Positions 1 through 64,000 of a stretch of DNA of 64,000 nt are shown piece by piece; the stretch's first letter is position 1, and every line of letters starts with the position of its first letter. The position numbers and the translations under genes were made by a program. Under the pieces are notes generated by a model. That model searched no databases. It was not told the DNA's origin and was given only the letters and a program-made list of their open reading frames with translations. Origin of the DNA: Methanoregulaceae archaeon (GTDB lineage: Archaea > Halobacteriota > Methanomicrobia > Methanomicrobiales > Methanospirillaceae); NCBI GenBank assembly GCA_015660965.1, contig JACTVG010000001.1, forward strand, positions 186,001 through 250,000, given 5' to 3'.

Positions 1-869
1 AGGTAAATCGAGAAGTGGGAAAAGCAGTCTCTACTCTTACCGGAAAGATGACGGATTTCAAAAAACCCGATATTATGGCGCTTCTAGATCTCGGACAAAA
101 TGAGGTTGTTATCCAGATTAATCCTGTCTTTATCTATGGGCGGTATCAGAAGTTCGAGCGCGGTATACCTCAGACACATTGGGATTGTCGTGCTTGCCAG
201 GGGGCAGGATGTGAACGTTGTAACTTCACCGGTAAACAGTATCAGGATTCAGTAGAAGAGCTCATTGGACGCCCCGTAATCGAGATTTTTTCAGCTGATA
301 ATGCTGTGCTCCATGGAGCTGGAAGAGAAGACATTGACGCACGAATGATCGGAACAGGTAGACCCTTTATTCTTGAGGTAGTTGCACCGAAACGACGAAC
401 TCTGGATCTTGTTCAAGTTGAATCAGCAATCAACAAAAGCGCTAATGGACGGGTTTCTGTTGAATTTTCTCGATGGACTGACAGGTCTGAGGTGGAAACC
501 CTTAAATCAAACAAGGCGCATAAAAAATACAGGATTGTAGTTGAGGTTGAGGGTACTCCCTCAGCGGACGAGTTCGCAAAATGCGTTAAATCCCTAACCG
601 GAGCCATAATCCGCCAGCGCACACCGGAAAGGGTTGCACATAGGCGTGCAGATAAAATCCGCGAACGGAAAGTCCTGGATATAGAAAGTCTTGGTGGAGA
701 ACCCGGCAGATTCACAATCGAAGTTACGGGCGAAGCTGGCCTCTACATCAAGGAGCTCATATCAGGGGATAAGGGTAGGACTCATCCAAGTCTTTCAGAA
801 ATCCTTGGTTTCCCTGCTCATGTCACCAGCCTCGATGTCGTGCTGGTCGAAGAGAGAAAGGAGGTATAA
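1..869 (+). CDS. pus10: tRNA pseudouridine synthase Pus10, 3' part (5' end outside window)
   Basis: The reading frame is open from base 3 to the stop at 867-869, so the gene begins upstream of the window. About 289 residues are visible. Archaeal Pus10 makes pseudouridine 54 and 55 in the T-loop of tRNA. The stretch GREDIDARMIGTGRPF holds the Asp-x-Arg motif in which this family has its catalytic Asp. A Cys-rich patch (CRACQGAGCERC) lies before it. The C-terminal GLYIKELISGDKGRTHPS region is also typical of the family. It leads the pus10-rpl21e-rpoF-DUF655-ksgA string, with only 3 bp to rpl21e. A GTG at 15 is in frame but would cut the family domain, so it is not the start. Confidence 0.9.
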   Translation, partial: VNREVGKAVSTLTGKMTDFKKPDIMALLDLGQNEVVIQINPVFIYGRYQKFERGIPQTHWDCRACQGAGCERCNFTGKQYQDSVEELIGRPVIEIFSADNAVLHGAGREDIDARMIGTGRPFILEVVAPKRRTLDLVQVESAINKSANGRVSVEFSRWTDRSEVETLKSNKAHKKYRIVVEVEGTPSADEFAKCVKSLTGAIIRQRTPERVAHRRADKIRERKVLDIESLGGEPGRFTIEVTGEAGLYIKELISGDKGRTHPSLSEILGFPAHVTSLDVVLVEERKEV

Positions 870-872
870 CAT

Positions 873-1163
873 ATGGCACACCACAACGGACCCCGGAAAA
901 AGACACGATATAAGTTCAAGAAGGAGCTGCGCCGCCGAGGGCTTCCTCCGGTGACATCCGTAATTCAGAAATTTGAAATTGGCGAGAAAGTTCACATTGT
1001 ATGCAATTCCAGCATTCAGAAGGGCATGCCGCATCACCGTTTCCATGGTAAGACGGGGACAGTCGTAGGCCAGCGAGGACGTGCGTGGATGCTCGAAGTA
1101 AGTGATGGAAATTCAGAAAAGATAGTCATCGCAAGACCACAACATCTAAAAGCCCAAAGGTAA
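873..1163 (+). CDS. rpl21e: Large-subunit ribosomal protein L21e
   Basis: This 96-residue basic protein is a structural component of the archaeal 50S subunit. It begins MAHHNGPRKKTRYKFKKELR and contains the family segment GMPHHRFHGKTGTVVGQRG, which forms its SH3-like barrel. Length is normal for the family. The Shine-Dalgarno GGAGGT lies inside the end of pus10, just upstream of the ATG, consistent with translational coupling. Confidence 0.97.
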   Translation: MAHHNGPRKKTRYKFKKELRRRGLPPVTSVIQKFEIGEKVHIVCNSSIQKGMPHHRFHGKTGTVVGQRGRAWMLEVSDGNSEKIVIARPQHLKAQR

Positions 1164-1186
1164 AAATCCACTGTCAGGTGATTGGC

Positions 1187-1537
1187 ATGAAAGTTAAGGC
1201 AATAATTAGCGAAGAGAAGGTCACTCTCCCTGAGATGAGGGAGGTATTACAAGCAGTTGAATCACAGCGAATCGCCGCGGAAAAAGAAATGAGTTACGAA
1301 TTTCGTAGAAGCATTGAACATGCCAATCAACTTGCCAAGACCACTCCTGAAAAATCGCTAGCGCTGGTGCAAGAACTTCAAAAACTGGAAAAGATGAAAC
1401 CGGAGATTGCGTATCGCATTGCTAATATTATGCCTCGGACACGGGATGAGCTAAGGGCAATTTATGCAAAGGAGCGGTTTACGCTTTCTCCGGAAGAACT
1501 TGATTCCATCCTTGAAATTGTAATAACTCACTTTTGA
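1187..1537 (+). CDS. rpoF: DNA-directed RNA polymerase subunit F (Rpb4-like)
   Basis: The 116-residue protein matches the archaeal Rpb4/RpoF family, which forms the polymerase stalk with subunit E. The C-terminal HRDC-like segment ANIMPRTRDELRAIYAKER is characteristic. A GTG at 1178 is in frame, but it lies within AGGTGA (1176-1181), which is a good Shine-Dalgarno 5 nt ahead of the ATG at 1187, so the ATG is chosen. It sits between rpl21e and the DUF655 gene, a common archaeal arrangement. Confidence 0.93.
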   Translation: MKVKAIISEEKVTLPEMREVLQAVESQRIAAEKEMSYEFRRSIEHANQLAKTTPEKSLALVQELQKLEKMKPEIAYRIANIMPRTRDELRAIYAKERFTLSPEELDSILEIVITHF

Positions 1538-1546
1538 GGTGGCGCA

Positions 1547-2110
1547 ATGAAAGTCGAGAAAAAGGAGGTTAACGCTATCGTACTCGATGTCCTATTGAAG
1601 GGACATCCGGAAGATCCGCGTCCTCCATACAAACGCGAACCAATTGTTCAAGCCATGGGTGTAGAACAGTTCAAGCTTCTTGAACTTGTCCCAAAACCAA
1701 CCGTTTTGATCGAACTTTATGAAAACGTCTACATTGGTGATGGAGAGCGAGAGAAAATCGAACGGGTAAAACGTCGAATAGGGTATGAAGAGCTTACGCA
1801 AACAGCTCGTGGCGAACTGCCATTTTTAGTTGAAAAAGTGGTCAAGCAACGCGAGCACGATTTTGTCCAATACTTCAATACAGCGGTTCCAATAACTCCA
1901 AAGATGCACATGCTACACCTTCTGCCGGGTATTGGTAAGAAATTAATGTGGGAGATCCTTGACACTCGAAATCGGAAACTATTCGAAAGTTTCAGTGATA
2001 TTTCCAGCCGGATCAAATCTATACCACATCCAGAAAAAATGATTATCAGTCGCATCATGGAAGAATTGCAGAACAAAGATGTAAAGTATCACGTTTTTAC
2101 AACGAGATGA
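1547..2110 (+). CDS. DUF655 family protein (OB-like plus helix-hairpin-helix)
   Basis: The 187-residue protein belongs to an archaeal family of predicted RNA-binding proteins. The N-terminal half resembles an S1/OB-type fold (about residues 1-110). The C-terminal half has a helix-hairpin-helix segment around HLLPGIGKKLMWEILDTRN. The family is regularly found between rpoF and ksgA, as here, so a role in rRNA or tRNA metabolism is inferred from context; no activity is established. The stop overlaps the ksgA start by 4 bp. Confidence 0.85.
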   Translation: MKVEKKEVNAIVLDVLLKGHPEDPRPPYKREPIVQAMGVEQFKLLELVPKPTVLIELYENVYIGDGEREKIERVKRRIGYEELTQTARGELPFLVEKVVKQREHDFVQYFNTAVPITPKMHMLHLLPGIGKKLMWEILDTRNRKLFESFSDISSRIKSIPHPEKMIISRIMEELQNKDVKYHVFTTR

Positions 2111-2871
2111 AGGCGTATCGTGACCAGCACTTCCTAATCGACCAACGTGCAGTTGACCGGATCGCGGATCTTGTTGAGATAAAAAATCGGGAAGTACTTG
2201 AGATAGGGCCTGGTAATGGCGTGTTGACAAAGGCACTGTTAGAATGCGGTGCTGTTGTACATGCTATAGAGTTGGACCGTGAGCTGTGCAATGGACTAGG
2301 TGAACAGTTCGCTAAAGAAATTGCAGCTGGCAAGCTTACTCTCATTCACGGAGATGCGACTCGGTGTGACCTCCCCCCATTTTCTATTGTGGTCTCAAAC
2401 CTGCCATATTCTATCTCATCTAAGATCACTTTTCGATTACTCAATATTGGTTTCGAAGTTGCAGTGCTAATGTACCAGAGCGAGTTTGCAAAACGAATGA
2501 TAGCACCCGCAGGCACCAAGGATTGCGGGAGGCTTTCGATTATGGTTCAAACCTATGCTACGGTACAGAAATGTTTCGAGCTTCCTCCCAATTGTTTCTC
2601 GCCAAAACCTCAGGTACATTCAATGGTCGTGAAGCTGATCCCACGCCCCCCAATTTTTTTTGTCAAAGATCACAAAAGATACGCGGATGTAGCACGGGCG
2701 CTATTCTCACACAGGAGAAAAACCGTAAAGAACTGCTTAAAGGGATCAAAAGGGATGCTCAATCCGGAATGGGTTGATCGTGTTCTTACTGTGCTTCCTA
2801 ATGAGATTCTTTCAAGTCGACCTGAGGAACTCTACTTAGAAGATTTTGCGACAATTAGTAATATTGAGTAA
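2107..2871 (+). CDS. ksgA: 16S rRNA (adenine-N6,N6)-dimethyltransferase KsgA/Dim1
   Basis: The enzyme dimethylates two adjacent adenosines in the 3' terminal helix of 16S rRNA using S-adenosylmethionine. The SAM-binding motif EIGPGNGVLTKALLE (around residues 36-50) and the catalytic NLPYSISSK motif (around 98-106) are intact. At 254 residues it is the usual archaeal length. Translation is probably coupled to the DUF655 gene through an ATGA overlap. Confidence 0.95.
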   Translation: MKAYRDQHFLIDQRAVDRIADLVEIKNREVLEIGPGNGVLTKALLECGAVVHAIELDRELCNGLGEQFAKEIAAGKLTLIHGDATRCDLPPFSIVVSNLPYSISSKITFRLLNIGFEVAVLMYQSEFAKRMIAPAGTKDCGRLSIMVQTYATVQKCFELPPNCFSPKPQVHSMVVKLIPRPPIFFVKDHKRYADVARALFSHRRKTVKNCLKGSKGMLNPEWVDRVLTVLPNEILSSRPEELYLEDFATISNIE

Positions 2872-2929
2872 AGTCCGTCATTTTACTATTAAAAAACGTA
2901 GTGATATTCGAATAACTCTCAATGTCATT

Positions 2930-2950
2930 ATAAACCACCGGTAGGTTTAT
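2930..2950. repeat. Inverted repeat between ksgA and the HemK2-type gene
   Basis: ATAAACC (2930-2936) and GGTTTAT (2944-2950) form a perfect 7-bp inverted repeat around ACCGGTA. CCACC inside it could alternatively pair with a GGTGG a few bases downstream. It lies in a 178-bp gap without a convincing reading frame. Function unknown; it could be an operator or part of a transcribed leader. Confidence 0.4.
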
Positions 2951-3049
2951 CTTAAAGGTGGTGTTGAGCTTAATTGTTTCCTCGGGGGTAATGTATTCAA
3001 ATCTTGTAAATTACTATTCTGATATCACATAACACGAATACAATACACC

Positions 3050-3598
3050 ATGCAATTCGATCCAACGCAAATCTATTCTCCTGCTGAAGATACATTCCTC
3101 CTACTAGATGAAGCAAAACGAGAAATCAAAACAAACGATCGCGTTTTAGAAATTGGGACCGGCAGTGGGCTCATTGCTATCGAGCTTTCACAACGTGCTC
3201 TATCGATCGTTGCAACAGACATAAACCCACATGCAGCGATGGTAGCATCTTCTGAGGGAATCAATGTGGTTATAACCGATCTCTGTTCTGGTGTGCGGGG
3301 CCTCTTTGATCTCGTGATCTTTAATGCACCTTACCTTCCTACCCAATTTGAAGAACGGATCGATGACTGGTTTGAATTAGCTCTTGACGGTGGGGTGAAT
3401 GGGAGAGAAGTCATCGAACGATTTGCAATCCAGGTTGGAAGGGTGCTTGCACCTGGAGGGAGAGTGTTGCTATTGATCTCATCTTTGACGGGACTGAAAG
3501 AAGTCTCCGACATCTTTATGCAAAAGGGGTATTCTGTTAGCATTATCAGACAACAGAAAATCGAAGGTGAAACCCTCTACGTTATAAAAATTATTTGA
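3050..3598 (+). CDS. HemK2/Mtq2-type class I methyltransferase
   Basis: The 182-residue protein has the SAM motif LEIGTGSGLIAIEL and the tetrapeptide NAPY (within FNAPYLPTQF), the family variant of the N-P-P-Y active site of glutamine and amino N-methyltransferases. Small archaeal and eukaryotic HemK2 proteins lack the N-terminal domain of bacterial PrmC, as here. In eukaryotes the homologue methylates release factor eRF1, so aRF1 is the likely substrate by inference. The gene ends the upstream translation cluster. Confidence 0.85.
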   Translation: MQFDPTQIYSPAEDTFLLLDEAKREIKTNDRVLEIGTGSGLIAIELSQRALSIVATDINPHAAMVASSEGINVVITDLCSGVRGLFDLVIFNAPYLPTQFEERIDDWFELALDGGVNGREVIERFAIQVGRVLAPGGRVLLLISSLTGLKEVSDIFMQKGYSVSIIRQQKIEGETLYVIKII

Positions 3599-3634
3599 TT
3601 TTTTGGGGTTCAAAAAATTTTAAAAAAAATCTAT
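3599..3634. terminator. AT-rich termination region between convergent genes
   Basis: Runs of T and A (TTTTTT at 3599-3604, then a long A-run) fill the 36 bp between the stop codons of the methyltransferase and the ABC permease. T-runs terminate archaeal transcription, and this tract offers one for each strand. Confidence 0.5.
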
Positions 3635-4420
3635 TTACACAATCAATCGTCGTCTCATTAGGTTAATTGCAATTACGCATAATAGGAGTGTAACCGCCAC
3701 TATCCATGTGAGGTTAAAAACCATCGTCCATGAAAAGGCAGGAAGCGTAAGCATGCGGAATACCGCGACGATGTGAGTAAGTGGGAGGAGGGCAAGAGCC
3801 ACGTAACTGAATATTGGTGGAAGTATGGTAAGTGGAAAAAATGTGCCAGAGAATAACGACATCGGAGTGATAAATAAAAAAGAAGGGTAATTAAGTGCAT
3901 CGATACTCGGTGTAATTGCTGTGAAACACATAGCAAGCGCTGCAAAAAGGAGCCCTCCGATAAATGCAAGAGGAATAACGAAAAGCGATGTGGGAAAGGC
4001 CATGACACCGAAAAGAGTGAGAACACCGAGCATAATAACGACATACATTACACTTTTAGTTGCACCCCACAGCAGCTCACCTGCGATTACATCTTCAATC
4101 GAAAGTGGCGTCGCAATTATCGCATCAAAACTTTTCTGGTAATACATCCGAACGTATGAGCCATAGGTACATTCAAAGAAAGCGGAGTTCATAACTGCGA
4201 TACCCAAGATCGCCGGCGCAATGAAGTTAACGTACGGGACACCGTCAATCTCCTTTACGTAGGTTCCGATACCAACACCAATCGCCAACAAATAGAGGAA
4301 TGCCTCCACAAATGGCGGGAAGAAATTTACTTTCCAAGTCTTTACAAAAACAGTCAAGTTCCTACGCCAAACATGCCATGCCCGTCGGTTGATTCTAGGG
4401 ATAGAAAAAATATTCACCAT
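3635..4420 (-). CDS. ABC-2 type transporter permease
   Basis: This membrane component of an exporter belongs to the DrrB/NodJ-like ABC-2 family. Roughly six hydrophobic segments follow an N-terminal RRNLTVF stretch. Motifs such as YGSYVRMYYQKSFDAIIATP and MSLFSGTFFPLT are typical of the family. The start is set at 4420 (MVNIFSIPRI) because its ATG overlaps the TAA of the ATPase gene by one base; the longer frame upstream lies inside the ATPase gene. The substrate cannot be told from sequence. Confidence 0.88.
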   Translation of the reverse strand: MVNIFSIPRINRRAWHVWRRNLTVFVKTWKVNFFPPFVEAFLYLLAIGVGIGTYVKEIDGVPYVNFIAPAILGIAVMNSAFFECTYGSYVRMYYQKSFDAIIATPLSIEDVIAGELLWGATKSVMYVVIMLGVLTLFGVMAFPTSLFVIPLAFIGGLLFAALAMCFTAITPSIDALNYPSFLFITPMSLFSGTFFPLTILPPIFSYVALALLPLTHIVAVFRMLTLPAFSWTMVFNLTWIVAVTLLLCVIAINLMRRRLIV

Positions 4421-5367
4421 TAATCCCGCAATCTCCTGCCGGTCAGTTTTAAAAACACATCCTCTAATGTTGCTGGACGAGTGAGCATCTTTTTCGGACG
4501 ACATTTTTCAAGAAGTTGGCGAGCTATTTCGTGTGCATCAGAAGCTGATATTAGTACAGTATCGCCCGTTTCTTCGAACGGAACGTTCATTCCTCGTATA
4601 CATTCGAGAACATCATTATTTTTCTCAACTTCAACAATCTCCCCCCCCGCATGTTTGCTTACTAGCGAAGATGGTGTTCCTTCTTCGAGAATTTTGCCGT
4701 TATCCATTATTACAAGCCGATCGCAAAGACGTGCAGCCTCATCAAGATAATGTGTTGTGAGTACGATTGTATTACCTTGAGATTGTAACAGTTTCAAGCG
4801 TTCCCATATTAAGTGACGTGCCTGAGGATCAAGACCGATGGTGGGTTCATCAAGGATCAAGAGTTCAGGTTTGTTTATCAGTGCACGGGCTAGAATAAGT
4901 CTCCGTTTCATCCCCCCAGATAATTTTTCAATGCTGACATCATGCTTTTCCGAAAGCGAAACGAAAGTGAGTAGTTCCTTAACCCGATCTTTTGCAATAT
5001 CCTTTGGAATATCAAAATACCTAGCGTACATAAGGAGGTTCCCTTCACAAGTGAAGTCGGGATCAAGATTGGTTTCCTGCGGAACGACTCCGATGCGGTG
5101 TTTAATGATGTCAGGATATTCATCCGGATCAAGATCAAAGACACGAAGTCCGCCTGCTGAACGTGGAGAGATGCATTGGATCATTTTCATAGTTGTTGTC
5201 TTTCCGGCACCGTTTGGACCGAGAAACCCGAAAATCTCTCCCTTTTGGACAGCAAAATTAATGTTATCTACTGCTGCTATGTTCCCGTAAGATTTTTTCA
5301 GACCCTCTGCAAGGATGACGGGGGGAATATATGTACCTCGCTTATTAGAGTAGTTGTTAGAGTCCAT
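4420..5367 (-). CDS. ABC transporter ATP-binding protein (DrrA-like)
   Basis: This 315-residue ATPase powers the ABC-2 permease encoded immediately downstream. Visible motifs are Walker A GPNGAGKTTT, signature LSGGMKRRL, Walker B LLILDEPTIGLD and the switch histidine in VLTTHYLDEA. A C-terminal extension of about 85 residues ends in ATLEDVFLKLTGRRL, which is typical of the DrrA family. It is the first gene of a two-gene unit. Confidence 0.93.
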   Translation of the reverse strand: MDSNNYSNKRGTYIPPVILAEGLKKSYGNIAAVDNINFAVQKGEIFGFLGPNGAGKTTTMKMIQCISPRSAGGLRVFDLDPDEYPDIIKHRIGVVPQETNLDPDFTCEGNLLMYARYFDIPKDIAKDRVKELLTFVSLSEKHDVSIEKLSGGMKRRLILARALINKPELLILDEPTIGLDPQARHLIWERLKLLQSQGNTIVLTTHYLDEAARLCDRLVIMDNGKILEEGTPSSLVSKHAGGEIVEVEKNNDVLECIRGMNVPFEETGDTVLISASDAHEIARQLLEKCRPKKMLTRPATLEDVFLKLTGRRLRD

Positions 5368-5480
5368 TATTCAAAATTATACCATATACCTATTCTTCCG
5401 ATGATCCCACTTCCTAAGCTGGTATTCCTCATTAAGGAAAAGTAATTGATCGAATAAATATCGAGAACAGATTAGTAGAT

Positions 5481-5828
5481 TCATCTATCACAAACATCGG
5501 ACGACGCAAAAGCTTCAATCACCTTTTTAGTATAGTCTTTTGAGAATCGTTCTGTGATCAATCTAAGGAGAGAGTCAAGATCCTCTTCGGGTAAACATCC
5601 AAGGCTCTCCTCTCCATTAATAATCATATCGGTGATATATTGCAGCTCGTCGTTCGTTAACCTGTTGATTCGTTCAACAAAATCGTGTTCATCAACGGCA
5701 AAATGGTTTGATACTGGGGGGAGAATCGAATGAAATTGATGCCCCGAACCAGAACAGGTGAGATCTCCGCATTCAGGAGCGAGCTTTTTAAGAATAGCAA
5801 TGTCTCGTTCTGAGAGTTCTCTAGGTAT
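5481..5828 (-). CDS. Small acidic protein, apparently ATA-initiated, unknown function
   Basis: A 115-residue frame is open from a TAA in the upstream leader to the TGA at 5481-5483. It has no ATG, GTG or TTG codon until deep inside the protein. A strong Shine-Dalgarno AGGAGG lies 8 nt before the ATA at 5826-5828, and the product would start (M)PRELSERDIAILKKL. Codon choice and amphipathic helices (NDELQYITDMIING, LRLITERFSKDY) look like a real protein. I do not recognise a named family. Either ATA is used as start, or an ATG has mutated and the gene is impaired. Confidence 0.65.
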   Translation of the reverse strand: MPRELSERDIAILKKLAPECGDLTCSGSGHQFHSILPPVSNHFAVDEHDFVERINRLTNDELQYITDMIINGEESLGCLPEEDLDSLLRLITERFSKDYTKKVIEAFASSDVCDR

Positions 5829-5844
5829 AAATTTCCCCTCCTTA

Positions 5845-5940
5845 CTATTTATTTAGCAGAGCGTGGAATAAACGTCCGCGATGGGCAACGATCGCTTTCT
5901 CGATCAGCTGGGACATCGCCATTAATCCGGCATTCACCAT
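5845..5940 (-). CDS. Possible 31-residue small ORF
   Basis: ATG at 5938-5940 opens a 31-codon frame (begins MVNAGLMAMSQLIEKA, ends LLNK) whose TAG lies just ahead of the Shine-Dalgarno of the ATA-initiated gene. A weak AAAGGA precedes it; GTG one codon later is an alternative start. It could be a leader peptide, a gene remnant or chance. The 196 bp further upstream (5941-6136) show only AT-rich sequence. Confidence 0.25.
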   Translation of the reverse strand: MVNAGLMAMSQLIEKAIVAHRGRLFHALLNK

Positions 5941-6136
5941 TATCCTTTGATTTTGACTTGAAACTGATACAATCCTTACAGTATAGCATCACACAAATGT
6001 TGTTCGATACCAAGTATCAACGTTTGTATAAAACTGCAATTAAAACCAACTTTTCTTGAGAATTAATACTAAAATCAAAGTGAGAATATGTGTACTTTTC
6101 AATGACTTAAAAAAATCAAATGAAAAAAGAATTTAA

Positions 6137-6496
6137 TTAAAAGTATTTACCAAACCAATTCTTAATCTTTCCACCTATACCTTGTGGTTCTTTCCGAGCC
6201 TTCATAGTTGCATCTCCACCTCTCTGACGGAAAGTCCTTTGAGGGGTTTGTTCTGGTGTTGGAGGAATATCTCGTAATGTTCCCCGAGGATCTTCTGGTT
6301 CTGGTTCAAAACCCCACGAGAAACCGACTTTGTATGCATTTTCATTCCGGCGTATCCAATCGGACGCAGCAAGGTATCCCCGATCTTCAGCCTTTTTAAT
6401 GGTGTCATTATGGTCGAGGGTGAAATGGATCTCTCGTTGGAGAGCAACCAATTCTCCATATACCTTTGCTGGGACGCGAATTTTCTCCCTGCTCAT
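6137..6496 (-). CDS. Conserved-looking hypothetical protein, 119 aa
   Basis: The product starts MSREKIRVPAKVYGELVALQ and has an alpha-helical N-terminal half with a short YLAASDWIRRN segment. A Pro-rich linker (EPEPEDPRG, IPPTPEQTP) and a basic C-terminal tail ending KNWFGKYF follow. No transmembrane segment or catalytic motif is visible and I do not recognise the family. The frame is clean, and a TATA-like TTAAATA lies about 40 bp upstream on the minus strand. Confidence 0.65.
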   Translation of the reverse strand: MSREKIRVPAKVYGELVALQREIHFTLDHNDTIKKAEDRGYLAASDWIRRNENAYKVGFSWGFEPEPEDPRGTLRDIPPTPEQTPQRTFRQRGGDATMKARKEPQGIGGKIKNWFGKYF

Positions 6497-6798
6497 AGCT
6501 CTTCATATACGATTATGATGGGATACGATATTTAATGATTGTCCTTAAAATGACCACAATTGAAAGAACAAGCCTAGATTTTTTTGGGTTTGAACCATTC
6601 AGCGATAGTTTTTGTCTTCCGGAGGATTGCGCCAAAAATTATCGATAAGATGCGTATTTATCCTTAAATTAACCAAATTTTTTTCCCGCCATGAAATATT
6701 TTTGAAAATATTGTCGAAGTATATTGCTGATAAGGATTTGGTTAAACACTATGACATGATCGAGATTGTTTGATAAAAATAGAATGAAAAAATTTTCA
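6497..6798. other. Intergenic region with nested inverted repeats
   Basis: No coding frame is convincing in these 302 bp. The part next to 6496 should hold the promoter of the hypothetical gene. TTAACCAAAT (6669-6678) and ATTTGGTTAA (6736-6745) are perfect 10-bp arms. Between them AATATTTT and AAAATATT form an inner inverted repeat. An A-run at 6787-6792 gives a T-run downstream of tRNA-Glu on the minus strand and is a likely terminator. Confidence 0.5.
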
Positions 6799-6873
6799 TG
6801 CTGCTATGGGGATTTGAACCCCAGTCGAAGGAGTGAGAGTCCCTCATGATTGGCCGGTCTACACTATAGCAGC
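6799..6873 (-). tRNA. tRNA-Glu (anticodon CTC)
   Basis: The minus strand reads GCTGCTA...TAGCAGC with discriminator A and no encoded CCA. The anticodon stem AGGGA/TCCTT (one G-T pair) encloses the loop CTCTCAC, giving anticodon CTC, and the T-arm contains GGTTCAAATCC. The D-arm resembles archaeal tRNA-Glu (GTGTAGACCGGCCAATCAT). Length is 75 nt. Confidence 0.95.
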
Positions 6874-6976
6874 AATCTTGCTTATCTAGGTGGGTAGTTC
6901 GTGCACTTAAATGTTGTTTCAAAAGAGATTTTTCCTCTTTTTTAAGGATATGTAATTTTCCGCTATTTCAAATTAT

Positions 6977-6994
6977 AACCTTTAAAAAAAGGTT
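6977..6994. repeat. Hairpin-forming repeat in the gap before the DRG GTPase gene
   Basis: AACCTTT and AAAGGTT are perfect 7-bp arms around AAAA. It sits in the 289-bp gap between tRNA-Glu and the GTPase gene, which otherwise holds AT-rich sequence and a second weak stem (AAAGAG/CTCTTT near 6920-6940). It may be a terminator or promoter-proximal element. Confidence 0.35.
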
Positions 6995-7162
6995 TTCATA
7001 AAATGAGAAACCATTGAAAGATCCTTTTTTACAGTTTTATTTCGATGAAAATGTGGTTATTAACATCTTCCAACTCTTTTAATAATTCAGAGAACAAAAA
7101 TTGCAGACAAATTGTGGAGCAACCAGTACTAAAATCGACCAGGTTGTGTAAAAGGTGTATGA

Positions 7163-8275
7163 ATGAATAGTCTCGAGGAGCAGATCAAAGAACTTGAAGA
7201 TGAGCTCCAGCGAACGCCATACAATAAAGCGACTTCAAAACATATTGGAAGGATAAAAGCCAAAATCGCTCGACTTCGAGATGAAGCTGTCACCCGTGCA
7301 ATGAAAGCTGGTGGTGGCGGAGAGGGCTTTTCTGTCAAGAAATCGGGGGATGCAACCGCAGTTCTTGTAGGTTTTCCATCAACCGGTAAAAGTACACTTC
7401 TCAACCAGCTTACTGGAACTAATAGTGCAGTAGCTGCGTATTCGTTCACAACGCTCCATGTAGTGCCTGGTGCTCTTGAATACAAGGGAGCGAAGATCCA
7501 AATTCTCGATATCCCTGGTCTTATTGCTGGTGCAGCTATGGGTAAGGGAAGAGGTAAGGAAGTTATTGGGGTCGTTCGTAGTGCTGACATTATCATAATT
7601 CTTGTTGATGTCTTCAATCAGCAGCATGTGGATGTCTTATTAAAAGAGCTGCACGATGCAGGTATCAGAATTAACTGTAAAAAACCCGACATAACCATTA
7701 AAAAAACTGCGTATGGTGGTGTTCGGTTATCTTCTGTTGGAGTATTGGATTTGGACATTGGGGAAGTGCGTTCGATTCTTGCTGAAAGCAAGATGATGAA
7801 TGCTGATGTATTGATTCGTGGCAATGCAACTCAAGAAGATTTCATTGATGCCGTACAGGGTAACCGTATTTATGTACCTGCGTTCATTGCAGTCAACAAA
7901 GTCGACCTTGTAGATCAGGAAATCTATGACATGATTGAGAAGGGTCTAATCAACAGATTCGATACACCGCCGATTATGATATCGGCACAATCGGGATTTC
8001 ATATGGAGGAGCTGAAGGACGAGGTTTATAATAGTCTTGGATTTATTCGTCTCTTTTTAAAACCACATGGAGGTGAAGCAGATCTCGATGAACCTCTCAT
8101 TATTAGGAAAGGGAGCAATGTTCACGATGTCTGTACAAAACTCCATAGGGACTTTGTGCACAAATTCCGATATGCTCGTATATGGGGCAAATCAGTAAAA
8201 CACCCGGGGCAACGCGTAGGGTTAACGCATAGACTCAAAGATGGCGATCTTCTTACTATTATTATTGAACACTGA
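7163..8275 (+). CDS. DRG-family GTPase (OBG-type with TGS domain)
   Basis: The 370-residue protein belongs to the archaeal/eukaryotic developmentally regulated GTPase family, which associates with translating ribosomes. It has an N-terminal coiled helical region (residues 1-55), then G1 GFPSTGKST, G3 DIPGLIAGAAMGKGRG, G4 NKVD and G5 SAQSG. A C-terminal TGS domain follows (about 295-370, ending HRLKDGDLLTIII). AAAGGTG precedes the ATG. Its 3' end overlaps the convergent trm1 by 14 bp. Confidence 0.93.
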   Translation: MNSLEEQIKELEDELQRTPYNKATSKHIGRIKAKIARLRDEAVTRAMKAGGGGEGFSVKKSGDATAVLVGFPSTGKSTLLNQLTGTNSAVAAYSFTTLHVVPGALEYKGAKIQILDIPGLIAGAAMGKGRGKEVIGVVRSADIIIILVDVFNQQHVDVLLKELHDAGIRINCKKPDITIKKTAYGGVRLSSVGVLDLDIGEVRSILAESKMMNADVLIRGNATQEDFIDAVQGNRIYVPAFIAVNKVDLVDQEIYDMIEKGLINRFDTPPIMISAQSGFHMEELKDEVYNSLGFIRLFLKPHGGEADLDEPLIIRKGSNVHDVCTKLHRDFVHKFRYARIWGKSVKHPGQRVGLTHRLKDGDLLTIIIEH

Positions 8276-9383
8276 GTGCGTTGGAGATTGCAGAAATTGG
8301 CGCATCGGTTTTAATTGCATATCCTGAATAATGAGCCCGACTCACCGAATATCCAGAATCTCGTAATCGTGTAATAACTAACCCGATCTCAGGTGGCGAT
8401 ATTTTCAACCATTTTGCAAAAACATGGTAGTCATAGTGACTACTAGTACTAAGTTCTTCTATACAGACCTCGAGAAGTTTTATGAGTTCTTTACTTGTAC
8501 CAAGTTCAAATCTATTGAGACGCTCTTGCATCTGTGTAAGCAAGATAGCATCGTTGATGGCACCCAACCAAAGAGGACCGATCGGCACCAGAGAAACGCC
8601 ACAGTGTGGACAATTCCGGCTCTCCATTATTATTCCGGGTGATTCTTCTCTATAGGGGCATTTCGGGCATTGCTTTACATACCCCATTCGATCGAGTGTG
8701 CGATCTGCTGCTTGTACTCCATCAAGAAGGTGCAAGTGGAGTCGAAAGAAGTGCTCTCTGGAAAAACAAAACAGCGGTTCGACCCCGCGGTCGTATTTAA
8801 TAACTTCTCTGGCAACAAAGGCAAGAAGGATTCTCAACCCCACTTCAGCATGATACTCCGTGTTGACTGGGTGTGCAAAATATCGACGCACACCGGCTTT
8901 TTTATGAGCCCCGCAAAGGGGTGCAGTGTCTGTGGCGGTAACAAAGAGATAGCGCTTTGCACCACGTGCTCCAGAATCAATAAATGGAGCTGGGGTGCCA
9001 AAAGGGTCGAGGTCAACGGCATCGAATCGATGTTCAGAGAGAAGAGCACAGACGTCTTGGTATTTCACCTCGATTTGACATCCCGTGAATGCGATATTCT
9101 TTTTAATAATATCAATTGCCCGCGGATTATGGTCGTTAATTGTGACTGGAATTCCAGTCTCATTCGCGATTCGAAACCCCAGTACACCTGTAGCGCCCAT
9201 TGCATCGAGATACTCTTTTGGCTTCGGTTCAACACAAGAACAGAAAAGAACAGTCGTGTCACGGTTTAATTCCATCCGGCGGTTGAAGAATACCGTTGCT
9301 GTACCGGGAGGAAAATTTGTGTTCAGATCTTGTTCCGGTACAAACAATACCGTTTTCCCCTCTTTTACCTCGATTAAATCCAT
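8262..9383 (-). CDS. trm1: tRNA (guanine-N2)-dimethyltransferase Trm1
   Basis: Trm1 makes N2,N2-dimethylguanosine at position 26 of tRNA with SAM. The 373-residue protein has the signature DAVDLDPFGTPAPFIDSG, the region MGATGVLGFRIA at the SAM site, and a C-terminal zinc site made of CPKC and NCPHCG. The gene is convergent with the GTPase gene and overlaps its stop. It starts about 60 bp from tRNA-Arg, which is transcribed the other way. Confidence 0.93.
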   Translation of the reverse strand: MDLIEVKEGKTVLFVPEQDLNTNFPPGTATVFFNRRMELNRDTTVLFCSCVEPKPKEYLDAMGATGVLGFRIANETGIPVTINDHNPRAIDIIKKNIAFTGCQIEVKYQDVCALLSEHRFDAVDLDPFGTPAPFIDSGARGAKRYLFVTATDTAPLCGAHKKAGVRRYFAHPVNTEYHAEVGLRILLAFVAREVIKYDRGVEPLFCFSREHFFRLHLHLLDGVQAADRTLDRMGYVKQCPKCPYREESPGIIMESRNCPHCGVSLVPIGPLWLGAINDAILLTQMQERLNRFELGTSKELIKLLEVCIEELSTSSHYDYHVFAKWLKISPPEIGLVITRLRDSGYSVSRAHYSGYAIKTDAPISAISNALSVQ

Positions 9384-9414
9384 TGCGAAAGGATTGTTTT
9401 CGGCTCAAAAACCT

Positions 9415-9422
9415 TATACATA
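9415..9422 (+). promoter_or_regulatory. TATA-like box for tRNA-Arg
   Basis: TTATACAT is centred about 26 bp before the first base of the tRNA-Arg gene, the expected archaeal spacing. It lies in the short divergent region shared with trm1. Confidence 0.5.
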
Positions 9423-9444
9423 TGCCTCTTCAATTGTATGAGGA

Positions 9445-9519
9445 GGGCGAGTGGCTTAGTCAGGATAGAGCGTCAGCCTCCTAAGCTGATGGTCGGGGGT
9501 TCAAATCCCCCCTCGCCCG
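9445..9519 (+). tRNA. tRNA-Arg (anticodon CCT)
   Basis: Acceptor arms GGGCGAG and CTCGCCC pair perfectly, with discriminator G and no encoded CCA. The anticodon stem TCAGC/GCTGA encloses CTCCTAA, giving anticodon CCT. The T-arm carries GGTTCAAATCC. Length is 75 nt. A short T-run follows at about 9535. Confidence 0.95.
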
Positions 9520-9581
9520 TACTGTAAAGATAAATTTTTCATTCAGTTTAATAGGTAATTGATCAGATAGATGATTGTTCA

Positions 9582-10421
9582 ATGACATTTCACGGTTTTT
9601 ATTTTATAACCCGTCCTGTTAACTCAATTGTCTCCGGACTTGCGGCTATACTCGGTTATATCATTGCAACCGGAACGATTACTCTTTCGTCTTTAATCCT
9701 AATCCTCATAGTCGCTATAATAACTGCAGCTGGAAATGTTATCAACGATTATTTTGATGCTGATATTGATGCAATTAACCGCCCGAAACGTCCAATCCCC
9801 TCAGGTGACGTAAGACGAAGTTCTGCCCGGATCTTCGCAACAATCCTCTTTCTTTGCGGAATACTACTTTCTCTATTTAGTAATGTTCTTTGTCTCACCA
9901 TTGTCGTTTTGAATTCTCTCGTTCTCATAATTTACGCAGCAAAACTCAAAAGTTCACCATTTATTGGAAACCTCGCTATCTCTTATCTCGCAGCAAGCAT
10001 CTTTTTGTTTGGGGGGGCCTTTGCGGGACTATCCGGTCTCATTCAAAACATACCGATTGCAATTATCACCTTCCTTGCGATGCTTGCCCGTGAACTGCTC
10101 AAAGATGCTGAGGACGTGAAAGGTGATTCAATTGGAGGAGCTAGAACACTCCCGATAAAGATCGGTATTCAAAAGACAGGCCGAATTGCGCTCATAGTTG
10201 CGGTGTTAGGAGTAGGTGCGAGTATCATCCCCTTTTTCCGATGGGGCGCCTGGTATCTTGCAGGTATTGCTTTTGTTGACCTAATAATCCTTATAGCAGT
10301 TATTCGCGCTTTACCTTGCAAAACACCCGATTGCGTTAAGATGTCTTACGCGACTAGTATCTTAAAAACGGGCATGTTTGCTTCTCTTTTGATATTCACA
10401 TTTTTCGCATTAGGGTTATAA
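9582..10421 (+). CDS. Digeranylgeranylglyceryl phosphate synthase (UbiA family)
   Basis: This integral-membrane prenyltransferase adds the second geranylgeranyl chain to geranylgeranylglyceryl phosphate, forming the archaeal ether-lipid core. The 279-residue protein has about eight hydrophobic helices. The first Asp-rich motif NDYFDADIDAINRPKRP and the second, LLKDAEDVKGD, bind Mg-prenyl diphosphate. Assignment to DGGGP synthase rather than another UbiA enzyme rests on the archaeal context and the first motif. Confidence 0.88.
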   Translation: MTFHGFYFITRPVNSIVSGLAAILGYIIATGTITLSSLILILIVAIITAAGNVINDYFDADIDAINRPKRPIPSGDVRRSSARIFATILFLCGILLSLFSNVLCLTIVVLNSLVLIIYAAKLKSSPFIGNLAISYLAASIFLFGGAFAGLSGLIQNIPIAIITFLAMLARELLKDAEDVKGDSIGGARTLPIKIGIQKTGRIALIVAVLGVGASIIPFFRWGAWYLAGIAFVDLIILIAVIRALPCKTPDCVKMSYATSILKTGMFASLLIFTFFALGL

Positions 10422-10491
10422 GTTCAAGGGAATACGACGAAATCAACAATAGGTTTATCGTTCTTTCGCCCCCCAAACTATCCTGAGGGCT

Positions 10492-10905
10492 ATGGCGAAG
10501 GTTATCCAACACGGAGAAACGTTTTTTGCGCCGAAAGGAGCGTATTTTGATGGTAACGTTAAGATAGACGGAAACTTCGTCGTACCAGCGCACACACACT
10601 TTTGGGGTAGACTTAATGTCAGCGGAAGGCTCGAATTAGGGCCGCGATCAAGTGTCGCTCTCGGTATTACTTGCGGCAGTGCAATAATTGGGAGCCAAGT
10701 AAGAGTAAAGGGACCAATTATATCAACTGGCGATGTTACAATCCTCGACAACGCTGTAGTTCACTCTATTCAGGCCGATGGAAAAGTCATTTTACGTCAA
10801 GGAGTTCGCGTGGGTGACGTAATATCAAAGGATACGCTAATTATCCGTGGAAAGATAAAAAGCGGGAAATTAGTTGGCAAGAACGTGAAAGTCTTCGGGG
10901 ATTAG
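10492..10905 (+). CDS. Bactofilin-like (polymer-forming cytoskeletal) protein
   Basis: The 137-residue protein consists almost entirely of short beta repeats (GAYFDGNVKIDGNFVVP, GRLNVSGRLELGPRSSV, KVILRQGVRVGDVISKD). This is the pattern of the right-handed beta-helix of bactofilins. In bacteria these polymerise at membranes; an archaeal role is not established. No signal peptide or membrane segment is visible. Its 3' end overlaps the convergent DUF116 gene by 36 bp. Confidence 0.7.
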   Translation: MAKVIQHGETFFAPKGAYFDGNVKIDGNFVVPAHTHFWGRLNVSGRLELGPRSSVALGITCGSAIIGSQVRVKGPIISTGDVTILDNAVVHSIQADGKVILRQGVRVGDVISKDTLIIRGKIKSGKLVGKNVKVFGD

Positions 10906-11571
10906 AGAAGGATCAATACCAAGTATCGCCATATCATAAACGTCTGCCCAGTTGACTAAGGTCTCAACGCATCCTTCTTTTGCGGTGACAACACCTATTC
11001 CAACAAGTCCCATCTTATCCGCCATCTCGATACCCTCTTTTACTTCAGAGAGACAACCGACTCCAATGATAGCGCCAGGACGGTACTTTTTTACCATACG
11101 TTTGATGAATGATGAACCGGGGACTACAAAAACCTGGTAACCCATCTTTTCTAAGAGTAGGTGTGTTTGTCCGATGGTGCACTGTCCGCAGTTTTGGCAT
11201 TTCAGTCCTTCAGGAGTGAGATGGGCTGGACACCGTGCTGATCGGAGACATTGGGGTAGAAAGATTGCTCGCTGTGTCACCGGTACCCTCGCGAACTCTC
11301 TCTTGCTCATTGTATTATTGAGTTTTATGAAAAACGACAGCATCTCACGGTCTTCAAGTCCAAGAAACCGAAAAATCGCTTTGGTCAATCCTTCCACAAA
11401 TACGAGACCGGCACGTAAAAATTCTGGGAAATAAAGTCTTCCCTTCTTTATAGAGTATAGGGATATGGTAACGAGGACGATCGCGAGTAAAAGCATGGTT
11501 AGTATCGCTATTACCGTCAACCAACCGATAATAGCCATCAGACCTTGGTACTGTGCGAAATCGAAGTCCAT
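10870..11571 (-). CDS. DUF116 membrane protein
   Basis: The 233-residue protein has an N-terminal membrane region with a hydrophobic stretch at about residues 12-37. The soluble part contains conserved cysteines: LPQCLRSARCPA, then LKCQNCGQCTIGQ, and later GVGCLSEV and GCVETL. This cysteine pattern is the DUF116 hallmark and suggests metal or Fe-S binding. Biochemical function is unknown. It is followed on the same strand, after a 26-bp gap, by mtnA, which lies upstream of it. Confidence 0.85.
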   Translation of the reverse strand: MDFDFAQYQGLMAIIGWLTVIAILTMLLLAIVLVTISLYSIKKGRLYFPEFLRAGLVFVEGLTKAIFRFLGLEDREMLSFFIKLNNTMSKREFARVPVTQRAIFLPQCLRSARCPAHLTPEGLKCQNCGQCTIGQTHLLLEKMGYQVFVVPGSSFIKRMVKKYRPGAIIGVGCLSEVKEGIEMADKMGLVGIGVVTAKEGCVETLVNWADVYDMAILGIDPSLIPEDFHVLAN

Positions 11572-11597
11572 ATCAATTTTTACTTTTTTCAGATCTA

Positions 11598-12641
11598 TTA
11601 CATAATCGTTTGATAACGAAATAACGCTTGCATGTCGATAGGTGGTTTTAATATCCCTTTTTCTGTAATTATAGCGCTTATAAGATCCATCGGAGTTGCA
11701 TCAAAGGCCAGGTTTCTTACTTTTACACCGTCAGGTACGATTGTTCGATTTCCACAAGTAGTTATCTCTTCTCTTCCACGTTCCTCAATTATAATCTCGC
11801 CTTCTAATTTGTCAGGATCAAATGTCGAAATTGGAGCAGCGACATAAAAGGGAATGTTGTGATGATGGGCACAAACTGCATGCATATATGTCCCAATTTT
11901 ATTGAAGACACTATCACGGGTTATTCGATCTGCACCCACAATTACACAATCAATCTCACCTTTTCGCATTAAATACGCAGCCATCGAATCCGTAATCACT
12001 GTTACATCTATCCCGTCCTGAGAAAGCTCCCAAGATGTAAGGCGTGCTCCTTGAAGGAGGGGACGTGTCTCACAAGATAGTACCTTCACGTCTTTACCCC
12101 TCTGAACTGCAGAACGGATTACACCGAGAGCAGTGCCCCATGATGTGCAGGCAAGTGCTCCTGCATTGCAATGCGTGAGCACAGTACACTTGTCTGGGAG
12201 AAGTGTAGTCCCAAACTCGCCGATTGAACGGCAACATTCGATATCTTCCTGAGCAACCGATTTCGCTTCTACAATTGCGATTTTCTTAGATGCAGTAACT
12301 GAATTCAATTGTTCCATCGCGGCAAGAACGCGATTGATTCCCCAATTTAGATTAATTGCAGTTGGACGGATGGATGAAAGGATCTTGGCTTTATTTCGAA
12401 CATCAGCAATAAATTCTGAATAATTCGTTTTCTTGCAAGAAACTGCAGCAAGTGCAACTCCAAAAGCGCCCGCAACTCCTAATAGTGGCGCTCCTCGAAT
12501 CTCAAGTCGCTGAATAGCGGCAACGAGCCTACTAACAGTTTTGCATTCAACGATTGTGAGATGGTCTGGGAGCTTCGTCTGGTCAATAAAACGGATACAC
12601 CTAGATGAATCGTCCCATTCGATAGTGTTAGGGACGGTCAC
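11598..12641 (-). CDS. mtnA: S-methyl-5-thioribose-1-phosphate isomerase family (MtnA)
   Basis: The 347-residue protein matches the MtnA/aIF2B-like isomerase family. Motifs are ILTHCNAGALA-like VLTHCNAGALACTSWGTALG, the catalytic Cys in VLSCETRPLLQGARLT and the catalytic Asp in VIVGADRITRDSVFNKIGT. In methanogens the enzyme (MJ0454 type) is linked to salvage of methylthioadenosine and 5'-deoxyadenosine. The start is GTG at 12641, which overlaps the stop of the HdrA-like gene by 4 bp (GTGA), so the two are probably translationally coupled. Confidence 0.9.
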   Translation of the reverse strand: MTVPNTIEWDDSSRCIRFIDQTKLPDHLTIVECKTVSRLVAAIQRLEIRGAPLLGVAGAFGVALAAVSCKKTNYSEFIADVRNKAKILSSIRPTAINLNWGINRVLAAMEQLNSVTASKKIAIVEAKSVAQEDIECCRSIGEFGTTLLPDKCTVLTHCNAGALACTSWGTALGVIRSAVQRGKDVKVLSCETRPLLQGARLTSWELSQDGIDVTVITDSMAAYLMRKGEIDCVIVGADRITRDSVFNKIGTYMHAVCAHHHNIPFYVAAPISTFDPDKLEGEIIIEERGREEITTCGNRTIVPDGVKVRNLAFDATPMDLISAIITEKGILKPPIDMQALFRYQTIM

Positions 12642-13918
12642 ACTGATCGCGTCCTTATTGCATCAATAAAAGCTCGCATTGCTGCCGATCCACCCTGCGA
12701 AACTGAATCTGGGATATCTCTTGGTGCTGTTGCTGTCCCCGCAACATATATACCCGGTTTGATCGTTGCTACTGTCTCAACAGCGTCATTTAGTGGTTGG
12801 ATAAAGCCGGACTTTTCGAGTGGAATCCCAAGTCGTGCAGCAATAGATTCAGTGTTGACTGCTGGCCCCATACCAATAGAGAGAACTACAAGGTCAGGAT
12901 GTAGCACGTGGACCTCACCTTTCTCAGTGTTCTCAACTTGGATAATCATGCCACTATTATCAGCAATCACATTGGAAGGTAGGCCACGTAAAAATTTTAC
13001 GCCCAGTTCTTTTGCCCGTTCCCAGTACTCTTCATATCCTTTCCCATAAGCGCGAATATCAATGTAACAGATGGTAACATCTGTATCAGGATATTTCTCT
13101 TTAATGAGCATTGCATTTTTAATGGCCTGCATACAGCAAACGCCAGAACAATATGGCCGATCAATGCTCATGTCCCTTGAACCAACGCACTGAATAAAGA
13201 CTACGCTCCTTGGAATTTCTCCATTGCTGAGCCGGCGGATCTTTCCTCCAGTGGGACCACTTGCATTAATCATCCGTTCAAGTTCAAGGCTAGTAATCAC
13301 ATCTGGAAGAGTAAGATACCCAAACTGTACCTTACGGCATGCGTCAAAGATAGTGTATCCAGTAGCGATTACAATACTCGCAGCGGAAATTTTTATTGTT
13401 GTTTCTTCTTGTTTCTCTCGTATTGCGTCAGGTCCACAGACATCGTAACACAACTTACACTCAATGCAATGGTCGGGGTCTTTTATCACAATATCAGGAA
13501 CGGGTTGGGGTTGTGGTTTGTATATTGCTTTCCGAACCCCAACGCCAGCATCAAACCGGTTATACACTTCAACAGGACAGATCTGGATGCAATCTCCACA
13601 CCCGTTGCAGAGAGTTTCATCTATGTAACGCGGATGTTTTTTTATTGTGACCGTGAAATTCCCTACCTCGCCTTCAATTGATTCGACTTCTGATAAGGTA
13701 TATAAACGAATATTGGGGTGGCGTGCAATTTCTACCATCTTAGGTGAGAGAATGCACATTGAACAGTCGTTGGTAGGAAATGTTTTGTCAAGCTGCGCCA
13801 TGTGTCCGCCAATAGAAGGTTCACGTTCGATGAGGTGGACAACAATTCCATGGTTTGCAAGGTCAAGTGCAGTTTGGATACCTGCAATACCTCCCCCTAT
13901 TACAACAACATCACCCAT
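12638..13918 (-). CDS. Short HdrA-like FAD/iron-sulfur protein
   Basis: The protein resembles the flavin-containing core of heterodisulfide reductase subunit A. It begins at the FAD-binding GGGIAGIQTALDLA, followed by IGGHMAQLDKTFPTNDCSMC and a ferredoxin insert with CNGCGDCIQICP and CIECKLCYDVCGP. At about 426 residues it lacks the N-terminal domain and the C-terminal ferredoxin region of full HdrA (about 650 residues). ATG at 13918 is preferred over 13924 because GGAG lies 7 nt upstream. It overlaps the carbonic anhydrase-like gene by 8 bp and mtnA by 4 bp. It is probably an electron-transfer flavoprotein; its partner is unknown. Confidence 0.85.
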   Translation of the reverse strand: MGDVVVIGGGIAGIQTALDLANHGIVVHLIEREPSIGGHMAQLDKTFPTNDCSMCILSPKMVEIARHPNIRLYTLSEVESIEGEVGNFTVTIKKHPRYIDETLCNGCGDCIQICPVEVYNRFDAGVGVRKAIYKPQPQPVPDIVIKDPDHCIECKLCYDVCGPDAIREKQEETTIKISAASIVIATGYTIFDACRKVQFGYLTLPDVITSLELERMINASGPTGGKIRRLSNGEIPRSVVFIQCVGSRDMSIDRPYCSGVCCMQAIKNAMLIKEKYPDTDVTICYIDIRAYGKGYEEYWERAKELGVKFLRGLPSNVIADNSGMIIQVENTEKGEVHVLHPDLVVLSIGMGPAVNTESIAARLGIPLEKSGFIQPLNDAVETVATIKPGIYVAGTATAPRDIPDSVSQGGSAAMRAFIDAIRTRSV

Positions 13919-14405
13919 GGGCATACTCCGATGCTAGATCTACGTATGCCCGTGCATTGGATATGATGTGCTCTTTTTGTGCATCAGTTGTCTGCTTTAT
14001 TATTTTACCAGGGATACCGACAACTACGGAACCCGCCGGTACTTCCATTTTTTCAGTTATCAGAGCACCTGCGCCAATAATTGAACCAGAGCCAACTTTT
14101 GCGTCGTTAAGGATAATCGCACCCATTCCAACTAAAACCATGTCGCCGAGTGTACATCCATGTAGAATTGCCCCATGACCGATGGATACATTAGCACCGA
14201 TTATGACGGGGTGACCCCTACTTGTGTGCACGACGCAATTATCCTGAATGTTTGACCCCTCACCAATGATGATCCGGTCCTTGTCAGCTCGCACCACAGC
14301 TCCAAACCATATACTCACCTTTGCTGTGAGTGTCACGTCTCCAATGACGGTTGCGTTTGGAGCGATGAAGAGTGGGTTGCCGACGACCTTTCCATCCATA
14401 CCCAT
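13911..14405 (-). CDS. Gamma-carbonic anhydrase-like left-handed beta-helix protein
   Basis: The 164-residue protein has hexapeptide repeats typical of the gamma-carbonic anhydrase/PaaY family. It includes FGAVVRADKDRIIIGEGSNIQDNCVVH and two HGAIL/VGMGAII-type turns, with histidines in VVHTSRGH and IGHGAILHGC suited to a trimer-interface metal site. It lacks the long N-terminal region of secreted Cam. Activity as carbonic anhydrase is possible but not proven for this subgroup. It is first in the three-gene unit with the HdrA-like gene and mtnA. Confidence 0.85.
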   Translation of the reverse strand: MGMDGKVVGNPLFIAPNATVIGDVTLTAKVSIWFGAVVRADKDRIIIGEGSNIQDNCVVHTSRGHPVIIGANVSIGHGAILHGCTLGDMVLVGMGAIILNDAKVGSGSIIGAGALITEKMEVPAGSVVVGIPGKIIKQTTDAQKEHIISNARAYVDLASEYAHG

Positions 14406-14435
14406 AATACCATAGGAACTTAACGTACAGACAGT

Positions 14436-14900
14436 ATGAAGGTTATGGTAGGGGGAACTTTTGACCCTCTACATGATGGACATAAACGTCTGTTGAAACG
14501 GTCGTTCGAACTTGCAGGACCAACAGGAGAGGTTGTTATAGGCCTTACTACTGATGAATTTGCAAGTAAAAAGGTACACCCGTTTCATTCTTACCCTGAC
14601 CGAAAAAAAGACTTACTAGATTTTATTTCGAATCAGAACTATTCCTCAAAATGGGAAGTAGAACCTCTCAGTGACAGATATGGCTCGGCATTGGACGTTG
14701 ATTTTGATGCTCTCGTAGTCTCTGAAGAAACCCTATCTGTTGCCGTTGAGATCAACAAACTAAGAAAGGAACATGGCAGAAAAAAGGTGGATATCCACCA
14801 AATTACATGTGTTCTCGCTGAGGATGGTCGCTGGATCTCCTCCACCCGAATCTGGCGAGGTGAAATCGACATACACGGTCGCCTTATTAAAAAAGGATAA
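14436..14900 (+). CDS. coaD: Phosphopantetheine adenylyltransferase, archaeal type
   Basis: This nucleotidyltransferase converts 4'-phosphopantetheine and ATP to dephospho-CoA. The 154-residue protein has the T/HxGH motif as GGTFDPLHDGHKRLLKRS and the C-terminal ISSTRIWRGEID, matching ISSTxI of the superfamily. It is the archaeal COG1019 form rather than bacterial CoaD. The start ATG at 14436 lies 30 bp from the divergent carbonic anhydrase-like gene, so both promoters share a short region. Confidence 0.92.
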   Translation: MKVMVGGTFDPLHDGHKRLLKRSFELAGPTGEVVIGLTTDEFASKKVHPFHSYPDRKKDLLDFISNQNYSSKWEVEPLSDRYGSALDVDFDALVVSEETLSVAVEINKLRKEHGRKKVDIHQITCVLAEDGRWISSTRIWRGEIDIHGRLIKKG

Positions 14901-15005
14901 ACTCCGTCTCTCTCTTTTTAAAAAAACGATCGAGCTAAACCTTGTTATATCTTAACAGATGATAGAGGAACGTTTCCGTATTTTTGAAAAAAGGATTGTT
15001 AGTTA

Positions 15006-17276
15006 TTATTTCCTTTTGCCCGCAACGAGAGCAATCAAACTGATCGCCAAAGCGCCAATAACAACGATTAGTGGAAGCGGTGCTTGGGTTGCCACTGGTT
15101 TCGCGGTGGTAGCAGCAACAACGACTTGAGTTGTTGTTACAGGTGCTGGTGTTGGTGCAGGAGTCTCGAGAACCAATGGCTCATTTGTTGTTCCTGTCTT
15201 GAGTATGCTGTCAGAACCGTATTGGTTCCAGACTGTTAGCTTGACATCATAGGTACCTTCCCGTGCATAAGAATGTTCGGGGTTTTGGTCCGCGGATGTG
15301 GCACCATCACCAAATTCCCAATACCATTTTGTGGGCTGACCTGCAGAAAGGTCATGGAATTTGACAATGAAAGGTGCTTTCCCAAGGCGGGAGTCTACTT
15401 TAAAGTTAGCAATTGGGGCTTGAGTGACGACAATATATTTGTCTTTTGTCTCAGTGTCTTGACCATTTGCGTTTGTGGTTGTGAGACTAACGGTATAAAC
15501 ACCATTTGTAGTATATTTATGGGCTGGGTTTTGATCAGATGTTGTTGAACCATCGCCAAAGTCCCATTTCCATGCAGTGGGTTTACCTTTAGACAGATCA
15601 GTAAACTGGACTTGGAATGGTGCTTGGCCCTTTGTTTTATCCGCCACAAAGTCTGCCCGTGGGAAGTTGATCGTGACACTAATATATCCTATTTTCGTTT
15701 GACTTAATGCGGTGTATTGATTCGATGCGGTAAGGGTTACATCGTAGACTCCGATTGCCCGGTATGCATGGTCTGGGTTTTGACCTGTACCAGTTGTACC
15801 GTCACCGAAATCCCACTTCCAATCGTTTGGAGAGTTAGTGGAAAGGTCAGTGAAATGAATGATTCTCCCTACATTTACAACGGTTTTATCCGCACTAAAG
15901 TCCACGTTTGGACCCTGGCCTACATTAATAAAATTACCAGCAATTTTGGTATCTTCACCGAACTTGTTTTTCACTGTAAGTGAGACTTTATAGGAGCCAG
16001 GTAAGGAATATAAATGAGTTGGATTTTGTTCTGTGGAAGTCTGCCCATCACCGAAATTCCATAACCAAGATGTTGGTGATCCCATTGAAGTATCAATAAA
16101 TCTTACATTTAGACGTGAATTTGACTGCTGATATACAGGAGTTTCTGCAATTAAGTTTGCAACGGGGCCAACCCCGACAGTGATGTACCCCACTTTGACA
16201 AGTTGGTCTTTTCTATTGGTATTTTCATTTCCTGTCCATAGTGAGACCGTGTAGACTCCCCTATCAGTATATGTTTTTACGGGGTTTTGTTCACTCGACT
16301 CACTACCATCACCAAAATTCCATAACCATTTTGTGGGCGAATTTGTTGTCTTATCTGTGAAACGAATGATATCATTTACGCTAACCAGCGTCTGGTCAGC
16401 AACAAAGTTGCTAACTGGGACTCCTCCAACATTGATAATACCTAGTGACTTATCGCTCATTGTTCCACGAGTTACTTCAAGAACAACACGATATGCACCA
16501 GACGTACTAAATGTGTGCACAGGGTTCTGTTCAGTTGATGTGGACCCATCTGCGAAATCCCATTTCCAAGACGCGGGACTACCAATTGAAAGATCGGTGA
16601 ATTTCACTGTTAAAGGTGCATTCCCTTTTACGGTATCCGTACTAAATTTTGACTTCAATGGTGGATTTACAATAATATATTCAGACTTAAATGCATTTGA
16701 TGAACCATAATCATTTGAAGCAGTCAGAGTTACAGTAAACTTTCCGCCTTCCCAATAAGTGTGCACAGGATTTTGGTCAGTTGAACCTTGACCGTCACCA
16801 AAGTTCCAATTCCACGTACTGGGATGTCCCAATGATCTGTCATTGAAATTGACAACAAATGGAACATTACCAATAGTTTGGTCAGCAGAGAAATCCGCTA
16901 CAGGCTGGACACCAATTGAAACGGCATTTACTTTTCTAGCCGTACTCGATCCATATGTGTTTGTAACAGTGAGGGTAATTGTATAAGATCCCTTTTGAAT
17001 GTAGAGATGTGACGGGTTAGGATCTGTTGATGTTGTCCCGTCGCCAAAATCCCACTGGTATGTTAGTGGAGTACTTCCCGTTGACATATCCAAAAACTTT
17101 ACCGTTGTTGGGATTGTGTTATACGCATACATTACACCAAAATCGGCACTTGGTGGAACTCCGACTATGATGTACCCCGCTTTTGTATCTGTTGATGATG
17201 CCAATGCGGTCGATATGAGAGCCGCAAATACAAGCAGCCCCAGAACTAGTAAAGCAATTCGCCAGTTTCTTCCCAT
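15006..17276 (-). CDS. Surface protein with eight PKD domains
   Basis: The 756-residue protein starts with a signal peptide (hydrophobic WRIALLVLGLLVFAALISTA). Eight PKD domains of about 80 residues follow, each with a WxFGDG-type core; one is altered to WDFADG. A Thr/Pro/Ala-rich linker (TPAPVTTTQVV, about 700-730) and a C-terminal membrane anchor ending LVAGKRK close it. PKD arrays act as extracellular spacers or adhesion modules in S-layer and surface proteins. There is no enzymatic domain, so a structural or adhesive role is inferred. Confidence 0.9.
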   Translation of the reverse strand: MGRNWRIALLVLGLLVFAALISTALASSTDTKAGYIIVGVPPSADFGVMYAYNTIPTTVKFLDMSTGSTPLTYQWDFGDGTTSTDPNPSHLYIQKGSYTITLTVTNTYGSSTARKVNAVSIGVQPVADFSADQTIGNVPFVVNFNDRSLGHPSTWNWNFGDGQGSTDQNPVHTYWEGGKFTVTLTASNDYGSSNAFKSEYIIVNPPLKSKFSTDTVKGNAPLTVKFTDLSIGSPASWKWDFADGSTSTEQNPVHTFSTSGAYRVVLEVTRGTMSDKSLGIINVGGVPVSNFVADQTLVSVNDIIRFTDKTTNSPTKWLWNFGDGSESSEQNPVKTYTDRGVYTVSLWTGNENTNRKDQLVKVGYITVGVGPVANLIAETPVYQQSNSRLNVRFIDTSMGSPTSWLWNFGDGQTSTEQNPTHLYSLPGSYKVSLTVKNKFGEDTKIAGNFINVGQGPNVDFSADKTVVNVGRIIHFTDLSTNSPNDWKWDFGDGTTGTGQNPDHAYRAIGVYDVTLTASNQYTALSQTKIGYISVTINFPRADFVADKTKGQAPFQVQFTDLSKGKPTAWKWDFGDGSTTSDQNPAHKYTTNGVYTVSLTTTNANGQDTETKDKYIVVTQAPIANFKVDSRLGKAPFIVKFHDLSAGQPTKWYWEFGDGATSADQNPEHSYAREGTYDVKLTVWNQYGSDSILKTGTTNEPLVLETPAPTPAPVTTTQVVVAATTAKPVATQAPLPLIVVIGALAISLIALVAGKRK

Positions 17277-17280
17277 GGTG

Positions 17281-17299
17281 ATATCACCTAGTGTGATAT
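17281..17299 (-). promoter_or_regulatory. Inverted repeat covering the Shine-Dalgarno of the PKD gene
   Basis: ATATCAC (17281-17287) and GTGATAT (17293-17299) are perfect 7-bp arms around 5 bp. On the minus strand the arm nearer the gene contains AGGTGAT, the ribosome-binding site 6 nt before the ATG at 17276. In mRNA the hairpin would hide it. As DNA it could also be an operator. Confidence 0.5.
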
Positions 17300-17457
17300 T
17301 TTTGATTTTGTCCTATAATAAATCAATTGAGTTGATTTTCATCAAATAATGAAGAATTAAATGAGAAAAATTAGTTAAGAAAGCAAATATTTTTAATTTC
17401 AATTACTAATAAACATAAAATTTTTTATTTTTGCATTTGGTTCATTCATTTCATTAG

Positions 17458-17931
17458 TTAGATGATATGACTTGGTATATCTCGTGTAAGTACCCACTCA
17501 CAATAAATACAATGGAGACCTTTTGGAGTAACAACAAAGCGACTACGTATTGGTTCGTTTGTGTTTGAAATGCACCCCGGATTGGGACAGCGGACGAGAC
17601 CCTCAATTAATTCCGGCACTTCAACCCCCTTCTTTTCACACACTTTATAGTTTCGTATAATGTTTATCGTTGCTCGCGGTGAAATGAGAGCTATCCGATC
17701 AACTTCTTCTTTCGAAAGTTCTCGGTTTGAAAGTTTTACAATATCTTTTTTTCCCATCTGGTCGCTAGGAACATTCGTGGCAATCGAAAGTGATTCTGTT
17801 GTGGAGCCGGTAATACCGAGAATTTTAACTACATTAAGGGCCTCTCCGGGAGCTATATGGTCTATTACAGTACCGTTTTGGATTCTTCGGACAAGCAATT
17901 CCTCTTTCTCATTATTCTCCTCTTTTTTCAT
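17458..17931 (-). CDS. pyrI: Aspartate carbamoyltransferase regulatory chain
   Basis: The 157-residue regulatory subunit binds nucleotide effectors and the catalytic trimers. The N-terminal allosteric domain includes GTVIDHIAPGEALNVVKIL. The C-terminal zinc domain has cysteines in RCPNPGC and CIYCEW. The start overlaps the pyrB stop by 4 bp, so the two subunits are coupled. Confidence 0.95.
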   Translation of the reverse strand: MKKEENNEKEELLVRRIQNGTVIDHIAPGEALNVVKILGITGSTTESLSIATNVPSDQMGKKDIVKLSNRELSKEEVDRIALISPRATINIIRNYKVCEKKGVEVPELIEGLVRCPNPGCISNTNEPIRSRFVVTPKGLHCIYCEWVLTRDIPSHII

Positions 17932-18827
17932 TGAATCACCTGCATCAGCATTGCCATCCTTACAGGAACACCATTTTTTGACTGTTCAAAATATTTAGCA
18001 TTTGGAAGTCGATCTACACGTGGATCAATTTCGTCCACTCTAGGTAGTGGATGCAAGATTATAGCATGTTTTTTTGCTGATTCGAGTAGTTCTGGTGTTA
18101 TTCGATAGTTAGAGGTAACATTGAAGTACGATGCGGAATCAGGGAACCGTTCACGCTGGATTCGCGTCACGTATATGACATCGACCTCTTTAACGATGTC
18201 TTTGATCTCATCATGGTCAATAATCTCCATCCCTTTCTCGCCAAGCTCTGTAATTAAGGCGGGGGGGAGTTCTAGTCCTGTTGGGGATATTGTATGAAGT
18301 TTTACGTGATAGAGAGAGAGGGCCGATGCAAGTGAATGTGCTGTTCGTCCATATCTAAGATCACCGATAAGAGCAAGATTAATTCCGTCTAATTTCATCG
18401 ATTGTCTGATTGTGTACAGATCAAGTAACGTTTGGGAGGGATGTTGACCAGCACCATCACCCGCATTAATTACAGGAACACTAGCAAATTGCGCAGCAAG
18501 GCGAGCTGCACCCTCCTTTGGATGTCGAATGACAATTGCATCGGCATAACCACTTACAACCCGAATTGTATCAGCAAGCGTCTCCCCTTTTGCCATCGAG
18601 CACGCTTCAACACTTCCTACTGAAATTGATGTTCCACCAAGTCGTGCCATTGCGGCTTCAAAACTCATCCTCGTTCTGGTACTAGGTTCAAAAAAGAGCG
18701 TTGCAAGGATTTTTCCGTTGAGCGCGGTTTTATCATATTTTTGTGCATCAATGCGCTTTGCATTGTCCAGCAAACGGTCAATTTGCCGGCGGTCAAAATC
18801 CTTGATTGATATGATGTGCCGCGTCAT
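17928..18827 (-). CDS. pyrB: Aspartate carbamoyltransferase catalytic chain
   Basis: The enzyme condenses carbamoyl phosphate and aspartate, the first committed step of pyrimidine synthesis. The 299-residue protein has the carbamoyl-phosphate motif FEPSTRTRMSFEAAMARLGG, the site DGAGQHPSQTLLDLYT and HPLPRVDEIDPRVD. It is the first gene of pyrBI. A TATA-like TATATATA lies 20-30 bp upstream on the minus strand. Confidence 0.96.
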   Translation of the reverse strand: MTRHIISIKDFDRRQIDRLLDNAKRIDAQKYDKTALNGKILATLFFEPSTRTRMSFEAAMARLGGTSISVGSVEACSMAKGETLADTIRVVSGYADAIVIRHPKEGAARLAAQFASVPVINAGDGAGQHPSQTLLDLYTIRQSMKLDGINLALIGDLRYGRTAHSLASALSLYHVKLHTISPTGLELPPALITELGEKGMEIIDHDEIKDIVKEVDVIYVTRIQRERFPDSASYFNVTSNYRITPELLESAKKHAIILHPLPRVDEIDPRVDRLPNAKYFEQSKNGVPVRMAMLMQVIQ

Positions 18828-18969
18828 TACCCCCCCAGTTACTCCTCTTATATATATTACTTGAGCGTGAGGTATTACCTAACTTTCGGGTGAAACTCAG
18901 TTTTAGACAGGAATGATATTATTGAATTGGTGAGCACCTGTACGTAGATTTTCAAAAGGAGAGAAATCA

Positions 18970-20061
18970 GTGCAAATTCCAATTGCACATCCTATCATCG
19001 GAGATGAAGAGGTCGCCGCGGTAAGTGCTGTTTTGAAATCCGGCATGCTTGCACAAGGTGAGAAGGTTGCTGAGTTCGAAAGAGCATTCGCAGATCTCTG
19101 TGGTACAACCCACGCTATTGCAACAAATAATGGTACTTCTGCCCTTCATGCGGCTCTTCTCGCGGCAGAAATAGGATATGGCGATGAAGTGATTGTCCCT
19201 TCCTTCTCATTCATTGCCACTGCAAGTTGTGTATCCATGTGCGGAGCTATCCCGATTTTTTGTGATGTTGACGAACAAACTTACAACATTGATCCACTCC
19301 AGATTGAAGAACGGATTACCCCAAAAACTAAGGCAGTGATTGGCGTTCACTTATTTGGACAACCGTTTGATATACAGGAAGTTCAACAAATCTGTCAAGA
19401 ACATAATCTGATACAAATAGAAGATGCGGCACAAGCTCATGGGGCGTTATTTAATAGTGAGCGAGTTGGTGGATTCGGACATTTTGGCTGTTTTTCGTTC
19501 TATGCGACAAAAAATATGATTACAGGTGAGGGTGGCATGGTAACGACCAATGAGAAAGCGATGGTAGAACGTCTGAGACAAATAATAAACCACGGACAGA
19601 TTGAGAAATATTTGCATACCCGTCTCGGTTACAACTATCGTATGACTGATATAGCAGCGGCGATAGGGCTTGTGCAGCTTAAAAAATTGGAAAAATTTAA
19701 TCGACGGAGAAGGAAAAATGCGGAATTTTTTAATGAGAATATTCGATGCAAGGGACTGATCACCCCAAAAGAAATGGATGGTGTCAATCACGTTTATCAT
19801 CAGTACGTGATCCGCCTAACTGAGGAGTTTCCAATGAAGCGATCGGAATTAATTGATTATTTAAATACAAAGGGGATTAGCACCGCAATACATTACCCTC
19901 TTCCAATCCATCGCCAACCTATGTACAATCTTCACAATGATCCAGATCCATGCCCGATATCAACCAAACTCGCTTCCAGTGTTCTATCATTACCGGTACA
20001 TCCCATGCTTGATGGAAAGGAGCTAACGTATATTTGCGACGTCATTAATAAGGTGGTTTGA
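18970..20061 (+). CDS. DegT/DnrJ/EryC1/StrS-family sugar aminotransferase
   Basis: This PLP-dependent enzyme transfers an amino group to a keto-sugar nucleotide. The 363-residue protein has ATNNGTSALHAALLA for phosphate binding, QIEDAAQAHGA, and the PLP lysine in SFYATKNMITGEGGM. It starts with GTG at 18970 after AAGGAG. It resembles WbpE, which forms the 3-amino group of UDP-GlcNAc3NA. The two following genes fit the same route, though the exact sugar cannot be fixed from sequence. Confidence 0.88.
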   Translation: MQIPIAHPIIGDEEVAAVSAVLKSGMLAQGEKVAEFERAFADLCGTTHAIATNNGTSALHAALLAAEIGYGDEVIVPSFSFIATASCVSMCGAIPIFCDVDEQTYNIDPLQIEERITPKTKAVIGVHLFGQPFDIQEVQQICQEHNLIQIEDAAQAHGALFNSERVGGFGHFGCFSFYATKNMITGEGGMVTTNEKAMVERLRQIINHGQIEKYLHTRLGYNYRMTDIAAAIGLVQLKKLEKFNRRRRKNAEFFNENIRCKGLITPKEMDGVNHVYHQYVIRLTEEFPMKRSELIDYLNTKGISTAIHYPLPIHRQPMYNLHNDPDPCPISTKLASSVLSLPVHPMLDGKELTYICDVINKVV

Positions 20062-20969
20062 TGGACGTTGGAGTAATCGGTGTCGGAACGATGGGAAAAA
20101 ACCATGTCCGGGTCTATTCAGAATTAAAAAACATTGATTCGGTTAGGGTATTTGATGCCAATAAAAAAGCGGCCGATGAAATTGGTACTAAACATGGGGC
20201 TATTGTACATGATTCTCTTGAAACCCTTCTTAGCCATGTCGACGCAGTGAGCATTTGTGTCCCCACGCAGTTCCATGCGGAGATCGCAAAAAAGGCCTTT
20301 AATGCACGATGCGGGGTTTTAATTGAAAAACCAATTTGTGCCACATCAAAAGATGCAAAGAAGTTGATCAAGGAGATACCAAAAGGACTTGTGATCGGTG
20401 TTGGACATATCGAACGATTCAACCCAATTGTAGGTGAAATTCGGAAGATCATTAAAAAACCTCTTTATATCGAGATGAAGCGGCACAATCCTGCTTCAGC
20501 ACGAGTAAAGGGGAGCACTGTCGTTGAAGACCTCATGATACATGATATTGATATCCTACAGAATGTTTTGTTTGAAAAGGTTCAATGTACTCTTCACACT
20601 GTCGGAAATCAGGATGTTTGTAGCGTTCTTTTAAAGTGCGACAATATCCCGGTTAGCCTCTCTGCTAGCAGAAAGTCGTCAAAAAAGATCCGACTTATTT
20701 ACGTTGAAGAAGAGGAGCTCACTATCGAAGGGGACTTTATGACCCAAGAAGTAACCATCTATCGTAAACCCGGGCAATACCATGTTGACGCTGAAAGGTA
20801 TGTTCAGGAAAATATCATAGAGAAGGTCATGGTGAACAAGCTTGAACCGCTCAAACTTGAGCTCGCAACTTTTCTTGATTGTGTGCAAAAAGGGCGTCCC
20901 TTTCCAATAACCCCAAATCAAGCAATCCTTAACCTTGAAGTTTGTGAAGCGATACGAGCAGGGTTCTGA
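20061..20969 (+). CDS. Gfo/Idh/MocA-family oxidoreductase (WbpB-like)
   Basis: The protein of about 302 residues has an N-terminal Rossmann motif GVIGVGTMGKNHVRVY, the family EKPICAT motif with its catalytic Lys, and the C-terminal alpha/beta domain with MIHDIDIL. WbpB-type members oxidise the C3 hydroxyl of UDP-sugar uronates before transamination. The start ATG at 20061 shares its A with the TGA of the aminotransferase gene and is preceded by AAGGTGG. Confidence 0.87.
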   Translation: MDVGVIGVGTMGKNHVRVYSELKNIDSVRVFDANKKAADEIGTKHGAIVHDSLETLLSHVDAVSICVPTQFHAEIAKKAFNARCGVLIEKPICATSKDAKKLIKEIPKGLVIGVGHIERFNPIVGEIRKIIKKPLYIEMKRHNPASARVKGSTVVEDLMIHDIDILQNVLFEKVQCTLHTVGNQDVCSVLLKCDNIPVSLSASRKSSKKIRLIYVEEEELTIEGDFMTQEVTIYRKPGQYHVDAERYVQENIIEKVMVNKLEPLKLELATFLDCVQKGRPFPITPNQAILNLEVCEAIRAGF

Positions 20970-20972
20970 ATA

Positions 20973-22412
20973 GTGGACATTTTCATGACCCTTTCTGCAA
21001 TTCTTAGGAAACGGGGGCCAATCAAGAAGATTGGAGTTGTTGGTATGGGGTATGTTGGAATTCCCGCGGCAGTCCTATTTGCCAGATCACCCCAGTTTGA
21101 TTTTGTATATGGTTTTCAGCGTAAATCACCAACATCTGAATACAAGATCGTGATGTTGAATCAAGGGAAGTCACCGATAAAGGGTGACGAACCCGATCTT
21201 TCAAAGCTTTTAGCCGATGTTGTTCGGTCTAGAAAATTTTTCTGCACTTCGGATTTTTCAAAAATCTCTGAGCTTGATGCAGTTACGATCGCGATACAAA
21301 CTCCCTTTTTGAATAACAATGATCTTCTCCCAGATTTTTCTGCGCTGAAAAATGGGATCTCTCAAGTTGGCAAGTTTATTACTCCAGGGATGCTTGTCGC
21401 GGTGGAATCGACAGTAACGCCTGGTTCAACTGAGGGATTCATACGAGATATCCTGGAAAATGAATCCGAGCTTACTGCCGGTATTGATTTTGCTCTTGCC
21501 CATGCACCCGAAAGAGTGATGGTTGGTAGGTTGATTCGGAACATCCGCGAACACGACCGTGTAGTTGGTGGTATTGATCAAGCGAGCACCAGAAGAGCAA
21601 AAGAGCTGTATTCTCCTGTTCTAACTACCGGTAAAGTAATCACAATGACCGCACGAGCAGCGGAGGTTACAAAAACAGCAGAAAATACTTTCCGTGATCT
21701 TCAGATTGCTTCAGTTAATGAACTGGCACTTTATTGTGAAGCGATGGGTGTCAATGTCTATGATGTAAGGGATGGAATCGACAGTCTAAAAGGAGAAGGT
21801 ATTACACGTGCACTTCTCCATCCCGGTGCTGGTGTAGGGGGACATTGTCTTACAAAAGACACGTACCACCTCGAACGTGGTGTTCAGGTGTTAGGAAAGG
21901 ACGTACTCGATTACCCTATAGGAGAACGTTCACTTTTTGTACTCGCACGGATGATAAACGACTTTATGCCTAAACACATGGCCCACCTCACTATTGATGC
22001 TTTCTCACGACTGAATAAAAATTTGAACGGAGCTATAGTGGGACTTCTTGGTTGGGCGTTTTTGGCAAATACTGATGATGCACGTAATACACCATCAGCA
22101 CCGTATCGCGATCTACTAGTGGAAGCTGGTGCAGACGTTGTTGTGCACGACCCTTATATTTTCGATGAATCAACAACGTCCATCGACACAAACATTGATG
22201 AAGTGATCCGAGGTGCTGATGCAATTGCGATCTTTACAGCTCATCGTGAATATAGGGACCTTAATCCAGTTCACGTAAAATCATTAATGCATCGAGATCA
22301 TCCCATCATTATCGATGGACGGAATGTGATTGATGCAGACAGTTTCATCAAAGAGGGTTTTGTGTATAAAGGTGTAGGTCGGGGGGACAAAAACAACCAC
22401 CCGATTGTGTGA
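20973..22412 (+). CDS. UDP-sugar 6-dehydrogenase (WbpA/WecC-type)
   Basis: The 479-residue protein oxidises the C6 hydroxyl of a UDP-sugar to a carboxylate using NAD. It has the Rossmann motif GVVGMGYVGIPAAV, the central AEVTKTAENTFRDLQIA segment and the catalytic Cys in GAGVGGHCLTKDTY. It belongs to the UDP-N-acetyl-hexosamine dehydrogenase group. It begins with GTG at 20973, 3 bp after the previous gene; ATG at 20985 is an alternative. It probably makes the uronate acted on by the two upstream enzymes. Confidence 0.88.
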   Translation: MDIFMTLSAILRKRGPIKKIGVVGMGYVGIPAAVLFARSPQFDFVYGFQRKSPTSEYKIVMLNQGKSPIKGDEPDLSKLLADVVRSRKFFCTSDFSKISELDAVTIAIQTPFLNNNDLLPDFSALKNGISQVGKFITPGMLVAVESTVTPGSTEGFIRDILENESELTAGIDFALAHAPERVMVGRLIRNIREHDRVVGGIDQASTRRAKELYSPVLTTGKVITMTARAAEVTKTAENTFRDLQIASVNELALYCEAMGVNVYDVRDGIDSLKGEGITRALLHPGAGVGGHCLTKDTYHLERGVQVLGKDVLDYPIGERSLFVLARMINDFMPKHMAHLTIDAFSRLNKNLNGAIVGLLGWAFLANTDDARNTPSAPYRDLLVEAGADVVVHDPYIFDESTTSIDTNIDEVIRGADAIAIFTAHREYRDLNPVHVKSLMHRDHPIIIDGRNVIDADSFIKEGFVYKGVGRGDKNNHPIV

Positions 22413-22416
22413 ACAT

Positions 22417-23142
22417 CTATTTTCGAGCTATTGTAACATAACCTGAATGACAAACACTTGTTGATGGGCGCGTACCGCGTTTTGATCGAGTCATTTCCCG
22501 GTCAATCAGTTCGTGGGTATGCAGATTACTAAAAAGCTTTTGGGCATTGTCGACAACTATTGCCATCTGTTCTAGAAAGGGGGTGTAGCAGGCAAGGTAA
22601 CCCCCAGGATTGAGAATTGTATATGCATGATCAATGTGTTCCGGAGCAATCTGCATATCGAGATGTACGACATTAAAAGTTCCTGTGGCGTTGAGCATAT
22701 CAGCCGCAATTACCTCAACATTAGTTAGGTGTGCGTCATTCAGATTCTTCCGTGCAAGTGCAGCGAAATCTTCTCGGATCTCATAACTTTTAACTTGTTG
22801 TGCAATCCCCCCAAAATAAATCGCAGCAATACCACTGCCCGTCCCAGCATCAAGCACCGTATCGTTTCTATTCATCCCTGTGCAAGCAATAACAAGCCCA
22901 ATATCTTTTGGTAGCATAGGCGCACCTGATCGCCTTGCATGCGTAAAAAAGTCGGTTGGTCGTGGGATACGCACAACGAATTGTGCGCCGTTGTGCGTGG
23001 TGATCAAATCTCCCTCTTTTGCACCAACAAGAAGTCCTAGGTCGATCTGGCCTTTGTCAGTAGAAAATGTACTAGCACCAGCTTGAACATAGTACTCTCG
23101 GCTTTTACTCACGAGAATTACTCGGTCGTTAGGTTCAATCAT
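22417..23142 (-). CDS. trmI: tRNA (adenine-N1)-methyltransferase TrmI
   Basis: The 241-residue enzyme methylates A57/A58 in the tRNA T-loop. It has the N-terminal small beta domain (RVILVSKSREYYV, THNGAQFVVRIPRPTDFFTHARR), the SAM motif VLDAGTGSGIAAIYFG and the HLDMQIAPEH segment. The start at 23142 (MIEPNDRVIL) is chosen. A longer frame exists upstream but lies inside the NAC gene, whose stop overlaps this start by 8 bp. Confidence 0.9.
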   Translation of the reverse strand: MIEPNDRVILVSKSREYYVQAGASTFSTDKGQIDLGLLVGAKEGDLITTHNGAQFVVRIPRPTDFFTHARRSGAPMLPKDIGLVIACTGMNRNDTVLDAGTGSGIAAIYFGGIAQQVKSYEIREDFAALARKNLNDAHLTNVEVIAADMLNATGTFNVVHLDMQIAPEHIDHAYTILNPGGYLACYTPFLEQMAIVVDNAQKLFSNLHTHELIDREMTRSKRGTRPSTSVCHSGYVTIARK

Positions 23143-23479
23143 GTTTGGAAAGGCGGAGGATAGCTTCGGCAATATCCCCACGAGTAGCAATTAGGGCTGT
23201 TTTTGCAGCCTCTTCAGTCACAGCTGCCTGTGATGCGACCATACTAATGTCCTCTTTTGGAATCGCGACAGTTGTCTCTTCAAAGCGTGGTTGCCCGACA
23301 ATCTGGTAAGTAGTGACACCTTGCATTGTCATGGCGGTTACTTCTACATTATTAAAAACATAATTTCCTTTCGCTGTTTTAATCACGATTTCTTGAACTT
23401 CTTCTATCGGTTCAACACTCATACCGAGTTTCTTCATCATCGCTTTCATCTGTCGTGGATTTACATTTCCTGGTAGCAT
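23135..23479 (-). CDS. nac: Nascent polypeptide-associated complex protein (archaeal NAC)
   Basis: The 114-residue protein forms a homodimer that contacts nascent chains at the ribosome. The NAC domain covers about residues 25-75 (EIVIKTAKGNYVFNNVEVTA) and a UBA domain lies at the C-terminus (TEEAAKTALIATRGDIAEAI). The start ATG at 23479 lies 1 nt after the PUA gene stop, with AGGGAAG about 8 nt upstream. Confidence 0.93.
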   Translation of the reverse strand: MLPGNVNPRQMKAMMKKLGMSVEPIEEVQEIVIKTAKGNYVFNNVEVTAMTMQGVTTYQIVGQPRFEETTVAIPKEDISMVASQAAVTEEAAKTALIATRGDIAEAILRLSKHD

Positions 23480-23480
23480 A

Positions 23481-23927
23481 TTATGCACTTCCCTGCCGTA
23501 CTTTTACTGCTACACCATAATTAAATGCCAGCATTTCCTTACCTGACAGCATTGCCATGCCACACGCCACCAATTGGTCACCACTAGATACAACCAATAC
23601 CTCGTCCCCTGAGCGGATTGAGGCATCAGTTGAAACAATATGTTTTGCAAAAGCATTCTTTCCTTGAGCTACAAAATCTGCCACATCATCGCGAATGACG
23701 ACACGATAATGTGGGGCGGGAAGAGCTGTATGCAATCTTCGTGCACCTTCAATACCGAGCGTTAATCTTCCGTCTTGTGCTCGAATGGTAGCAAGCCTTG
23801 TACCATCAAGCAGAATCTGTCGGATACGTCCAGTTGTTGAGAGGATAAACTCACATTCATCAGGGAAAAGCGACGTCCCAACAAATTCCCCAAATTGATA
23901 GTCAGCGATAGTTTGTACTCTTCGCAC
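23481..23927 (-). CDS. PUA-domain RNA-binding protein
   Basis: The product of about 148 residues starts VRRVQTIADYQFGEFVGTSL and ends in a PUA domain (HIVSTDASIRSGDEVLVVSS...AFNYGVAVKVRQGSA). The N-terminal half matches the tRNA-guanine-transglycosylase-related pre-PUA domain of archaeal stand-alone proteins. The GTG start at 23927 is chosen because it fits homologue length and GGAG lies 9 nt upstream; TTG one codon earlier is possible. It overlaps the DHH gene by 26 bp and is probably co-translated with NAC and TrmI. Confidence 0.82.
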   Translation of the reverse strand: MRRVQTIADYQFGEFVGTSLFPDECEFILSTTGRIRQILLDGTRLATIRAQDGRLTLGIEGARRLHTALPAPHYRVVIRDDVADFVAQGKNAFAKHIVSTDASIRSGDEVLVVSSGDQLVACGMAMLSGKEMLAFNYGVAVKVRQGSA

Positions 23928-25302
23928 CAAACTGTTCTCCGAGTATTTTGTTGACAAGGATAACAAACTCCTGTTCTGCTGATTTTGGAATATACGCTCC
24001 TGCTGCAATGCGGTGCCCACCTCCAACACCACCGAACTTTGATGATGCATCGCCGATTGCTTTTTGAAGATCAACACCGCGTTCCACCATGCGTTCAGTT
24101 GTGCGCATCGATACCTTGGTCAGATTCTTGTCTTCTGGTACTGTGCACATGATAAGAATTGGTTTTGAATTATCCAGTTTGGAAAGCGCCATTCCGGCAC
24201 CAATCCCCACAATTGTGTCGGGATATTTTGCGCCAACATGTAGATATTGGATCCATTCAAGTTTAGTCACTCCTGAATCAATGATGTATCCAAGCAAGTC
24301 ACGGATGATGGCACGGTGATTGACGAGCATATGTTCCGCCTCTCTAAAGGAACCCCCTCGATCTCCTCGGAGGATTGCGCCCCCCACCTGTGGACGGCCC
24401 CATCGTCCACAGGCATTTAGTAATGTCGCATATTCCTGCGCATTACGAAGTGGAGTTCGGACGGGTTCATCTGGGAAATGGTAGGTCTCAGCAAGAAGGC
24501 GGTTTATAGGTTCTCCATTGGCTATTAGTTGTTCAGCAAGCGCTGATATGATTGTGCGTTGGTCATCTACAGAATATTCTTCCCAGACAAGCCAGCGGCC
24601 TTCATCGGTCTGCTGTTTGATCCCAATCTTACGAAGGAATTGTTTTGCCCCTTCTACATTGTTGCTTATACCTTTTATGAAAGGGTCATCGTTATAAGCA
24701 AGTGAGAGATATAATGGACGTGTCGAAATTCCATAACAGTTAAGATCTCGACGTCGAACTTCGACATTTTTGTGACGTACTGCATCTTCGACAATGACAT
24801 CGCGTACTAACCCAACAAGTCCGCAAGTTTCCCGTGCCATCATATCGCCAACATTACCAATAATACCGGTCTTTGCAAGGTCGGTGTTAATCGGGTCTAT
24901 TGCTTTTGCGATAAGGTAGGAAATACCGGCAGCGCTCATTTTTAAATGACCATATGGAAGGCAATTTACTTGTTGGTAATTTCTGTTACAAGCTTGGCTG
25001 ACATGGTGGTCAACGATTAGAATTTCTTCGTTAGAAAATCCGCGTTCTTCGAGCAAATTCTGTTGTCCAGCACCAAGATCGGTAAAAATCTTGAGAGATG
25101 CATTATCAGGTACCTGCGACATCGTAAGCGGTTCTAATTGCCGGACAAAAACTGAACTATGTTGAATCTCGGCACGGGCGATTGCTTGCGAGAGAATTGC
25201 CTCGCTTGCAATACCGTCAGCATCTATGTGGGAGATTATGGTAATGTCATCTGAAGCTGTGATCCTCTCCACAGCTGCTTTCACATCATCGCAAAAACCC
25301 AT
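23902..25302 (-). CDS. Archaeal RecJ-like DHH single-strand exonuclease (GAN-type)
   Basis: The 466-residue protein has DHH motifs I HIDADGIAS, II DLGAGQQ, III VDHHVSQ and IV GDMM. The DHHA1 domain near the C-terminus carries GGVGGGHRIAAGAY. Archaeal members act as single-strand exonucleases and some associate with GINS at the replication fork. It is the first gene of a four-gene unit with PUA, NAC and trmI, and is divergent from the NAD(P)HX repair gene by 45 bp. Confidence 0.88.
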   Translation of the reverse strand: MGFCDDVKAAVERITASDDITIISHIDADGIASEAILSQAIARAEIQHSSVFVRQLEPLTMSQVPDNASLKIFTDLGAGQQNLLEERGFSNEEILIVDHHVSQACNRNYQQVNCLPYGHLKMSAAGISYLIAKAIDPINTDLAKTGIIGNVGDMMARETCGLVGLVRDVIVEDAVRHKNVEVRRRDLNCYGISTRPLYLSLAYNDDPFIKGISNNVEGAKQFLRKIGIKQQTDEGRWLVWEEYSVDDQRTIISALAEQLIANGEPINRLLAETYHFPDEPVRTPLRNAQEYATLLNACGRWGRPQVGGAILRGDRGGSFREAEHMLVNHRAIIRDLLGYIIDSGVTKLEWIQYLHVGAKYPDTIVGIGAGMALSKLDNSKPILIMCTVPEDKNLTKVSMRTTERMVERGVDLQKAIGDASSKFGGVGGGHRIAAGAYIPKSAEQEFVILVNKILGEQFGAKSTNYR

Positions 25303-25347
25303 CTTGCATATTATTAGGGAAGTTCATACACATGAATTGTACTGGCA

Positions 25348-26757
25348 ATGTGGCGAGCAGGTATCGACGAATTTATTGAGCAGGGTCTTATTAGCTCTGC
25401 TCGCATGCGTGTCGTTGATAAAAATGCAATCGCTTTAGGAGTTAACGAGTTGCAACTCATGGAGAGTGCAGGCACGTTACTTGCCCAATGTGTGATGCGT
25501 GAACATCCTGCCCACGTTCTCGTTCTCTGTGGCCGAGGAAATAATGGTGGAGATGGTATGGTGGCAGCACGTCATCTCCAAAACATGGTGGTTACTGATG
25601 TTTGTTACGTTGACGATCGAAACCGCACAACCTCTTGTGAACACCAACTGAAGGCACTCAATCATTGCAGGGTTGTAATCCACCCTGTGCAATGTCGTGA
25701 TGATGTCCTCCATTTAGGCCAATTTTTTGAGAATGCCGATGTGATTATCGATTCGCTGCTTGGGACTGGAGCTATCGGTACTTTAACTGAACCAATCGCT
25801 ACTTGTGTTGAACTTGCAAACCAATCGAAAGCGAGGATTATTGCTGCAGATATACCAACACCGGGGATGCGTGCCGACCAGATCTGTGCGTTTCATCGCG
25901 CAAAGGTTGAAGGTTCAGCGGTATTTGACATTGGAATCCCTGCGGAAGCCGAGTGTTGTGTTGGCCCCGGGGAACTTACCCTGCTTCCTATACCAAAAAA
26001 GGATGCTCATAAAGGAGCCGGAGGTGAAGTTCTCGTTATCGGTGGTGGACCATATCAAGGTGCCCCCTACCTCGTTGGTCTCGGTGCATTAAGAGCGGGT
26101 GCTGACATCGTGAGGATTGCATCGCCGATTTTTGAACCCGTGCCTGACTTGATTTACGAGCCATTAGGAAAACAACAAATCGGACCGGAGCACACCGATC
26201 GTCTCATTGAGCTCGCAAAAAAAGCAGACGTAGTTGTCTGTGGTAATGGTATGGGTGCCGGAAGTCATGAGGTGGTCTGTTCTGTTGCACCTTACTGCAA
26301 TAAGGCCGTTTTTGATGCAGATGCCCTCCGGCTCCCTCTCCCTGTAGCAGAACATGAAACAATATACACACCTCACAGTGGGGAATTTGCACGGATGACA
26401 GGAATCACGGTATCTCCTGATCCTGTTCAAAGAGCACACATTGTAAAGGATTCGAAAATTTTAGGCACGGTGCTTCTCAAAGGAAATGTCGATATAATCA
26501 CTGATGGTAAACGAGTCCGATTCAATAGGACCGGTCATCCTGCAATGACAGTAGGTGGGACAGGAGATGTTCTAGCTGGTGTCGCCGGAGCCCTTCTTTG
26601 TCATTTACCGGCATTCGAAGCTGCATGTATCGCGGCCTATGTGAATGGAAAGGCAGGTATGTATGTGGCAAAGGAAAAGGGATCAGGTATGCTCGCGAGC
26701 GATTTGGTTGATCGTATACCTATAGAGCTTTTCAAGTCAAGGGATCTTAATGGTTGA
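25348..26757 (+). CDS. nnr: Bifunctional NAD(P)HX epimerase/dehydratase (YjeF fusion)
   Basis: The fusion repairs hydrated NADH and NADPH. The N-terminal epimerase domain (about 1-200) has LCGRGNNGGDGMVAARHL and ADIPTPGM. The C-terminal dehydratase domain has GGGPYQGAPYLVGLGALRAG, GNGMGAGS and the ATP-binding GGTGDVLAGVAGA. Length (469) is normal. The start is not certain: ATG at 25348 gives a slightly long N-terminus, and ATG at 25402 would remove part of the first helix. No clear Shine-Dalgarno is present, so the mRNA may be leaderless. Confidence 0.9.
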   Translation: MWRAGIDEFIEQGLISSARMRVVDKNAIALGVNELQLMESAGTLLAQCVMREHPAHVLVLCGRGNNGGDGMVAARHLQNMVVTDVCYVDDRNRTTSCEHQLKALNHCRVVIHPVQCRDDVLHLGQFFENADVIIDSLLGTGAIGTLTEPIATCVELANQSKARIIAADIPTPGMRADQICAFHRAKVEGSAVFDIGIPAEAECCVGPGELTLLPIPKKDAHKGAGGEVLVIGGGPYQGAPYLVGLGALRAGADIVRIASPIFEPVPDLIYEPLGKQQIGPEHTDRLIELAKKADVVVCGNGMGAGSHEVVCSVAPYCNKAVFDADALRLPLPVAEHETIYTPHSGEFARMTGITVSPDPVQRAHIVKDSKILGTVLLKGNVDIITDGKRVRFNRTGHPAMTVGGTGDVLAGVAGALLCHLPAFEAACIAAYVNGKAGMYVAKEKGSGMLASDLVDRIPIELFKSRDLNG

Positions 26758-27217
26758 ATTCACTCATATCAAAAATGATCGAGTTCATATGGTGGATGTA
26801 ACAGCCAAATCCGATGTTGTAAGAGAGGCGGTGGCAAGCGGAAGGATCTATTTGAATGACGAGACATTACGTGCCATCCGTGAAGGAACGGTTGTTAAGG
26901 GTAACGTTCTTGCAACATCACGAGTCGCAGCTACAATTGCGATCAAGGACACATCAAGGTTAATCCCCATGTGCCATCCGATTTCATTAAGCGCGATAAC
27001 AGTCGATTTTTCTGAACAAGAGGATTTTATCGAGGTTACGGTCCGCGTGAAATCTGTGGGTAAGACTGGAGTCGAGATGGAAGCATTAACAGGCGTTTCC
27101 GTTGCCTTACTCACAATCTGGGATATGGTAAAATCGGTCGAAAAGGACAAAAAAGGGCAATATCCTCACACACGAATTTCTGATATCCGTGTGGATAAGA
27201 AACGAAAGGGTGGTTAA
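26750..27217 (+). CDS. moaC: Cyclic pyranopterin monophosphate synthase MoaC
   Basis: MoaC acts with MoaA in the first step of molybdopterin synthesis. The 155-residue protein has the family segments MVDVTAKSDVVREAVASG, IPMCHPISL and GVEMEALTGVSVALLTIWDMVK with the active-site Lys and Asp. It overlaps the preceding gene by 8 bp. Formylmethanofuran dehydrogenase and other methanogen enzymes need the cofactor. Confidence 0.95.
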   Translation: MVEFTHIKNDRVHMVDVTAKSDVVREAVASGRIYLNDETLRAIREGTVVKGNVLATSRVAATIAIKDTSRLIPMCHPISLSAITVDFSEQEDFIEVTVRVKSVGKTGVEMEALTGVSVALLTIWDMVKSVEKDKKGQYPHTRISDIRVDKKRKGG

Positions 27218-27237
27218 TGCCCCAACCCACAATAGTG

Positions 27238-27333
27238 CTTTTATAGGCTGCCCGTAAATGTATCTAGGAATACGGGATGCGTCCCGTAAAGGAATGTGGC
27301 TCATTTTTGAGCTGAACCTGAAGGTGAATTTAA
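27238..27333 (+). promoter_or_regulatory. Promoter and structured leader of rpl15e
   Basis: A TATA-like CTTTTATAGG (27238-27247) is followed by CCCGTA (27251-27256), TACGGG (27271-27276) and CCCGTA (27283-27288). The central copy can pair with either flanking copy, so the two hairpins exclude each other. The downstream one is ACGGGA-TGCG-TCCCGT. A second hairpin, GCTCA-TTTT-TGAGC (27299-27312), ends just before the Shine-Dalgarno AAGGTGA of rpl15e. Confidence 0.5.
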
Positions 27334-27924
27334 ATGGTTAAGTCGATGTATGCCTATGTCAGGGAGGCATGGAACAAACCTGACAAAAGTGACGTTGAAT
27401 CACTTCTCTGGGATAGGATGCAGGTGTGGCGTCGTGAGGGAAGTGTCGTCCGGATTGATCATCCAACTAGAATCGACCGTGCTCGTGCACTCGGATTCCG
27501 TGCAAAACAAGGGATTGCCGTAGCGCGCGTAAGGGTGCGCCGAGGTGGACGCAGGCGTTCGCGTTATATCCGAGCTCGACGTTCTGCTCGAATGGGTAAG
27601 AACCGAATAACTCCAGCGAAGAGTCTTCAACGTATCGCCGAAGAGCGCGCAGCAAAGCGTTTTCCCAATATGGAAGTTCTCAATTCCTACTGGGTTGGTC
27701 AAGATGGAAAACAAAAATTCTACGAGGTAATCCTTGTTGATGGCCATCACCCAGCGATAAAGAACGACCGGAAACTAGCGTGGGTCGGTAAAAATACTCA
27801 CCGTGGACGAGCCGAACGAGGTAAGACGGCCGCAGGACGAAGGGGTAGAGGTATGGGTGCTAGGGGCACCGGAACCGAAAAGACCCGCCCATCGATTCGC
27901 TCCCATGCAAATCAAGGCAAATAA
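27334..27924 (+). CDS. rpl15e: Large-subunit ribosomal protein L15e
   Basis: The 196-residue basic protein is part of the archaeal 50S subunit. It contains the family motifs [39 protein letters not shown] and the glycine/arginine-rich C-terminus [19 protein letters not shown]. It opens a cluster with the RNase P proteins and psmA. Confidence 0.97.
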
Positions 27925-27954
27925 TCTTATCCTATTTTTGTGGAACAATTGTTG

Positions 27955-28596
27955 ATGAATTTCACCGATGCATGTGTCTTCCCTTATCCAACTGGCGATT
28001 CTTCAATCAGAAGGATGGCGATTGAAGCGTGCGATTTGGGTTTTGATAGTATAGTCGCTATTAACTCAACGAATTGCAAGTATGCTGGGATATCGGTGAT
28101 AAATGGGGTTTTCCTCAATGATACACCAGTACAGGACATAATATCCAAGGTTAAGCGTGCTAAAGTAACGGACAATCTAATCTTTGTAAAAACAAGGGAC
28201 AATAGGTTCAACCGGGCAGTCATAGGGATACGAGGTGTCCATATTTTATACGGACTTCATCTCACTGATGGGTATGCATTTGATCATGTTGTCGCTAAAA
28301 TGGCAGCCGATAGTGGAATTGCCATAGATCTCAACCTCTCACCTCTTATTAATGAACGAGGTCAGAGTCGGCAGCATGTTTTGAATAGATATATCGACGT
28401 TGTTAATTTATATCGCCGGTTTGAGTTTCCAATTGTTCTTTCAACTCATGCACACTCAGTTCTTGAGTTGCGATCTGTACGTGATTTTAGTGCTCTTGCC
28501 ACACTTTTCGGTTTTGATATTCAGGATGTCGAGAAGGCACTCGGAAATATCGGGAGGATAAAATCATTAGAATCTGCAGTCAGGGAGATTAAATGA
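27955..28596 (+). CDS. rnp3: RNase P protein component 3 (Rpp30)
   Basis: Rpp30 has a TIM-barrel-like PHP-type fold and, with Pop5, activates the RNase P RNA in tRNA 5' processing. The 213-residue protein has TDACVFPYPTG near the start, IDLNLSPLI and VLSTHAHSVLELRS. GTG at 27940 is in frame, but ATG at 27955 gives the usual N-terminus and is preferred. The stop overlaps the pop5 start by 4 bp. Confidence 0.9.
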   Translation: MNFTDACVFPYPTGDSSIRRMAIEACDLGFDSIVAINSTNCKYAGISVINGVFLNDTPVQDIISKVKRAKVTDNLIFVKTRDNRFNRAVIGIRGVHILYGLHLTDGYAFDHVVAKMAADSGIAIDLNLSPLINERGQSRQHVLNRYIDVVNLYRRFEFPIVLSTHAHSVLELRSVRDFSALATLFGFDIQDVEKALGNIGRIKSLESAVREIK

Positions 28597-29084
28597 CATC
28601 CCGACCACCTACATTACGTGAAAAACGGCGGTACGTGTTAGTTCAGATTGAGCCAGTTGGTATCCTATTAGATCAGAAAGAACTCTACTTCGCTGTATTG
28701 GAAGCAGTGACGTCACTCTGGGGTGATGCTGCTGGAGCTTTTGTCCATCCAGCAGTAGTTGCCATAGAGGGATCGTTTGCAGTCATACGTTGTAGGCGAG
28801 GTACGGAACGGGAACTTGCGATAGCACTTTCATGTATAACATCTTGCAGTGGTCAGCGAATAGTGTTACATACCGTTGCAACATCAGGTACTATAGAAAG
28901 CCTGCGCGAGAGAATGGCTTTGATGAAGATCTCTGATAATGAAGATGTTCAACCTGTTGAATGCGCATTTAAAGGACATTTATGCACTGTTTGTAAATGT
29001 ACAGGTCAGAAGATTGATGTGATTGAAAAGGGATTTAAAAATACAACACGATTCTTTTTGACAAAAGAGGATCTGGAGAATTAA
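28593..29084 (+). CDS. rnp2: RNase P protein component 2 (Pop5)
   Basis: The 163-residue protein matches Pop5: LREKRRYVLVQIEP at the start, FAVLEAVTSLWGDAAGA and the central IRCRRGTERELAIAL. Its C-terminal tail contains CTVCKCTG, an extra cysteine cluster not needed for the fold. It partners the Rpp30 encoded just upstream. Confidence 0.92.
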   Translation: MTSRPPTLREKRRYVLVQIEPVGILLDQKELYFAVLEAVTSLWGDAAGAFVHPAVVAIEGSFAVIRCRRGTERELAIALSCITSCSGQRIVLHTVATSGTIESLRERMALMKISDNEDVQPVECAFKGHLCTVCKCTGQKIDVIEKGFKNTTRFFLTKEDLEN

Positions 29085-29086
29085 TA

Positions 29087-29809
29087 ATGCAACCGCAATA
29101 TCAGATGGGATATGATAGGGCGATCACAGTCTTTTCGCCCGATGGAAGGCTCTACCAGGTTGAATACGCCCGAGAGGCTGTGAAACGTGGAACGACTGCG
29201 GTAGGGATCAAGGCAAAGGATGGCGTTATACTAATTGTCGATAAACGAGTGAGCTCGAAGCTGCTTGAACCTTTATCAATAGAGAAAATTTTCAAGATCG
29301 ATGACCATATCGGTGTGGCATCATCAGGGCTCGTTGGAGATGCTCGAGCTCTTGTTGATCGAGCACGAGTTGAGTGTCAAATCAACCGTGTAACATACGA
29401 CGAACCAATTGAAGTAGAGGCACTTGCTAAACGGCTTTGCGATCATATGCAGACCCTTACCCAGTATGGCGGTATTCGTCCATATGGAACGGCACTTCTT
29501 ATTGCCGGGATTTCAGATGGAGAGGGGCGACTTTTCGAAACGGATCCATCAGGGACTCTCCTCGAATACAAAGCGACGGGGATTGGTATCGGTCGACCTG
29601 CAGCGATGAAGGTTTTTGAAGAAGAATACAATCCTGCAATATCAATTAAAGATGCAATTTTACTTGGACTAAAGGCGCTGCACTCTGCCACTGAAGGTAA
29701 GTTTGACGTTGAAACAGTTGAAATTGGCGTGATTGAAAAGAAGAAACCCGTGTTTCGCAAAATGACAAAAGAGGAAGTCGCCGCATTCGTAGAGCAGTTC
29801 AAGCAGTGA
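29087..29809 (+). CDS. psmA: Proteasome alpha subunit
   Basis: Alpha subunits form the outer heptameric rings of the 20S proteasome and gate substrate entry. The 240-residue protein carries the N-terminal signature YDRAITVFSPDGRLYQVEYA followed by VKRGTTAVGI, as in archaeal PsmA. The gene starts 3 bp after pop5 and opens the part of the superoperon with sdo1. Confidence 0.97.
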   Translation: MQPQYQMGYDRAITVFSPDGRLYQVEYAREAVKRGTTAVGIKAKDGVILIVDKRVSSKLLEPLSIEKIFKIDDHIGVASSGLVGDARALVDRARVECQINRVTYDEPIEVEALAKRLCDHMQTLTQYGGIRPYGTALLIAGISDGEGRLFETDPSGTLLEYKATGIGIGRPAAMKVFEEEYNPAISIKDAILLGLKALHSATEGKFDVETVEIGVIEKKKPVFRKMTKEEVAAFVEQFKQ

Positions 29810-29815
29810 TCGATT

Positions 29816-30520
29816 ATGATCCCGCTCGAAAAGGCAGTAATTGCACGACTCGAAAGCTTTGGGGAACGATTTGAGCTCCTCGTTGATCCAAACCAAGCGG
29901 CAAAAGTTAGACAGGGGGAGAAAATCGATATTGAAGATGTTGTCGCAGCACTCAACGTCTTTTCGAATTCCTCGCGTGGTACGAGGGCATCGGATGAATC
30001 CCAAATGAAAGTTTTTCATACTACTGATTTTCCAACAGTTGCCACTAGAATTATTCAGAAAGGTGAAATTCACTTAACTGCCGATCAGCGTCGTCATATG
30101 ATTGAAGAAAAACATAAGCAGGTAGTTACTTTCATTGCCAGAAATTCCATTAACCCCCAAACTGGCCATCCTCATCCCCCTCAACGTATTGAGATGGCAA
30201 TGGAAGAGGCAAAAATTAACATAGATCCCTTCAAGCATCTCGATGAACTTGTGAAGGAAACTGTGAAGGCATTGCGTCCGATTCTTCCGATTCGTTTCGA
30301 AGAACTTCGGCTTGCTGTGAAAATCCCAGCTGATTATGCTGGTCGTGCCTTTGGGGACATTGCATCAGCATCCACGATTGAGACAGATGAATGGCAAAAG
30401 GACGGTTCATGGATTTGTGTTGTGCGAATTCCCGCGGGGATCCAGAATGAATTTTATGATCTGATCAACCGAATTTCAAAAGGCGAAGGTGTTGTTAAGA
30501 TCCTCAAACAACTATATTAA
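29816..30520 (+). CDS. sdo1: Ribosome assembly factor SBDS/Sdo1
   Basis: The 234-residue protein has the SBDS N-terminal domain (VIARLESFGERFELLVDP), the central helical domain with GHPHPPQRIEMAMEEAKI and the C-terminal ferredoxin-like domain. In eukaryotes SBDS releases eIF6 from 60S subunits, and archaeal homologues are thought to act similarly. In many archaea rrp4, rrp41 and rrp42 follow; here rpl37ae follows after 42 bp. Confidence 0.95.
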   Translation: MIPLEKAVIARLESFGERFELLVDPNQAAKVRQGEKIDIEDVVAALNVFSNSSRGTRASDESQMKVFHTTDFPTVATRIIQKGEIHLTADQRRHMIEEKHKQVVTFIARNSINPQTGHPHPPQRIEMAMEEAKINIDPFKHLDELVKETVKALRPILPIRFEELRLAVKIPADYAGRAFGDIASASTIETDEWQKDGSWICVVRIPAGIQNEFYDLINRISKGEGVVKILKQLY

Positions 30521-30562
30521 TCGTTAATACATAAAGTGTAAGACATATTGGTGGTTGTTTAC

Positions 30563-30862
30563 ATGTCAAGTTCGAATCAGACCGCAAAAGGAAAAGTGGT
30601 CGGAAGTGCTGGACGCTTTGGTTGCCGGTACGGTAGGTTCACTCGCAAACGTGTTACTGATCTCGAGAAGATTTCTCGAGCCTACCACAGTTGTCCGCAT
30701 TGTGATACTGTTGCAGTTCACAGAAAAGGGACTGGGATTTGGGAGTGCCGCAAGTGCGGTTATAAATTTGCTGGCGGTGCATACCAACCACAGACCCCAA
30801 CCATGCGTATAGCTATGCGCACAATCGATCGTACGCTTGAGCAAAATCAAAATGGTAAATAA
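30563..30862 (+). CDS. rpl37ae: Large-subunit ribosomal protein L37Ae
   Basis: The 99-residue zinc-ribbon ribosomal protein has KVVGSAGRFGCRYGRFTRKR, then CPHCD and CRKCGYKFAGGAY. ATG at 30563 fits the family N-terminus and has GGTGG about 8 nt upstream; the in-frame codons further upstream are not needed. It is followed by rpoP after 12 bp. Confidence 0.95.
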   Translation: MSSSNQTAKGKVVGSAGRFGCRYGRFTRKRVTDLEKISRAYHSCPHCDTVAVHRKGTGIWECRKCGYKFAGGAYQPQTPTMRIAMRTIDRTLEQNQNGK

Positions 30863-30874
30863 TCCGGATCTTTC

Positions 30875-31009
30875 ATGGTTAGTTCTTACAAATGTGCTAG
30901 GTGTAAGCAGAAAGTTGAGATCGATATAAATGTCAGATGTCCATATTGCGGACACCGCATTCTTTTTAAAGAACGGGGTGCTGCAATTAAAGAACTAAAA
31001 GCACGTTGA
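30875..31009 (+). CDS. rpoP: DNA-directed RNA polymerase subunit P (Rpb12-like)
   Basis: A 44-residue zinc-binding protein, [17 protein letters not shown], with a second Cys pair in [12 protein letters not shown] and the end LKAR. These are the family hallmarks of the smallest RNA polymerase subunit. It occupies its usual place after rpl37ae in the archaeal superoperon. Confidence 0.93.
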
Positions 31010-31092
31010 TCTGTTTCACCAACCACGTACTATTTTACCAATATATTTATCGCTTCTTTTTCTGAATCTTCAACAAGATTTCCGTGACATCG

Positions 31093-31329
31093 ATGCAACA
31101 TGAAGCGGTCTTCAAATTCACTTCACCACATGCTGTGGCAATCTATAATGCAATCCTTCCAGAACTTTCTGATGAGGTGAATCCTCGCTCGAAAGCATGT
31201 TGCGTGCTTGAAAGTGATGATTGCCTTGTTTTATCTGTTTCGGCTCAAGATACATCAGCGCTGCGAGCGGCACTCAACATGTATCTGAGGCTAATTAATG
31301 TCGCAGACGAAATGCAAGAACTTGTATAA
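31093..31329 (+). CDS. pcc1: KEOPS complex subunit Pcc1
   Basis: The 78-residue protein matches the Pcc1 family, the dimerisation subunit of the KEOPS complex that makes t6A37 in tRNA. It has an initial strand (HEAVFKFTSPH) and the ending ALRAALNMYLRLINVADEM. The ATG at 31093 has GTGA 5 nt upstream. Position between rpoP and prefoldin beta is the usual one in archaea. Confidence 0.85.
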   Translation: MQHEAVFKFTSPHAVAIYNAILPELSDEVNPRSKACCVLESDDCLVLSVSAQDTSALRAALNMYLRLINVADEMQELV

Positions 31330-31490
31330 TCATTTTTAGTCTTGTGATTAATGAGCCAGAGTTTGTGTTGGAGGGATTACCTATTTTTATGTCGGAACCA
31401 TACAATATACCTGAAAAGGGTTGAAACTAATAAAACCCAATTACGACAATATAATATCCCGAATAGTACCATTATTTGGAGTGTTTCATT

Positions 31491-31853
31491 ATGAACAATC
31501 TTTCACCTAAAGTTCAAAATCAAGTCGCGATGCTTCAACAAATGCAACAGCAACTTCAAGCGATCCTTTCGCAAAAAACGCAATACGAAATGGCGGTACG
31601 CGAAGCGAAACGAGCTCAAGAAGAGATCAAGGATCTTACCGACGATTCCACTATGTATATGAGCGTCGGAAGTGTCATGTTTCAGAAGAAAAAAGATGTT
31701 GTGAACACAAAGCTTACCGAAAAAATAGAGACGCTTGAACTGCGCATAAAATCGCTTGAAAAACAAGAAAAGCTGATACAGGGCAAATTTGAGCAGCTAC
31801 AGGGGCAGATCAAAGCTGCACTTGAGGGAAAAAGTGCACCAAACGCAGCGTAA
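31491..31853 (+). CDS. pfdB: Prefoldin beta subunit
   Basis: The 120-residue protein is a coiled-coil hairpin chaperone subunit. Long N- and C-terminal helices (QNQVAMLQQMQQQLQAILSQ and KSLEKQEKLIQGKFEQLQGQ) flank a beta turn with YMSVGSVMFQ. The ATG at 31491 follows GGAGTG. It ends the superoperon and is convergent with the LeuA/CimA-type gene. The 161 bp before it hold a probable separate promoter. Confidence 0.93.
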   Translation: MNNLSPKVQNQVAMLQQMQQQLQAILSQKTQYEMAVREAKRAQEEIKDLTDDSTMYMSVGSVMFQKKKDVVNTKLTEKIETLELRIKSLEKQEKLIQGKFEQLQGQIKAALEGKSAPNAA

Positions 31854-31861
31854 TTTGCTGC

Positions 31862-31902
31862 TATATAACTTTCTTTTTAAAATTTTTTTTAAAAATAAAT
31901 TA
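31862..31902. terminator. Bidirectional AT-rich terminator region
   Basis: The short space between convergent pfdB and the isopropylmalate-synthase-like gene contains TTCTTTTT, AATTTTTTTT and AAAAATAAATTATT. T-runs of this kind end archaeal transcripts on both strands. Confidence 0.55.
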
Positions 31903-33423
31903 TTATTTTCTATTGATCAGGTTAATTGCGTTAACAAGAGCCTCGACAGATGCAAGTACAATGTCATCACCTGTCCCACTCGCATCGAAAATCTTGCCGT
32001 GTTCATCCTCCACTGCAATAATTACATGGCACATTGCATCGGAACCTCCACTGATTGCCTCGATGTTAAATTCTTTTAATTGGATTCGTGAGGGGATTAC
32101 ACCAAGGATTGCATTGAGTGCTGCATCAACTGGACCATTGCCAACAGCAGAATAAATCCGTTCATTACCGTTGATTTTTGCCTTTACGCTTGCTGTTGGG
32201 ATAACATGGTTCCCTGTCATAATTGCAATGTCTTCTAATGCAAGGATTTTGTGATTCAGTTCGATCCCCATCGTGCCTTCAGCAATTTCGTAAAGATCGG
32301 CATCAGTTAAACGCTTACCTTTGCTGGCAATTGCCTTGACTTTCTCTACTATTGTATCTAATTGCGGGTCGGTAGGGATAATATGGGCTTCAACAAGCAT
32401 CTGTCTAACCGCATGCCTTCCTACATGTTTTCCAAGAGTTAGGCGCCGACGGTGTCCAACCATTTCCGGTGTCATAATGCCGGGTTCAAATGTCTCAGTA
32501 CATTTGATCACCCCGTGGGAATGAATACCACTCTCATGAGAGAATGCGTTATCGCCAACCACCGGTTGAGTCGGGGGGATCGTAATACCGGAAAAGCGAG
32601 AAACGAGACGCGAAGTTTCCACTAATCGTTCTTTTTTAATACCCGTCTTAATTCGATAAATTGACTCCATGATCATGACGGTCTGAGCGAGGTCGGCATT
32701 GCCAGCTCGTTCACCGAGCCCATTTATTGTTACTTGGACCTGGGAAGCGCCAGCTTCAACTGCACTGATTGTATTTGCAACTGCAAGTCCGAAGTCGTTG
32801 TGACAATGGACATCAATTGGACATTTGACTTCGCGATGAATCCGAGTGATTAGTTTCTTCATTCCGGATGGTGAGATTACACCAACAGTATCCGGCACAT
32901 TAATGATTGTTGCACCTGCATTTGCGGCCATCTGGAATACTTTAATAAGGTAATTCCAATCAGTACGTGTTGCGTCCATCGCCGAGAACATGCAAAGGTT
33001 GAGATGATCACGAACATACCGAATAATCTCATCAGAAATTGAGAGCACTTCCTCGCGTGTTTTGTTAATGGTATTGATCCGTTGAATGTCAGATGTCGGG
33101 ATGAAAACATGTACCATATCGACATCGCAATCTAGACAGGCATCAACATCCGCTTTTGTCATACGGGCGAGCCCGCATATTTTCGCCTCAAGACCCAGTT
33201 TTTTTACGGCACTTACCGTTTCTTTCTCAGCTTTAGATGATGCTGGGAAACCGGCTTCGATAGTATAAACGCCAATATCAGAGAGTTGGCGAGCGATCTC
33301 GAGTTTCTGTTCAAATTTGAATGCTATCCCCGGGGTTTGTTCTCCATCCCGGAGCGTGGTATCAAAAACAGTCACTTCTTCACGTGCTTGGCTATCGGTG
33401 AAGAAGACAATCTTTCGCAACAT
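31903..33423 (-). CDS. 2-Isopropylmalate synthase / (R)-citramalate synthase family
   Basis: The 506-residue enzyme condenses acetyl-CoA with a 2-oxoacid. The catalytic barrel has [15 protein letters not shown], the metal-binding HCHND and [17 protein letters not shown]-terminal regulatory (LeuA-allosteric) domain covers about 385-506. Methanogens carry LeuA, CimA and AksA paralogues. The length excludes short AksA, but sequence reading cannot separate leucine (LeuA) from isoleucine (CimA) function. A TATA-like TTTATATAA sits about 40 bp upstream on the minus strand. Confidence 0.88.
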
Positions 33424-33555
33424 CCTTGCGAGTCATACCCCTCTATTTGCATCCAGATTATATAAAATAAACCGTGATTTTCGAAAAACGGACAAAATAT
33501 GGCGGTATAACGATACGTTTAATACGAGTTGTTCCCTATAGTATGAGCGCAGTGC

Positions 33556-33661
33556 CCCGCCTTAACTCAGCTTGGTAGAGTGCGCGGCTGTAGTATGGTT
33601 TACCGATTTAGGTAACTGCGCGGCTACCGCGATGTCCCCGGTTCGAATCCGGGAGGCGGGA
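33556..33661 (+). tRNA. tRNA-Tyr (anticodon GTA) with intron
   Basis: Acceptor arms CCCGCCT and AGGCGGG pair perfectly, with discriminator A and no CCA. The anticodon stem CGCGG/CCGCG (33583-33587 and 33627-33631) encloses CTGTAG before the intron and A after it, giving anticodon GTA. Total 106 nt, spliced length 74. The T-arm has GGTTCGAATCC. A TATA-like TTTAATA lies about 35-40 bp upstream. Confidence 0.93.
33594..33625 (+). other. tRNA-Tyr intron, 32 nt, between positions 37 and 38
   Basis: With cleavage after G37 and before A38, CTGT can pair with GCGG near the intron 3' end (two G-U pairs). This leaves three-base bulges AGT and CTA, which is the bulge-helix-bulge arrangement cut by the archaeal splicing endonuclease. 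The inner intron helix (TTTACC/GGTAA) is imperfect. The intron end TGCGCGGCT duplicates exon bases 33581-33589. Confidence 0.75.
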
Positions 33662-33675
33662 CATTTGTTTAATGA

Positions 33676-33748
33676 GCCCAGGTAGTGTAGTGGCCCATCA
33701 TGTTTGCCTGTCACGCAAACGACTCGGATTCGAATTCCGACCTGGGCG
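33676..33748 (+). tRNA. tRNA-Asp (anticodon GTC)
   Basis: Acceptor arms GCCCAGG and CCTGGGC pair perfectly, with discriminator G and no CCA. The stem TTTGC/GCAAA encloses CTGTCAC, anticodon GTC. Length 73 nt. It starts 14 bp after tRNA-Tyr, so the two are probably one transcript. Confidence 0.95.
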
Positions 33749-33760
33749 TTTTTATTATAA
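33749..33760 (+). terminator. T-rich terminator after tRNA-Asp
   Basis: TTTTTATTAT directly follows the tRNA-Asp gene and would end the tRNA-Tyr/tRNA-Asp transcript. Confidence 0.55.
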
Positions 33761-33769
33761 AAAGAAAAA

Positions 33770-34396
33770 TTATCTAATTTTATCTGCAGCTTTTTGTGCA
33801 AAATTTTTTAAAACTTCATAATCTGTCGTTGTGCCTTTCATTTCAATTTTTTCAAAAACATCCTTTTTTGTAAATATAACAGTGTAGATCTTTATTCCAT
33901 CTGGGTCATTAGAATCATTTGTTCGAAATGAGATAGTTTGATCTCCTACTTTTGGAAATGGCAACTCCACAACAGAAACAGAAGAGTTGGTCTTAGAGGT
34001 AATTTCGTTTTTCGTATTGTCGAAAATCAACGAGACACTGTTTAAAGGATAAACGCTGATTTGTTGGATAATACCCGTGATATCATAATTGTTAATGTTC
34101 ATCCTGTAGAACGCAACATAATACCCCTTTTTCCATCCTTCATCGCGTTCGAGTGTACTAACATCAGCATATGCAACATCATATCGGTCTTTAATAGTAT
34201 ATCCTGTTGGCAAATCGAAAAGTTGTAGTGCCATTTCAGAAGGTTCTAGCGTCGACATTTTGGTTATAGAGGTTGGTTGGGGAGAAGGTTGAGTAGAAGG
34301 ATACACTGACGTGTTCCCATTATCAAAAAAGGTACATCCCGTAGTAAAAATTATGAATATGAGCGTGATGAAGATGATTGAATACTCCCGTTTCAT
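33770..34396 (-). CDS. Lipoprotein, unknown function
   Basis: The 208-residue protein begins MKREYSIIFITLIFIIFTTG, a signal sequence ending in a TTGC lipobox-like site. A Ser/Thr/Pro linker (NTSVYPSTQPSPQPTS) follows. The remainder is a soluble domain with SEMALQLFDLPTGYTIKDRY, a pattern seen in several archaeal lipoproteins, but I do not recognise a named family. It would be exported and anchored to the cell surface. Confidence 0.75.
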   Translation of the reverse strand: MKREYSIIFITLIFIIFTTGCTFFDNGNTSVYPSTQPSPQPTSITKMSTLEPSEMALQLFDLPTGYTIKDRYDVAYADVSTLERDEGWKKGYYVAFYRMNINNYDITGIIQQISVYPLNSVSLIFDNTKNEITSKTNSSVSVVELPFPKVGDQTISFRTNDSNDPDGIKIYTVIFTKKDVFEKIEMKGTTTDYEVLKNFAQKAADKIR

Positions 34397-34514
34397 GAAA
34401 TCCTATGAGACTATACGTTATTGTATAAAATTAATTTATGTTGACTGAATCTCAAAAAAAAAAATTAAATTACATCGTAGATTTCAGCATTTTATTCCCA
34501 TAAATAAAAACACT

Positions 34515-34982
34515 TTAAGATTTCAATTCCTCATCCTCCTTCAACACTAAAGTTTCCCATCTCACATGTTTATCTTCCACTGCTTTTTGTATCAACCGTT
34601 GTTCCTTTGTGAGCTTACTTTTCCCTTTTTTTACTTCTAAAAATACAATGCTTACATTACCCGTTTTATCGTCTTTAATCTCCGTGTAACCATCAAAAAT
34701 AACAAAATCTATTGGGGATCCTATAAATCGTGCATCAGCGGGATTGAACGAAAAGTCTGGAAGGATAGGTGCTATTTGCTCAGCAATCTTTCCTTTCAAG
34801 GTGGATCGTGATCGGTTGACACTCTCTGTGCGGATTTTATCTGTATGATCGAGTTTCCAACGCTCATATTCGTTACGCCACCGATCTTCAGTTGTGTTTA
34901 TCCTTGATTGAAAGAGAAAATATGCGAAAATAAATCCAAGTATAAAAACAATAATTGCAATGATGAGATCTATAACATCCAT
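34515..34982 (-). CDS. Membrane-anchored Holliday-junction-resolvase-related nuclease
   Basis: The 155-residue protein has one N-terminal transmembrane helix (IIAIIVFILGFIFAYFLF), a charged helical linker, and a domain with LKGKIAEQIAPILP, DARFIGSPIDFVIFDGY and VFLEVKKGKSKLT. The E, D and E-x-K residues match a PD-(D/E)XK active site. It fits the archaeal family annotated as secreted endonucleases distantly related to Hjc. Substrate and topology are unproven. An inverted repeat overlaps its TATA-like box. Confidence 0.75.
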   Translation of the reverse strand: MDVIDLIIAIIVFILGFIFAYFLFQSRINTTEDRWRNEYERWKLDHTDKIRTESVNRSRSTLKGKIAEQIAPILPDFSFNPADARFIGSPIDFVIFDGYTEIKDDKTGNVSIVFLEVKKGKSKLTKEQRLIQKAVEDKHVRWETLVLKEDEELKS

Positions 34983-35288
34983 ATCGGATCATCTGCTTGT
35001 TTTATTTTTATAGCTGTTCTGTAAGAGCTATAACGAGTGTCAGTTTTTTTTTCCAATTCATTGTTAATACCTTGTTTTTTTAAGAACAATTTGTTATATC
35101 CGTAAAAGAAAAATTACAATATCTTTCCTAGCCTCCGCAAGATCCTCTTATAAAAAGTTACAGGACCTCAAGCTGCTATGGGAAAGCGTTGTGAAAGGGG
35201 AAATAAATATTATCATCAACAACTTCTCGATAACCATAAATACTTTTTTGCTTGATGATAAACCAGAGTAAAGAAAGAATGTGGTAGT
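34983..35288. other. Divergent intergenic region with two inverted repeats
   Basis: No coding frame is evident. TATAGCT (35009-35015) and AGCTATA (35026-35032) overlap a TATAAAAAT-type box on the minus strand before the nuclease gene. TTATCATCAA (35210-35219) and TTGATGATAA (35252-35261) are perfect 10-bp arms. They flank a TATA-like TAAATACTTTTTT before the plus-strand gene at 35289. Both look like possible operators. Confidence 0.5.
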
Positions 35289-36872
35289 ATGGATGATCCC
35301 GAGCTACGTAGTAATGAATCTGTTATTCTAAAAACCCAAAATGTTTTTGTTAAATCCTTACCGTTTGAAGCGATTCTCACGAATAAACGGATCATCCTTG
35401 TTGATCGTAATAATAACTTGATCCCACCAAAGGACGTTTTACTTGCGACGATACGAGATTTCGAATCCGGTGAGAACGCGATCCGTGATCCTATTATTAC
35501 TCTTTCAATCATTACCAACACCGGCGATACTCGTCAGATGGTTCTTACTTTCTCTCGGCAGGCTGGAGGAAATAGGAAAAGGGACCGTGATGAGTGGTTA
35601 AAATTATTGCGAGGGAATACATCCTCCTCACTTGTAAAGGCAATCCGCAAAGTGGTTCCCTCTTTAGATTTTGAACCAAAGAAAAAGTTGACATCGCCAC
35701 CACCCTCACAGATCGACCTGAAAAGCAAACCTGTTCCAAAAAAAGAGATCGAGGGAGCCCAACCGATTAAAAAGATTGTTGATACAAGTTCTGTTCAACC
35801 TAACTCAATGGAGACAACATCTCTGCTGCATGGTTCATTCTGTTCGCGATGCGGGAACCATATTGCACCAGAATCTCTATTTTGTAATAAATGTGGTACA
35901 AAAATCATGATCCCCGGTCAAAACGTTAATAGAGATAGTACCTCACAGCCAACGGGTCAATCTATTCAAAGAATAACCGTACCTCAATCAGTTCATGAAA
36001 AGCGATCACTCAATGAGGAAATACGTTCGATTGAACCTTTGATTGAAGGGTCTGTACCAAGATCACAGCCGGCACCTGTAATAAAGTCTCAGACTATTCC
36101 TACACCCTCAACAACACCGCCAGATTCCATTGATCAGGAATTAATCTCAAAGTCAACCAAAAAGAAACAACCACCGCATAAAACCCGTTCCATCTTCCCG
36201 CAAATTTTCCCTCGTAAAAAGATCCAAAAGAAAGCCCCTTCTGAGACCCCTCTATCCCCGGCTCCAAAGAAAACAACTCCTTTTAGTTCACGTCGAAAAA
36301 AGTACATTGCAGTTGCAGTTATTGCCATAGTTATAATTGCAATCATTTTTGGGGTGTTCTTGTATGGAAAATTCCCCAAGGGCACATTTGGAAATTTGAG
36401 TAGTTTTGGGAACGCTCAACCAGAAACAACCACGCCACATCAAATTGCGGGCCCCCTCGTCATCGTTCCTCAATCCACGACGATAATTCCCCCACCCCCA
36501 ACGGGTGTGTGGGTTAGGGTTGATTATATTGGTAGTTGGAAAGGATCTTACGGAAAAGTTGGGGCGCTTCAATCTGTAGTTGATTCTGGTTTACGTCAGT
36601 ATCAAATTGAGAGTCCTAATGGAACAATAAAGGCATCAATCCAAAAACAAGATGGATCAAATCACGAGTTAGTGGTGGAGATTTATAAAAACGGTGTGGT
36701 AGTTAAACAAGGTACAACTTCTGCTCCGCAAGGGTCTGTTGATATTTCCATCGATTTGACAAATGCCATACCATCAATCACCACAACAATTGTACAAAAA
36801 ACGGTTAATTCGACGACTACGGCTACAACCAAACCCACTACAGTTCCATTAACAACTACTTCTCACTCATAA
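35289..36872 (+). CDS. Zinc-ribbon, PH-like, single-pass membrane protein
   Basis: The 527-residue protein has an N-terminal PH-like domain (about 1-110; VFVKSLPFEAILTNKRIILVD). Then come a linker and a zinc ribbon with FCSRCGNHIAPESLFCNKCG (about 189-208). A long Pro/Ser/Lys-rich disordered region and a transmembrane helix (KYIAVAVIAIVIIAIIFGVF, about 340-360) follow. The outer C-terminal domain (WVRVDYIGSWKGSYG) resembles beta domains of archaeal surface proteins, and a Thr-rich tail ends it. Function unknown; the layout suggests a membrane sensor or scaffold. Confidence 0.8.
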   Translation: MDDPELRSNESVILKTQNVFVKSLPFEAILTNKRIILVDRNNNLIPPKDVLLATIRDFESGENAIRDPIITLSIITNTGDTRQMVLTFSRQAGGNRKRDRDEWLKLLRGNTSSSLVKAIRKVVPSLDFEPKKKLTSPPPSQIDLKSKPVPKKEIEGAQPIKKIVDTSSVQPNSMETTSLLHGSFCSRCGNHIAPESLFCNKCGTKIMIPGQNVNRDSTSQPTGQSIQRITVPQSVHEKRSLNEEIRSIEPLIEGSVPRSQPAPVIKSQTIPTPSTTPPDSIDQELISKSTKKKQPPHKTRSIFPQIFPRKKIQKKAPSETPLSPAPKKTTPFSSRRKKYIAVAVIAIVIIAIIFGVFLYGKFPKGTFGNLSSFGNAQPETTTPHQIAGPLVIVPQSTTIIPPPPTGVWVRVDYIGSWKGSYGKVGALQSVVDSGLRQYQIESPNGTIKASIQKQDGSNHELVVEIYKNGVVVKQGTTSAPQGSVDISIDLTNAIPSITTTIVQKTVNSTTTATTKPTTVPLTTTSHS

Positions 36873-36917
36873 TTTTTTAATTAACAATTTTACAATTTTT
36901 GGTCAAAAAAATTGATT

Positions 36918-37844
36918 TTATTTCTTTTTGTCCTGTTCGATTAAGGATATTACTGTTGATGGTTTCTTACCTTTTTTCCAGCGATAGATTCCATAAGCAA
37001 CCCCGCCTATAACAATGAGTGGCAGTAATGTTAACAGAAGGATAATGATGGTATCGATCATGCCCAAGAACCCAGCGATTCCATCATTGATTGCGGAAAT
37101 AAAACTGTGTCCTGTCTCTCCTCCAACAGGCTCCGGCTCCTGCAAAGTGACCGTAATGGTGGAAAGGTCAATTCTGCTATTAAGGTATCGCATCCTCCCC
37201 TCAATCCGGTCGAGTTCCACTTGCACTCGTTCTATTTGTTCCTGAACCTTAAGGATATCCTCCACCTTATCGCTTTTTGCCATTATTCGATTATAGGCAT
37301 CAAGTTGGTTTTGATAGGCGGTCTTCTGAGCTGTAAGATCAACATATTCCTCGGTAACATCCTCCCCCTGAGTGGATACCGACTTCACTGTGCCAATTGC
37401 CTTAACACCTTCAAGTGTGTTTTCGAATGCCGATTGTGGGACACGGAGAACGACAGTTGCAGTTAGTTGGTTATTATAGTTTTTCTGGAGATTTGATGAG
37501 GAAAGATAGCCTCCTTTTTGCAACGCAAGTGTCTTTAATACTTCAACGGATGCAGTAACGTCCTTTACTTCAATCGTCGCTTGAGCCGTTTTTATGATTT
37601 TGGTTTCAATTCCCGATCCTGGTATTCCACTGGTACTATCAGACTGCTGAGATGCAGAGACCGGCGCAGGTATTGAAGAACCCCCATTCGATTTTTCCAG
37701 ACTAAGTGTCTGTCCGGTTCGATCCAATGCATTTCCAGGAGATGCCGTTTTTTGCCCTGGTAATATATTTTCTCCAATTCCCATGCACCCTGTGGCTGCA
37801 ACTAGACAGACAACAATGATCAGCGCAAATGCAATGTTTTTCAT
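36918..37844 (-). CDS. DUF4349 lipoprotein
   Basis: The 308-residue protein has a lipoprotein signal (FALIIVVCLVAATGCMG). The DUF4349 domain follows: KIIKTAQATIEVKDV, a first beta region VVLRVPQSAFE, then a long coiled coil EDILKVQEQIERVQVELDRI. A C-terminal membrane helix (IIILLLTLLPLIVIGGVAYG) and a basic tail close it. The molecular role of DUF4349 is unknown. It is convergent with the zinc-ribbon membrane protein gene. Confidence 0.85.
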   Translation of the reverse strand: MKNIAFALIIVVCLVAATGCMGIGENILPGQKTASPGNALDRTGQTLSLEKSNGGSSIPAPVSASQQSDSTSGIPGSGIETKIIKTAQATIEVKDVTASVEVLKTLALQKGGYLSSSNLQKNYNNQLTATVVLRVPQSAFENTLEGVKAIGTVKSVSTQGEDVTEEYVDLTAQKTAYQNQLDAYNRIMAKSDKVEDILKVQEQIERVQVELDRIEGRMRYLNSRIDLSTITVTLQEPEPVGGETGHSFISAINDGIAGFLGMIDTIIILLLTLLPLIVIGGVAYGIYRWKKGKKPSTVISLIEQDKKK

Positions 37845-38031
37845 AGAAAAACATCAGGCACAGAAATATATATTTTAATCGTAAACTACGAAGAATTTCG
37901 CAGTTATTCAACAAATTATACGTGGAATTGCACGATAATCTTTTTTTGTGTTTTTTTATTGTTAAAAGCAATTTTGATATAAGTGATCTGGCTTAAATAA
38001 GAGCGGACAAGATTACCTGTGGAGATAGATA

Positions 38032-38634
38032 ATGGCAGATGTTAATGTGCCTCCGAAACCTGACGGGGCAGAGGAAATTGAAAAGGAAGGTCTTGAGGGA
38101 ATTGTTCGCGCCTTACGTAACAGTACTGATCCACAAATAAGGCAATATGCTGCATACCTTCTCGGGCAAGCAAAAAACCCACGTGCCATTCAACCACTCA
38201 TAGAAGCACTTGGTGACTTTGATAAGGCTGTGCGGGAACAAGCAACCCTTGCGCTCTCATCAATTGGAAAAGCGGCTATTGAGCCGCTTGCTGCTGCAAT
38301 GAAAGAGAAAAAATGGGAGACTCGTTATCGTGCAGTAGAGGCATTGGGTAAGATTGCTGATGAAAAGACTATTAAACCTCTTGTACAGGCACTGAAAGAT
38401 AACCGCGATCATGTGCGGTATATGGCAGCAAAAGGACTGCGTGAATTGGGAAATTCTGATGCAATCGAGCCGATGATTATCCTATTAAAAGATGAAAACA
38501 AGTATGTCAGGATGATGGCGGTTCGGGTTCTCGGTGCGATTGGGGGAGATAAAGCGAATTCTGCACTTACTAAAGCTTTTGAATCAGAAAAGGATGAAAA
38601 AGTAAAGGAAACCCTTTCTGAAGAAATTAAGTAA
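38032..38634 (+). CDS. HEAT-repeat (PBS-lyase-type) protein
   Basis: The 200-residue protein is built from about five 31-residue HEAT-like repeats, for example DPQIRQYAAYLLGQAKNPRA, KAVREQATLALSSIGKAAIE and NKYVRMMAVRVLGAIGGDKA. Such solenoids bind other proteins. Nothing in the neighbourhood names a partner. It is probably a single-gene transcript, convergent with metG. Confidence 0.85.
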   Translation: MADVNVPPKPDGAEEIEKEGLEGIVRALRNSTDPQIRQYAAYLLGQAKNPRAIQPLIEALGDFDKAVREQATLALSSIGKAAIEPLAAAMKEKKWETRYRAVEALGKIADEKTIKPLVQALKDNRDHVRYMAAKGLRELGNSDAIEPMIILLKDENKYVRMMAVRVLGAIGGDKANSALTKAFESEKDEKVKETLSEEIK

Positions 38635-38654
38635 TTGAAAAAATCTTTTTTAGA

Positions 38655-40643
38655 TTATCTAATTTTAGTCCCAGGTACAACATCCCTTAATGGTACTAAC
38701 AAAGAAGCAGCATCTCCTGCAGCAAGAATCATACCGTTACTTTCTACGCCGAATATTTTTACCGGTGCAAGATTCGTAAGGACAACAACATCTCTTCCGA
38801 CAATTTCCTCAGGCTTGTAAAATTGTTGCAACCCTGCAACAATCTGGCGCTTTTCGTTACCGATATCGACTTGAAGTTTGAGTAATTTATTTGATTTGGG
38901 AACCGGTTCTGCACCAAGTACTCGTCCGATCTTAATTTCCAATCTTTGAAAATCCTCAATTGATATAGTAGGTGCCTTTTCCATTTTCTTATTCGCCTCC
39001 GCGACACGTTTCTGAAGTAGAGCATCGAGCTCCGTGATCTGTGATTCCTCTATCTTGGCAAAAAGGGGCTTTGGAAGGGGGATACTGCGAGCTTTGATCT
39101 CAGTTATTGCTTCTGTGATAGAATGGGTAGCAATCGGATCGGTATTCCCTAACATCTCCCAGCAATCTTGGGCTTTTTCTGGCATGATAGGTTCAATAAG
39201 CAATGCAAGGGCCTTTAAAATTTGGGTGCAGTTTTTGATGACCGTCGATGCAAGTGTTTTATCGGTCTTAATAAGTTTCCATGGTGCATTACTTTGAATA
39301 TAGGTATTACCGAACGCCGCAAGATTCATCATTGTGTCGACTGCTCCCTTAAACTCGTACTCTTGCATGAATCCATCAACAGTTTTTAAGCACTTCTCAA
39401 TCTCGGTGGTAATTGCGGGGTCAATATCTCCTTCAGGAACTCCTCCAAACTCTTTATGAGCGAAAAATAGAGTTCGGTACACAAAGTTTCCGAAAATGTT
39501 TACAACCTCATTATTGATTCGTTCTCCAAACACCTTCCAAGAAAAGTTCAATTCTTTAGTGTGATTCGTATACGAAAGGAGATAGTAGCGAAGATAATCT
39601 GCGGGAAGACCTTTGTCAAGGTAATCCTCATTTGTCCAAACAACATATCCCCGTGTCTTACTGAACTTGTGGTCATCCACCTTTACCATGCCTGAAGCAA
39701 CTATCGCGTATGGAACACCATAACCTGCACCTTTCAGTAAAGCCGGCCAAAAGACGCAATGGTGGTAGATGATGTCTCCTCCAATAAAATGGATAACTCG
39801 ATTTTGACCACACCAAAAACGCTTCCAATCTTTGTCTTCTTTTTTCGCCCATTCCTCAGTAAATGCGATATATCCAATAGGAGCATCAACCCAGACATAG
39901 ACTACAAGATCATCGCGTCCGGGAAATTTCACCCCCCACTCAAGTGTGCGGGTAATACACCAATCATGCAGTTCTTCCTTGATCCAACCTATTGCATAGT
40001 TCCTCGCGTTTGAAGTACCTTTTACGGTTTCAAGGTAGGACAACAAGTATTCTTTGAATGCGGAAAGACGGAAAAAGTAGTGCTCTTGGTCGCGGAATTC
40101 AGCTTTTGTCCCACACACTTTGCATACGGGTTCCTTGATCTCACCAGGTTCAAGGTGTTTCCCACAACCTTGATCACATTCATCACCTCGAGCAAGAGTA
40201 CCGCAATGAGGGCAGATACCCTCGACGTATCGATCTGGCAAAAAGCGTTTGCACTTTATGCAATATGCCTGATACACAATCTGCTTAAAGACATACCCAT
40301 TGTTAATTAGAGCTTCAACAATCTCCGTTGTCCTCTTATGGTTGGTTGGATTATCGGTCATTCCAAAATGATCGAATATCACACCCATTCGTTTGAATGT
40401 TAGGTCAAAGTGCTGATGGTACTTCTCAGAGAGTTTACGTGGCGACACCCCAGCCTGTTCTGCAGAGACCACAATCGGCGTCCCATGGTTATCTGATCCA
40501 CTGATAAACACTACATCTTCACCCACCCGCCGCATATAGCGGACAAAGGCATCGGCGGGAATGTACGTTCGCAAGTGTCCGAGATGGCACGGTCCGTTCG
40601 TGTATGGTAGCCCGCAAGTGACAAGTAGCGGTGGAGAATTCAT
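38655..40643 (-). CDS. metG: Methionyl-tRNA synthetase
   Basis: The 662-residue enzyme charges tRNA-Met. The class I HIGH motif is HLGH (residues 20-23), the zinc knuckles have CIKCKRFLPDRYVEGICPHC and further CxxC pairs, and the KMSKS-type loop is KFSKTRG. A C-terminal tRNA-binding EMAP/OB domain (RLEIKIGRVLGAEPVPKSNK) is fused, as in most methanogens. The start is MNSPPLLVTCGLPYTNG. Confidence 0.96.
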   Translation of the reverse strand: MNSPPLLVTCGLPYTNGPCHLGHLRTYIPADAFVRYMRRVGEDVVFISGSDNHGTPIVVSAEQAGVSPRKLSEKYHQHFDLTFKRMGVIFDHFGMTDNPTNHKRTTEIVEALINNGYVFKQIVYQAYCIKCKRFLPDRYVEGICPHCGTLARGDECDQGCGKHLEPGEIKEPVCKVCGTKAEFRDQEHYFFRLSAFKEYLLSYLETVKGTSNARNYAIGWIKEELHDWCITRTLEWGVKFPGRDDLVVYVWVDAPIGYIAFTEEWAKKEDKDWKRFWCGQNRVIHFIGGDIIYHHCVFWPALLKGAGYGVPYAIVASGMVKVDDHKFSKTRGYVVWTNEDYLDKGLPADYLRYYLLSYTNHTKELNFSWKVFGERINNEVVNIFGNFVYRTLFFAHKEFGGVPEGDIDPAITTEIEKCLKTVDGFMQEYEFKGAVDTMMNLAAFGNTYIQSNAPWKLIKTDKTLASTVIKNCTQILKALALLIEPIMPEKAQDCWEMLGNTDPIATHSITEAITEIKARSIPLPKPLFAKIEESQITELDALLQKRVAEANKKMEKAPTISIEDFQRLEIKIGRVLGAEPVPKSNKLLKLQVDIGNEKRQIVAGLQQFYKPEEIVGRDVVVLTNLAPVKIFGVESNGMILAAGDAASLLVPLRDVVPGTKIR

Positions 40644-40683
40644 TAGTAGTTTTTAGGTGCCGATACGTTATAATTCATATACT

Positions 40684-41475
40684 ATGGGGAAACGGCTGAA
40701 ATTAGAGACACGGGCATTGGGTTCGGAACTTGATATGCCAAATATTGCTACACTTGCGCAATGGGTTGTTAACCACCGCGGAACTTCGGGCGACCTGATC
40801 AATTATTGGCTTGAAGAGTCGCTTGCTCCACAGATCTCCGCAGGGATTACGATTCCTTGTGCGGGGGGGATATTCTACAAAGATCGGATAATAGATTGTT
40901 TAATGGGGCTCAAAGAGGGAATTGTTAGAGATGAAATTTGGATAAATACCGAATCTATCGTTTATGATGCCATTAGTATAGAGGGACAAAAAAAGGGAGT
41001 ATGGTTTGCAATCCCCGCCCCCCACACTCTAGGGATCACTGATGCTTATTATAATGATGAGGACGAATGGTGTGAAGCAATTGCAGGAATATACCGAACA
41101 CTTATGCGTTCGATGCGAGATGTTGGTATTGCAGGGCACGTACTTATCTGTCAAGAAGCATATGAGGCGGAGGTTGAAGCGCTTGCTCGTCAAAAAGTTT
41201 TTTTCTTTCATCCTGAGCCTAACAAAGAGATTTTGTTAAATATCATGGAATCGCAGAATCGGATCGCAGTGAATATCGAAAATCTTGATATGGTGTTAAA
41301 TCTTGCCAATGAATCTGGTCTCAAACAGTTAATTGTGGTGGATGCAGACGAGGAATCAATTGAGCGCACACTTTCGCATTTAGATCCAGACCAAGTTATG
41401 GTAGGTGGATATTGTACGAATAAGTGTGAAACGTACTGGGAGTCTCTTGTGGCATCTGCGACGTATCTAAAATAA
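40684..41475 (+). CDS. Uncharacterised protein, 263 aa
   Basis: The protein starts MGKRLKLETRALGSELDMP. It contains ISAGITIPCAGGIFYKD, a central VWFAIPAPHTLGITDAYYND segment and an end region NIENLDMVLNLANESGLKQL. The alternation of strands and helices suggests an alpha/beta (possibly barrel) fold. I do not recognise the family. ATG at 40684 is preferred over GTG at 40657 because it leaves room for a promoter between this gene and divergent metG; little leader is left, so it may be leaderless. Confidence 0.7.
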   Translation: MGKRLKLETRALGSELDMPNIATLAQWVVNHRGTSGDLINYWLEESLAPQISAGITIPCAGGIFYKDRIIDCLMGLKEGIVRDEIWINTESIVYDAISIEGQKKGVWFAIPAPHTLGITDAYYNDEDEWCEAIAGIYRTLMRSMRDVGIAGHVLICQEAYEAEVEALARQKVFFFHPEPNKEILLNIMESQNRIAVNIENLDMVLNLANESGLKQLIVVDADEESIERTLSHLDPDQVMVGGYCTNKCETYWESLVASATYLK

Positions 41476-41496
41476 ACAAATTAAATATTATGACTT

Positions 41497-42465
41497 TTAT
41501 TTCGATTCCGCAACTTTAACAAAAATATTGAAATACTTGCTCTTTTTGAACAGCCAGAACGCGAATCGTTCTAAAACCGTGAAATTGAAAGAACCGCCTG
41601 CTGCGTTGGGGTGACCGCCGCCAGAAAACTCTCTTGCAATTAGGTGACTGATTTGAGGTACTGAACGTAGCGAAAACCTACCATCCTTACCGATAATCAC
41701 CTCAATATCGGTTTTTCTCTTGTCTCTGATAAAGTGGGCCGTCTCGCTTGGATATCCGTACAAAGGGGCGAACGCTATTCGATATTTTGTACCCACAATG
41801 GTAGTGTGCCTAAGGCTGCGGCTCATCATCGACAACATTTCAGCTTTGATTTCAGCAGATTCTTTTTCGATCAGCTCATCTGTGAATTTACCTTTGACAA
41901 GGCAATCGCGGACATGCTCTCGATTCTTCTTCCGTTGAAGTACCTGCCCAAGTATTGCAGATCTGGGGTCATCATGCTTCCACAAATCGTAGTCACAGAC
42001 TACTCGAGCAATCTCTGCAGTAACTTTATCATCAGGTATAAGGTCACGAGCTACGATCCCAGTGGCACAGGTCGTAGTATCGATTCTGAGTAATGAGACT
42101 TCTTTTCTGACTCGTTCAATCTCATTATCCTTCCATCGGTGATGATCTCGCCATTCAATAATCCATCCATTTGCACGTGCACGGCTTGCAATATGTTCGG
42201 TTTCTTGATGATATCCCAAATCAGTGATCGAAAGTAAATCTCCCTTTCCTTCGCAGGAAGCAACTGAAGAAAAGATATTAGGGAACTTTCCAACTGAGCT
42301 CCAAATGGTGAAAATATCATCACCGAATTTTTTACGATGAATGGCATCTGCTCCGACAGCATCTAAGTCATTGTGTGTAATGTGGACGACATGGGTGTTA
42401 CGTGAAGTAACTGCATCAGTTAAGCTTGTTTGATCACCTTTAATCAGTAGCAGTGGGAGTGACAT
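41497..42465 (-). CDS. DHH-family phosphoesterase (NrnA-like)
   Basis: The 322-residue protein has DHH-family motifs: HITHNDLDAVGADA (motif I), SITDLGYHQ (II), the WRDHHRW variant of the DHH triad (III), CDYD (IV) and the DHHA1 glycine motif EFSGGGHPNAAGGSF. Related proteins hydrolyse short oligoribonucleotides, pAp or cyclic dinucleotides. The exact substrate is not deducible. It is distinct from the larger RecJ-like gene at 23902. Confidence 0.85.
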   Translation of the reverse strand: MSLPLLLIKGDQTSLTDAVTSRNTHVVHITHNDLDAVGADAIHRKKFGDDIFTIWSSVGKFPNIFSSVASCEGKGDLLSITDLGYHQETEHIASRARANGWIIEWRDHHRWKDNEIERVRKEVSLLRIDTTTCATGIVARDLIPDDKVTAEIARVVCDYDLWKHDDPRSAILGQVLQRKKNREHVRDCLVKGKFTDELIEKESAEIKAEMLSMMSRSLRHTTIVGTKYRIAFAPLYGYPSETAHFIRDKRKTDIEVIIGKDGRFSLRSVPQISHLIAREFSGGGHPNAAGGSFNFTVLERFAFWLFKKSKYFNIFVKVAESK

Positions 42466-42577
42466 TTGTAAGCATTATTATCGTATTCGTGGCAGATAAA
42501 AAGGAACGGTCACTAGATATCCCCTCGTTATAATAACATATCATTTATTACACAACAGAAACAACATTTGTATTCCT

Positions 42578-42651
42578 GCCTCAGTAGCTCAGACTGGGAG
42601 AGCGCCAGACTGAAGATCTGGTTGTCCCCGGTTCAAATCCGGGCTGAGGCA
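42578..42651 (+). tRNA. tRNA-Phe (anticodon GAA)
   Basis: Acceptor arms GCCTCAG and CTGAGGC pair perfectly, with discriminator A and no CCA. The stem CCAGA/TCTGG encloses CTGAAGA, anticodon GAA. Length 74 nt. Confidence 0.96.
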
Positions 42652-42655
42652 TCTA

Positions 42656-42663
42656 TTTTTTTT
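42656..42663 (+). terminator. T-run terminator after tRNA-Phe
   Basis: An uninterrupted run of eight T residues starts 5 nt after the end of the tRNA-Phe gene. Confidence 0.6.
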
Positions 42664-42754
42664 AAGTTCTGAATTAATATCGATTTCATTAAGTTATTCA
42701 AAAAGATACAGACGTGTATAGTCAATTCTTACTTTTGGACCGTGAGGGCATTCG

Positions 42755-43387
42755 ATGAGCGGAATAATTGAACTTTTTCTTCTTGGATTCTTCGTTGGAC
42801 TCACCGGGGCTCTTGCCCCTGGACCGACACTGATTGCAACAATCAACGCATCCTTGAAAGGTGGATGGACTATGGGTCCACGTGTCACCCTAGGTCATGC
42901 AGTTGTTGAAATTGTAATGGTACTGCTCATTATTGCTGGTATAAGTGTATTGGTTGGAAAGTTTTCGTGGGTTATCACTGTAATTGGAGGTTTAGCTCTT
43001 ACGATTTTTGGTATCATCACGATTCTTGAAGGCCGTCATGCAAAGGTAGACGTGTCACAAGAGGACTCTTTAGGACTCGAGTCAAAGATGGTTGACCCAT
43101 TTCTTGCAGGTATTCTTACAAGTGTTTCAAATCCATATTTTTGGCTTTGGTGGCTAACCGTCGGAAGTGCGTTAATGATTGGTGCATTATCTGGGGGCGT
43201 ATCCACTGCCATTGCTTTTATTGGTGGACATTGGACTGCTGATTTGGGATGGTTTACATTGGTATCGGTAAGTATTCACAAGGGGAAATTTTTACTCGGT
43301 GAACGAGAATATCGGTGGACACTAACTATCTGTGGTATCTTTCTACTGATCTTTGGCGGTTATTATCTGACAACGCTATTGGGTTAG
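42755..43387 (+). CDS. LysE/RhtB-family exporter
   Basis: The 210-residue protein has six hydrophobic segments and the family N-terminus GFFVGLTGALAPGPTLIATI, then ILTSVSNPYFWLWWLTVGSA. LysE-type proteins export amino acids or other small molecules. The substrate here is unknown. The gene stands alone between tRNA-Phe and the YkgJ gene. Confidence 0.88.
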   Translation: MSGIIELFLLGFFVGLTGALAPGPTLIATINASLKGGWTMGPRVTLGHAVVEIVMVLLIIAGISVLVGKFSWVITVIGGLALTIFGIITILEGRHAKVDVSQEDSLGLESKMVDPFLAGILTSVSNPYFWLWWLTVGSALMIGALSGGVSTAIAFIGGHWTADLGWFTLVSVSIHKGKFLLGEREYRWTLTICGIFLLIFGGYYLTTLLG

Positions 43388-43470
43388 ATTTTTTCAATGA
43401 TTGAAAAATAATTCGGTGTCATAAATAGAGTAAGGGTTATTCAGAAGTACAGAGAATACTGCACTTACAC

Positions 43471-43884
43471 ATGGACAGAGAAGATGAGTGTGAAGAACCG
43501 TGCGAACGGTGCGGGCTCTGTTGTAAGATTTTTGGAGATGGGATCACTCCAACTATCACAAATCTTTATCGATGGTTGGAAAATGGGCGACATGACATCC
43601 TTCAATATTTCTCTGCTTGCAAGGAAGATGGAACGTGGGTTAATTGTTCAGATTTAAAGTTTGACGAGCTAGGTGACATTATCGTTACTGAGATGAGAGA
43701 CCCCATAACGCAAGACTATCTCCCAGTATGTCCATTTCTTCGTCGCTTCGGAAGAAGGAGATATCTTTGTGGGATCCATGATATAAAGCCAGAGATGTGC
43801 GGGAATTATAAACCTTGGATTTGGGGAGAGACTTATTTTAACCAATGCAAAGCATTGATCAAATTGAACCGAAAGAAACACTAA
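43471..43884 (+). CDS. YkgJ-family cysteine cluster protein
   Basis: The 137-residue protein has the conserved cysteine set of the family: CERCGLCCKIFG near the N-terminus, VCPFL, YLCGIHDIKPEMCGNY and a last Cys in YFNQCK. These are thought to bind zinc or an Fe-S cluster. Molecular function is unknown. Confidence 0.88.
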   Translation: MDREDECEEPCERCGLCCKIFGDGITPTITNLYRWLENGRHDILQYFSACKEDGTWVNCSDLKFDELGDIIVTEMRDPITQDYLPVCPFLRRFGRRRYLCGIHDIKPEMCGNYKPWIWGETYFNQCKALIKLNRKKH

Positions 43885-43992
43885 CCAATGTACTTGTCTA
43901 TTCGATGACGGAAGTAATTCGATTTTAAAAATTATTACAAAATCTACGAAATTCCAGTTGTTATTATAACCTGTAGGGTCAAAGGGTATTGC

Positions 43993-44673
43993 ATGCGCCC
44001 CCGTGTGGTTATTAATGTGGCTATGAGTTTAGATGGGAAACTCTCAACCCGAGAGCGCAAACAGGTGAAGATCTCGGGAAAGGAGGATTTTGAGCGGGTC
44101 GATAAGCTAAAAGCAAAAAGCGATGCTATAATGGTTGGTATTGGGACCGTTCTTGCTGACGATCCTTCATTAACAATAAAGTCAGATGAGCTAAAGCACA
44201 AGCGACTGGAAAAAGGACTCGAAGAGAACCCAGTCCGCGTTGTTGTAGATAGCGCCGCCCGTATCCCTTTAACCTCCTCTTTACTTTATAAGGGAAAGGG
44301 AAGGCGGGTAATCGCGGTTTCACGACGGGCAGACCCTCAAAAAGTTATTGAATTGAAAAAAATTGTAACGGTTATTGAAGGTGGAGAAACTGAAGTGGAT
44401 CTTGCTAGGTTACTCGATGAGTTGGGTGCAATGGGTGTGCATCAGCTAATGGTTGAAGGTGGAGGGACACTTATTTCAGGCTTGTTTGCTGCGAGACTAG
44501 TCGATGAAATTTATACATTTATTGGCAATCTTATCATAGGAGGAAAGGATGCACCGACACTTGCCGATGGGGAGGGGTTTGTGAGGGAAAATGATTTCTC
44601 CCGGCTTACGCTTCTAGAAGCGACTCAACTCGGTAAAGGGATTCTACTTCATTGGAAGGTTTCACCGCAATAA
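43993..44673 (+). CDS. 2,5-Diamino-6-(ribosylamino)-pyrimidinone 5'-phosphate reductase
   Basis: This RibD C-terminal-domain reductase (MJ0671 type) acts in archaeal riboflavin and F420-related pathways, reducing the ribosyl side chain with NAD(P)H before deamination. The 226-residue protein has VAMSLDGKLSTRERKQ, GTVLADDPSLT, RVVVDSAARIP and VEGGGTLISGLFAARLVDE. It lacks the deaminase domain of bacterial RibD, as expected in archaea. Confidence 0.9.
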   Translation: MRPRVVINVAMSLDGKLSTRERKQVKISGKEDFERVDKLKAKSDAIMVGIGTVLADDPSLTIKSDELKHKRLEKGLEENPVRVVVDSAARIPLTSSLLYKGKGRRVIAVSRRADPQKVIELKKIVTVIEGGETEVDLARLLDELGAMGVHQLMVEGGGTLISGLFAARLVDEIYTFIGNLIIGGKDAPTLADGEGFVRENDFSRLTLLEATQLGKGILLHWKVSPQ

Positions 44674-44818
44674 TCAACAAAATGAAATCTAGTTATTGAC
44701 TCATCCTTTTTTTATATCGTTAACATCAAATTTTTCAATAGATTTTATTTTGAGTTTTCTTATCACCATTAAATTTCATTAAAAATGCAATTTAAAAAGA
44801 GTTAATAATTAATCCCAA

Positions 44819-45307
44819 CTACCGAAGAGTTTTGTATGGCAGTTGCTGATCTATAAGCTTGTAAACATTACCATTTTTCATAGTGACTATAACTTCGATC
44901 CTGTCAGTACCATTGGTACCCTCTAGTTCGATTGTCTGACCTACTTCAGGTATCAATACTCCTGTTACAACCGTACCGTCAGGTCGAGTAACTCGGACAT
45001 CTACCTTGCTGACAAAGCCCAATCCTTTTCCACCGTTGAATTTAGTGATAATCGTTGTCGAATAGGTGCCCGCTTTTTCAACACTTATATCAACATTCAT
45101 CGAGGGGGTAAGAGTATCAGTTGGTCCTGGTTTAATTGAGGCACCAGTTGTCGTTGGAATGGTAGTGGTTGAAACAGTGAGCGTCTGAACAGGGGTTGGA
45201 GGTGTGGTTGGAGTGGGTGTAGTTTGGTTGTTTCCACCAATGCAACCCGTAGTTAAGAGTATCACTATAAGTAACAAAAAAATTGAAATGTGTGCGATAT
45301 ATTTCAT
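44819..45307 (-). CDS. Small lipoprotein, unknown function
   Basis: The product of about 162 residues starts MKYIAHISIFLLLIVILLTT and has a TTGCIGG lipobox-like site. A Thr/Pro-rich linker follows, then a beta-rich domain (MNVDISVEKAGTYSTTIITK, VSKVDVRVTRPDGTV) that looks like an Ig-like fold. ATG at 45307 gives a proper signal sequence; the longer frame from 45322 is less likely. It is divergent from the copper ATPase gene, but no functional link is visible. Confidence 0.72.
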   Translation of the reverse strand: MKYIAHISIFLLLIVILLTTGCIGGNNQTTPTPTTPPTPVQTLTVSTTTIPTTTGASIKPGPTDTLTPSMNVDISVEKAGTYSTTIITKFNGGKGLGFVSKVDVRVTRPDGTVVTGVLIPEVGQTIELEGTNGTDRIEVIVTMKNGNVYKLIDQQLPYKTLR

Positions 45308-45511
45308 ACAAAAAACTACCACGTCACACTATTTTAGAATTCCGTAATCTTTTAAATAGACTATTTATGTTTGGTCATTATCAAAAATCCTCAAAAATTA
45401 GGACATAATTATCTCTCCAAATATTTTTTATTCTCTCCTAATTCAAAACTCTTATTAGTTTATACTTGGAGAATGTGCAAAAGGAATCTTATATATTCGT
45501 TCGAGGGAAAA

Positions 45512-47944
45512 ATGCCAGAACCAGACCAAAAAAATGCAGAGCTCAAAATTTCCGGGATGCATTGTGCTACTTGCGCAATCAATATTGAAGAATCGCTGAA
45601 AAAACTCAATAATGTTACAAAAGCAGAAGTGAATTTTGGCACTGACACTGCTCATGTTGAATTCGATCCAAATAAAATTACGTTAGCAGAACTTGAAAAA
45701 GCGGTTAAAAATATCGGATATAATGTTATAAACCGGGAGGTAACCATCAAGGTCGGTGGGATGGTCTGTGCTACTTGCGTCCAGACAATTGAAGCGGCAT
45801 TACAGGGACTTTCTGGTGTAATAACTGCGACAGTAAATCTTGGTACTGAAAAGGCATACGTTTCTTTCAACCCCTCCCTCTCATCTATCGAAGAAATGAA
45901 AAAAGCGATTGAAGACGCAGGTTATCAGTATTTAGGGATAGCCGGGGAGGTGAGCGAAGAAGCGGAAAAAATTGCCCATGATAAGGACCTGCGTGACAAA
46001 TTTATGCGCTTTTCCATCGGTTTTGCTGTGAGCATACCTCTTATGCTTCTCATGTACCTGAATATCATACCGATGCATATTCTCGCATATGTAATGCTCA
46101 TTGTCTCCACACCGGTTTTTGTGTATATTTCTTACCCTATTTTCCGAGCAGCAGTCATGGCATTGCGAAATCGTTCGTTGAATATGGATGTAATGTACGC
46201 GATGGGTATTGGGGTCGCTTTCGTAGCAAGTGTAATGGGCACCTTTGAAATTGTTTTAACGCATGAGTTCATGTTTTACGATACAGCTATTATGCTCGCC
46301 TCATTTTTGATGCTAGGGCGATATCTTGAGGCACGAGCCAAAGGAAGGACGTCAGAAGCGATCAAGAAACTTATCGGGCTTCGTGCGAAGACTGCAACGA
46401 TGATCAGAAATGGGAATGAAATAGATATTCCGATAGAAGATGTCGTAGTCGGTGATATCGTTATCGTGAAACCTGGTGGGAAAATCCCGGTTGATGGTGA
46501 AGTTGTGGTTGGTGAATCATATGTGGATGAATCTATGATTACCGGTGAACCGGTGCCCCCGCTCAAAGGAAAGGGGAGTAAAGTTGTTGGGGGCACAATC
46601 AACCAAAATGGGGTACTTTCAGTAAAGGCTATAAAGATCGGTAAGGAGACGGTGCTTGCCCAAATAATTCAGCTTGTTGAAGATGCACAGGGATCAAAAC
46701 CTCCTGTTCAAAGAATTGCTGATATTGCAGTCACGTACTTTATCCCCGCGGTCCTCGCCATTGCAGCAATTTCGTTCTTTGTCTGGTACTTCGTACTACA
46801 CAGCACTCTTTTATTTGCGCTCACAGCGCTCATATCAGTCCTTGTTATTGCCTGTCCCTGTGCGTTAGGACTTGCAACACCAACTGCAGTAACTGTGGGA
46901 ATTGGAAGAGGTGCTGAATTAGGTATTCTGATACGGAACGGAGAGGCATTAGAGATTGCCGAGAAAGTCACTACTGTTGTTTTTGACAAGACGGGGACGC
47001 TCACGAAAGGGAAACCGGAAGTTACCGATATTGTTCCGGTCGGGATTTTGGAGGAAACATTGCTTACATTTACAGGAAGTGTTGAAAACAATTCTCAGCA
47101 TCCACTCGCTCAGGCCGTAGTACGTAGAGCTCAAAATCTTGGCGTAAAATTTGAAAAGACCGAGCACTTTGATACCTTCGGTGGAAAGGGTGTCGTTGCC
47201 TTTATTCTTGGTGAAGAGGTGGTAGTTGGCAATCGTATGCTTATGCAGGAAAAAGGGATCAAGATTGCGGAGGATTTAGAATCAAAAATAACCGTATTTG
47301 AGCGAGAAGGTAAAACTGCAATTCTTGTTAGTGTTGGAAGACAGATTTCAGGAGTAATTGCGATTGCGGATACAATCAAGGAAACGACAAAAGTTGCCAT
47401 CATCAATCTGAAGAAGATGGGTCTTCATATTGTTATGATGACTGGAGATAACCGGCGTACTGCTGATGCAATTGCAAGACAAATTGGAATTGACACGGTT
47501 ATAGCTGAGATATTGCCTAATGCCAAATCAGAAGAAGTGAAAGCGTTGCAAGAGAAGGGACAGATTGTAGCATTTGTGGGCGATGGAATCAACGACGCAC
47601 CTGCACTCGCTCAATCAGATGTTGGCATTGCAATTGGGAGTGGTACGGATGTTGCCATTGAAAGTGGGGACATCGTCCTGATTAAAGATAACCTCCTTGA
47701 CGCCGTCGCGGCTATCCAATTATCAAAAAAAGTAATGGCGAGGATCAAAGGTAATATTTTCTGGGCATTTGCTTATAACACTGCTCTCATTCCAGTTGCA
47801 GCCGGCCTGCTTTATCCATCCTTTGGCTTTATGTTCAAGCCTGAGCTTGCTGCTCTCGCTATGGCGACAAGTTCGGTAACTGTTGTCTCACTCTCTCTTC
47901 TCTTAAAAAGTTATATACCCCCAGCAAAGCAAGTGAACATTTGA
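45512..47944 (+). CDS. copA: Copper-transporting P1B-type ATPase
   Basis: The 810-residue ATPase exports Cu(I). Two N-terminal metal-binding HMA domains carry GMHCATC and GMVCATC, followed by eight membrane helices with the intramembrane CPC motif ([14 protein letters not shown]). The catalytic DKTGTLT, TGEP actuator loop, QHPLAQAV nucleotide site and [10 protein letters not shown] hinge are intact. ATG at 45512 (MPEPDQ) with GAGGGA upstream is chosen; a 47-residue upstream extension lacks protein character. It is followed by a YHS gene 10 bp downstream. Confidence 0.94.
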
Positions 47945-47954
47945 GGTGAATGAA

Positions 47955-48095
47955 ATGGCTATTGATCCGATCTGTAAAATGACTGTTGATGAAAAAACAG
48001 CAAAATTCACAAGCGAATATAAAAGTAAGAGGTATTTTTTCTGTGCTTCTGGCTGCAAAAAAAAATTCGATTCTGATCCAGCAAAGTATGCTTAA
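47955..48095 (+). CDS. YHS-domain metal-binding protein, 46 aa
   Basis: A complete 46-residue YHS/TRASH-like protein starts MAIDPICKMTVDEKTAK and has the second cysteine pair in YFFCASGCKKKF, followed by DPAKYA. Cys7, Cys30 and Cys34 form the probable metal site. GAGGTGA precedes the ATG, and the gene lies in an operon with copA, suggesting a copper-handling or copper-sensing accessory protein. Too short for many gene callers. Confidence 0.88.
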   Translation: MAIDPICKMTVDEKTAKFTSEYKSKRYFFCASGCKKKFDSDPAKYA

Positions 48096-48307
48096 ATCAC
48101 TTGACTCTAACCCCTTTCAACATTATCTCTTTTATTGATTGTTTTGGTAATTTATCTCGATTCAATAATTGTCATTTTAAAAAGAGTTGTAAACATCTTA
48201 AATTCCGTTGAAATTCATTTAAATGTGGAAATGAATATTATTTCTGTCTTGTACGAAACTATTAAGAGAGAACAAACTAACATCTCGGTAATTCTGAGGG
48301 AAAAAGC

Positions 48308-48796
48308 ATGATAAGTAAGCAAATGGAAGAAACGCTTAATAAACAAATGAACCGTGAGCTCTTTTCAGCATACCTGTATCTTGCGATGTCAGCATATTTT
48401 GAAACAGCTATTATGAAGGGATTTGCAAAATGGATGCGGTTGCAGGCAAAGGAAGAAGAAGCCCATGCTTTAAAATTCTATGACTTTATTATTGCTCGAG
48501 GCGGTAAAGTTAGTTTTCTTCCAATCGAATCACCTAAAACAAATTGGACATCTACTGGTAAGGTGTTTGAACATGCCTATGTACACGAACAAAAGGTAAC
48601 TAGTTTGATTAATTCTCTTGTGGAACTCGCAATCAAAGAGAAGGATCATGCTACGTTTGAGATGCTCCAGTGGTTCGTGAAAGAACAGGTTGAAGAAGAG
48701 GCGCAGGCAAATGAAATTCTTTCAAAGATCAAGACTTTCGGAGATATTCCGGGGAAGCTCTTCTATCTTGATCATGAACTGGGGAAACGTGAATAA
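48308..48796 (+). CDS. ftn: Ferritin
   Basis: The 162-residue protein is a four-helix ferritin that stores iron. Ferroxidase residues are visible in NRELFSAYLYLAMSAYFE, the EEEAHALKFYDF helix and FVKEQVEEEAQANEIL. A Shine-Dalgarno GAGGGA precedes the ATG. The 212-bp gap upstream is AT-rich; no clear metal-regulator operator was seen. Confidence 0.93.
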   Translation: MISKQMEETLNKQMNRELFSAYLYLAMSAYFETAIMKGFAKWMRLQAKEEEAHALKFYDFIIARGGKVSFLPIESPKTNWTSTGKVFEHAYVHEQKVTSLINSLVELAIKEKDHATFEMLQWFVKEQVEEEAQANEILSKIKTFGDIPGKLFYLDHELGKRE

Positions 48797-48851
48797 ATCA
48801 ACTATTTTTTTCTTGGCTTTCTTGCACGTATTTTACGTTGCATGAATATCT

Positions 48852-50228
48852 ATGCTCACCGTTCTTGTTATTGATGATGAACCCGATCTTCTTAACTTAG
48901 TCCGCCATTTCTTAGAACGATTTGGAGATATGAAGGTCGATACCACCCCATCGACAAAAGAAGCTCTAACAAAAATTACAAAAACAGAGTACGATGCTAT
49001 AGTTCTTGACTTTTATATGCCGGAGATTTCAGGAATCGAATTTTTAAAAATATTACGATCGAAAGGGGACACCACACCGGTCATAATATTCACTGGTGTT
49101 GGTAGAGAACAAACAGCAATTGAGGCTCTGAATAACGGTGCTGACTTCATATTGAAAAAAGGTGAGGATCCGAAAACGCAGTTTCGCGAGCTGGCTCATA
49201 TGATCCAGCAGGCAAAAGATAGACGTTTAGTAGGCAGATCGCTTGGAACATCCCAACGAATAATATCCGATATAATTAGCTTTTCACCAGATCCAATGTT
49301 TGCCATAGACCGAGAAAGTAAAGTGGTAGCTTGGAACAAACCCATGGAGGAGTTGAGCGGAGTATCAACCGACAAGGTGATGGGAAAGGGTGATCGAGAG
49401 TTCTCGTTACCTTTTTTTGGAAAAAAAGTACCTATGCTCATTGATCTCATTTTTGCAACAGACACCGAGATTTCCGCAAGTAACTACAATTTGGTGAGTA
49501 AGGACAAAGGGACTATGATTGCCTGGATTCGTACTGTAACCCCTCAAGATAAAAAAGAACGGACTCTCTGGATGCGGGCAATGCCCCTCTATGATGGTAG
49601 AGGTAGTTTTATTGGTGCCGTGAGTTCGGTTCGTGATATAACGGGATCTGAAGCAGCAAAATTAAAACCCACTCTACAAGCACCCGCTCCCTCACTTGAA
49701 ACGATTGAAAAGGCTCCAACCCACGGTGGTTTCCTAGAACGTATCACTGGAAGAGCGAAGGCATCCTATAAGGAAGGTGTAAGGTTATATTTCAAGGAAG
49801 GAAAGTTCGAAGATGCAGTTCGGTGTTTTGATAGAGCAATTGAAATTGATCCAAAGCTTGCCTATGTTTGGAATGATAGAGGACTCTGTTTAAAGGATAT
49901 GGGTAAATTGGATGATGCAAAGATAAGTTTCGAAAGAGCAGTTGAGTTAGAGCCGAAGGATGAAGAATATTTATACGATTATGGTGAAATTCTCGAGACG
50001 ATGGGGGTCCTTCGCCGAGAGAATAAGTTCCTTAGAGATGCAATCCCAACGTTTGCTAAAGTGACGGAAATTAATCCTAACAATGCTAATGCATGGAACC
50101 ATCTTGGTGTTTGCATTAAAGAAATCGGTAAAGATGAAGAATCTCATCAAGCATTCGAACGAGCACATGAAATTACAAGGGCAAAAAAAGATTCGATGTT
50201 CCAACGTAAACGCGATACTATAATCTGA
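48852..50228 (+). CDS. Response regulator receiver-PAS-TPR protein (copy 1)
   Basis: The 458-residue protein has a receiver domain (1-120, phospho-acceptor Asp53 in IVLDFYMPE, Lys in ILKKGEDP), a PAS domain (about 145-265, FSPDPMFAIDRESKVVAWNK) and a C-terminal TPR region (about 310-445). The TPR region includes RLYFKEGKFEDAVRCFDRAI and WNDRGLCLKDMGKLDDA. There is no kinase or DNA-binding domain. It is a signalling adaptor whose output is probably protein binding. A paralogue follows 173 bp downstream. Confidence 0.88.
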   Translation: MLTVLVIDDEPDLLNLVRHFLERFGDMKVDTTPSTKEALTKITKTEYDAIVLDFYMPEISGIEFLKILRSKGDTTPVIIFTGVGREQTAIEALNNGADFILKKGEDPKTQFRELAHMIQQAKDRRLVGRSLGTSQRIISDIISFSPDPMFAIDRESKVVAWNKPMEELSGVSTDKVMGKGDREFSLPFFGKKVPMLIDLIFATDTEISASNYNLVSKDKGTMIAWIRTVTPQDKKERTLWMRAMPLYDGRGSFIGAVSSVRDITGSEAAKLKPTLQAPAPSLETIEKAPTHGGFLERITGRAKASYKEGVRLYFKEGKFEDAVRCFDRAIEIDPKLAYVWNDRGLCLKDMGKLDDAKISFERAVELEPKDEEYLYDYGEILETMGVLRRENKFLRDAIPTFAKVTEINPNNANAWNHLGVCIKEIGKDEESHQAFERAHEITRAKKDSMFQRKRDTII

Positions 50229-50401
50229 TTGGCGATTTTTAAGTAATTTCAGTGAAATCTCATTCCATTTCCAGTAAGAATATCTGTTATGGATTCGGAT
50301 ATTACTCAATATAAAAATGAAAGAGGACTGATTAAAGAAATCGGGAAATCTTGGTTACTTATCTATCTCAAATCCCGATTTGACCTCAGGAATACCATCG
50401 T

Positions 50402-51793
50402 ATGCTTTCTTTGTTAGTTGTTGATGATGATCCCGCACTCTTGGAACTCATGCGGGAATTTTTATCGCGAACTGGTAACGTTGAAGTTCGCACCGCACGG
50501 ACAGCACACGAGGGAATTAGTGTTCTTTCCGTAAATAAGTTTGATGCGATCATTTTAGATTACGATATGCCAGAACTTGATGGAATTGCATTTCTCAAGA
50601 TTATCCGTGCGAAAGGGGACACCACACCAGTAATTATTTTTACTGGTGTTGGAAGTGAGCATACAGCTATAGAAGCCCTTAATAACGGTGCTGATTTCTT
50701 TATAAAAAAGGGAGAGAATCCGGATTTAGAATTGCGAACCATCCTAGACCGGATATATCAGGTTGTAGACGGTAGAATTGCATGGCGTTCTACAGGAACT
50801 TCACAAACAATTCTTACAACTACACTTAACTTCTCTTCAGATCCAATCTTTGCGATCGATCGTGACGGTAAGGTAATCGCATGGAACGAAGCTATTGAAC
50901 AGCTTACTAGTATCCCAGCATCATCAATGTTAAAAAAAGGAAGCTTTGCTTATTCTGAGCCATTCTTTGGTAAAAAACAGAGAATGCTAATTGATTTGAT
51001 CTTCGAAAAAGACGACGTTATTCAAAAAAACAAGTATTTCATCATAAGTAAAGAAAAAAATGGTTCTGTTATTGGAGTAACAAAGGGAATAAAATCTGAC
51101 GGTTCATCATGGACCCTTTGGATGAAAGCAATGCCTGTCTATGATAGTCGGGGCACATTTATTGCATCAGTTGGAATGGTAAAGGATATCACTGCTACAG
51201 TAAAAGACGTGCCCCTTCCAGAAGAAATAAAAGAGGCCGTGTCACTGGCTCCAGATACTCCTGTCATGGTTAGTCATGAAAAATCAAGTGTTGGGCTGCT
51301 TGATCGAATCCTTGGAAAGGCATCATCATATTATAAAGAAGGAGTGATATTGTATGGCCGTGAGGGTAAATGCCTTGAAGCGATCCAAGCATTCGATAAA
51401 GCGCTGGAGATTGATAATAAACTAGCTTATGTCTGGAATGACCGTGGGATTTGCTGTCGTGAACTTGGAAAGCACGAAGAAGCACTAAAATCGTTTATGC
51501 GAGCGATAGAACTTGCACCTGACTCTGTTGAGGTGTTATTTGATCTCGGAGAGACTCTCGAAAATATTGGAGTAATGAATAAGGATACCAAGTATGTAGA
51601 TGCAGCTTTACAGACTTTCCATATGGTTGTTGACAAATTACCAAACAATGCAAGTGGATGGAACCATATTGGTATTTGTTTAAAAGAGATGGGAAAAGAT
51701 GAGGAATCAAAAATCTATTTCGAACGTGCACGGGACATTAAATCTTGGAGAAAAGATACGCCAGTGCCGCGAAAACGAGCTGAATTCCTCTGA
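50402..51793 (+). CDS. Response regulator receiver-PAS-TPR protein (copy 2)
   Basis: The 463-residue paralogue of the preceding gene has the same order: receiver (Asp53 in AIILDYDMPELDG), PAS (FSSDPIFAIDRDGKVIAWNE) and TPR (YGREGKCLEAIQAFDKALEI). The receiver stretch GDTTPVIIFTGVG is identical in both. The copies have diverged through much of PAS and TPR, so the duplication is not recent. Confidence 0.88.
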   Translation: MLSLLVVDDDPALLELMREFLSRTGNVEVRTARTAHEGISVLSVNKFDAIILDYDMPELDGIAFLKIIRAKGDTTPVIIFTGVGSEHTAIEALNNGADFFIKKGENPDLELRTILDRIYQVVDGRIAWRSTGTSQTILTTTLNFSSDPIFAIDRDGKVIAWNEAIEQLTSIPASSMLKKGSFAYSEPFFGKKQRMLIDLIFEKDDVIQKNKYFIISKEKNGSVIGVTKGIKSDGSSWTLWMKAMPVYDSRGTFIASVGMVKDITATVKDVPLPEEIKEAVSLAPDTPVMVSHEKSSVGLLDRILGKASSYYKEGVILYGREGKCLEAIQAFDKALEIDNKLAYVWNDRGICCRELGKHEEALKSFMRAIELAPDSVEVLFDLGETLENIGVMNKDTKYVDAALQTFHMVVDKLPNNASGWNHIGICLKEMGKDEESKIYFERARDIKSWRKDTPVPRKRAEFL

Positions 51794-51907
51794 ATTATTC
51801 TTTTTTAAATCTTTTTGCTCGTTTATTACATTTATTTTTCTTGAATGTTGTTGCATAGTGGGATTATATCACTCACTACTGATAATTATCAAATTAGGCT
51901 GATTACG

Positions 51908-53014
51908 TTGAGCAGTTTGGTATATTTTGCAAACCTTCGGGCACGGGATGAAAAAACCAGCACTGTTGCAAAAGTACGTAAACTGTTTGATTGTGCTGGA
52001 TTTACTTCTCTCGTCAAAAAACGGGATCGAACAGCAATAAAACTTCATTTTGGCGAGCTAGGAAATGACTCCTATATCAACCCAGTTTTTATCCGGCAGA
52101 TAGTAGATAAGGTTAAGGAATGTAATGCATTGCCCTTTTTAACTGACACTAATACCCTTTATCTTGGAAGTCGAGCAAATGCAGTGGATCACATAACAAC
52201 CGCTATTTTACATGGATTTGATTATGCGGTCGTTGGAGCACCAGTTATTATTGCCGATGGACTTTGTGGTATGAATATTGCTAAAGTCACGATTAATAAA
52301 AAACACTTTAAGCATGTGTTTATTGCTGGAGACATTGTCGCAGCTGACAGCATGATAGTATTGACGCATTTTAAAGCCCACATGGTATCAGGTTTTGGGG
52401 GGGCTCTCAAAAATCTTGCAATGGGTTGTGCACCTCCAAAAGGTAAGAGAGATCAGCACGATGCACGCCCCTTCTCAATAAAAGATCGATGCATTGGGTG
52501 TGGTAAATGCGTGTATGTATGCCCTAAATCGGCAATCAAACTTATAAAAAAGAAATCAAGGATTAATCGAAATCTTTGCATTGGATGCTTTGAGTGTATG
52601 ACCATCTGCCCACAGCATGCAATAGATATTAACTGGGCAACTGAGATCCCTGTATTCATTGAACGATTAGTTGAATATGCCTACGGGGCGATCCAAAGTA
52701 AACAAGGAAAAGTGGGTTATATCAATTTCCTTACTCGGATAACTCCTGACTGCGATTGTGTTCCTTGGAGTGATGCAGTAATAGTACCTGATATCGGTAT
52801 CCTTGCCTCCACCGATCCTGTTGCAATTGATGCAGCAAGTTTCGATCTTGTTAACTCACAAATAGGGTTTACTGACACAATGCTTCACAAGTTTCATAAA
52901 AAAGGGCAGGATAAGTTTAGAGGAACTTGGGAAGAGACTAATGGGTTCCGACAAATTCAATATGCTGAGGAGCTAGAAATGGGCTCTAGCAAATATAAGC
53001 TGATTTCAATCTAA
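51908..53014 (+). CDS. DUF362 protein with two 4Fe-4S clusters
   Basis: The product of about 368 residues has an N-terminal DUF362 domain (AIKLHFGELGNDSYINPVFI, MIVLTHFKAHMVSGFGGALK). An inserted ferredoxin follows with CIGCGKCVYVCPKSAI and CIGCFECMTICPQHAI. The family is redox-linked but of uncertain function. The start is unclear: TTG at 51908 or 51917 gives the family-like LVYFANLRA N-terminus, while the frame extends upstream to 51845 with unconvincing residues. Confidence 0.8.
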   Translation: MSSLVYFANLRARDEKTSTVAKVRKLFDCAGFTSLVKKRDRTAIKLHFGELGNDSYINPVFIRQIVDKVKECNALPFLTDTNTLYLGSRANAVDHITTAILHGFDYAVVGAPVIIADGLCGMNIAKVTINKKHFKHVFIAGDIVAADSMIVLTHFKAHMVSGFGGALKNLAMGCAPPKGKRDQHDARPFSIKDRCIGCGKCVYVCPKSAIKLIKKKSRINRNLCIGCFECMTICPQHAIDINWATEIPVFIERLVEYAYGAIQSKQGKVGYINFLTRITPDCDCVPWSDAVIVPDIGILASTDPVAIDAASFDLVNSQIGFTDTMLHKFHKKGQDKFRGTWEETNGFRQIQYAEELEMGSSKYKLISI

Positions 53015-53205
53015 TAACTTCTTTTTCCGGTTTTTTACTCTGTATTTGGTTTTTCCTCTCTTATCTCTCGATAACGAGATTACAATTTCTAATCTTACAG
53101 CAAAATATAAAGATAGTGCTTATTAACGTATATCAATTAAAAAATAATTTGTTTGGGCTCATTATCGCTCATATGTTTATTGGAATCTAAAATTGGGAGT
53201 GAAAC

Positions 53206-54795
53206 ATGAATCTTCGACAGCCTAATGCTAATGAGGCAACTGGAACAGTCAATCGTTCACGAGATGTTGTTCCAATGTCTGGTATTTGTACAAGATGTCT
53301 GGATGGATGCAAAGGGAGCTGCGAAAGCTGGTTATCATCGTTTCGCGGTAGGGAAGTTCTTTATCCCATTCCGTTTGGTGGAATGACGGCTGGTGCTAAT
53401 AAGAATTATCCTATCGATTATTCTCATTTGAATATTCAAGGATATGCTGTTGGGGCAAAAGGGCTTCCTATAGGGAGTGAAATCGGCCCGGACACAGCGG
53501 TCTTTTCAAAGGTAAACACAGAGACCGAGTATGGATGGAGCAAGATTGTCAAAATGCGTATTCCTATTTTTACCGGGGCTTTGGGGTCAACAGAAATTGC
53601 AAGAGTAAACTGGGAGCATGTCGCTATTGGTGCTGCGATCTCTGGAATAACTTGTGTCTGTGGCGAAAACGTTTGTGGAGTGGATCCAGACCTTGAACTC
53701 GATGTTAAAGGTAAAGTGAGAAAATCACCAGAGATGGATCGACGCATTGAGATTTATCGAAAATTTTCTGAAGGTTATGGTGAGATGCTTGTCCAGTTAA
53801 ATGTTGAAGATACCCGGCTTGGAACTGCAGAATACGTTGCAAGCAAACACAATCTGGAGACTATTGAACTAAAATGGGGACAGGGTGCTAAATCTATTGG
53901 CGGAGAAGTAAAGGTCCCTACTCTTGAACGTGCACTTGAACTAAAAAAACGTGGTTATATTGTACTTCCAGATCCGACACTCCCTGAATATGCAAATGCA
54001 TTCAAAGCTGGATCTATTAAAGAGTTTGAGCGGCATTCTCGGCTTGGGTTTATCACAAAGGAAACGTTTTTAGAAGAAATCAACCGGTTGAGAGATATCG
54101 GATTTAAACGAATCACGTTGAAGACTGGAGCCTATTCTGCTGTAGAGCTTGCCATGGCAATCCGCTATGGTGCAGAAGCGAAAATTGATCTTTTAACGAT
54201 TGATGGTGCATCAGGAGGTACTGGGATGAGTCCATGGCCTATGATGAATGAATGGGGGATTCCAACTTTTTACCTTCAAGCTCTTATGTACGATTTCTGT
54301 GAACAGCTTACAAAACGAGGTATGCGAGTTCCTTGCATTGCGATGGCCGGGGGATTTTCCGATGAACCGAATGTTTTCAAAGCAATTGCCATGGGTAGCC
54401 CGTATGTTAAAGCAGTGTGTATGGGGAGGGGACTTATGATTCCTGCCATGGTAGGCAAAAATATTGGAATGTGGTTAAAAGAAGGGGTTCTCCCTAAAAC
54501 CGTCTCAAAATATGGAAACACTATGGAACAGATTTTTGTTTGTTACGAAGAGCTTAAACAGAAGTATGGTGAACGTTTCAAGGAAATTCCAACAGGTGCG
54601 ATCGGCGTTTATTCATATACCCAAAAATTTAAAACCGGTCTTCAGCAAATTATGTCCGGCACCAGAAATTTCGCTCTGTCTACGATTTCGCGAAATGATA
54701 TTATGGCACTTACCGACGAATCTGCAAAGATCTCCGGAATCTCATATGTAATGGATGCTTACCATCGTGAAGCGATAAGTATTTTGTTAGATTGA
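53206..54795 (+). CDS. FMN-binding glutamate-synthase-family protein
   Basis: The 529-residue protein contains the FMN and 3Fe-4S domain of glutamate synthase. Motifs are LNVEDTRLGTAEYV, ELKWGQGAKSIGGEVK, LTIDGASGGTGMSPWPMMNE and IAMAGGFSDEPNVFKAIAMG. Four cysteines near the N-terminus (residues 28, 31, 35, 39; SGICTRCLDGCKGSCESW) suggest an extra cluster. No amidotransferase domain is present. It may take part in glutamate synthesis or a related amino-group transfer. GGGAGTG precedes the ATG. Confidence 0.83.
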   Translation: MNLRQPNANEATGTVNRSRDVVPMSGICTRCLDGCKGSCESWLSSFRGREVLYPIPFGGMTAGANKNYPIDYSHLNIQGYAVGAKGLPIGSEIGPDTAVFSKVNTETEYGWSKIVKMRIPIFTGALGSTEIARVNWEHVAIGAAISGITCVCGENVCGVDPDLELDVKGKVRKSPEMDRRIEIYRKFSEGYGEMLVQLNVEDTRLGTAEYVASKHNLETIELKWGQGAKSIGGEVKVPTLERALELKKRGYIVLPDPTLPEYANAFKAGSIKEFERHSRLGFITKETFLEEINRLRDIGFKRITLKTGAYSAVELAMAIRYGAEAKIDLLTIDGASGGTGMSPWPMMNEWGIPTFYLQALMYDFCEQLTKRGMRVPCIAMAGGFSDEPNVFKAIAMGSPYVKAVCMGRGLMIPAMVGKNIGMWLKEGVLPKTVSKYGNTMEQIFVCYEELKQKYGERFKEIPTGAIGVYSYTQKFKTGLQQIMSGTRNFALSTISRNDIMALTDESAKISGISYVMDAYHREAISILLD

Positions 54796-54882
54796 CGAGT
54801 AAAACATAAAAATAAAACCAATATTTTCCAATTTTTTCTTATTGAAAAGTGGTAAGTAAGTATCCGAACTCAAAAGATTGGT

Positions 54883-56031
54883 CTATTTTGTGTTCTTATT
54901 TTTTACAGTAAACGTTTCAAGAATCGAAGAGGTGATTCTAACACCGAGATTCGGTTGGATCGATTCAAGCCACAGGAAGAAACCAACCTTGGGGGGCGTC
55001 GGACGCTCATACTTGAAATGTCCGTCTTTTAGCTGAACCATTTTCAAGTACTCCTTTTTCTGCCGTGATCTAAGGTATATAATCAATTCGTAACCTGGTA
55101 AATCAGTAGCGATTATTGCTTTTGAGTAGTGTTGTGCAAAGTCTGAAAACTCAATTCTTTTTCCTTTCACAAAGAGTCCGTAAATATCACAAAGAATTTT
55201 TATTGCTTGTGGATAGAGTGCCCCATAAAGAACTTTTTTAACAAGTGGATCTGTGAATTTGGTTGATGGTAAATGATGTTCCTGAGCTTTGTTAGTAATG
55301 CGGGAGAAGATCTGATTTTTTACTTGGTCATGAAATCTCTTGTAATCGAATGGTTTTTTAAACAAAAGATCGGTTGCTGAAATTAATTTGTTGTGTTTTT
55401 CCGGTCGTGTATACAGGATACGTGGCCGATAATGTTTGACCAACTTTTTAATCTGCTCACATGAGCTCGTGAATATAATCGCGTTCTCCTTGGCTTTTGC
55501 TAGTCGTTTGACGACTGAGTAATTTGAAATATCAAATGATGAGATTAGAAGGAATGGTACGGTTTTTTGGTCATAGAGATAGCCCAAAAGCGTTTTTTTG
55601 TATTGGACCTCTTGCTCGAATTCCTTTAGATCAGATGGAGATGTGACAACTTCAGCAAATCCGATCTCGTTGTTACTGGTAACAAGTAAAAGGTCAAACT
55701 CAGCAAGATCTTGACCGTTACCGCGAATCACAATATCGCCATATTTAGAGTAAAGAATTCCATTCTGCCCAAGTTGAGCAAGCTTCTGGTTCTTTGGGGC
55801 ATCGGCACCTTTACGAGCGAGGTATTTTATTCGATCGGATTTTTGGGAGATCTCCAGAAACATCTCATAAATGATTGCTTCAAACCATCTCCCCTCAGCA
55901 GTTCGCATGGGTTCGATATCCGGGGAAAAAAGTTTCTTTCGTTCGATTCTATTCATATGTCGAGTAGCATTAAGTGCATTCGCTGCTGTGGGTTTGAAAT
56001 TTTTAAAATTGTTATTGAGCCATGGAATCAT
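54883..56031 (-). CDS. Large uncharacterised protein, PD-(D/E)XK nuclease-like
   Basis: The 382-residue protein has a possible restriction-endonuclease-like core around residues 95-150. It includes GDIVIRGNGQD, LAEFDLLLVTSN and IGFAEVVTSPSD, with Asp and Glu spaced as in D-x(n)-E-x-V/K active sites. The expected final Lys is replaced or displaced. The rest is alpha/beta with many Lys/Arg residues (KHYRPRILYTRPEKHNK) that could bind nucleic acid. I do not recognise a named family. It is divergent from the 118-residue gene at 56219. Confidence 0.7.
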   Translation of the reverse strand: MIPWLNNNFKNFKPTAANALNATRHMNRIERKKLFSPDIEPMRTAEGRWFEAIIYEMFLEISQKSDRIKYLARKGADAPKNQKLAQLGQNGILYSKYGDIVIRGNGQDLAEFDLLLVTSNNEIGFAEVVTSPSDLKEFEQEVQYKKTLLGYLYDQKTVPFLLISSFDISNYSVVKRLAKAKENAIIFTSSCEQIKKLVKHYRPRILYTRPEKHNKLISATDLLFKKPFDYKRFHDQVKNQIFSRITNKAQEHHLPSTKFTDPLVKKVLYGALYPQAIKILCDIYGLFVKGKRIEFSDFAQHYSKAIIATDLPGYELIIYLRSRQKKEYLKMVQLKDGHFKYERPTPPKVGFFLWLESIQPNLGVRITSSILETFTVKNKNTK

Positions 56032-56129
56032 GAATTACCCATAATATCCGTTTGTATAGTAGATAACAATCTGCTTTGATGCGGTTAGTTGAAGACAGAA
56101 AGGTACTATCAATAATGTTTAAATAGTTA

Positions 56130-56143
56130 GGAAATGTATTTCC
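56130..56143 (+). promoter_or_regulatory. Candidate NrpR operator (GGAA-N6-TTCC) before the 118-aa gene
   Basis: GGAAATGTATTTCC is a perfect inverted repeat and matches the GGAA-N6-TTCC pattern known for the nitrogen repressor NrpR of methanogens. It lies 5 bp after a TATA-like TTTAAAT on the plus strand, overlapping the expected start of transcription toward 56219. The same layout occurs before amtB. Confidence 0.65.
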
Positions 56144-56155
56144 ATCGTACCTATG

Positions 56156-56178
56156 CCATGTGCTATCTAGACACATGG
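56156..56178. repeat. Inverted repeat in the leader of the 118-aa gene
   Basis: CCATGTG (56156-56162) and CACATGG (56172-56178) are perfect 7-bp arms with a 9-bp spacer. In a transcript starting near 56147 they would form a hairpin about 40 nt before the ATG at 56219. Confidence 0.45.
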
Positions 56179-56218
56179 AAAGGGAGATCATGTAGCAAGA
56201 TCTGAGAGGGGAAGAAAG

Positions 56219-56575
56219 ATGGCGCAAACACAACAGGAAGGTTGTTTGATCCGTTTTATTAACAATGTGACTGATGAACCTGAGTCAGATCTCGATATGC
56301 TCTTCTTCCAATTGCAAGAATACCGTAAGTCACTTATTGGCTCCTCCTTTTACTTCATTCGGGCTGATCAACCCAGTCCAGCTCTCTGTCGCCTGATATA
56401 TGGGGGGGGAAGGTTATATTCCACAGAAATTATCGATCATGAGCAACATGGAATTTCTGATGAGGATATCGAGGAAGCAATTAAACATGATCGTGAATCA
56501 ATGAATATTCCCGGACACCACCATATTTCACCTCATATCGAAAAGAAGTTACGGGTGCTCTTCGAGTTTAAATAA
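56219..56575 (+). CDS. Uncharacterised 118-aa protein, candidate nitrogen-regulated
   Basis: The protein starts MAQTQQEGCLIRFINNVTDE. It contains LDMLFFQLQEYRKSLIGSSF and a histidine/acid-rich tail (EDIEEAIKHDRESMNIPGHH). Asp, Glu and His are abundant, no membrane segment is seen, and no family is recognised. GAGGGGAAG precedes the ATG. The NrpR-like operator at 56130-56143 and neighbouring glnK, amtB and glnA suggest a role in nitrogen starvation, but this is inference. Confidence 0.7.
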   Translation: MAQTQQEGCLIRFINNVTDEPESDLDMLFFQLQEYRKSLIGSSFYFIRADQPSPALCRLIYGGGRLYSTEIIDHEQHGISDEDIEEAIKHDRESMNIPGHHHISPHIEKKLRVLFEFK

Positions 56576-56710
56576 AAAATTTGTATCCTCCTTATCACGG
56601 AATCTCTTTTTTATAAAGTGTAACGTTTTAGATATTTTTTAAAAAAAATATTGGAATTAATTCCCATCAATGTGTGGTAAAGGGAGGATTATCTTTTTGA
56701 TTGTATTTTT

Positions 56711-58256
<1,546 letters not shown>

Positions 58257-58475
58257 TCAATCACCTCAACTGTAAATGTTCGACATTAAGCAAAGCGGTC
58301 TTTATGATTGTTGTTGTCATCAGACCGCGCTCATTAAAACACAGGGTTGGTAATGATCTTACCCTATATCCAGTGCCAGATTGAAAGTCCAGAAAACCGG
58401 TATTTTTAATACAAAGGGAATCCATCATATGCCATTTCTGTGTCTTACCATTGTGAAGAATTTCGAAATTATAGG
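58257..58475 (-). promoter_or_regulatory. Long structured leader of amtB-glnK
   Basis: If transcription starts near 58473, amtB has a leader of about 210 nt. GCGGTCT (58295-58301) and AGACCGC (58322-58328) are perfect 7-bp arms around 20 nt. GGTAA (58349-58353) and TTACC (58359-58363) form a second inverted repeat with 5 bp between. Such a leader could be a target for RNA-level control. No small reading frame is convincing. Confidence 0.45.
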
Positions 58476-58477
58476 AA

Positions 58478-58491
58478 GGAAGTTAAATTCC
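58478..58491 (-). promoter_or_regulatory. Candidate NrpR operator (GGAA-N6-TTCC) before amtB
   Basis: On the plus strand GGAAGTTAAATTCC spans 58478-58491, an exact match to GGAA-N6-TTCC. On the minus strand a TATA-like TTTATAAG (58494-58503) lies 2-4 bp upstream, so bound repressor would block the promoter of amtB-glnK. NrpR is established as the nitrogen repressor with this operator pattern in Methanococcus. Confidence 0.72.
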
Positions 58492-58603
58492 TATGCTTAT
58501 AAATATTTTGTTTTTACTCAAAATTTAAATGTGTTTTGAGGTAGAATCACAAGGATTAATATAAAAAAATATTAAATAATAATATAGATAATAAAAAAGA
58601 AAG

Positions 58604-59932
58604 TTAATATGTGGGAAGATACCTGTCTAGTTCCCATTGGTGTACTGCAAGACGGTATGCATCATTTTCCTGTTCAGCAATGCGGCTGAGATTCTCCACA
58701 ATGTGGTCACCGAGTGTTGCACAGAGAACCCCATCCTTCTCTAAGTATTCCTGAGATTCCGTGAGGCTTCCGGGTAGCATGTCAATCTTAAGTTTTTTAC
58801 GTTCTTTTGCGCTGAGGTGATAGATATTGGTGTCCGTGCTGTCGGGCGGTAAAATCTTGTTTTTGATACCATCAAGACCTGCCGCAAGCATACAGGCGAA
58901 CGTAAGATACGGATTACACATCGGATCTGGACTCCGAAATTCTGCACGCGTACTATTACCTCGGGCTGCAGGGACACGTATAAGTGCAGAACGGTTAGTC
59001 GTGCTCCACGAGATGTAAACCGGTGCTTCAAATCCAGGAACTAATCGCTTGTACGAGTTGATTGTCGGGTTTGCCACACGTGTGATTGCCTTTGCATGTT
59101 TCAGCAGTCCGCCAATGTAGTATAAAGCGACGTCACTGATGCCTTTGGGTGTATCGGGGTCATAGAATGCATTTTTCCCGTTTTTAGACAACGAGCCATG
59201 GGTGTGCATCCCACTACCATTGATACCGGAAATCGGTTTTGCCATAAATGACGCATGGAGCCCGTATTTCAATGCGATTGCCTTAGTTGCATATTTATAG
59301 GTCATCACTCTATCTGCAGTAATAACTGCGTCGGCATATTTGAAATCGATCTCGTGTTGACTTGCAGCAACCTCATGGTGGGACATCTCAATTTCAAATC
59401 CCATCTCAGTCAGCGCAAGCACAATCTCACGGCGTACATCTTCCGCTTTATCATTCGGGGCCAGATCAAAATAACAACCTTGGTCAGGGAATTGTGTTGT
59501 GGGACGACCATCGATCAGATTAAAAAAGAAAAATTCGAGTTCAGGACCTGTGTTAAAACCAAAACCCATTTTTGCGGCTTCTGCCATTGTCTTTTTCAGT
59601 ATATACCTGGGGTCGCCTTCAAAAGGTTTGTTTCCGTATGTATAGACATCACATACAAATCGGGCGACCTTTCCCTCAGCAGGTCTCCATGGTAATAAAG
59701 AATATGATGCCGGGTCTGCTTTGAGTAGCATATCGGATTCTTCAATGCGGGTGAATCCCTCAATTGAAGATCCATCAAACCATGTTCCATCGGTCAATGC
59801 TTTCTCTGCCTGAGCGACCGGAATTGCAGCATTTTTTGGTTGACCCAAAACATCAGTAAATTGAAGCCGGATAAATTTTACTTTATCAGATTCGATACGC
59901 TTCAGCACTTTAGAAATGTTATCTGTTACCAT
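58604..59932 (-). CDS. glnA: Glutamine synthetase, GSI-alpha type
   Basis: The 442-residue enzyme forms glutamine from glutamate, ammonia and ATP. Motifs are WFDGSSIEGFTRIEESDM, GPELEFFFF, the metal-binding [30 protein letters not shown] and NRSALIRVPA. It lacks the 25-residue insertion and the adenylylation Tyr segment of GSI-beta (NIYHLSAKERKKLK instead). It is followed by amtB-glnK on the same strand. The expected regulators are GlnK and small proteins, as in methanogens. Confidence 0.95.
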   Translation of the reverse strand: MVTDNISKVLKRIESDKVKFIRLQFTDVLGQPKNAAIPVAQAEKALTDGTWFDGSSIEGFTRIEESDMLLKADPASYSLLPWRPAEGKVARFVCDVYTYGNKPFEGDPRYILKKTMAEAAKMGFGFNTGPELEFFFFNLIDGRPTTQFPDQGCYFDLAPNDKAEDVRREIVLALTEMGFEIEMSHHEVAASQHEIDFKYADAVITADRVMTYKYATKAIALKYGLHASFMAKPISGINGSGMHTHGSLSKNGKNAFYDPDTPKGISDVALYYIGGLLKHAKAITRVANPTINSYKRLVPGFEAPVYISWSTTNRSALIRVPAARGNSTRAEFRSPDPMCNPYLTFACMLAAGLDGIKNKILPPDSTDTNIYHLSAKERKKLKIDMLPGSLTESQEYLEKDGVLCATLGDHIVENLSRIAEQENDAYRLAVHQWELDRYLPTY

Positions 59933-60237
59933 GCCTTTTTGTTTGGATTACTTTCTACTAATTTCTTCCTAAATTGATCATGAAAATGTGGTGAGGTGAA
60001 CGACTATTTAATTGATGGAAATAAAGACAATAATTTTTTTAAGATATATTATTAAAGGCAAAATTCTTCTACCCTACATTAGTAATGTTTAAATATTGTT
60101 CGATAGAACTATTATTCCTACGTCTCTCTATCCACTTACCTGAATGCACGATCTTATTATCGAAACTTTATTGCACCGGGTATAGTGGAGTCAGATGGTT
60201 GGTGAGATCTTTGGCAACCAAAAAGAAAAGTGATCTA
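59933..60237. other. Divergent region between the two glutamine synthetase genes
   Basis: No gene is supported here; the long frame entering the second glnA from 60085 lacks protein character. A TATA-like AAATAG on the minus strand (near 60010) may serve the first glnA. GTTTAAATA (60087-60095) on the plus strand may serve the second. GTGAT lies 4 nt before the ATG at 60238. Confidence 0.5.
60105..60118 (+). promoter_or_regulatory. Possible degenerate NrpR site before the second glnA
   Basis: AGAA-CTATTA-TTCC differs by one base from GGAA-N6-TTCC and lies 10 bp after a TATA-like TTTAAAT. Weak evidence, since a single mismatch in eight fixed positions is not rare. Confidence 0.3.
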
Positions 60238-61686
60238 ATGAATTCTGTGACACAAGAAACTGTCGATTCGATTATAGCACAGATTGGACAGAATGAAATT
60301 CAGATTATTGACTTTAAATTCAATGACCTTCCTGGATTGTGGCAGCATTTCTCCATTCCTTCCACGGAACTTACGGAATCGAGTGATGCGGCATCAGGTA
60401 TATGGAAAGAAGGTATTGGGTTTGACGGATCATCAATCCGTGGATTCCAGAAGATCCAGGAATCCGACATGATCCTGTGTTTGGACCCGTCAACCGCTGT
60501 GGTTGATCCCATCTGTGAAGTCACCACATTAAGTATTATCTGTGATGTCTACGACCCGGTGACCAAGGAGGCATATACCCGTGACCCGCGGTTCATCGCA
60601 CACAAAGCAGAAGAATATCTCAAGGCTTCCGGTATTGCTGATACAAGTTATTGGGGACCAGAGTATGAGTTCTTCCTCTTTAATGATGTACGATTTTCCC
60701 AGTCCGTCAACCAGGGATTTTACGCTGTCGATTCTGTTGAAGGCAGCTGGAACTCCGGCAGGGATGAAAAGCCAAACCTCGGGTACAAGCCCCGGTATAA
60801 AGAGGGGTATTTCCCGGTGCCGCCCCACGACTCGCTTCAGGATATCCGCAGCCAGATGGTAAATAAAATGATCGATACCGGAATACCCGTTGAAGTTCAT
60901 CACCATGAAGTTGCAACTGCCGGACAGAACGAAATCGATATGCGGTACAGTTCCCTCGTTAAAATGGCGGATTACTGCATGATGTACAAATACATAGTAA
61001 AGAACATGGCACGTAAGTTCGGCATGGTTGCAACCTTCATGCCCAAACCCCTCTTTGGTGACAACGGCTCAGGCATGCACACCCATCAGTCACTCTGGAA
61101 AGGAGATAAGAACCTCTTCTTCGACGCAAAAGGCTATGGCATGATCAGCCAGCTGACAAAGTACTATATTGGCGGGCTGCTCGAGCACGCGAATGCACTC
61201 ATGGCGTTCTGTGCCCCGACCACAAACTCGTACAAACGGCTTGTACCGGGGTATGAAGCACCGGTGAACCTCGTATATTCAATGCGGAACCGTTCGGCTG
61301 CAGTTAGGATCCCGATGTATACCGACAACCCCAAGACCAAGAGGATTGAGTTTAGGCCACCTGATCCGATGTGTAACCCGTACCTCTCATTCTCTGCCAT
61401 GCTCATGGCAGGTCTTGACGGTGTCAAGAAGAAGATCGATCCCGGGGAAGCATTCGAAGGCAACACCTACGATCTCGATAGCAAGGAAGCAAAAAAGATC
61501 CCGACTGTTCCTGGGTCGCTCGAACAGGCAATCGATGCGTTGGAAGCCGATCATAAGTTCCTCCTTCAGGGTAGTGTGTTCACCCAAGACGTCATTGATG
61601 TCTGGATCGATTACAAACGTGCAGAGATGGATGGTGTTAGGCTCCGCCCGCACCCGTGGGAGTTCCACCTTTACTTTGATATGTGA
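60238..61686 (+). CDS. glnA: Glutamine synthetase, GSI-beta-like
   Basis: The 482-residue enzyme has the usual motifs ([50 protein letters not shown]). It also has the GSI-beta insertion (about residues 165-190, [11 protein letters not shown] to the PVPPHDS region) and the Tyr-containing [14 protein letters not shown] at the adenylylation position. ATG at 60238 is preferred, giving [13 protein letters not shown]. Base composition rises clearly from about 60430 to the end, unlike its neighbours. It is divergent from the GSI-alpha gene. Confidence 0.92.
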
Positions 61687-61919
61687 ATAACTCTCTCTCT
61701 TTTTTCATGAAATTAAGAAATTATCCTCAATTCCAAAAACAACGTGTTCCTGTATTTTGCTTTAGTGCCTTTATTCATCAATTGTTTAATTCCCTGTTTG
61801 ATCGCAATCAGTATAATTTTACGACAAATACCTACCAATTTTATTTATACTTTATTCAAGAAATATTACAGATTACGGAATTTGGTAGATTGGCCGGTCA
61901 ATTTTGTTAGTGATTAACA

Positions 61920-62969
61920 ATGTGTGGCATTATTGGAGTTTTGGACAAACGTCGACAAAATATTGACGGAGAAGCAATTAAACACGCACTTTCGATGATG
62001 AATGAGCGAGGAAGTGGCCAAGGTGCGGGATATGCAGCGTATGGTATTTATCCTGACTTTCGGGACTATTACGCTTTACATGTTTTTTTTGACAATATTG
62101 AGGAAAATAAAACTGCTTTTGAAGCAATCCTAGAAAAATGGGGTACCGTCGAACATCAAGAAGAGATCCCCACTCATAAATCTAATGTTAAAAAAGTCCA
62201 TACCCCATGGCGTTATTTTTTTAAACCTGATCATACCCTCATGTCCGATAGTTCAAGTCCTGAAGATGATATTGTAATGCATTTGGTCATGAGTGTGAAT
62301 ACTGCACACAAGGGTTCACTCATTATATCTTCAGGAAAAAACCTTGGCGTATTCAAGGCCTCGGGTTGGCCTGAGGATGTTGCTGACTTCTTCGGAATTC
62401 AAGACTACAAAGGTTACATATGGCTTGCACATAACCGATATCCCACAAATAGTCCGGGTTGGTGGGGAGGCGCACACCCCTTTAATCTCTTAAATTGGAG
62501 TGTAATTCACAATGGAGAGATTACATCCTATGGTACCAACCAACGATATATTGAAAGCTACGGTTACAAATGCACCATGTTCACCGATACTGAAGTTGTT
62601 GCATATTTAATTGATCTATTAGTTCGAAAGCACGGTCTTTCAGAAAAAATGGCGGTACGAGCACTTGCTCCACCTTTTTGGGAGGAAATTGATGCAATGC
62701 CGGAAAAAGAACGAGAACTTAATCGTGCCATTCGACTTGCATATGCACCCGCTATGATGAACGGACCATTTGCAATTGTAGTTGCAAACATTAATTCTAT
62801 CGTCGGCTTTACTGACCGGATAAAACTTCGCCCACTTGTGACCGGTGAACGTGGAGATCGGCTTTTTATCTCTAGTGAAGAAGCAGCAATCCGCAGGATA
62901 GAACCTAAAATTGAAGGCGTTGAGATGCCGAAAGCAGGTGAACCAGTGATTGGGACGGTGCAGTCGTGA
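61920..62969 (+). CDS. Glutamate synthase, amidotransferase (class II) subunit
   Basis: The 349-residue protein begins with the catalytic Cys (MCGIIGVLD) of class II glutamine amidotransferases and has IWLAHNRYPTNSPGWWGGAH and the VIHNGEITSYG motif. It corresponds to the stand-alone GATase domain of archaeal split glutamate synthase. It releases ammonia from glutamine for the FMN subunit encoded next, with which it overlaps by 4 bp. Confidence 0.9.
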   Translation: MCGIIGVLDKRRQNIDGEAIKHALSMMNERGSGQGAGYAAYGIYPDFRDYYALHVFFDNIEENKTAFEAILEKWGTVEHQEEIPTHKSNVKKVHTPWRYFFKPDHTLMSDSSSPEDDIVMHLVMSVNTAHKGSLIISSGKNLGVFKASGWPEDVADFFGIQDYKGYIWLAHNRYPTNSPGWWGGAHPFNLLNWSVIHNGEITSYGTNQRYIESYGYKCTMFTDTEVVAYLIDLLVRKHGLSEKMAVRALAPPFWEEIDAMPEKERELNRAIRLAYAPAMMNGPFAIVVANINSIVGFTDRIKLRPLVTGERGDRLFISSEEAAIRRIEPKIEGVEMPKAGEPVIGTVQS

Positions 62970-64000
62970 GTATTGGGAGTATCCCCCTTCGGTTCAGAGT
63001 CAGTATCGATCCCAAACGTTGTATGGAATGCGGGCGGTGCGTTGAAAATTGTTCCTATGACGTGTTTCGGAAAGAAGAGAATGGTATAAGAATTAACTCG
63101 CGAAACTGTGTTGCCTGCCACCGTTGCCTTGCATTTTGCCCCAGAGATGCTATCGAAATTAAGGAGAAACCAACCGATTATAGGAGCCATCCACTCTGGA
63201 ATAGAGAAATCCGTGAAGCAATCTTCAACCAAGCGAAATCTGGAAAGATCATTCTTTCTGGTATGGGTAATGTATTACCGTACCCAGTAATTTTCGACCG
63301 TCTTTTACTTGATGCATGCCAAGTGACTAACCCCAGTATAGATCCACTTCGCGAACCTATGGAATTGCGGACTTATATTGGCAAGAAACCTGCATCTATC
63401 AGTCTCAAGACGTCTTCTAACGGGGATGTGGAACTCCAAACAGAAATTGTACCGAACCTTCAGATTGAGACCCCTATCATGATCGGTCATATGAGTTATG
63501 GTGCAATCAGTTTGAACGCTCAACTTGCGCTCGCCAAAGCGGTGACCAGGATAGGAACGTTTATGGGTACTGGTGAGGGGGGACTTCACGAAGCACTTTA
63601 TCCCTACCAGCAGCACATAATCGTCCAAGTAGCTTCTGGGCGGTTTGGTGTAGATATTAATTATCTGGACCGTGGTGCCGCTATAGAGATCAAAATTGGA
63701 CAGGGTGCAAAACCAGGTATTGGAGGTCATTTACCGGGTGAAAAAGTTTGTGCTGATATTTCCTGCACTCGAATGATACCAGAAGGAAGCGATGCGATCA
63801 GCCCTGCACCACATCACGATATTTACAGTATCGAGGATCTCAAACAGCTCGTTCGCGGCTTAAAAGAAGCGACAGAGTGGAAGAAACCAGTATTTGTAAA
63901 AATAGCGGCAGTGCATAACTCCGCTGCCATTGCAGCTGGTATTGCTCGTTCATCTGCAGATGCAGTTGTAATCGATGGTTTCCGGGGTGGAACTGGTGCA
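62966..64000 (+). CDS. Glutamate synthase, ferredoxin/FMN subunit (3' end outside window)
   Basis: GTG at 62966 overlaps the preceding TGA. The frame stays open to the window end, 345 codons. The N-terminus is a 2x4Fe-4S ferredoxin domain (CMECGRCVENCSYDVF and CVACHRCLAFCPRDAI). The glutamate synthase FMN domain follows, with PIMIGHMSYGAIS, GTGEGGLHEALYP, IEIKIGQGAKPGIGGHLPG and VVIDGFRGGTGA at the edge. Ferredoxin probably supplies electrons. The remaining part of the gene and any GXGXG subunit lie beyond 64000. Confidence 0.92.
   Translation, partial: MSIGSIPLRFRVSIDPKRCMECGRCVENCSYDVFRKEENGIRINSRNCVACHRCLAFCPRDAIEIKEKPTDYRSHPLWNREIREAIFNQAKSGKIILSGMGNVLPYPVIFDRLLLDACQVTNPSIDPLREPMELRTYIGKKPASISLKTSSNGDVELQTEIVPNLQIETPIMIGHMSYGAISLNAQLALAKAVTRIGTFMGTGEGGLHEALYPYQQHIIVQVASGRFGVDINYLDRGAAIEIKIGQGAKPGIGGHLPGEKVCADISCTRMIPEGSDAISPAPHHDIYSIEDLKQLVRGLKEATEWKKPVFVKIAAVHNSAAIAAGIARSSADAVVIDGFRGGTGA

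Follow-up and report, generated by a model that had tools for sequence, protein, structure and literature searches.

The window analyzed here, a 64,000-nt stretch of DNA, encodes a protein of 118 residues, p118 (56219 to 56575, + strand), which is likely, on balance, to serve the GlnK/AmtB ammonium module as an accessory under NrpR control, working with PII to regulate AmtB, a target that we infer from gene context. Upstream of the gene, a TATA box, TTTAAATA (56118 to 56125, + strand), is followed after 4 bp by GGAAATGTATTTCC (56130 to 56143, + strand), a candidate NrpR-type operator matching the GGAAN6TTCC consensus of Methanococcus maripaludis (PMC2723118). The exact match at this position had been recognized in a preliminary description of this DNA, which gave the gap to the TATA box as 5 bp rather than the 4 bp measured here. 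Directly 3' of the operator, the p118 leader carries a predicted RNA hairpin, a feature that is previously unreported and lies beyond what that description had observed.

p118 represents a conserved family limited to Methanomicrobiales

Among close relatives, dN/dS for p118 is 0.05 to 0.18, indicative of purifying selection, and the reading frame is thus genuine. A search with the single protein recovered orthologues in 30 of 101 relatives. An alignment-based search of 232 genomes of the class found them in 62. Every carrier falls within two families of Methanomicrobiales, an order that makes up a major part of the methanogens of wetlands and lakes. Sampling of the phylum (394 genomes) gave no match outside those two families. 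The single-protein scan of named GTDB contigs returned five near relatives only, and the nearest named matches are from Methanoregula sp. and an uncultured Methanomicrobiales archaeon. By these searches, p118 is a new family limited to this order.

The protein had been described as unrecognized, and so it stays: no family match was found in Pfam, NCBIfam or PHROGs, and PADLOC gave nothing solid, the best result being an E value of 0.005 for a single member out of 28. A profile search of the PDB and Foldseek runs against the PDB and BFVD likewise gave nothing solid, with all PDB matches at E 0.6 or worse. PF00543, the P-II domain, matched neither p118 nor its paralogues, which places them outside the PII family. 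In an alignment of 58 members, a variable N terminus precedes a conserved core that ends GISDxDLExAV...YxISPHIExKLRxL. The AlphaFold model comprises a helix, three strands, two short helices, a strand and a final helix (mean pLDDT, 78.5), with low confidence for residues 1 to 16; a deeper alignment moved model confidence down, not up.

p118 genes are linked to amtB and PII genes

The surroundings of p118 are as first described, with glnK, amtB, glnA and glutamate-synthase genes nearby, plus a second glnA. Convergent with p118 is glnK (56711 to 57046, - strand; PF00543), the only PII gene detected genome-wide, and beyond it lies the ammonium transporter gene amtB (57054 to 58256, - strand), assigned from its ORF and homology to relatives. 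A search for nifH in this genome gave nothing over the model cut-off, which falls among non-nitrogenase homologues and so is not decisive for the clade. With GlnK as the sole PII protein and no nifH over the cut-off here, the role of p118 cannot depend on nitrogenase. On the other side, and divergently transcribed from p118, is a gene (54883 to 56031) whose 382-aa product matched nothing in Pfam; it is 70 to 81% conserved and adjoins p118 in many relatives.

Across relatives, p118 has both PII and amtB genes no more than 5 kb away in 11 of 18 loci that are fully flanked, meaning at least 9 kb of flank (about 60%; one genome, G055, is counted twice among the 18). We estimate the probability of this clustering by chance at less than 3%. 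In about a third of these loci, p118 has no PII gene next to it; PII genes number from 0 to 7 per genome. In three genomes (G221, G006, and G197), a p118 copy devoid of its own operator ends an apparent operon of the form amtB-glnK-(PII-PII)n-p118, 12 bp past a PII gene; the scanned PII proteins of G221 and G197 match PF00543, and the operon promoter bears a half-degenerate site, TTTAAATATGTAGGAACGAATATTCTTTCC. Since these operator-less copies terminate amtB-glnK-PII operons, they support the link to GlnK and AmtB independently. The operons (L118:1087-3081, L187:5005-7998, and L188:835-4585) are themselves unusual, in that amtB-glnK is extended by divergent PII genes, a single pair or two; from the pairing and the sequences, we read the alternating pairs as NifI1/NifI2-like.

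Other arrangements were also seen. In two genomes (G062 and G038), p118 sits 3' of glnK on the same strand, at a distance of 0.4 to 0.5 kb and with no clear operator of its own, and in four (G045, G027, G015, and G049) it is solitary, without nitrogen neighbors, and retains the operator. The locus survey thus assigns to p118, in most cases, either its own operator or a seat behind amtB-glnK, with exceptions such as G031 and G023. Many relatives, including some with complete genomes, have no p118, so the protein is not essential to GlnK-AmtB control.

The preliminary description had proposed a nitrogen-starvation protein possibly acting on GlnK or AmtB. The operon-end paralogues argue for that proposal, while the specific target is a matter of interpretation: gene context suggests PII and AmtB first and glutamine synthetase second. 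Indeed, an NrpR-controlled p118 might instead act on glutamine synthetase or glutamate synthase, as sP26 of Methanosarcina mazei does on GlnA1. Genes for glutamate synthase and glnA share the p118 neighborhood in many relatives, and GlnA1 of M. mazei has small proteins and GlnK1 among its reported binding partners (PMC11957540). However, the tight, same-strand operon linkage is to amtB and PII rather than to glnA, which lies farther off in a separate transcript, and we consider a target among these enzymes unlikely.

A covarying hairpin in the p118 leader

The leader hairpin (56150 to 56184, + strand) is predicted from covariation, folding energy and a covariance model. Its inner arms are at 56156 to 56162 (CCATGTG) and 56172 to 56178 (CACATGG), with an outer CCU/GGG pairing. 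In 27 leaders from two genera, 80% of the cells are paired, versus 25 to 49% when the partner is slid by 1 to 3 columns. Double-changed cells number 43, versus 11 to 16 in the slid alignments, and the covariation score is 0.43, versus at most 0.17. The arms vary while the pairing persists, which identifies the element as structure in the RNA and not a further site on the DNA. Measured against shuffles, folding energies of the p118 leaders have a mean z of -2.5, and 24 of the 27 fall below -1. Leaders of other genera carry a short UCCAG/CUGGA hairpin, to which folding energy gives little support (mean z, -0.66).

At E < 1e-3, the covariance model, R1, matched solely upstream of p118 in the genomes searched; weaker matches elsewhere in the relatives were without convincing promoter context, and Rfam held no family matching the leader. 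The idea that the hairpin might be a general feature of nitrogen-gene leaders was dropped, as amtB leaders are without it (mean folding z, -0.1). The hairpin probably sets the stability or translation of p118 mRNA, and would then represent a possible post-transcriptional layer in archaeal nitrogen control.

The confinement of a covarying hairpin to p118 leaders can also be read in another way, with p118 as a regulator of the nitrogen response that binds nucleic acid or acts by feedback, and the hairpin of its own leader as a possible autoregulatory site. Family and fold searches, however, revealed no DNA- or RNA-binding domain of known type in the protein, and the freely varying sequence of the arms argues against sequence-specific recognition; such a regulator seems improbable.

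The p118 operator is conserved across relatives

In the window alone, the motif does not exceed chance. Bare GGAA-N6-TTCC occurs three times in the window, versus 1.6 expected, a count equaled in 18 of 100 shuffles, and genome-wide it is barely enriched, with 56 occurrences versus 42 for a reversed control. From counts such as these, proof of the site is impossible with a single genome. At p118, the site extends to GGAA-N6-TTCC-ATC (56130 to 56146), and the form GGAA-N6-TTCC-WTC occurs four times in the genome: at p118, at amtB, and at two places that lack a preceding TATA box. At the amtB-glnK promoter (- strand), the TATA box TTTATAAG (58496 to 58503) is followed by GGAATTTAACTTCC (58491 to 58478) and then TTC. 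The similar arrangement of the two promoters, noted in the preliminary description, is borne out, with the operator 4 bp 3' of the TATA box in both.

That description had also called for a scan for the 14-bp motif before orthologues, and there the motif proved conserved. In 32 of 66 orthologue copies, the exact site is present in the 250 bp ahead of the gene, versus 19 of 1,084 control tiles from the same loci; for the extended form, RGAA-N6-TKCC-WTC, the counts are 44 of the 66 promoters and 4 of 1,084 tiles. When 3,328 spaced 4+4 palindromes were compared, none occurred as often as GGAA with a 6-bp gap (32 promoters; runner-up, 15). Its position after an AT-rich TATA box is constant in the orthologue alignment. 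Operator-bearing orthologues, with varying six-base spacers, represent two families and no fewer than seven genera, these genomes being related and not independent. At some orthologues, the operator is degenerate (AGAA..TGCC) or not visible. The lack of clear enrichment of the bare motif in the window or genome alone would suit a chance motif and a p118 outside nitrogen control, but its presence in 32 to 44 of 66 orthologous promoters, versus 0.4 to 1.8% of control tiles, at a TATA-box distance fixed among orthologues makes this reading very improbable, and it was dropped.

In relatives, amtB operators have the core and the 3' TTC in common with the p118 operator, and GGAAAGAAACTTCCTTC occurs in the nifH promoter of G014, some 160 bp before the gene, as well as at a nif locus of G019. 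The regulator itself is encoded: the genome has a 316-aa NrpR homologue with a winged helix (PF08461) and an NrpR domain (PF01995, NRD), and a second gene with PF01995 alone. What is expected of an NrpR regulon member is seen here, namely the consensus in the p118 promoter, its conserved promoter-blocking placement, and an NrpR gene with both domains in the genome. Phylogenetic footprints in two families, the same extended motif at amtB and at nif genes of relatives, and the NrpR gene together strongly support NrpR-type control, as first suggested, and we regard p118 as very likely under NrpR control.

Known NrpR targets include nif, glnK-amtB, glnA, molybdate transport and an alanine symporter (PMC2723118), and also nrpA (PMC11456600). 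No exact site was found before the glnA of the window (59932). At three loci of relatives (L080:2941, L081:13154, and L084:3430), GGAACATGTCTTCC lies 3' of a TATA box just upstream of glnA. The second glnA of the window is preceded (60085 to 60110) by the TATA box TTTAAATA and then GTTCGATAGAAC, a palindrome of another kind that is similarly placed and may serve a different regulator.

Discussion

By analogy with work in Methanococcus and Methanosarcina, NrpR would bind the p118 operator, and p118 would be induced on its release. When ammonium is plentiful, NrpR on the GGAA-N6-TTCC element, between the TATA box and a transcription start expected, from the position of that box, near 56148, would block transcription. 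Under nitrogen starvation, 2-oxoglutarate would rise and NrpR, which this metabolite releases (PMC11957540), would leave, so that p118 would be made along with AmtB and GlnK from an mRNA that starts with the structured hairpin and whose stability or translation it probably affects. The protein would most likely partner PII, here GlnK, in the control of AmtB; it might, for instance, be an adaptor with whose help GlnK closes AmtB once ammonium returns.

Archaea are reported to be without the GlnD uridylylation used by bacteria to switch GlnK (PMC10714827), which raises the question of what makes archaeal GlnK shut AmtB. A single adaptor is known, sP36 of Methanosarcina, which in M. mazei brings GlnK1 to AmtB1; its homologues are reported from Methanosarcinia and Halobacteria, not from the class studied here (PMC10714827). 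Since sP36 homologues are reported outside this class, p118 could fill the sP36 role, and it offers a concrete candidate for the GlnK-AmtB adaptor in Methanomicrobiales. That p118 is a lineage-specific family of PII partners that replaces sP36 as the GlnK-AmtB switch in this order, under NrpR and a leader hairpin, is a more tentative proposal, possible but doubtful.

How does p118 compare with known systems? In the NrpR regulons of M. maripaludis and M. mazei, as here, GGAA-N6-TTCC overlaps the promoter of a nitrogen gene, an NrpR gene is present, and the same site is found at amtB-glnK. In contrast to those regulons, p118 falls outside the known targets that we found, and its promoter adds the 3' WTC and a structured leader. 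The HTH-plus-NRD gene and the NRD-only gene of this genome resemble the NrpRI/NrpRII pair of Methanosarcina. NifI1 and NifI2 come to mind because the genes just ahead of the operon copies of p118 encode PII proteins of two types in alternation; however, p118 lacks PF00543, and the PII pairs here sit in an amtB operon. Like sP26 of M. mazei, p118 is a small protein placed in methanogen nitrogen metabolism, but sP26 has 23 residues and binds GlnA1, whereas p118 is linked to PII and amtB genes. With sP36, p118 would share the character of a small protein tied to GlnK and AmtB, in its case by gene linkage and with nitrogen-limited expression expected, although sP36 is under 70 residues, versus 118 for p118, and has its reported homologues in Methanosarcinia and Halobacteria, not in this lineage.
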